From the IMG/VR virus record IMGVR_UViG_3300044712_000279, positions 1 to 21,029 of that record: DNA of 21,029 nt. One strand, written 5' to 3'. Under the pieces are notes generated by a model. That model was not told the origin of the DNA, searched no databases, and saw only the letters and a list, made by a program, of their open reading frames with translations. The DNA is from a virus. Position 1 is the first letter of the stretch, and every line of letters begins with the position of its first letter. Shown piece after piece: positions 1 to 21,029 of the stretch. The position numbers and the translations under genes were made by a program.

Positions 1-62
1 GTGTCATAGCGGCTGACGTTGGCAGAATTTGACCCAGTCCCCCGTTATGGGTGGGGGTACTT

Positions 63-143
63 GTGTTTTTGCGGGCTTGTGTGGCGGTGTGGCGTGTTTT
101 TACGGTGTGGTACGGGTGTAAGTTCGTGGCGGTGTTTTTATGG
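63..143. repeat. Three spaced copies of a GTGTTTTTRYGG 12-mer
   Basis: The 12-mers GTGTTTTTGCGG (63-74), GTGTTTTTACGG (94-105) and GTGTTTTTATGG (132-143) lie in a strongly G/T-rich plus strand, about 31 and 38 bp apart. They lie beyond the terminator at 184-211, outside any gene I believe. No function is evident; phase variation, protein binding and simple composition bias are all possible. Apart from these repeats and the hairpins listed next, I see nothing convincing in 1-317. Confidence 0.5.
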
Positions 144-183
144 CGTGTACGGGGCTTATACGGCTTTTTAGGTGTTTCGGGTA

Positions 184-211
184 TAAAAAAACACCCGTTA
201 GCGGCGGGTGT
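184..211 (-). terminator. Rho-independent terminator of the left small-gene operon
   Basis: On the minus strand ACACCCG, a 7-nt loop and CGGGTGT form a perfect 7-bp GC-rich stem (191-211), followed at once by a run of seven T (185-191, overlapping the stem end). This is a textbook intrinsic terminator. It lies about 107 bp past the last gene of the leftward operon. Confidence 0.85.
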
Positions 212-265
212 GTGGCTTGTAGCGGGCTTGATAGATCCGGTTAGGTGTGATCCTTTAGGGTAAAG

Positions 266-299
266 CTAAAGCCCTAAGCGATTAGGCCTAGGGCTTTAG
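266..299. repeat. 11-bp inverted repeat after the last operon gene
   Basis: CTAAAGCCCTA (266-276) and TAGGGCTTTAG (289-299) are perfect inverted arms around a 12-nt loop, between the stop of the last small gene (318) and the T-tailed terminator at 184-211. Neither strand has a T run after it, so it may be a 3'-end stabilising hairpin or a first pause element rather than a second terminator. Confidence 0.65.
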
Positions 300-317
300 G
301 TGTTGCGGGTTGTTAGG

Positions 318-548
318 TTATTGTGTGCCGTATATGACTAATTGGGCGGCTTTATAAGCTTTTATCATTACGTCCGGATCATAATCTCTAGACGGCGTAT
401 CAGTGTGCCATTCGATTAGATCACCGGCGTTCCATTCTAATAACGCGGCCAAGGTATGGGCGTTGTTATCCGTTAGCCATTCGATAACTTGGGTTATAGC
501 TTGTGTTAGTTGTTGACTTTCTTGTATCCCTTGGGCTAGATCGTCCAT
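318..548 (-). CDS. Small acidic phage protein, function unknown
   Basis: A 76-residue protein that I do not recognise. It is rich in Q, A and acidic residues, looks helical, and has no cysteine pairs or membrane segment. It is the last gene of the leftward small-gene operon. The AGGAG Shine-Dalgarno sits 5 nt before ATG and overlaps the stop of the preceding mini gene, so the two are probably coupled. Leu is read mostly by CTA/TTA and Glu by GAA, as in the rest of this module. A secreted role is unlikely because there is no signal peptide. Confidence 0.7.
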   Translation of the reverse strand: MDDLAQGIQESQQLTQAITQVIEWLTDNNAHTLAALLEWNAGDLIEWHTDTPSRDYDPDVMIKAYKAAQLVIYGTQ

Positions 549-558
549 TAGTTCTCCT

Positions 559-681
559 TTACTTTAGTGTGTGGCGTGTTTGTTCGTGTATTACCCCGAA
601 TATCGTCATACCGACAATTCCAAGGATAAAGCGGGTAATCCCGCCGCGTTTACGTTTAGGCGGTTGTCTGTAATAAGCCAT
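559..681 (-). CDS. 40-aa single-pass membrane protein
   Basis: The frame reads MAYYRQPPKRKRGG followed by one hydrophobic segment (roughly residues 15-31, ITRFILGIVGMTIFGVI) and a short polar tail. A strongly basic N-terminus before one helix predicts an N-in membrane anchor. The ATG overlaps the stop of the zinc-ribbon gene as TAATG (681-683/679-681). No family is recognised. The good topology, tight overlap and codon use matching its neighbours support a real gene despite its size. A role in membrane perturbation or superinfection exclusion would be speculation. Confidence 0.65.
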   Translation of the reverse strand: MAYYRQPPKRKRGGITRFILGIVGMTIFGVIHEQTRHTLK

Positions 682-1130
682 TAGTTCACCGTCCTAGGGT
701 TAGCAATAAAGCCGCCGCCGTTCGTATAACGATCCGTACCATAATTCCATTCTTTATAAACGGCTTGGCGGGCCGTTGCGTTGCCTAACGGTTCCGCGTG
801 TCCCGCGTCAAGTAGATCATCTAAAGCGTTCCAAATAGCGGCTTTAGCCGTTTCCCCGTACTCAAACACGTCATAAGCAACATTCGCGAATTTGATTCGA
901 TAATAGTTCTCTGGCGTTGCCGTTCCATTAGTTAGCGGCCTAGCGTCTAGACACTTATCGCAAAAGCGGCTAAACGGTGATCCGCCTGCGATTAGATCCC
1001 CGCAAGTTTCGCAAGTTTCCCCGCCGTCATCATTCCAACACGTATCACACAAATAAGGATCACCGTCATTATCGGGTAATACCGTTATATCTTTACGGCT
1101 ACAACGCGGGCAGGTTAGTAATTCATTCAT
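681..1130 (-). CDS. Double zinc-ribbon protein, function unknown
   Basis: A 149-residue protein whose N-terminal 60 residues carry four CxxC pairs: CPRC near residue 7, CDTC near 28, CETC near 40 and CDKC near 57. These should bind two zinc ions as rubredoxin-like knuckles. The C-terminal half (YYRIKFANVAYDVFEYGETA onward) is a small mixed domain with no recognised family. Upstream, AAGGGG sits about 7 nt before the ATG and the preceding mini gene ends 12 nt earlier. It is one of three zinc-binding proteins in this operon. Nucleic-acid or protein-binding adaptor is the likely type of role; the exact function is unknown. Confidence 0.75.
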   Translation of the reverse strand: MNELLTCPRCSRKDITVLPDNDGDPYLCDTCWNDDGGETCETCGDLIAGGSPFSRFCDKCLDARPLTNGTATPENYYRIKFANVAYDVFEYGETAKAAIWNALDDLLDAGHAEPLGNATARQAVYKEWNYGTDRYTNGGGFIANPRTVN

Positions 1131-1142
1131 TAGTTATCCCCT

Positions 1143-1250
1143 TTAGTAATTCTTTTTTATAGTTTTCTTAGCTTGATCCGCCATTACGCCGCCGCTTATA
1201 AGCGTTAGGGTTAGGGCCGAATAGCCTAGTAATCTAAGTATTTTTTTCAT
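1143..1250 (-). CDS. 35-aa mini membrane or secreted peptide
   Basis: The frame reads MKKILRLLGYSALTLTLISG then GVMADQAKKTIKKNY. It has a Lys/Arg start, a hydrophobic core at about residues 5-22 and a basic C-terminus, resembling a signal peptide or single-helix membrane peptide (VMA/DQ could be a cleavage site). AAGGGG precedes the ATG with 5-nt spacing. It fills the gap between two operon genes exactly and shares their CTA/ATA codon use. Function unknown. Confidence 0.6.
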   Translation of the reverse strand: MKKILRLLGYSALTLTLISGGVMADQAKKTIKKNY

Positions 1251-1261
1251 AATTTCCCCTT

Positions 1262-1435
1262 TTATATTGTGTCTAGGCGTTGCTTGATTAGATCAATAAT
1301 TAGCCCCAAGCTTAGGCCGGTGTATCCGTCCTCTAGTAGCTCCTGAAATAGCATTACAAGTTGGTCAGTGTCATAACATACTTGTAATTCTTCCAAGGTG
1401 TAATTTAGTTGATTCGGTGTTATTTGATCGTTCAT
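1262..1435 (-). CDS. 57-aa acidic helical protein, function unknown
   Basis: Starts MNDQITPNQLNYTLEELQVC and continues as an acidic, leucine-rich, probably alpha-helical chain ending KQRLDTI. The ATG overlaps the stop of the upstream zinc-ribbon gene (TAATG at 1437-1433), and its own stop lies 11 nt before the next ATG. No family recognised. Two short helical stretches separated by the DGYTG turn suggest a helical hairpin. Confidence 0.65.
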   Translation of the reverse strand: MNDQITPNQLNYTLEELQVCYDTDQLVMLFQELLEDGYTGLSLGLIIDLIKQRLDTI

Positions 1436-1797
1436 TAGTCCTTATACCTCAATTCGGTTATAGATCCGTCATTATTTAGCGATACGGCTACACCTTTTTG
1501 TGTGCCGCCGATCCAATAATCGTCCTGTAATTCCCAAGATTCCGGATTCTCTACATAATCGCCGTTCTCTATGGCGGCTTTACCTAATTCCATAGCGTCC
1601 GCCGCCGTCCTAGCTTGTACCGTTGCCCGTACCCATATTTCGGCCCGTTGTTCCACGTAATAAGTATTTAGGCCGGTGTCTAGGTGATCGCAACATTCCG
1701 AACATTCGCCACAAGTTCCGCAACGTGTCGTATTATCCGATACGGCATATTCCTTGTCGCAAGTGTCGCAAGTTCCCATTAGTTCCTTGTCGTTCAT
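1435..1797 (-). CDS. Zinc-ribbon protein, function unknown
   Basis: A 120-residue protein. The first 40 residues hold CDTC, CGTC and CSECC clusters able to bind one or two zinc ions. The rest (AEIWVRATVQARTAADAMEL and onward) resembles a small beta-alpha domain of the kind often seen in phage proteins of unknown role. The start overlaps the end of the upstream gene by 4 nt (ATGA at 1797-1794), with AAGGGAT upstream. An internal ATG at codon 7 is possible but less well placed. Codon use is striking: nearly all Leu codons are CTA or TTA. Confidence 0.75.
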   Translation of the reverse strand: MNDKELMGTCDTCDKEYAVSDNTTRCGTCGECSECCDHLDTGLNTYYVEQRAEIWVRATVQARTAADAMELGKAAIENGDYVENPESWELQDDYWIGGTQKGVAVSLNNDGSITELRYKD

Positions 1798-2135
1798 TCG
1801 TTATCCCTTTCTTGTAGATATGTTTCGATCCCATAATGTTTTAGTAAAAATTCCGGAAAGTCATTATCACGTAAATAATTTTCGCCGTCCGGTGTTAGGC
1901 GTACTTCTAGATACTGGCCACACTCGCAAGCTTGCGGGCTATCGCTTTCTATTTGGTGAAAGTGATCTACCCAAGCCGATAGGCCCTTGTCATTCTCTAG
2001 CGTGTAATTTAGCGAATTAGGGTTATCCCATTCCAAGCCGTTATCCTTTACAAATTCATCGGCACACCCGCGGCAGACATAATCTGCCCCGCCGTCCCAT
2101 TCCAAAACATAAAGCGGCGTTAGTTGTTCGATCAT
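1794..2135 (-). CDS. Small zinc-binding protein, function unknown
   Basis: A 113-residue acidic protein with CRGC at about residues 21-24 and CEC at about residues 70-72, a spaced pair that could hold one zinc ion. An aromatic-rich start (YVLEWDGGADYVCRGCADEF) precedes it. Its stop overlaps the next gene by ATGA. AGGGGATAAAG upstream gives a good Shine-Dalgarno. It is the third successive zinc-knuckle protein of the operon, which suggests related adaptor or DNA-contact roles; no family is identified. Confidence 0.75.
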   Translation of the reverse strand: MIEQLTPLYVLEWDGGADYVCRGCADEFVKDNGLEWDNPNSLNYTLENDKGLSAWVDHFHQIESDSPQACECGQYLEVRLTPDGENYLRDNDFPEFLLKHYGIETYLQERDNE

Positions 2136-2145
2136 TCTTTATCCC

Positions 2146-2526
2146 CTAAATTTCCTGATAGATACGGCGGGTTGCTATTTCATACGGATCGCTAATTAGT
2201 TCATACTTTTTTAGCGTGTGGCCCAAGTTATAGGCGGCTAGAAAATACCGATCCGTCCCGATGCCGCGGCCCTTTAGTTCATCGCCCGCCCAAGCTTGTA
2301 CGGCCCGTTCGTTCCATTCCGCGGCTAGCCAATAAGTTAGGTTAGTTGTCTGTATTTCTTTACCGTCCCATTCGGCTAGGTTCACCTTGTAGCGGTAAGA
2401 CATATTTGACGGGCTAGTGTGTGTAATTTGGATTAGTAGCTTGCCGCCATTCTTTAGGGCCGCCGCTACTTTTTCGGCACGATCTAACTTTTCTTGATCG
2501 TCTAGTTTTGGCTTGTAAGTTTCCAT
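2146..2526 (-). CDS. 126-aa phage protein, function unknown
   Basis: Starts METYKPKLDDQEKLDRAEKV, with a charged N-terminal helix followed by a beta-rich stretch (KLLIQITHTSPSNMSYRYKV). A TTG seven codons further upstream would extend it, but that lies inside the upstream mini gene and has no Shine-Dalgarno, so I prefer the ATG at 2526, 5 nt past that gene's stop. A GGAAAG lies about 11 nt upstream. No known domain is seen. Confidence 0.7.
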   Translation of the reverse strand: METYKPKLDDQEKLDRAEKVAAALKNGGKLLIQITHTSPSNMSYRYKVNLAEWDGKEIQTTNLTYWLAAEWNERAVQAWAGDELKGRGIGTDRYFLAAYNLGHTLKKYELISDPYEIATRRIYQEI

Positions 2527-2530
2527 TCTT

Positions 2531-2674
2531 TTACGCTTTCCACGCAAGCATTAGGCCGGATACGGTGATAAGTGTGGCTAATCCGGCTAATACGTTGTTA
2601 TCGGTTGTGTTTTCTATAAATAGGATTAGGGCCGACAAGCCCGCGATAATCCCTAAATACTTAGCTAGTTTCAC
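2531..2674 (-). CDS. 47-aa protein with two membrane segments, GTG start
   Basis: Reads (G)TG-KLAKYLGIIAGLSALILF, then the polar turn IENTTDNN, then a second hydrophobic segment VLAGLATLITVSGLMLAW. This is a helical hairpin like small holins or antiholin-type proteins, but nothing in its position links it to lysis. AAGGGAT lies 5 nt before the GTG. The stop is 4 nt before the next ATG. It is the first well-supported gene of the left operon. Function unknown. Confidence 0.65.
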   Translation of the reverse strand: MKLAKYLGIIAGLSALILFIENTTDNNVLAGLATLITVSGLMLAWKA

Positions 2675-2677
2675 TTT

Positions 2678-2743
2678 TTATCCCTTATTCGCCGGATCTA
2701 ATCCGGATACCTCTATCTTGTAATAATCCGCGACAAATAGCAA
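2678..2743 (-). CDS. Possible leader peptide or short gene of the left operon
   Basis: A frame with module-style codons reads LLFVADYYKIEVSGLDPANK and stops 3 nt before the next GTG. The only start codon in this stretch is TTG at 2743, and no Shine-Dalgarno precedes it. The open frame continues upstream to about 2805 without a usual start. It is either a remnant, a leader peptide, or the tail of a gene that starts with a rare codon. Weak call. Confidence 0.25.
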   Translation of the reverse strand: MLFVADYYKIEVSGLDPANKG

Positions 2744-2890
2744 GTTATTTAGGCGTGTTTTATAACAATTTGATAACGGGCTAAATACCGCTAAAGGATC
2801 GTGTTATTAGGGACAAGCTAGGCGGCTAGATCTATTTACCGCGGCGGGCTAATTCGTGCCTCTATCGGATCCGATAACGCCGGCTTATTT

Positions 2891-2929
2891 GGTTGCCTGT
2901 TTTTTAGGCGGCCTGTTTTTCAGGCAACC
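2891..2929. repeat. Nested hairpins in the origin-like region
   Basis: GGTTGCCTG (2891-2899) and CAGGCAACC (2921-2929) are perfect inverted arms. Inside them lie two smaller hairpins of nearly the same sequence: GCCTGTTTTTTAGGC (2894-2908) and GCCTGTTTTTCAGGC (2911-2925). Either the 9-bp outer stem or the two inner stems can form, but not both fully. The position beside three DnaA boxes suggests an origin element, such as a single-strand initiation or protein-binding hairpin. Confidence 0.65.
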
Positions 2930-2955
2930 CTAGACGGCTTATTCGGTTGCGTAAG

Positions 2956-2995
2956 TTATCCACAAGCCACTAAGTTATCCACAGGCTTATCCACA
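2956..2995 (+). promoter_or_regulatory. Three perfect DnaA boxes (TTATCCACA)
   Basis: TTATCCACA occurs at 2956-2964, 2975-2983 and 2987-2995, all in the same orientation. This is the consensus DnaA box TTATNCACA. Three perfect 9-mers within 40 bp are not a chance event. Together with the iterons and A/T-rich tract to the right, this points to host-DnaA-dependent origin opening, or to a site that titrates DnaA. Confidence 0.85.
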
Positions 2996-3005
2996 AGCTT
3001 GCTTA

Positions 3006-3021
3006 TCGAACACTTGTTCGT
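3006..3021. promoter_or_regulatory. LexA (SOS) box 1
   Basis: TCGAAC-ACTT-GTTCGT contains the perfect palindrome core CGAAC-N4-GTTCG of Gram-positive and actinobacterial LexA sites. It lies just outward of a minus-strand TTGACA (3036-3031), so bound LexA would block leftward transcription into the small-gene operon. I cannot see a good -10 at the right distance. Confidence 0.75.
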
Positions 3022-3030
3022 ATAAAAACT

Positions 3031-3049
3031 TGTCAAGGGGGGCTTGACA
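3031..3049. promoter_or_regulatory. Back-to-back TTGACA elements
   Basis: TGTCAAG-GGGGG-CTTGACA is an inverted repeat that places a consensus -35 hexamer TTGACA on each strand (minus 3036-3031, plus 3044-3049), pointing away from each other. Each is followed outward by a LexA box. A divergent, SOS-controlled promoter pair is the natural reading, but clear -10 hexamers at 16-18 bp are missing on both sides, so alternative promoter types or an operator dyad remain open. Confidence 0.5.
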
Positions 3050-3050
3050 T

Positions 3051-3066
3051 TCGAACACCTGTTCGG
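3051..3066. promoter_or_regulatory. LexA (SOS) box 2
   Basis: TCGAAC-ACCT-GTTCGG again has the perfect CGAAC-N4-GTTCG core, 45 bp from box 1 centre to centre. It begins 2 nt after the plus-strand TTGACA (3044-3049). No plus-strand gene follows, so this half may control an untranslated transcript across the iterons or act together with box 1. Confidence 0.75.
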
Positions 3067-3095
3067 GTCATTTTTGCCCGTTTTTTGCGATTTTC

Positions 3096-3153
3096 AACCA
3101 GATTTTAACCAGATTTTTAAACCAGATTTTAACCAGATTTTTAAACCAGATTT
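3096..3153. repeat. Iteron array: 24-bp tandem repeat of AACCAGATTTT units
   Basis: Five AACCAGATTT units begin at 3096, 3107, 3120, 3131 and 3144 with alternating 11- and 13-bp steps. The period is therefore 24 bp, and 3096-3119 and 3120-3143 are identical. The last unit supplies the final codons (N-L-V-stop) of the HNH gene ending at 3141. Arrays of this kind next to DnaA boxes are typical initiator-binding iterons. The tract is also A/T-rich enough to be the melting region. There are no unique spacers, so it is not a CRISPR. Confidence 0.85.
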
Positions 3154-3467
3154 GACCGTTTACGATTACAAGTCCTGTGTGCAGCTCTCAACTCGGCAGT
3201 CGAACCAGATTCTGCCGGAATCACGTGATCCGCTTCCCAAGGATCCCCAGCACGAGCACCCTCACCACACAACCAACACACCAAAGCACTTGCACGAACA
3301 GCCGCAGCCCTAGCCCGATAAGAACCAGAATACTGACCAGAATTTCTCTTAACCTCAGCCCGCTTAATGTCGTGAAGTTTTTTAACCAGATTTTCGTGAT
3401 AGTCGCACCGATTACCACCAGAAGTTAGCACACCACAATCGGCACAAGGTTTAGGAAAACGTCCCAT
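3141..3467 (-). CDS. HNH endonuclease
   Basis: A 108-residue protein. The N-terminus has a zinc knuckle CADCG...CDYH (residues about 8-24). The C-terminal half is a canonical HNH nuclease: CWLCG near residue 64, WEADHVIP near 77 with the catalytic DH, and AAHRTCNRKRSN near 94 as the final H-N motif. Such small HNH enzymes in phages nick DNA as homing endonucleases or help the terminase; here it lies beside the putative origin, far from packaging genes. The start overlaps the upstream stop as TAATG. Its last codons lie inside the iteron array, and other iteron-like AATCTGGTT words recur in its coding sequence. Confidence 0.85.
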   Translation of the reverse strand: MGRFPKPCADCGVLTSGGNRCDYHENLVKKLHDIKRAEVKRNSGQYSGSYRARAAAVRASALVCWLCGEGARAGDPWEADHVIPAESGSTAELRAAHRTCNRKRSNLV

Positions 3468-3801
3468 TAGTTCTTATCCTTGCCCCAACCAGATCCCTTA
3501 AAGGTCACAGCTCCAACACCGTACTGGCGTGTCATCAATTTGCCACAAACACAACGACATTGAAACCCATCAATTTCTTTAAAACCAACGGTTAGCGTGT
3601 TCTTTTTGCCACACTCACATTTGAAGTCATAAACTGGAATTTTGCTTTTTCCTTGCTCTTAGCAACCTGGCGTAATGCGTTCCACAAAGCCCTTTGCCAT
3701 GCACAGGAGATGCACACTCGGAACAGACTTTTGAACCAAATTTCGCTGATACAACCAGATTTATAGCCGGATCCAAACCAGATTTTGGTAAACCAGATTT
3801 T
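3384..3801. repeat. Dispersed iteron copies inside coding sequence
   Basis: AACCAGATTTT or one-mismatch forms recur at 3384-3394, 3487-3496 (AACCAGATCC), 3753-3762, 3776-3786 and 3791-3801, plus 3203-3212 and the weaker 3734-3743. All have the same orientation as the array at 3096-3153. In the zinc-finger gene they encode the linker (KSGL, KSGL, NLV) between its two finger units. Confidence 0.7.
3467..3640 (-). CDS. FmdB-like zinc-ribbon protein, apparent ATT start
   Basis: The 57-residue frame reads PVYDFKCECGKK at the start, has a CRCVCG second knuckle (residues about 28-33) and ends FKGSGWGKDKN. The opening (M)PVYDFKC and the closing FKGSGW are hallmarks of the FmdB family of small zinc ribbons, so the gene is real. 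In frame there is no ATG, GTG or TTG between the preceding stop and the family's first residue. The codon where Met is expected is ATT, with AAGGAAA placed about 8 nt upstream. It overlaps the upstream zinc-finger gene by 14 nt and its stop overlaps the HNH start (TAATG). Confidence 0.75.
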   Translation of the reverse strand: MPVYDFKCECGKKNTLTVGFKEIDGFQCRCVCGKLMTRQYGVGAVTFKGSGWGKDKN

Positions 3802-3884
3802 CTAACACGATAAGCCGCCATGTAGTGTGCTTGACACAGCCCACGAGTGTAATTGTTTCTACTGCAATTCTCTACCGAACACAT
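3627..3884 (-). CDS. Two-finger zinc protein, HNH-associated type
   Basis: An 85-residue protein made of two related units: CSVENCSRNNYTRGLCQAHY (residues 2-21) and CSECASPVHGKGLCGTHY (about 54-71). Each has the pattern C-x(2-4)-C...G-L-C-x2-H-Y followed by a basic helix (YRVRK / LLRARK). This finger is often found fused to phage HNH nucleases, but no catalytic HNH part is present here. It may be a DNA-binding protein or a separated nuclease piece. The linker is encoded by three iteron-like repeats. AAGGGG lies 4 nt before ATG. Confidence 0.75.
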   Translation of the reverse strand: MCSVENCSRNNYTRGLCQAHYMAAYRVRKSGLPKSGLDPAINLVVSAKFGSKVCSECASPVHGKGLCGTHYARLLRARKKQNSSL

Positions 3885-3904
3885 AAATCCCCTTTTCTTA
3901 CAGT

Positions 3905-4375
3905 TTATACGTTTTTCCAGTTAATGTGTTGCAATATTAACCAAATTCCTGCTTGCGACATATTGTATCGTTTAGCAATTTCTGTCTGACTAACGCCCTG
4001 TTTGCCCAATTCACGAATTTGCAAAACATCAGCATTTGTTAGCTTAGTTTTGCCATGTCTTTCACCGGACGCATAGTTTGTCCGATTCCTATCAATCATG
4101 TCTTGATAGTTTTCTTTGGCAGTGCCCCAGCGTAAATGCTCGGGATTTATACATGGTCTGTTATCGCATGAGTGTAATGCTCTGTGATTCTTTTGAGGCT
4201 GACCGTATGCGAGAGTAGCAGCGAGTCTATGGGCTTTTACTTTTTTACCTTGTACCGAAAGTACGCCATACCCCTCTGGGCACTTGTAGCCATCCCATTC
4301 AATGCAACCATTAGAGGTTTTTGTGCCTTTTGTTAAAAGTTGCTCAAGGGTGATTGTTTTAGTACGCTTAGACAT
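3905..4375 (-). CDS. Homing-type HNH endonuclease with C-terminal HTH
   Basis: A 156-residue protein. Residues about 23-100 form an HNH_3-type nuclease (GCIEWDGYKCPEGYG, KAHRLAATLAYG, ALHSCDNRPCINPEHLRWGT). The C-terminus (TNADVLQIRELGKQGVSQTE onward) is a helix-turn-helix for target recognition. This combination is typical of free-standing homing endonucleases of phages. AAGGAG stands 8 nt before ATG. It is not overlapped by its neighbours, unlike most genes here, consistent with later insertion. Composition is more A/T-rich than the metallophosphoesterase gene before it. Confidence 0.9.
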   Translation of the reverse strand: MSKRTKTITLEQLLTKGTKTSNGCIEWDGYKCPEGYGVLSVQGKKVKAHRLAATLAYGQPQKNHRALHSCDNRPCINPEHLRWGTAKENYQDMIDRNRTNYASGERHGKTKLTNADVLQIRELGKQGVSQTEIAKRYNMSQAGIWLILQHINWKNV

Positions 4376-4402
4376 ATTGGACTCCTTAATAGTCTGATCA
4401 TG

Positions 4403-4430
4403 CCCCAGGATGTGTCTAGCATCGCTGGGG
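4403..4430. repeat. Intergenic hairpin between the nuclease genes
   Basis: CCCCAG-GATG (4403-4412) pairs with CATC-(G)-CTGGGG (4420-4430) around a 7-nt loop, a 10-bp stem with one bulge. On the plus strand TTTT follows directly, so it would work as a terminator for rightward RNA, though no rightward gene is seen. For leftward RNA it could pause or protect the transcript between the metallophosphoesterase and HNH genes. Confidence 0.5.
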
Positions 4431-4440
4431 TTTTAGTCTA

Positions 4441-5610
4441 TCAGAGCTTGAATACCGTGCCCTTAAAGTGCAAACCCTTAACCAGTTCAAAACAAGTGAT
4501 TCCCGTACTGGAGTCGTTTCCTGACATTAGACGGAACCAATCAGAACCGTTATCGCTTGTCGAGGCTTGAACCCACCACCGCGATCCGCCGTTATGTGCC
4601 TGACCTATTTCCTCAACCCTGAGGTGGTGAAAGTGACCAGAAATGAAAGTCGTGAAGTTTGAGCATGGCCCTTGACCAAATGCTTGCTTCTCCAGCCACT
4701 GTTGGACGCTGTTAGGGCGTTTAGCCTGATGACCGTGTGCCACTGCCAAAACGTGAAAGTTATCGCCCCACACGTCAAATGCAAGCGATTCATCATACGG
4801 CTGTGGGATCAGGTAGTTGACATCCATACCGAGTTCGGTTGTTAGACGGCGAAGTTGCTGGAGAATAACAATGCCCCAGTCGTCTAAACCTGGCTTACCA
4901 ACTGTTTGACCGTTGAACCGGAACTGGCAGTGGTTAGACGCTACAGAGGCGTAAGTGACGGGTGCGTATTTGTGAGCAATCTTGATCAGATCCCACATAA
5001 GAGCAGCTGCGAGATCCACCTGTTGCATCGGGCTTAGGTCGTTTGATTCCAACTGTGCCAAAGAAGCTGCATTAGATACAGACTCAATAATGTCACCGGC
5101 ATCAACAATGATGACCTTCTCATACTTGCCCGCTTTAAGTTTCGCCTCAATAGCCTGATACGACTCAAACACACGAGCAACCAAATCCTGAGTATTACCC
5201 CTAGACCCAACCTTGCCAACCTGAAAGTCAGCCGCCACAATCACAAACGCTTTACCCTCAACACCAGACCTAACAGGCTTAGGCACAGCCTTCTTAGCCT
5301 GAGCATACAAAGTAGGCAAATCAGACTCAAGAACACCCTTCTTACGGAACCGGAAACGGTACGCCGTCAACCACTGCGGATCCAGAGGGAAAGGTCGGGC
5401 AACCTGCCATCGGCTAGTTCTTGGTTCTCCAACAATCTCAATCTCAGCCGGATCAAAACCAGCCTCAACTAAAAACTTGTCAAAGTCGGGTTTCTCATCA
5501 GGTAAAAAGCCTTGCGTAGTGGCTTCACCTTCAGACCCATTGAACTCGACAGCAGGTCGCCAGTCTTTAGGAACATCAACCTTTGAGGCTGGTGTCAGAT
5601 CTTCGAGCAC
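4441..5610 (-). CDS. Calcineurin-like metallophosphoesterase, likely DNA nuclease
   Basis: A 389-residue protein with the two-metal phosphoesterase motifs in order: AADFQVGK near residue 130 (in place of D-x-H), DAGDIIES near 170, SNHCQFR near 228, AVAHGHQ near 290 and SGHFHHL near 327. Actinophages often carry such Mre11/SbcD-like enzymes among their replication genes. DNA exonuclease or endonuclease activity is inferred; other phosphodiester substrates are possible. The first motif shows Q where most family members have H, which is worth noting. I chose GTG at 5610 because GGAAAG lies 8 nt upstream; TTG at 5616 is the alternative. It overlaps the HTH gene by 16 nt. Confidence 0.85.
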   Translation of the reverse strand: MLEDLTPASKVDVPKDWRPAVEFNGSEGEATTQGFLPDEKPDFDKFLVEAGFDPAEIEIVGEPRTSRWQVARPFPLDPQWLTAYRFRFRKKGVLESDLPTLYAQAKKAVPKPVRSGVEGKAFVIVAADFQVGKVGSRGNTQDLVARVFESYQAIEAKLKAGKYEKVIIVDAGDIIESVSNAASLAQLESNDLSPMQQVDLAAALMWDLIKIAHKYAPVTYASVASNHCQFRFNGQTVGKPGLDDWGIVILQQLRRLTTELGMDVNYLIPQPYDESLAFDVWGDNFHVLAVAHGHQAKRPNSVQQWLEKQAFGQGPCSNFTTFISGHFHHLRVEEIGQAHNGGSRWWVQASTSDNGSDWFRLMSGNDSSTGITCFELVKGLHFKGTVFKL

Positions 5611-5825
5611 GGGCAACGCTTTCCACGGTGACGCTCAAGACTTGTCCTAGACAACAAAACGCCACGAGCCGACAACGCCGAAATCAAGGCGTTCACAGAC
5701 CAAGCAGGATCAACGACAGCGTTCCGAAGAATCTCCGCATCTTCCTTACCAAGCCCTTTGGCTACTTCTTCAATACGACAAACACGGATTCTGACCGGTG
5801 GGGTCATCCCTTTTAAAATGCTCAT
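5595..5825 (-). CDS. Small helix-turn-helix protein with C-terminal Cys pair
   Basis: A 76-residue protein: IEEVAKGLGKEDAEILRNAV is followed by a helix-turn-helix (WSVNALISALSARGVLLSRT, then SLERHRGKRC) and ends CPCSKI. Proteins with this RHRxxxCxC tail occur widely in actinophages next to replication genes and are presumed DNA-binding. The start ATG has AGGG 7 nt upstream, overlapping the previous stop. The downstream metallophosphoesterase overlaps its end, so they are likely coupled and may work together. Terminase small subunit is a less likely reading, because no large subunit is near. Confidence 0.75.
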   Translation of the reverse strand: MSILKGMTPPVRIRVCRIEEVAKGLGKEDAEILRNAVVDPAWSVNALISALSARGVLLSRTSLERHRGKRCPCSKI

Positions 5826-5834
5826 AGTTCAACC

Positions 5835-6023
5835 CTATCGGTTAACAGGAAATTCCTCTAGTAATGCTTCGCATAAGTTTCTTGTAGCCTCATACGGTGC
5901 ATAGCTGCGTTGTTCTTCTTTAAGAATCGCCCACAAGTGGTGGCGAATGTGATCAAAGTCTGCTGACCAAACCAAATTAGGTGACTCCAGCAACTCCATC
6001 GCTTGCTCAATCACGGGATCCAT
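5835..6023 (-). CDS. 62-aa helical protein, function unknown
   Basis: Starts MDPVIEQAMELLESPNLVWS and continues as an all-helical acidic protein (HIRHHLWAILKEEQRSYAPY). A perfect AAGGAG lies 4 nt before this ATG, so I reject a longer frame that begins 18 codons upstream. It overlaps the upstream coiled-coil gene by 17 nt, so coupling is likely. No family recognised. Confidence 0.75.
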   Translation of the reverse strand: MDPVIEQAMELLESPNLVWSADFDHIRHHLWAILKEEQRSYAPYEATRNLCEALLEEFPVNR

Positions 6024-6171
6024 AAATCTCCTTAACAGCCTTCTCCATCTCATCAACAGACTTGGCACACTCATCAATAATCTTGTTCAGGCTATTCAGC
6101 CCAATTTCTAGCAACTGAAGTCGCATCTCTACCATTAGCAGAGCCGCTTCCCTTTCAGAAATGTCACTCAT
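6007..6171 (-). CDS. 54-aa coiled-coil protein
   Basis: The frame reads MSDISEREAALLMVEMRLQL then LEIGLNSLNKIIDECAKSVD and ends EIYGSRD. The heptad-like Leu/Ile spacing predicts one long amphipathic coiled coil over nearly the whole chain. GGAGAAACA precedes the ATG with 5-nt spacing. It overlaps the upstream membrane gene by 8 nt (ATGAGTGA) and the downstream gene by 17 nt. Function unknown; oligomer-forming partner proteins often look like this. Confidence 0.65.
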   Translation of the reverse strand: MSDISEREAALLMVEMRLQLLEIGLNSLNKIIDECAKSVDEMEKAVKEIYGSRD

Positions 6172-6253
6172 TGTTTCTCCTTATAAGTTCAATAATTACA
6201 ACTGCTAAAGCCAGCCCCATACAGATCATGAACCAACCCAAGCCGTTAGTCAT
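6164..6253 (-). CDS. 29-aa single-pass membrane peptide
   Basis: The frame MTNGLGWFMICMGLALAVVI then IELIRRNNE is one hydrophobic helix with basic residues after it, predicting an N-out, C-in topology. AGGGAGAAACAA lies before the ATG. Its start overlaps the stop of the upstream gene by several bases and its end overlaps the next start. Too short for a family assignment. Confidence 0.55.
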   Translation of the reverse strand: MTNGLGWFMICMGLALAVVIIELIRRNNE

Positions 6254-6401
6254 TTGTTTCTCCCTTGATAAGTTCGATTGCTTTGCTTAGGTCGCCACAT
6301 ACATAACAAGGGTCATCATCGAGTTTTTCTAGCAACTTGATAATGCGTTCCTGCTCATAAGCACTACCGGCCCTGAATCCTTTTGTGTATTCGGTATCCA
6401 T
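6246..6401 (-). CDS. 51-aa protein with ERIIKLL motif, paralogue of the gene at 7173
   Basis: Starts MDTEYTKGFRAGSAYEQERI, then IKLLEKLDDDPCYVCGDL, and ends ELIKGETND. It shares the 'xER-IIKLL...C..C...LIKGET' plan with the gene at 7173-7397, and a 22-bp stretch at the 3' ends is identical. The ATG at 6401 overlaps the nrdH stop (TAATG); a frame extending 23 codons further upstream lies inside nrdH and is rejected. CYVC could bind a metal with a partner. Function unknown. Confidence 0.7.
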   Translation of the reverse strand: MDTEYTKGFRAGSAYEQERIIKLLEKLDDDPCYVCGDLSKAIELIKGETND

Positions 6402-6649
6402 TAGTTGCCCTCGGTACTCTTTAGGTGACGAGCCAATGACTGAATTTTGTCCAACCGGAACCCAGACCAAGCCTTAGTATCAGTAGTCACAATCGGAGCT
6501 GCAAGAAGCCCCTGAGCCTTAAAGCCCTCCAAAACAAGCGGGTTCTCCTCAAGAGACTGCTCCTCATAAACAATGCCCAACTTATCAAACTGCTTTTTAG
6601 TCATGTCACACTGCACACACGAACTCTTAGTCCAAATAGTTACCTTCAT
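6401..6649 (-). CDS. nrdH: NrdH-like glutaredoxin/thioredoxin
   Basis: An 82-residue protein with a thioredoxin fold: KVTIWTKSSCVQC carries the redox CxxC (residues 11-14), cis-Pro is in AAPIVTT, and WSGFRLDKI near residue 61 matches the NrdH signature WSGFRP. NrdH reduces class Ib ribonucleotide reductase and so feeds deoxynucleotide supply during phage replication. No nrdEF genes lie in the window, so it probably serves the host enzyme or one encoded elsewhere. GGAGG precedes the ATG, which overlaps the upstream stop as TAATG. Confidence 0.88.
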   Translation of the reverse strand: MKVTIWTKSSCVQCDMTKKQFDKLGIVYEEQSLEENPLVLEGFKAQGLLAAPIVTTDTKAWSGFRLDKIQSLARHLKSTEGN

Positions 6650-6837
6650 TAGTTTCCTCCCAAAATGATCTTGTCCCGCACCTGACGCAACAACACAATG
6701 TACCCACCAGGCAAATCCTCGTGAATCATGTCCTCAACCAAATTAGCGATACGCATACGCTCATCAGCCCTAGCCTCAGACATTCCCTCCTCCATAGCAC
6801 GAAGAAACCCTTGTTTACTTACCTGCATTAGTTCCAT
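6649..6837 (-). CDS. 62-aa helical protein, ERMRIANL type
   Basis: Starts MELMQVSKQGFLRAMEEGMS and continues EARADERMRIANLVEDMIHE before a short C-terminal helix. The centre (ADERMRIANLV) recalls the DERERIIKLL and EQERIIKLL stretches of the genes at 7173 and 6246, so all three may be one small-protein family. GAGGAG lies about 8 nt before ATG 6837. It overlaps the upstream gene by 23 nt. Function unknown. Confidence 0.7.
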   Translation of the reverse strand: MELMQVSKQGFLRAMEEGMSEARADERMRIANLVEDMIHEDLPGGYIVLLRQVRDKIILGGN

Positions 6838-7000
6838 TTTCCAACTCCTCAATCAGATTCTTTACAGCTGCGGTCTTAGACTTCAAAGGCTTCAAAGTAG
6901 TCAAAACCTTGGTCTTTATTTCTAGTGTTGCTCGTTGTTCTGCTGAGGCAATAGCGTCATCGAACTGTGCTTTAACAGCATCAAAAATAGGTGTGCTCAT
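6815..7000 (-). CDS. 61-aa alpha-helical protein, function unknown
   Basis: Starts MSTPIFDAVKAQFDDAIASA; the whole chain looks helical and Lys/Ala/Glu-rich, ending EELENGTNAGK. The start overlaps the upstream stop as ATGA, with AAGGA about 9 nt before. It overlaps the next gene by 23 nt. No family recognised. Confidence 0.65.
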   Translation of the reverse strand: MSTPIFDAVKAQFDDAIASAEQRATLEIKTKVLTTLKPLKSKTAAVKNLIEELENGTNAGK

Positions 7001-7176
7001 TTAATTTTTTCCTTTGCTCCAGATGCTGGTCGCCAAATAAGTGCAGTGTAATTAGTCCTTAAAACATAATATTCTCGACATTCTTCACATTGAGCTATTA
7101 AGCCGATTAGTTTGTGTTTCTTTTTAGGTAGGTATTGTTCACAAGTTTGATTTTCAAAGAATCCATGTATGTTCAT
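6997..7176 (-). CDS. 59-aa protein with single CxxC, function unknown
   Basis: Starts MNIHGFFENQTCEQYLPKKK; the middle has CEEC (residues 30-33) followed by REYYVLRTNYTALIWRP. One CxxC plus a single upstream Cys could hold a structural zinc. Both ends overlap neighbouring genes by 4 nt (ATGA). The AGGGAGAAACAAA ribosome-binding stretch is nearly the same as the one before the gene at 6253. Confidence 0.65.
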   Translation of the reverse strand: MNIHGFFENQTCEQYLPKKKHKLIGLIAQCEECREYYVLRTNYTALIWRPASGAKEKIK

Positions 7177-7397
7177 TTTGTTTCTCCCTTGATAAGTTGT
7201 TTACAGCCAATACATTCACATTGATAAGTGCCGTCAAGTATTCCTAAGACTTCATCTTTTTCGCCTTGTTCAAACCATTCGTGCTTATCTAGCAATTTGA
7301 TAATGCGTTCCCGCTCATCAGAAATGCCAACCTTCAAAGCCTGTTCCCAAACCTTATTAGTTTGATCAATAATTGCTTTCTCAATCTCCTGATTCAT
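7173..7397 (-). CDS. 74-aa protein, paralogue of the gene at 6246
   Basis: Starts MNQEIEKAIIDQTNKVWEQA, then SDERERIIKLLDKHEWFEQ, then YQCECIGCKQLIKGETK. The C-terminal half parallels the 51-aa protein at 6246-6401 in motif order, and their 3' ends share 22 identical bases. C-x-C-x2-C may bind metal. The start overlaps the HTH gene's stop as ATGA. Duplication and divergence of a small phage gene is the simplest reading; function unknown. Confidence 0.7.
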   Translation of the reverse strand: MNQEIEKAIIDQTNKVWEQALKVGISDERERIIKLLDKHEWFEQGEKDEVLGILDGTYQCECIGCKQLIKGETK

Positions 7398-7687
7398 CGT
7401 CTACGCCCCCAAATCAAAGCCTTACGACCAAACCGAGACTGACCCTCACCAACATCAATAACAAAACCCTTATCAACCAAATGATGACGAGCCGTACGAA
7501 TAGTAGACGGTGAAGCCATAGGTGCAGTACCAAAATTCATCAACTGCTCATACTGAGGAACCAAATCCTCATCCGTCATAGGAGTCTCCAACAGTTCATA
7601 AATGACCGTCTGAACCTCAGTGAAATTCTTAACAGACCGAGCTGCATCATGTGATGTGTACGGATCTGTTTTTCTTGCTCTAGGCAT
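7394..7687 (-). CDS. Winged-helix DNA-binding protein
   Basis: A 97-residue protein that starts MPRARKTDPYTSHDAARSVK, a 'TDPxTSHxAA' opening common to small actinophage HTH proteins. The body is a winged helix: TEVQTVIYELLE (helix 1), MTDEDLVPQYEQLM (helix 2), PSTIRTARHHLVDKGFVIDV (recognition helix and wing). AAAGGGAAAG lies before this ATG; a start nine codons upstream lies within the promoter leader. A good promoter (7718-7747) stands just upstream, so this is the first gene of a transcription unit and may regulate it. Confidence 0.8.
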   Translation of the reverse strand: MPRARKTDPYTSHDAARSVKNFTEVQTVIYELLETPMTDEDLVPQYEQLMNFGTAPMASPSTIRTARHHLVDKGFVIDVGEGQSRFGRKALIWGRRR

Positions 7688-7717
7688 TTGCTTTCCCTTT
7701 CTCTTGCCGTACAACCA

Positions 7718-7747
7718 AATCTACGGTAAGAAAGCGGTGCAAGTCAA
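7718..7747 (-). promoter_or_regulatory. Promoter for the winged-helix gene and downstream operon
   Basis: On the minus strand TTGACT (7747-7742), an 18-bp spacer and TAGATT (7723-7718) fit the actinobacterial housekeeping pattern TTGAC-N17/18-TAnnnT. The expected start of RNA at about 7711 leaves a leader of some 24 nt that includes the AAAGGG Shine-Dalgarno. Confidence 0.6.
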
Positions 7748-7763
7748 CTTACGACACGAGCCG

Positions 7764-8192
7764 TTACACAACCGTTATAAACACCTTCGCCCCAGGAGTC
7801 GGGTAAGTATCAGTCGTAGACCCACACCAACGCTTCTTAGCCACAATGTCCACGATCAAAGAATCATCAACAATCGCACCAGCACGAGTCAACGAATCAC
7901 CCACAGCACGAATGTAATGATCCAAATCAGGTTTAGACCCAGGATAAACAGGATGCTTAGGTTTAGCAGGACGAGCAATAAAAAACGTCACCTCTAAACG
8001 AATCGGCTGATCAAACGGAACAACCTGCTCCAAATCATGCATCGCCTGACGAGCTGCATCAGTAACAGCCAAACGCCACTCCGGAAGCCTCTTATTAGCC
8101 TCAACGAGAACGGCTCTCCCACCACGCACATAAGCCGTCTTAGACCCTTGCGGTGCAGGAGAACCGTCAACGAAGAAAAATAGATCCTTCAA
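7764..8192 (-). CDS. rusA: RusA-family Holliday junction resolvase
   Basis: A 142-residue protein matching RusA through its length. The opening GSPAPQGSK is typical. KPDLDHYIRAVGDSL supplies two metal-binding aspartates (D89, D91), and GAIVDDSLIVDIVAKKR supplies the third (D110) and a basic catalytic region. RusA dimers cut four-way junctions and resolve recombination or branched replication products before packaging. The start is TTG at 8192, overlapping the HNH stop (TTGA), with no strong Shine-Dalgarno, so translation probably depends on the upstream gene. Confidence 0.92.
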   Translation of the reverse strand: MKDLFFFVDGSPAPQGSKTAYVRGGRAVLVEANKRLPEWRLAVTDAARQAMHDLEQVVPFDQPIRLEVTFFIARPAKPKHPVYPGSKPDLDHYIRAVGDSLTRAGAIVDDSLIVDIVAKKRWCGSTTDTYPTPGAKVFITVV

Positions 8193-8764
8193 TTAGTCTT
8201 TAGCCATTTTGTAAGCAACTTATCGGACTTAGACAGATTACAAGTGGCACAAGATGACACAAGATTTTCAATAGTATGTAATCCGCCTTTAGAGATAGGT
8301 ATCACATGATCAATGTGCATTTTTCCTTCATAGTAATTACCGCAATAATTACAAGGCTTTCTACGTAATTCTGCAATATATTTAGAGGGCAAATTACTGG
8401 CTTTTTCTAATTGGTTACGCTTATCTTTATTAGCTTTTACAACTTCTCTATTTTTGTGTCGCCAATTTGCCTTGATAGCCTTAGCCGCTTCTTTATTATC
8501 TTTTTGCCATTGTCTAGAATGAGCCATCTGCTTATCTAAATTTTTCAATCTATTCAAACGGCGTTTTTCATTAGCAACACTTTGAATTTTATAATGATGA
8601 GCAAGTGCTTTAGCTGCCAAAATTTCTCTATGTTTCCAATAGTAGGACTTCATGTAGTCATTGTGACAACTATTACACTTGTTCTTTTTGCCGTCTTTTG
8701 ATTTCTTATCATTACCAAATAAATCTAATGATTTTTCAGTGTTGCAAGTACGGCATAGCTTCAT
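8189..8764 (-). CDS. HNH endonuclease, probable mobile gene
   Basis: A 191-residue, very Lys- and Asn-rich protein. The N-terminus has a zinc motif CRTCNTEKSLDLF...CNSCH typical of phage HNH proteins. The middle is a long basic helical region. The C-terminal nuclease is canonical: CNYCGNYYEGKMHIDHVIP, SKGGLHTIENLVSSC, ATCNLSKSDK. It is visibly more A/T-rich than ssb and rusA on either side, which suggests transfer as a homing-type element. It sits exactly between the ssb stop and the rusA start. Confidence 0.92.
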   Translation of the reverse strand: MKLCRTCNTEKSLDLFGNDKKSKDGKKNKCNSCHNDYMKSYYWKHREILAAKALAHHYKIQSVANEKRRLNRLKNLDKQMAHSRQWQKDNKEAAKAIKANWRHKNREVVKANKDKRNQLEKASNLPSKYIAELRRKPCNYCGNYYEGKMHIDHVIPISKGGLHTIENLVSSCATCNLSKSDKLLTKWLKTN

Positions 8765-8767
8765 TAT

Positions 8768-9175
8768 TTAAAAAGGAGCGTCCGAAGTATCCAGAGAAAT
8801 AGGAGTCCAAGACTCAGGAATCAAATCCTGCTCCTTAAAATCAACCTTCTTCTGCTCACGAACAACACGCTCAATCTTGTTAGCAACAACATCCAACGCA
8901 ACACCCAAAGACCCATCACGTTTCGCATAAGTCCTAAACACAAACGAACCATGCACCTCAACAGGAGTACCCTTCACAAACTCAAAAGGATTCAACTCCT
9001 CAAAAGAAGTCACATTAAACCACATAGTCTCGCCATTCTCCCACTCACCAGAAGCGTTCTTCTTAGAAGGAGTAGACCCAACACGTAGCACATAATACAT
9101 TTTGCCAGCCTTAGAAACCTTAGACTCAACATCAGCCCCAAGATTCCCACGAACCGTAATATCACACTTAGCCAT
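8768..9175 (-). CDS. ssb: Single-stranded DNA-binding protein
   Basis: A 135-residue OB-fold protein: MAKCDITVRGNLGADVESKV, then YYVLRVGSTPSKK, then WFNVTSFEEL and a beta strand GTPVEVHGSF. It ends TSDAPF, the acidic-Pro-Phe tip that SSBs use to recruit repair and replication enzymes. It covers single strands made during phage replication and by the YqaJ exonuclease further upstream. I chose the ATG at 9175, with GGAAAG 7 nt before; an ATG at 9190 is less well spaced. Confidence 0.88.
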   Translation of the reverse strand: MAKCDITVRGNLGADVESKVSKAGKMYYVLRVGSTPSKKNASGEWENGETMWFNVTSFEELNPFEFVKGTPVEVHGSFVFRTYAKRDGSLGVALDVVANKIERVVREQKKVDFKEQDLIPESWTPISLDTSDAPF

Positions 9176-9219
9176 AGCAGCTCTTTCCATAGTCCTGAAC
9201 AAGTCAGGGTACTACAACA

Positions 9220-9498
9220 CTACTCCCCATCAACGACAAGTTCAATATGATGAGGATTCACACAATCCCGATGCCCACACAACCGAACCCCAGGCAACAA
9301 CAAACCACCCGCAACCATCGGATTATCCTCAAGATCAAAATCACCACGCCAAGGCACACACCTAGACGACCCATACTGAATACTCAACGCAGGACGCATA
9401 CGACACGACACACACAATACCACCTGCTGACGGCGTTTAACCAGAGGCACCTCCCATGAGAGACCACACCTCTTACACAAAACACGATTATCATCCAC
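9220..9498 (-). CDS. Zinc-binding HNH-like protein without a clear active site
   Basis: A 92-residue protein starting with GTG. It has CKRCGLSWEV (residues 8-17) and CVSC (about 29-32), which form one zinc site, then a central aromatic part, and ends PGVRLCGHRDCVNPHHIELV. That last motif is the C-x4-C-x-N-P-x-H-L part of HNH_3 nucleases, but the usual catalytic HR helix is missing, so it may be a degenerate HNH or a DNA-binding relic. No Shine-Dalgarno is seen. Directly upstream is the 310-nt structured region with its own promoter, so its mRNA may carry that RNA as leader. Confidence 0.7.
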   Translation of the reverse strand: MDDNRVLCKRCGLSWEVPLVKRRQQVVLCVSCRMRPALSIQYGSSRCVPWRGDFDLEDNPMVAGGLLLPGVRLCGHRDCVNPHHIELVVDGE

Positions 9499-9529
9499 AA
9501 CCCAAGCGTAGCGTAATCACAGGGAAAGG

Positions 9530-9840
9530 CTCAAGAGGGTAGAAATGGCCTAAACGACCATCTCAAACCACAGGTATAAGGACTGTCAGGTTTTCCAATG
9601 GGTCTATCCTCACGGGTAAGACTATCTACGCCATCTGTTTAGCCAGCTGCAAGGATGCTAGGTAGATACGAAGTAGCACCGCCAACTAAACTCTGTTCTA
9701 CTCTCAAGAACTCTTACCTGATCTAAGGTCACACAATTACAGGTACGCCAAACTGACGGCCTCTAACGCCCAGTATCTCCGCTTGTGAAGCGAGAGCCAG
9801 TTTTATAGCAGTCTGACGGTTTAAAAACCTCTGCTTGAAG
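9530..9840 (-). ncRNA. Candidate structured RNA, about 310 nt
   Basis: This gene-free stretch folds well when read on the minus strand. The ends pair: 9839-9827 with 9540-9530 give 11 base pairs with two single-base bulges. Inside are stems 9803-9798/9755-9750 (AAACTG/CAGTTT) enclosing 9796-9788/9784-9777 (8 bp); 9745-9740/9720-9715 (TACCTG/CAGGTA); 9711-9707/9699-9695 (GTTCT/AGAAC); 9668-9662/9629-9623 (TATCTAC/GTAGATA); and a long arm 9604-9598/9561-9556 with 9593-9589/9569-9565 and 9586-9583/9573-9570. A consensus-like promoter ends about 6 nt before the 5' end. I could not match it to tmRNA, RNase P, 6S, tRNA or a group I intron. It may be a free RNA or a long 5' leader of the gene at 9220-9498. 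Confidence 0.5.
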
Positions 9841-9845
9841 ATTTG

Positions 9846-9875
9846 ATTATAGGTGATAAAAAACTAAAATTGCAA
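9846..9875 (-). promoter_or_regulatory. Strong sigma-70-type promoter before the structured RNA
   Basis: On the minus strand TTGCAA (9875-9870), an 18-bp A/T-rich spacer and a perfect TATAAT (9851-9846) form the best -10 match in the window. RNA would start near 9839, exactly where the paired 5' end of the candidate RNA begins and over 330 nt before the next start codon (GTG 9498). Confidence 0.7.
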
Positions 9876-9876
9876 A

Positions 9877-10215
9877 TTAAAAGTGATAGTCGTAATTTGG
9901 CAACTCAGTTTTACCAAAATCATCATCTAGTAAATACCACTTGCCATTCTGCCAAACAGGGATCGCCGCAGCGTCTTGCCAGTTCTCCAGCTTCCAGCCC
10001 ATACCCTTAGCGAGCCGTGCAGCCTCAGCACTCATCTCAATCTGGCAATTAAACCAAGAGCACAAAACAATAATGTTAGACGGCTTATCCTTCTTGTGAG
10101 AGCCGCCCATGCCCCTATTAGACCGATGCTGCGGTACTAGAGTATTGTCGTTTGTTCCGCAGTGTAAGCACTCCAGATCCCGTTCTAGAAACTTAGCCCA
10201 CTGCTTCTGACTCAT
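9877..10215 (-). CDS. HNH-type endonuclease-like protein
   Basis: A 112-residue protein. CLHCGTNDNTLVPQHRSNRG then MGGS and PSNIIVLCSWFNCQIEMSAE match the phage HNH proteins that have an H-R-x-N-R-G-M-G-G-S core and a zinc CxxC. The second metal-holding pair is less regular here. The C-terminal part (IPVWQNGKWYLLDDDF) is a short beta extension often seen in this family. It probably nicks DNA; a role in recombination or packaging is inferred. I place the start at ATG 10215, overlapping the upstream stop by ATGA; a GTG three codons earlier is possible. Confidence 0.8.
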   Translation of the reverse strand: MSQKQWAKFLERDLECLHCGTNDNTLVPQHRSNRGMGGSHKKDKPSNIIVLCSWFNCQIEMSAEAARLAKGMGWKLENWQDAAAIPVWQNGKWYLLDDDFGKTELPNYDYHF

Positions 10216-10439
10216 TCTTCCCACGGTGGCTCCGGACTCCTCGCAGGATCAACTAAACCAGTAGCCATAAACCCAACTGGGGCGGTCTCCACTCGTGAAC
10301 TATCAATAATGGCAAGATTGCCCTCAGAGCGACACTTGTGATTAGAACGCCACTGATTCAACAACTTAATCTCATCAGACCGTTCAGCCTGGAAACTAGC
10401 ACCACACGAACACGCCTCAGAGATCATCAACTTCACCAA
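10212..10439 (-). CDS. Small zinc-finger-like protein, function unknown
   Basis: A 75-residue protein: ISEACSCGASFQAERSDEIK, then WRSNHKC, gives a C-x-C...H-x-C set that could hold zinc. The C-terminal part is proline-rich and probably disordered (DPARSPEPPWEE). Similar tiny CxCG...HxC proteins are common in actinophage early regions, with unknown function. The frame begins with GTG at 10439, four codons before an ATG (10427); either could be the start. It overlaps the upstream mini membrane gene. Confidence 0.65.
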   Translation of the reverse strand: MVKLMISEACSCGASFQAERSDEIKLLNQWRSNHKCRSEGNLAIIDSSRVETAPVGFMATGLVDPARSPEPPWEE

Positions 10440-10548
10440 AAACTTCTATGACTTTCATCTCGCACCAAAACAAGAAAGCAAGAAAAGATGCGGTTGTAGC
10501 CCACATACCAACTATGAGAGCTGCAATCCACAACACCAAAAGCCACAT
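10417..10548 (-). CDS. 43-aa membrane protein
   Basis: The frame starts MWLLVLWIAALIVGMWATTA then SFLAFLFWCEMKVIEVFGEV and ends DDL. Most of the first 30 residues are hydrophobic, giving one long or two short membrane helices, followed by an acidic cytoplasmic tail. The ATG overlaps the upstream stop as TAATG, and its end overlaps the next gene by 23 nt. Function unknown. Confidence 0.6.
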   Translation of the reverse strand: MWLLVLWIAALIVGMWATTASFLAFLFWCEMKVIEVFGEVDDL

Positions 10549-10892
10549 TAGCGAAGAACCTTTAATTCCGTTTCAATCATGCGAGCAATAGTCTGAGTGC
10601 TCATCTGAGCCAACTCCAACTGCTTCAACTTCAACTTTATCCGGTTGTATTCAGCCCTAGCCAAATCAGCCGCCAACTTATCATCAGCCGACTTCAACTT
10701 AGCAATAGCCTCTTTATCCTTCACAGTGCCATCAGTGGTCTCCATAAACGTCAAAGCCAGAGTACGTTCATACTTTGCTTCAGCGTCAGCCAACTTAATT
10801 TCAGCATCGTAAAGTGCCCCAACGCCTTTAGATGCCTCCGCCTGAATCCGTGTCAGTTCCTGAATGATAGTGCTCGGAGTAGTATTTACCAC
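10548..10892 (-). CDS. Coiled-coil phage protein, recombination-module type
   Basis: A 114-residue protein dominated by heptads: GALYDAEIKLADAEAKYERT and AKLKSADDKLAADLARAEYN, then KLKQLELAQMSTQT. Proteins with this plan often accompany phage annealing proteins and exonucleases, but their role is not established. AAAGGG lies 6 nt before the GTG at 10892, which I take as the start; TTG at 10898 is too close to it. It overlaps the previous gene by 65 nt, an unusually long overlap. Confidence 0.75.
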   Translation of the reverse strand: MVNTTPSTIIQELTRIQAEASKGVGALYDAEIKLADAEAKYERTLALTFMETTDGTVKDKEAIAKLKSADDKLAADLARAEYNRIKLKLKQLELAQMSTQTIARMIETELKVLR

Positions 10893-11043
10893 TTTCAACC
10901 CTTTCTAATCGTTCCAACCCTGTCTCGTGAATGACCTCCGCCATAGTGCCATTAGCACCATTGCGAGGGTCAATCAACTGAGCATAGAGTTCACGAAGTT
11001 CGACAATGCTACTTAGCAGAATCCTTAGATCCTTTATGTCCAT
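10828..11043 (-). CDS. 71-aa protein with long overlaps, function unknown
   Basis: Starts MDIKDLRILLSSIVELRELY and continues AQLIDPRNGANGTMAEVIHE, with a Gly/Ser/Asp-rich tail. It overlaps the annealing-protein gene by 35 nt at its start and the coiled-coil gene by 65 nt at its end. AAGGAATTGGGCA precedes the ATG. Its helical first half and clean frame suggest it is expressed, but the overlaps leave some doubt. Confidence 0.55.
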   Translation of the reverse strand: MDIKDLRILLSSIVELRELYAQLIDPRNGANGTMAEVIHETGLERLERVESGKYYSEHYHSGTDTDSGGGI

Positions 11044-11569
11044 TGCCCAATTCCTTGATCTTGTTCAAAACATCTTCTGACGCTTTTAGTCTAGAGGCTT
11101 CAACAAACAAAGCACGTAGGCCGTCTAGATCTTCTTTCCAAGCCAAATCTTCTGCAACCTTCAGCCAGTCACGGGCAGGAGCAGGGGTTATGCCACGTTC
11201 GGCTTTAGCCATCTCCTCACGAGTAGTCCTCTTGTTCCCTGAGTACCCTGCGTTAGCCAAGGCTCGTCCAATCGCTGAGGTCTCTGCGTTTTCCAAAGCT
11301 GACGTTTTATTTGCCATTCCCTGACCGTCAATTTCAAAAGCGTGACCAGTGGCTTTTAGATACCAGCCATCAGACTTCGCACCAATTTCAAGCAATGTAT
11401 CCTCAGGGTAGGGTAGCCAGATTTCAGCGGCCATCACCCAGGTACTCACCTGGCGATCCTGAAGCGTAGTTAAATTCTTGGTAATAACACGCATCAGAGG
11501 GTGATCTTTATATGCCCTATGTAGACGCTGTTCTACAGTCTCATAATCCTGAAGGTTAAACTGTGCCAT
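11009..11569 (-). CDS. Probable single-strand annealing protein (Erf-like)
   Basis: A 186-residue protein. YETVEQRLHRAYKDHPLMRV, DRQVSTWVMAAEIW, GHAFEIDGQGMANKTSALEN and ETSAIGRALANAGYSG then RTTREEMAKAE match the ssDNA-annealing proteins that actinophages carry beside a YqaJ exonuclease. The SAIGRALAN...G core is also typical of the ERF superfamily. It should pair the single strands made by the exonuclease during recombination. The Lys/Ser-rich C-terminus is probably flexible. It overlaps the stop of the upstream 60-aa gene by one base (TAATG) and ends inside the next start. Confidence 0.8.
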   Translation of the reverse strand: MAQFNLQDYETVEQRLHRAYKDHPLMRVITKNLTTLQDRQVSTWVMAAEIWLPYPEDTLLEIGAKSDGWYLKATGHAFEIDGQGMANKTSALENAETSAIGRALANAGYSGNKRTTREEMAKAERGITPAPARDWLKVAEDLAWKEDLDGLRALFVEASRLKASEDVLNKIKELGNGHKGSKDSAK

Positions 11570-11751
11570 TAGCCAAGTCTCAATTCGTTCAAACCTGGGC
11601 GAAACTCACGCTTCACAAAACGAAAAATAACAACCTTGCCCTGATCTGTTTCCATCTTTACAAGACGTTCCATGTCTGTCTCACGAACCTCAACAATGGT
11701 TCCTGAAATTGCATTGATAGTGGTCTTTTGACCTACTTCGTAATCTTCCAT
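11569..11751 (-). CDS. 60-aa beta-rich protein between exonuclease and annealing genes
   Basis: Starts MEDYEVGQKTTINAISGTIV and continues EVRETDMERLVKMETDQGKV. The alternation of short strands, with a VGQ...GTIVEV pattern, resembles a small SH3- or OB-like barrel. It lies directly between the two recombination genes with no gap (exonuclease stop TAA, then ATG at once), so a helper role in strand handling is possible but unproven. Confidence 0.7.
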   Translation of the reverse strand: MEDYEVGQKTTINAISGTIVEVRETDMERLVKMETDQGKVVIFRFVKREFRPGLNELRLG

Positions 11752-12630
11752 TTACTTCCCTCTCTTCCATTGAATGTACGGTGCACCAACACCACGCTGA
11801 GTACGGAACAAAACAATGTCATCATTGATCGCCCCCCACTTAGCAGAGCCCATAGCCTCTAGTGTTCTTGATTGTAGTTCCTGATACTTACTCTTAGCAA
11901 CCTCTAACTCATCTTTTGCCAAAGCCAAATACATACCCAAATCACCAAGTTCCTCAATGTCGTCCTCATGAATCTCCGGCTTCAAACGCCTCATAGTCTC
12001 ATAAGTCGAATCAGAACCATCCCAAGCCGGTTGAGAACCAGCCTCAACATGATCCCAGAACCGGCGTAGAGCCGACAAATTAGCCTCAGCCAAGAACTGG
12101 TCAAACTCAACATCAAAAGTCTTGTAGCGTCCACCACACAGGGCTACAACGGTAGCGTGTTCAATCTGGAACAACCACAAATACGACTGAATCTGAGCAA
12201 TGTAGTTAGGTGGAATGTCAGACGCTGACTCCCAAAAATCCGCTGTCGTCTTAACCTCAATCAGATGCAAACGACCCTTCTCGTCCCGATAAAACGCATC
12301 AGGGTTGGCCAACAACCAAGGATGAGCCTTAGAAATGTAAGACCCAGACTTAAACACATCAAACATTGGATTCTCCTGCTGGAACAACTCCAACAACGGA
12401 TCCTCCAACAAAGTACCCAAACGCATAGCAGTAGACGCTTCCGTATCCGGAATCTCACCACGCACCTTGTAATAACAAGTAATAGGCGACTCCCAAGGTG
12501 ACAACCCTAAAGCTGCACCAATCTGAGACCCACCAATACGCCCCTTACGAATCTCATACCACTCAGGCGACTGATTCTCAAAGAAGCCCAGAAACTCTGC
12601 CTTCTCCGAAAAGACTTTACCTTTTCTCAT
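11752..12630 (-). CDS. YqaJ/lambda-exonuclease family recombinase nuclease
   Basis: A 292-residue protein. QSPEWYEIRKGRIGGSQIGA then LGLSPW is the family's N-terminal motif. LLANPDAFYRDEKGRLHLIE followed by VKTT supplies the D...E-x-K metal site, and YIAQIQSYLWL the Q-x-x-x-Y helix. It should degrade one strand of double-stranded ends, giving the substrate for the annealing protein downstream. The last 90 residues are a coiled coil and a small C-terminal domain. AAAGGG lies 5 nt before ATG. It is the first gene of the leftward recombination operon and shares its promoter region with whiB. Confidence 0.9.
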   Translation of the reverse strand: MRKGKVFSEKAEFLGFFENQSPEWYEIRKGRIGGSQIGAALGLSPWESPITCYYKVRGEIPDTEASTAMRLGTLLEDPLLELFQQENPMFDVFKSGSYISKAHPWLLANPDAFYRDEKGRLHLIEVKTTADFWESASDIPPNYIAQIQSYLWLFQIEHATVVALCGGRYKTFDVEFDQFLAEANLSALRRFWDHVEAGSQPAWDGSDSTYETMRRLKPEIHEDDIEELGDLGMYLALAKDELEVAKSKYQELQSRTLEAMGSAKWGAINDDIVLFRTQRGVGAPYIQWKRGK

Positions 12631-12644
12631 TTTTCCCTTTCAGT

Positions 12645-12674
12645 TTGACAACTGGATACTCATCAACATACAGT
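12645..12674 (+). promoter_or_regulatory. whiB promoter
   Basis: Consensus TTGACA (12645-12650), an 18-bp spacer and TACAGT (12669-12674, fits TAnnnT). The predicted RNA start, 7 nt after the -10, is the A of the ATG at 12681, so the message would be leaderless. There is no Shine-Dalgarno before that ATG. Confidence 0.65.
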
Positions 12675-12693
12675 ATGGGTATGACAGCCGCAA
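12665..12693 (-). promoter_or_regulatory. Putative promoter of the exonuclease operon
   Basis: On the minus strand TTGCGG (12693-12688), a 17-bp spacer and TATGTT (12670-12665) fit a weak -35 and a good TAnnnT -10. Its -10 overlaps the whiB -10 by two bases and its -35 lies in the first whiB codons, so the two promoters cannot be occupied together. RNA would start near 12658 and include the AAAGGG before the exonuclease ATG. Confidence 0.5.
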
Positions 12694-12980
12694 CTAACGA
12701 CAGACTCCTAATTGCCCTATACAAAGCAATAGAGAATGAAGGCGGTGTGCCGTGCGAGTATGTGCCACACATCTTCTACCCAGAAGATCAGCCTAAATGG
12801 AACGAGCGACAATTTGAGACACGAGAAGCCAAAGCCATCTGTGGGACGTGTCCTGTGCTTAAAGAGTGCTTCACCTATGGTGTGGTCAGTGCTCAACCCT
12901 ACGGTATTTGGGGTGGCACAAGTGCCGAAGATCGCCGTGACATGAAGTCAAAGAGGCGTAAATACAAAACTAGCGATTAA
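12681..12980 (+). CDS. WhiB-family Fe-S transcription regulator
   Basis: A 99-residue protein with the four WhiB cysteines: C25 (in GGVPCEYVPH), C54, C57 and C63 (AKAICGTCPVLKECF), which ligate a [4Fe-4S] cluster, followed by the turn YGIWGGTSAEDRR and a basic C-terminus KSKRRKYKTSD for DNA contact. WhiB proteins act with the housekeeping sigma factor of Actinobacteria; phage versions can repress host whiB genes or time phage transcription. It is the only plus-strand gene here, between the recombination and lysis modules. I chose ATG 12681 because it coincides with the predicted RNA start; ATG 12675 adds two residues. Confidence 0.93.
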   Translation: MTAATNDRLLIALYKAIENEGGVPCEYVPHIFYPEDQPKWNERQFETREAKAICGTCPVLKECFTYGVVSAQPYGIWGGTSAEDRRDMKSKRRKYKTSD

Positions 12981-13004
12981 GCCAAAAAGCCTGGACTGTC
13001 AACA
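12981..13004 (-). terminator. Weak terminator-like hairpin after the lysis genes
   Basis: Read on the minus strand, GGCTGTTGACAGTCC forms a 5-bp stem with a bulge, followed by AGGCTTTTTGG. It lies between the converging ends of the holin-like gene and whiB. The stem is short and the T run is interrupted, so termination strength is doubtful. Confidence 0.3.
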
Positions 13005-13018
13005 GCCAAACAATGAGT

Positions 13019-13333
13019 CTACTTAGCAGACTTTTCTTCGGCTTTCTTCTCCTGCTTGTCAATGATGTCAGCGGCCTTGTTAAAGGCTTTGCTAATTCCT
13101 GCTTTGGTAACTCGTGCATCACGGGCAATCTCCTCACCAATCTCTGAGTAAGCCTCAATTAACGCAGGAACAAAAGAAGCTGCTAGAGCGATAAACATAA
13201 ACATTACATCGCCTGAAATACCTGCACCAACACCACCAAGGACAACACCGACCTTAAGGTATTTGATGTATAGGCCAAATGAACGCCAAAGGATTTCTCC
13301 CAAGCGACTGAAGATTAGTTTGAAGTGAGCCAT
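13019..13333 (-). CDS. Putative holin
   Basis: A 104-residue protein. A polar N-terminus (MAHFKLIFSRLGEILWRSFG) is followed by a hydrophobic stretch (YLKVGVVLGGVGAGISGDVM then FMFIALAASFVPALIEAY), which gives two membrane segments. The tail is highly charged (DIIDKQEKKAEEKSAK). Size, two helices, charged tail and position directly after the endolysin are those of a holin that opens the membrane to time lysis. No named holin family is matched with certainty. The start overlaps the endolysin stop (TAATG). Confidence 0.7.
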   Translation of the reverse strand: MAHFKLIFSRLGEILWRSFGLYIKYLKVGVVLGGVGAGISGDVMFMFIALAASFVPALIEAYSEIGEEIARDARVTKAGISKAFNKAADIIDKQEKKAEEKSAK

Positions 13334-13851
13334 TAGCCAGCGGCTTTCTTTGCTTCCATATTTGCTTTACGAGTGGCAGATGACTGATCAATAAGTTTGA
13401 AAAGATCTTTCAACACTTTACGATCAGCTGCGTGAGGCTGAGGAGCCGGTGCACACGAAGCGTGAAGGTGGTTAGCACCAGAAGCAGACAGTGAAGTTCC
13501 GGTAGCACCAATCAGACCAATTACAGACTGGTAGTTGCCTTTGACCTCATCGCCAACCTTGACCTTTGGCTTCTCTAGCATATGGTTGTATTCAATATGA
13601 TCTTTAGCACACGGAGCGTTGCCACAAACAGATTTCACAACAACAGACCAGCCAAGAGCAGGGTTGTTCTCAACTTTAGTTACCTTGCCAGCGTGAATGG
13701 CATAAATCTCTTTGCCCTCAGAGCCGTTAGTAAATCCCCAGTCAGATCCACGGTGAGGCTGTGAACGGTAAGGGGCTGTATTGCCCAATTCGTCACGGCG
13801 TTCACGTCCAGGGCCACGGACGGGTTCATAGAAACAGTTAAGAGCAGTCAT
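13333..13851 (-). CDS. M23 peptidase endolysin
   Basis: A 172-residue single-domain enzyme with the LytM/M23 zinc site: H33 and D37 in PHRGSDWG, H90 in YNHM, and H128/H130 in NHLHAS. G-T-G-x-S before the last motif is also typical. It cuts peptide cross-links in peptidoglycan. No signal peptide and no separate wall-binding domain are seen, so export should depend on the holin. Two cysteines (C76, C81) may form a disulphide. No clear Shine-Dalgarno: AAGGTAGAATAGTCGT precedes the ATG. Confidence 0.9.
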   Translation of the reverse strand: MTALNCFYEPVRGPGRERRDELGNTAPYRSQPHRGSDWGFTNGSEGKEIYAIHAGKVTKVENNPALGWSVVVKSVCGNAPCAKDHIEYNHMLEKPKVKVGDEVKGNYQSVIGLIGATGTSLSASGANHLHASCAPAPQPHAADRKVLKDLFKLIDQSSATRKANMEAKKAAG

Positions 13852-13870
13852 ACGACTATTCTACCTTGAC

Positions 13871-14089
13871 CTAGATACCAAGCAGTTTGCCGATAAAAGC
13901 ACCAAGAACACCAGAAAGCCCTACCATGCCAACAACCATCCAACGGAACTGTTCCAAAGTGCGGATACGGTTCTCGTGATCTTTGAGGTTGCGTTCAACC
14001 CACTCAACATGTGTAGGTATCTTCTCATTAAGGCGTTCAACCTGTTTAATAAGTTCAATCGCCCATGCAGGGATTTGTTCTTGATCCAC
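13871..14089 (-). CDS. Coiled-coil membrane-anchor protein, XhlA/holin-like
   Basis: A 72-residue protein: a helical coiled coil (AIELIKQVERLNEKIPTHVE, then NLKDHENRIRTLEQ) is followed by one membrane helix, WMVVGMVGLSGVLGAFIGKL. This is the layout of XhlA-type haemolysin/holin accessory proteins, which sit just before endolysins. It could be a second holin, an antiholin or a spanin-like anchor. The start is GTG at 14089 with GAAAG upstream. It lies 20 bp from the endolysin start. Confidence 0.7.
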   Translation of the reverse strand: MDQEQIPAWAIELIKQVERLNEKIPTHVEWVERNLKDHENRIRTLEQFRWMVVGMVGLSGVLGAFIGKLLGI

Positions 14090-14121
14090 GGCTATCTTTC
14101 AGTCAGGCGTAGGAACAAGTA

Positions 14122-14358
14122 TTAAATAACTAGTGTGTCGGCTTCTTCAGCGGTAAGAGGCTCACCAGCAATGAGTTTTGCCTTAGCAGAAGCTTTGAGA
14201 GCCGCTAGTGCTTCCGCAGCTGCATCTTGAATAGCCTTCTGTTGAGCAAAGGCAGCTGCATCGGCCTCACGCTGTGCGATTTCCTCAGCGGTCAAAGGAA
14301 CAACAATCTGCTCACCAGTAGAGCAATCAACAACAATCTTGGTTAAAGTCTCAGTCAT
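14122..14358 (-). CDS. Small tail-associated protein with TAEE repeats
   Basis: A 78-residue Ala-rich protein. The first part (TKIVVDCSTGEQIVVPLTAE then EEIAQREADAAAF) is a common pattern in phage ORFs at the end of tail-fibre clusters. A long Ala/Gln helix is followed by a second 'PLTAEEAD' near the C-terminus. It may trim or chaperone fibre proteins, as small genes in this position can do; the role here is not known. Confidence 0.7.
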   Translation of the reverse strand: MTETLTKIVVDCSTGEQIVVPLTAEEIAQREADAAAFAQQKAIQDAAAEALAALKASAKAKLIAGEPLTAEEADTLVI

Positions 14359-14373
14359 AATTTCTATCCTATC

Positions 14374-14907
14374 TTAAGAAACAGTTGCTCCGCCAGAGCC
14401 TTTAAGTATTCCATAAAGTGAAGCACTGCTGTATTGCACAAAGTTTTCTCCAACCCAAGAAAAACTTAATGATGTAACTGCAGAAGTAGTAGCAATCAAT
14501 CCTGAATTTAACCAAATGTAACTTGTAGTAGCATTTGTTTCCATTACGCTGTCTAAAGAAATGGTTTTATTTTGCGTTAAAGCGTAATTTGGAATATAAA
14601 GGGATACATTGTTAAATGTATTTGCTGTCGAGGCTCCACCCTGAGAGTCGCCAATGCTCAATGAAGTAGCACCGCTTTGTGAATAAGAAGCTGTTGATAA
14701 CCCGCTCCCCATTAACTTTTTGCCTGTGTATATAGAGCTACTGTTATTATTAATAGTAAAGAGAAATTCTCTTATTGTTCCAGCACCGCCAGCCCTAGCA
14801 CTTAAAACTAGCGTAAGGTCTGTATAAGTTTGAGGAATACCTGTAAATTCAAGAACAGACGCACCACTAACTCCAACGGTTACGGTGCTAATCAAAGTCA
14901 TTGTCAT
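14374..14907 (-). CDS. Tail/receptor-contact protein, paralogue 3
   Basis: A 177-residue beta-rich, Ser/Thr/Gly-rich protein. It opens LISTVTVGVSGASVLEFTGI then PQTYTDLTLVLSAR and closes SLSFSWVGENFVQYSSASLY then GILKGSG. The same opening (VTFSSIPQTYKHLQI) and closing (SLYGI) occur in the next two genes upstream, so these are three tandem relatives. They probably form the outer host-contact part of the tail. The gene is A/T-richer than the tape measure gene. Its start overlaps the previous stop by ATGA. Confidence 0.75.
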   Translation of the reverse strand: MTMTLISTVTVGVSGASVLEFTGIPQTYTDLTLVLSARAGGAGTIREFLFTINNNSSSIYTGKKLMGSGLSTASYSQSGATSLSIGDSQGGASTANTFNNVSLYIPNYALTQNKTISLDSVMETNATTSYIWLNSGLIATTSAVTSLSFSWVGENFVQYSSASLYGILKGSGGATVS

Positions 14908-15410
14908 GCCGATACTCCATAAAGAGCAAAAGTTGAACCAGCAGTAAAAAATCTAGCCGTATTGTATTGCACAATTTTTAAACTTGTAATTGCAGATGTG
15001 TTTGCCCATCTACCGGCACTTGCTTCTGTTCCTGCTGATGCTTTATCAGTTCTGGTCAAAGTAGTTTTATGTTTATCTGTTGCCGAGTAGTCTAAGACAT
15101 TCATTTTAACAATGCCGTCTGAAGTAGTAAAATTGGCTCCACCGACCACAATTGCATTGTAGCCGCCACCTGAATTTAATAATCCGCTATAGGCACTAGT
15201 TCCATTACCGCCCACAGTTACGGTATTGTAATTAGACCCAGTGTCATTATTAAACTGAACCCAAAAATCACCATCACTACTTGAACTCACATAAGCAACT
15301 AATATTAAATCTTGGTATATTCCAGAAATGGAAGAAAAAGTTATTGAGGTAACACTAGACCCAAGAGTTATGTTGGCTAATGGCACATAAGCTGATACAC
15401 CTGCTGGCAT
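14904..15410 (-). CDS. Tail/receptor-contact protein, paralogue 2
   Basis: A 168-residue protein. YVPLANITLGSSVTSITFSS then ISGIYQDLILVAYV corresponds to the shared opening, and AITSLKIVQYNTARFFTAGS then TFALYGVSA to the shared closing. The middle is Gly/Ser/Asn-rich and differs from its paralogues, as expected of a variable receptor-contact surface. AAGGGG precedes the ATG with 5-nt spacing. The shared ends may be a jelly-roll-like core; this is inference. Confidence 0.75.
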   Translation of the reverse strand: MPAGVSAYVPLANITLGSSVTSITFSSISGIYQDLILVAYVSSSSDGDFWVQFNNDTGSNYNTVTVGGNGTSAYSGLLNSGGGYNAIVVGGANFTTSDGIVKMNVLDYSATDKHKTTLTRTDKASAGTEASAGRWANTSAITSLKIVQYNTARFFTAGSTFALYGVSA

Positions 15411-15412
15411 AA

Positions 15413-15997
15413 TTACCCCTTAATTCCGTATAGTGAAAAACGACAGCCAGAAACAAAACTTGCCCCTGATGCCGATATGGTTATAGAACTAATAGTTGTT
15501 AAATCATTCCAAAGACCCGAATATAAACCAATCCTTCTATCGTTGTTAGTAGAGCCAGAATTTACATAACCACCAAGTGATTTAAATGTTTTGTTTTTAA
15601 CCGTACTTGTATAGTCCAATACATCAATTATTGTTGCTCCAAAAATTCCTGCGGAGGCATTATTACCAGGTGTTGCACCAGGTAATAAATTAAGGTCTCC
15701 ATAATCGGTATTATATCCGGAACTTACGGTTGACCCATTACCAATTAACTGATGTGATGATTTATTAAAAGGAGAGCCATTATTGCCATTTGCATAAGTC
15801 AACGCAAATCCTTGAACGCTAGATTGATTTGTTCTTAATGTCACTCTTATTTGCAAATGTTTGTAGGTTTGTGGAATAGAACTGAATGTTACCGTAGTAG
15901 CAGTAGTGCTTAAAAGAGTTGTAGTAATAAGTTCAAAAGCACCAGCCGCTGCACCTCCAGCACCCGCAGTCGCAAAAATCCCCAACGGAATTGGCAT
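15413..15997 (-). CDS. Tail/receptor-contact protein, paralogue 1
   Basis: A 194-residue protein with an Ala/Gly-rich start (GIFATAGAGGAAAGAFELIT), then TTVTFSSIPQTYKHLQIRVT, a variable Asn/Gly/Ser middle containing VLDYTSTVKNKTFKSLGGYV, and the end SITISASGASFVSGCRFSLY then GIKG. The VLDYs(a/s)T-K-KT phrase also occurs in paralogue 2 (NVLDYSATDKHKTTLTRTDK). The start overlaps the upstream tail gene as TAATG. Confidence 0.75.
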   Translation of the reverse strand: MPIPLGIFATAGAGGAAAGAFELITTTLLSTTATTVTFSSIPQTYKHLQIRVTLRTNQSSVQGFALTYANGNNGSPFNKSSHQLIGNGSTVSSGYNTDYGDLNLLPGATPGNNASAGIFGATIIDVLDYTSTVKNKTFKSLGGYVNSGSTNNDRRIGLYSGLWNDLTTISSITISASGASFVSGCRFSLYGIKG

Positions 15998-16599
15998 TAG
16001 ACAGCAATCTTTCCAATAACACGGTAAGAGTTAGCAGCAACCTTCTGAATAGTCGCACCATTATATTGCTGGTCAATCTTAAATGTCACCGCAGTACCTG
16101 CAGTACCAGCACCAGCCCAAGTAGTAATACCAGTACCAGCTGCGATAGATACAGTACCAGCACCGTCACGAATGATGTCTATGCGGTCACCAATGTTGTA
16201 AAGGTCAGGAACAGTAATAGTGAACGCTGATCCGCTGTTCGCCACAATAGTTTCATTACGGTCAGCTGCAACGGCTGTATAAGCACCAGTTACGTTATTT
16301 ACAGTTGTGGTCAACTGCCCTGAATCAATGCTCTTATTAGTCAGAGTCGCAGTGCTAGAAGCAGTAATAAAAGTCGAAGTATTTACTAACGCACCCCAAG
16401 AAGAACCGTTATAACCCTCCCAAACAGTACCATCGGTGCGGTACGACACCATACCAGCCGAAACCGCTGTACCCAAGGCTGACGAACGAGCAGTAGCCGA
16501 AGCAAAGACCATAACCGACTGATCCATAAGGTAGCCATTGACGTTAGCTGCCGTCAGCACCTCTAAAGCGTTAAAGGTCTTTCTACCCAAACCTGGCAT
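15997..16599 (-). CDS. Minor tail protein with fibre-type repeats
   Basis: A 200-residue protein. The opening GRKTFNALEVLTAANVNGYL then MDQSVMVFAS is a widespread actinophage tail-fibre anchor motif. A short 'YRTDGTVWEGYNGSSWGALV' repeat-like element follows. The rest is a Thr/Ala/Gly-rich beta structure (SGSAFTITVPDLYNIGDRID) like trimeric fibre shafts. It likely links the baseplate to the three smaller proteins encoded next. The start is 10 bp from the previous stop, with AGGAG upstream. Confidence 0.8.
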   Translation of the reverse strand: MPGLGRKTFNALEVLTAANVNGYLMDQSVMVFASATARSSALGTAVSAGMVSYRTDGTVWEGYNGSSWGALVNTSTFITASSTATLTNKSIDSGQLTTTVNNVTGAYTAVAADRNETIVANSGSAFTITVPDLYNIGDRIDIIRDGAGTVSIAAGTGITTWAGAGTAGTAVTFKIDQQYNGATIQKVAANSYRVIGKIAV

Positions 16600-16609
16600 A
16601 ATTTATCTC

Positions 16610-17836
16610 CTAATACCCTAAGGCGTTATCTGTATCTAGTGTACCAAAGGTTGGGTCATCCAAAATAAAGTATAAGAAGTCCAAACGAGCCAAACCAAGG
16701 GTGACACGGTGAATTTGTAAATCGGCACGGTGATTAATGTTAATAATCTCCGCATACTGTTCAATAGCAGGGCCAATGCCGTTAGGGGTGAACTTCACCT
16801 TAACCACATCGTTTAGTTCAAGGTTCAACACCTTGTTCTGATCCTCAAGCGACAAGTCATCAAGGATGATCTCAACAGCCTCAAAACGATATTCCGGCTG
16901 AGAATACTTATTAGCCAAATAAACTGCTAATTCCTCAACCTGAGCATCAGTATTCATCAGCAGATCAGAAAGCGTCAGGTTAAGCACACCATAAACACCC
17001 TGAGACGCTAGGTCAATAGCCGTCACAGTGCTTGTCGTGACTGCCGAGGTCACAACAATCTCGTTAGCAAGCTGCTCAGAACCGTAAGTGATACGAATGT
17101 CGCTGTACCCAATGCCTGTGTTATCGTCACTCAAAATGACCAAATCACCTGTGGGTTGTACCACGGTACGGTCTTTAAAAGTCGCTTTACCGTCCTTAGC
17201 GATAAAGAAAGCACCAAACTCAGTCTTTTCAACCAACTTCAGGTACGACAAAACATTCGTACCCTCAGCAATAACATCCGCACCAACAGTCACAACACCA
17301 GTATCAATGTTTCGGAACGCAGAAGGCCAGTTGACGTTCGGATCATCCAAAATAGCCGAAATACGCTCACCAGAAGTCTGCACAGTCGCAGTACCAGCGT
17401 TCAAAGCCTGGTTGTTGAACTTATAAAAACCATCAGAAGTAGCAAAAGACACATTTGACTCGCCCTGAATGGTATAAGCCAAGTTCCAGTCGTCAATAGT
17501 GCCAAAATACTGTTGAATACCATTACTGCTGATACGTACCTCACGGCGAGGAATAATGTTGCCATAAAACGGGCTGTCTTGATAAGTAGGGTCAAAATAC
17601 CGGTTGTAGTTGTTCATCGTCACAACAGACTCACCAGAAGTATAAGAGTCAATGTCACGGTTCTTACCACGACTAATTGTTATGTCCTTGACATACTGTG
17701 TCACGTCATAGAAAAACGTTCCAGCCAAAGTCCAAGCAGTATTATCTAAAACACCACGCTCAGCATCGTCCAGCACAAAGAACGGGCCGTTATTACCCGC
17801 TAGGTCAAAACCAATCTCAACTTTTTGTGTAGGCAT
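16610..17836 (-). CDS. Minor tail / baseplate protein
   Basis: A 408-residue protein directly downstream of the tape measure gene, where distal-tail and tail-associated proteins are encoded. FFVLDDAERGVLDNTAWTLA, YVKDITISRGKNRDID and NNYNRYFDPTYQDSPFYGNI are typical of the actinophage minor tail family. The C-terminus repeats the N-terminal phrase: YFILDDPTFGTLDTDNALGY. It probably forms the tail tip that joins tube to fibres. The start is 3 bp past the tape measure stop; a separate catalytic domain is not seen. Confidence 0.85.
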   Translation of the reverse strand: MPTQKVEIGFDLAGNNGPFFVLDDAERGVLDNTAWTLAGTFFYDVTQYVKDITISRGKNRDIDSYTSGESVVTMNNYNRYFDPTYQDSPFYGNIIPRREVRISSNGIQQYFGTIDDWNLAYTIQGESNVSFATSDGFYKFNNQALNAGTATVQTSGERISAILDDPNVNWPSAFRNIDTGVVTVGADVIAEGTNVLSYLKLVEKTEFGAFFIAKDGKATFKDRTVVQPTGDLVILSDDNTGIGYSDIRITYGSEQLANEIVVTSAVTTSTVTAIDLASQGVYGVLNLTLSDLLMNTDAQVEELAVYLANKYSQPEYRFEAVEIILDDLSLEDQNKVLNLELNDVVKVKFTPNGIGPAIEQYAEIININHRADLQIHRVTLGLARLDFLYFILDDPTFGTLDTDNALGY

Positions 17837-17838
17837 TT

Positions 17839-20715
17839 TTAGATTTTAATACCGTTCGCCTTAGCGAAACTTAGCAACTCACTATAAATAGCCTGACCAA
17901 CAGCCTTACCGTTAGTACCCACACCAGCGTTCACAGTAATTGTGGTGTTCCAAGCAGTAGCCTTCGGGCTGGCAATGATCTTAGCTGCCAAAGCAGATTC
18001 CTTAGATGTAGCACCAAAGTTACCAAGTTTAATGTCACCCAAACGGATACCCATAGTAGACGCTGTAGGCATAGCAGGGGCTTGATACACAGGCTCAACT
18101 GGTGCATTAGGCATAGGCAAAGCAGTAGCCAACTGTGAATTAAAGGCTGTAGTAAACGCTGTAGCCAACTGAGTGGCATAATCAACAAGTTCCTTCTCCT
18201 TAGAGATTAAACCATTGATTAGCCCATCAACAAGATCAATACCAGCACCGTACATAACTTGGGCAGATTGCTCGGCAATGCTAGAGCCAACAGTGTCAAG
18301 TTCAGTAAATAAGCTGTTTAATTCGCTGACTGTGCCAGAACCACCCTCAAGGATAGCCTTAGCAGTAGCCCCACCAGCGTCAACACCAGCGTCAACAATC
18401 TGCTGGTAAATGTTCTTATCAAGACCAAGAGCACGGAGATCCTTAAGTTGCTGTGCAAACTCTTTAGTCTTAGCCAAAGTATCTTTAAACGACTTGATCA
18501 GACCAGCAGAACCACCAGTAACACCCTTAATTACCCTAGAAGTAGCGACCTGAACATCGCCAACCATCTTAGTAACAGTCTCAGTGACATCAGTTGTATT
18601 CTTAGCCAACAACTCTGTAACATCGCCCATGCCCCTAATAGTTGACTTAATGTCATCCATAAGGTCTTTAGCCATGCTACGGCGATTAACCAATTCGTCA
18701 CGTTGACGCATCAAGTTCTGAATAGTTACCTGTTCGGAACGAGCATAAGCAGTTAAAGCGTCAGCTGCTGATTTAAGCAATGTGCCATCAGCCACACCCT
18801 CAGAGATTTTCTCCGCAATGTTGTCAAACGCATCAATAGTTGACTGTTCAAACTGACCAATTTCACGAGTGACAACAGCCAAAGGTGCGGTGCTAGTTGT
18901 TAGATCCTTAAGAGCCTTCTTAAGTTCATTGATAGCATCTCGTTGCTTCTCAAAAGCCCTTAGTTGCTCATCATAAACATCTTTGGCTTTCTCATAAGCC
19001 GCCTTAGCCGCTTCTTCAGCCTTCTTATAAACCTCATTAACACCAGCGTTTGTCTTGTTAAACTGCTTCTGTAGAGAGGCAACACCCTTAACACCCCTAG
19101 AAGCGACACTGTTGAAAACCTTTTGCCACTCTTGACCAGAACCAACAATAGACTCAATGAACGCCTCAGAAGCACCCATGTTCTGCAACTTAAGACGGGC
19201 AGACTGCTTTGCAACCTCATCACGGAGATTTTTGTAAAAATCATTTACATAATCTTTAGCCTGTGTGCCAGTGCCCTTAGACCCACCAGTAGGAGAAGCG
19301 GCCTTATACTCTTTCGGGCTAGACCACTTACCATTCTTAAACTCCGCTGTGTACCACTTGCCCCCTGAGAACCAAGTAGTAGTCGCACCATCCATAGGGT
19401 TCTTGACTTTGCCAGGATCAAGACCAACCGGTGCACCACCAGAGAAGTCCAACTTAGGAATCTTCGTATCACCAGTTTGAGCCAAAGCAGCATTTAGCCC
19501 CTCAACCTCAAACTTTGCGTTAGCAGCAGTAACAGCAATACCACCAATACCAGCTGCAATGATTCCAAATGCCAACGCTGCCATAACAGGGTTTGCAGTA
19601 GTAATCGCAATAGCTGCAGCTAGAAGTCCTTGGGCAACAGCCGCAGCCGCAACCGCAGCCCTGTAGACACCCATGACAACGATGTATGTTTTCCAAGCCG
19701 TAACAACTACACCGATAGCGATACCAAAAGCAACTAGGGCACTGATGTTTTGGTTAATCCAACTAAATAGTCCATTTAGAGCATTTGTTAAGCCATAAAT
19801 TAACTGAATAAGAGGTGTGATAAGTGGCTTGATCAGTCCTGATAGAGCCGCAATTAGAAGATTAAACTCACCGCTTAGAGAACTTATTAGATTCGCTAGT
19901 GGGCTTAGTAAAGGTGTCAGCGTCAGAATAATGTCTGCAAACTGAGTGAAAGTATTTGTTAAACCTGGCAAAGCCTGATCAACCAAAGGAACCGTGCTGG
20001 CAAATAGTTTACCCAGAGCAATAGTCAAAGGCTGTGCAGCATTAGCCTGAAGGTTTTTAAACGCTGCTGTTAGGTTTTTCTGTGAAACAAAAAGACTGTC
20101 AGACTGGCGAGCAAACGCACCCTGAGCATCGTTAGTGCGTAGGTACAACTGCTCCATACGAACAACCTGTTGAGCATTAAGCAACTCAATACCGGTTAGG
20201 TGATCAAGACCCTTAGCTGCCAACAGTGCATTAATTTCGTTCTGCTTAAGAGCAACACCAAACTTTTCAATCGGGTCATACTCACCACGGAACAACGCCG
20301 TCATAGCAGTCAACGCTTCAGACGTGTCATAACCATAAGTGGTAGCCAAGTCCTGAGCCAAAATAGTCAGACGCTCAGTTTGCTTGGAAACTTCTTCCAT
20401 ACCAAAACCAGCAGCCTTGAGAACAGAACCCAAGAATGTTGCTGTACGAGCTGCTTCAGTTTGACTCAAACCAAAACTTTGAGCATCGACAGCAAACTGC
20501 TTCATACGGTCTGAATAAGACCCAAACACACCCTCAAGGGCTGCAATGTTTCGCTGAAGATCCCTAGCCTGATTAATGCTAGTGCTCATAAAGGCTGCAA
20601 AGCTAACCTGAGCACCTAGACGCTTAAGACCATCACCTAATGCGGAAAGAGCAGCGGTGGCATCAGTAATACCCTTTTTGTTAAAATTAGAAACAATAGG
20701 TAAAATAATTGCCAT
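17839..20715 (-). CDS. Tail tape measure protein
   Basis: A 958-residue protein, the longest here. Residues about 40-240 (DLQRNIAALEGVFGSYSDRM, LTAMTALFRGEYDPIEKFGV) match the TP901-type tape measure core. Residues about 300-400 contain several hydrophobic segments (ALVAFGIAIGVVVTAW; AAAVAQGLLAAAIAITTANP) that are thought to enter the host membrane. Long coiled coils follow (about 510-700), then a C-terminal Ala/Gln region. By the usual rule of about 0.15 nm per residue the tail would be near 140 nm. A strictly linear helix pattern plus this length supports a siphovirus. The start overlaps the upstream stop (TAATG). No lytic domain is evident. Confidence 0.93.
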   Translation of the reverse strand: MAIILPIVSNFNKKGITDATAALSALGDGLKRLGAQVSFAAFMSTSINQARDLQRNIAALEGVFGSYSDRMKQFAVDAQSFGLSQTEAARTATFLGSVLKAAGFGMEEVSKQTERLTILAQDLATTYGYDTSEALTAMTALFRGEYDPIEKFGVALKQNEINALLAAKGLDHLTGIELLNAQQVVRMEQLYLRTNDAQGAFARQSDSLFVSQKNLTAAFKNLQANAAQPLTIALGKLFASTVPLVDQALPGLTNTFTQFADIILTLTPLLSPLANLISSLSGEFNLLIAALSGLIKPLITPLIQLIYGLTNALNGLFSWINQNISALVAFGIAIGVVVTAWKTYIVVMGVYRAAVAAAAVAQGLLAAAIAITTANPVMAALAFGIIAAGIGGIAVTAANAKFEVEGLNAALAQTGDTKIPKLDFSGGAPVGLDPGKVKNPMDGATTTWFSGGKWYTAEFKNGKWSSPKEYKAASPTGGSKGTGTQAKDYVNDFYKNLRDEVAKQSARLKLQNMGASEAFIESIVGSGQEWQKVFNSVASRGVKGVASLQKQFNKTNAGVNEVYKKAEEAAKAAYEKAKDVYDEQLRAFEKQRDAINELKKALKDLTTSTAPLAVVTREIGQFEQSTIDAFDNIAEKISEGVADGTLLKSAADALTAYARSEQVTIQNLMRQRDELVNRRSMAKDLMDDIKSTIRGMGDVTELLAKNTTDVTETVTKMVGDVQVATSRVIKGVTGGSAGLIKSFKDTLAKTKEFAQQLKDLRALGLDKNIYQQIVDAGVDAGGATAKAILEGGSGTVSELNSLFTELDTVGSSIAEQSAQVMYGAGIDLVDGLINGLISKEKELVDYATQLATAFTTAFNSQLATALPMPNAPVEPVYQAPAMPTASTMGIRLGDIKLGNFGATSKESALAAKIIASPKATAWNTTITVNAGVGTNGKAVGQAIYSELLSFAKANGIKI

Positions 20716-21029
20716 TATTTAATCCTTAGCAAAGTCGCATTAATTTTCTTAGATTGTTCTTCAATCAAATCCAACATTTTAGCCTGTACCGCTGGTAAAG
20801 CCTTTTCCGCTGACGGCCAAACATAACGAGATGGTGTCTTACGCACAACAAAGTGTGACTTTTCCAAAGCCTTAACCATGCCCTTGCCCTGACCGTTAAC
20901 ACGGTGTCTACGTCTACCAGTAGGTGACAGGCTGTAGTCATACTCACGAGTCAACTTGCCATCTCCACGTCCACCAACACGAGCCTGATCAGCAATAGCC
21001 ACAGCAGGAGAATAAGCCCATACAGACAC
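20715..21029 (-). CDS. Protein upstream of the tape measure, 5' end outside window
   Basis: 104 residues are visible and the frame is still open at the window edge. A GTG codon at 21029 is the first visible codon but need not be the true start. The visible part is basic (YSLSPTGRRRHRVNGQGKGM) and ends in a helix (SAEKALPAVQAKMLDLIEEQ). In siphovirus gene order this slot holds a tail-assembly chaperone or a small structural protein of the HK97 gp10 kind; I cannot decide which. The stop overlaps the tape measure start, so they are coupled. Confidence 0.6.
   Translation of the reverse strand: MSVWAYSPAVAIADQARVGGRGDGKLTREYDYSLSPTGRRRHRVNGQGKGMVKALEKSHFVVRKTPSRYVWPSAEKALPAVQAKMLDLIEEQSKKINATLLRIK

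Follow-up and report, generated by a model that had tools for sequence, protein, structure and literature searches.

A gap at 9499-9876 (minus strand) in a phage contig of 21,029 nt, the whole of which we call the window, is with near certainty the gene of a real structured RNA, about 310-330 nt in length, that constitutes a new family. In related phages, this RNA and an HTH_36/DnaD-type replication gene are mutually exclusive occupants of a single genomic slot. By analogy with RNA-dependent origins in other systems, we regard it as an evenly balanced possibility that the free, pseudoknotted RNA acts as an RNA-based origin, or as the initiator, of replication in place of a protein.

The window encodes a tape measure protein, a RecE-like exonuclease, SSB, RusA, HNH proteins and a WhiB-like protein. 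The initial annotation described a 378-bp stretch without a gene, and this does separate an HNH endonuclease gene (phrog_740, 9877-10224, minus strand) from a gene for a 92-aa zinc-finger/HNH-like protein (9220-9498, minus strand) that occurs with or without the RNA. The common gene order, again both with and without the RNA, is ERF, small genes, HNH, the slot, the 92-aa zinc gene, SSB and RusA. Among named phages, relatives of the 92-aa gene occur in just two, Pontimonas phage phiPsal1 and Microbacterium phage ValentiniPuff, which makes an actinobacterial host likely. The 92-aa protein belongs to a small Cys-rich family (C-x2-C, C-x2-C, C-x-H-x-D-C-x4-H) that corresponds clearly to no Pfam family and is present at 56 of 83 loci (the window and 55 others); it precedes SSB in many related phages and is unannotated in phiPsal1. 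A blastn search against named phages gave no match, a pattern scan of genome contigs for the RNA found none, and a protein scan of the same kind of contigs gave a single short match, which lies in a beta-proteobacterial MAG.

Transcription is predicted to start from the promoter already proposed for this stretch, TTGCAA-18-TATAAT, which we recover at 9875-9846 (minus strand) with 10 of 12 matches; the region 9400-9950 has three promoter-like sites, against 0.6 expected. The -35-like hexamer TTGCAA (9870-9875) lies where upstream sequence varies among relatives, while the -10 TATAAT (9846-9851) is near the first base that is conserved despite exchange of the upstream gene. Conservation among the window and loci L002, L003 and L005 sets in at about ACCTATAATC; upstream of this point the window and L003 share sequence, and L002 and L005 are unrelated. 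In the nine sequences that lack additional hairpins, a -10-like hexamer precedes helix P1 by 16-18 nt, and in L023 and L026 the -10 is about 59 nt before P1, with two extra 5' hairpins inserted between them. With the 5' end set about 7 nt past the -10, the structured RNA delimited by covariation and homologues covers 9528-9840 (minus strand, about 310 nt); its 3' end is uncertain, falling at about 9541 to 9511. Covariation, described below, and a -10 at a fixed distance from P1 thus both uphold the proposal that the phage encodes a structured RNA under a promoter of its own.

The absence of known RNA signatures also stands, in that the gap has no match, even at E<=10, to any Rfam 15 model, including GOLLD, ROOL, OLE, HEARO, tmRNA, RNase P, 6S and group I intron. 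The one Rfam match is a chance snoRNA outside the gap, and searches for tRNA or tmRNA found none in the gap and no tRNA genes nearby.

Clear homologues number 13, about 61-97% identical to the window RNA, with the lowest identities at about 61-65%. Four close relatives were reached through flanking genes; L013, L022, L023, L024, L026, L027 and L028 came from RNA patterns together with a 92-aa protein alignment, and L032 and L033 were found at >150 bits by a covariance model (R1) run on 83 sources. Two remote R1 matches, L070 (E 4e-4) and L043 (E 2e-3), are in the same genomic place. At L043 (2850-3510) the start of the downstream gene is nearly letter-for-letter that of L027 and the RNA allele is very different, which suggests that recombination near the border between RNA and gene exchanges RNA types.

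The structure is carried by covariation. Counted on a plain MAFFT alignment, 97.1% of cells in an eight-helix core are paired, compared with 81.4% in shuffled alignments and 31-39% when slid by 1-3 columns. Compensatory changes on both sides are found in 28 of the 46 core pairs, matched in none of 500 shuffles, and the core covariation score is 0.508 versus 0.212. Adding P1-P3, P9 and P10 raises the count to 42 of 76 compensated pairs, with mutual information of 33.1 versus 9.1 +/- 1.4 for permuted columns, though these arms were hand-picked, so this measure leans towards structure. A recount of P3-P4 on an alignment that includes L032, L033 and L070 gives 10 of 13 pairs compensated. Folding energy tells another story: it does not differ from that of shuffled controls for the gap (z -0.19) or the trimmed RNA (z -0.33), and z for the homologues lies between -0.7 and -3.2. 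Energy had been suggested as one means of rejecting the RNA and, taken alone, would do so; covariation decides otherwise.

Because G-U cells outnumber A-C cells by 43 to 8, the minus strand is, on alignment evidence, the functional one, in agreement with the promoter prediction. The same imbalance, which an RNA read from the minus strand explains, makes it scarcely conceivable that the stretch is translated or is a feature of the DNA only. High primary conservation in places would suit such a reading, but the alignment contains indels of 1-3 nt along with the compensatory changes, and a search for a reading frame conserved through the stretch, which would have spoken against an RNA, found no ORF kept across the alignment.

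From its 5' end, the predicted structure (all on the minus strand) begins with P1 (AGCAG/CTGCT) enclosing P2 (GGTT/AACC) at 9807-9835, with both-side changes in 4 of 5 and 3 of 4 pairs respectively. It continues with P3 (9777-9796), 6 bp with a bulge and the 7-nt loop TTCACAA (5 of 6 pairs changed on both sides), and P4 (9752-9774), a covarying helix of 7 bp with the 7-nt T-loop-like loop GTTAGAG, a loop motif that recurs in the origin RNAs of mycobacteriophages. P5 (TACCTG/CAGGTA, 9715-9745) and P6 (GTTCT/AGAAC, with GAGAG in the loop, 9695-9711) show both-side changes in 4 of 6 and 4 of 5 pairs. P7 (10 bp, 9637-9691) contains an inner hairpin, P7a (9680-9654), with both-side changes in 7 of 10 and 3 of 7 pairs. 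A 7-bp TATCTAC/GTAGATA stem had been pointed out from the window alone, and it emerges as a pseudoknot supported by covariation (9623-9668), in which the loop of P7a (9668-9662) pairs with a downstream strand (9629-9623). This pairing is 100% complete with two compensated pairs, and its variants, CATCTGC/GCAGATG in L027 and L028 and AGTCGC/GCGGCT in L070, are still complementary. P8 (9602-9622) has a GNRA-type loop, GTGA in the window and GTAA, GCGA or GCAA in relatives, with both-side changes in 3 of 4 pairs. P9 (AAACC/GGTTT with inner ACAG/CTGT, 9565-9593) is nearly invariant in its outer part and has both-side changes in 3 of 4 inner pairs, and P10 (GAGATGGTC/GGCCATTTC, 9542-9564) is fully paired in 12 sequences with one compensated pair. 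The helix that was thought to close the ends of the transcript (9839-9827 with 9540-9530) must be given up: it is not kept in the alignment of homologues, and it competes with the conserved P1 (9835-9831 with 9811-9807).

What occupies the slot when the RNA is missing? Between the HNH gene and the 92-aa gene, RNA-lacking relatives carry an HTH_36 initiator, with or without DnaB, and at most of the RNA-lacking loci examined the 92-aa gene is close behind another gene, often that for the DnaB helicase. All 12 RNA-lacking records contain HTH_36 (PF13730), 11 of them above the curated cut-off, and the 13 RNA-bearing records and the window all lack it; for DnaB the corresponding figures are 6 of 12 and 0 of 13. 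DNA polymerase A is absent from all 25 records, as is a ParA-type ATPase (PF13614), and no record has a match to a tyrosine integrase, although some contigs may be incomplete and absent genes may lie outside them. The inventories of three relatives of 30-35 kb (G002, G007 and G008) comprise structural and recombination genes, with no recognisable replication protein or initiator. Some of the HTH_36 proteins in the slot give weak matches to DnaT/DnaD-type domains, and several of their genes hold three to four iterons, for example TCAGGGGTGACA, at about 21-nt spacing. Iterons inside the initiator gene are the layout of lambda O-like initiators; at the RNA there are none. These TCAGGGGTGACA iterons, spaced 21-23 nt apart within HTH_36 replication genes, are conserved across diverse phages of that kind (L044 1530-1604, L052 2465-2531, L075 2040-2115 and L058 2825-2899).

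The state of the slot, RNA or initiator, changes three times in the RusA tree and three times in that of the 92-aa protein, and at least two changes in the RusA tree are forced by well-supported branches. Since the records are related to one another, we attach no p-value to the exclusion, which could reflect few lineages and about three swaps, a point against an RNA origin. The position just upstream of the RNA is itself variable: some relatives have nothing there and others have modification or homing genes, among them C5-methyltransferase-like genes at L005, L013 and L070, an HNH gene at L004 and a GIY-YIG-like gene at L043 (those without a Pfam call are named from their sequence). Directly upstream of the RNA are also a Mom-family (PF25680) gene at L002 (3368-4024) and a DruA-domain (PF14236) gene at L023 (3089-3682).

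The initial annotation allowed for either a free RNA or a leader controlling the gene at 9220-9498. The former is favoured, as the gene has a -10 of its own: TACGCT (9505-9510, minus strand), of leaderless type, 6 nt before the GTG. A TANNNT motif shortly before the start codon is the pattern of actinobacterial leaderless genes, and it is found 6-8 nt (mostly 6-7 nt) before the ATG or GTG start of the 92-aa gene at all 11 RNA-bearing loci and at 21 of 29 RNA-lacking loci, against a background of 4%. With its own leaderless -10 in both settings, the gene probably forms a unit separate from the RNA. That the RNA should be a cis-acting leader, riboswitch-like or exerting translational control, is thus very improbable, even though the start codon lies no more than about 30-40 nt beyond the conserved block, which in every case precedes the 92-aa gene. 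There is no sign of a Shine-Dalgarno sequence, of a terminator or of a conserved alternative helix that would cover the start codon, and many relatives have the gene, with start signals of its own, and no RNA. Slightly less improbable is a partnership in which the RNA and the zinc/HNH-like protein form a ribonucleoprotein such as an RNA-guided nuclease. The 92-aa gene directly follows the RNA in all RNA loci found, but it occurs without the RNA at about 40 of 56 loci, phiPsal1 and ValentiniPuff included, which weakens this candidate, and L043 and L027 combine a near-identical start of the protein gene with very different RNAs.

A more serious contender is a free trans-acting RNA with a regulatory, anti-defence or host-takeover role, the loss of the initiator being a separate matter and replication proceeding from DnaA boxes or by recombination. 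An RNA with its own promoter, next to a hot spot for modification and homing genes, would fit such a role, and the window has three perfect DnaA boxes (TTATCCACA) at 2956, 2975 and 2987, with two more in G002. These boxes, followed in the same intergenic stretch by AT-rich 24-nt tandem repeats (3089-3153), could be a protein-type origin, either a rival to the RNA or a second origin, for the clade of the window, and to that extent they count against an RNA origin. The cluster is, however, absent from G007 and G008, and under a trans-acting role the perfect exclusion of RNA and initiator from the same slot would be a coincidence; we therefore consider this explanation unlikely, if far from negligible. 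It also counts against an RNA origin that cumulative GC skew does not consistently mark the RNA. As a region, 2956-3153 of the window is an oriC-like candidate whose boxes are partly common to G002, and it contains, just downstream of the boxes (about 3007-3065), two CGAAC-N4-GTTCG palindromes that resemble actinobacterial LexA boxes.

A replication function ranks above each of these alternatives, though we give it only about an even chance. Under the proposed RNA origin, transcription from the TATAAT promoter would make the folded RNA, which would stay on, or find, the phage DNA at its own locus and there prime leading-strand synthesis or load the host replisome. ERF, the RecE-like exonuclease, SSB and RusA, all of the same module, would then amplify the DNA by recombination. 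Searches turned up no DnaB, Pol I or initiator of the phage's own, so host enzymes would have to supply the remaining replication functions. Few systems are known in which an RNA initiates DNA replication; for phage genomes they are mainly the R-loops of T4 and mycobacterial prophages that lack RepA. An RNA that is compact, covaries strongly and trades places with an iteron-type initiator in a single slot offers a handle on RNA-started replication that is based on structure (covariance model, pseudoknot and helices), and the same handle allows a search in other phages with no identifiable replication gene.

The closest parallel is in cluster A mycobacteriophages, where phages without RepA (for example RedRock, Alma, LadyBird, Gladiator and Et2Brutus) replicate as prophages from a region that expresses a noncoding RNA; the region is necessary and sufficient, and RepA is the alternative (PMC7157519). 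Both systems involve an actinobacterial phage and a noncoding RNA in a gap that replaces a replication protein gene, but the protein swapped differs in kind, being RepA in cluster A and an HTH_36 initiator here. Moreover, the cluster A origins lie with parABS genes and function in the prophage state, whereas no ParA-type or tyrosine-integrase match was found here. The RNAs begin alike, with a hairpin of 7-nt loop closely followed by a hairpin with the loop [GT]T[TC]AGA[GTA], and differ in the helices after P5.

Our proposal is that the window RNA may work like the mycobacteriophage origins; membership of their family is not claimed, and the case for homology is suggestive only. The mycobacteriophage RNAs have a covarying structure of their own (18 of 40 pairs compensated), on which a second model (R2) was built; among 19 sources, its best match outside its own family is the L070 RNA, in register at a weak E of 0.19. 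With a third model (R3) and 18 loci, the P4 hairpin of the mycobacteriophage RNAs was matched in most, at best with E 0.065, the loci not being independent. R1 found nothing in Alma and RedRock at E<=10, and a sequence profile of the mycobacteriophage origin RNAs gave no significant match to the present loci. A broader reading is correspondingly tentative, and we think it rather doubtful as a whole: that the new family is the replication initiator of phages without ParA or tyrosine-integrase genes, perhaps lytic, that it has been swapped more than once with an iteron-binding initiator, and that it is a distant homologue of the mycobacteriophage origin RNAs. If true, there would be a widespread class of RNA origins in actinobacterial phages.

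Should the RNA prime replication at its own locus, the mode would be that of ColE1 RNAII and the R-loop origins of phage T4 (PMC3016281), with no sequence relation claimed. ColE1 RNAII has an antisense RNAI, whereas no RNAI-type promoter was found opposite the window RNA: the only promoter-like site on the plus strand there is weak (9843-9870) and points away from the RNA. ARRPOF, GOLLD, ROOL and OLE (PMC12641628, PMC12286853) are likewise large structured RNAs of bacteria or phages with unknown or replication-linked functions; the window RNA is much smaller than GOLLD. Finally, an unannotated origin RNA of the mycobacteriophage type, itself in the training set of R2 and scoring 168.8 bits with that model, lies downstream of an HNH gene in the 90-kb Gordonia phage Daredevil (L135, 2807-4319).
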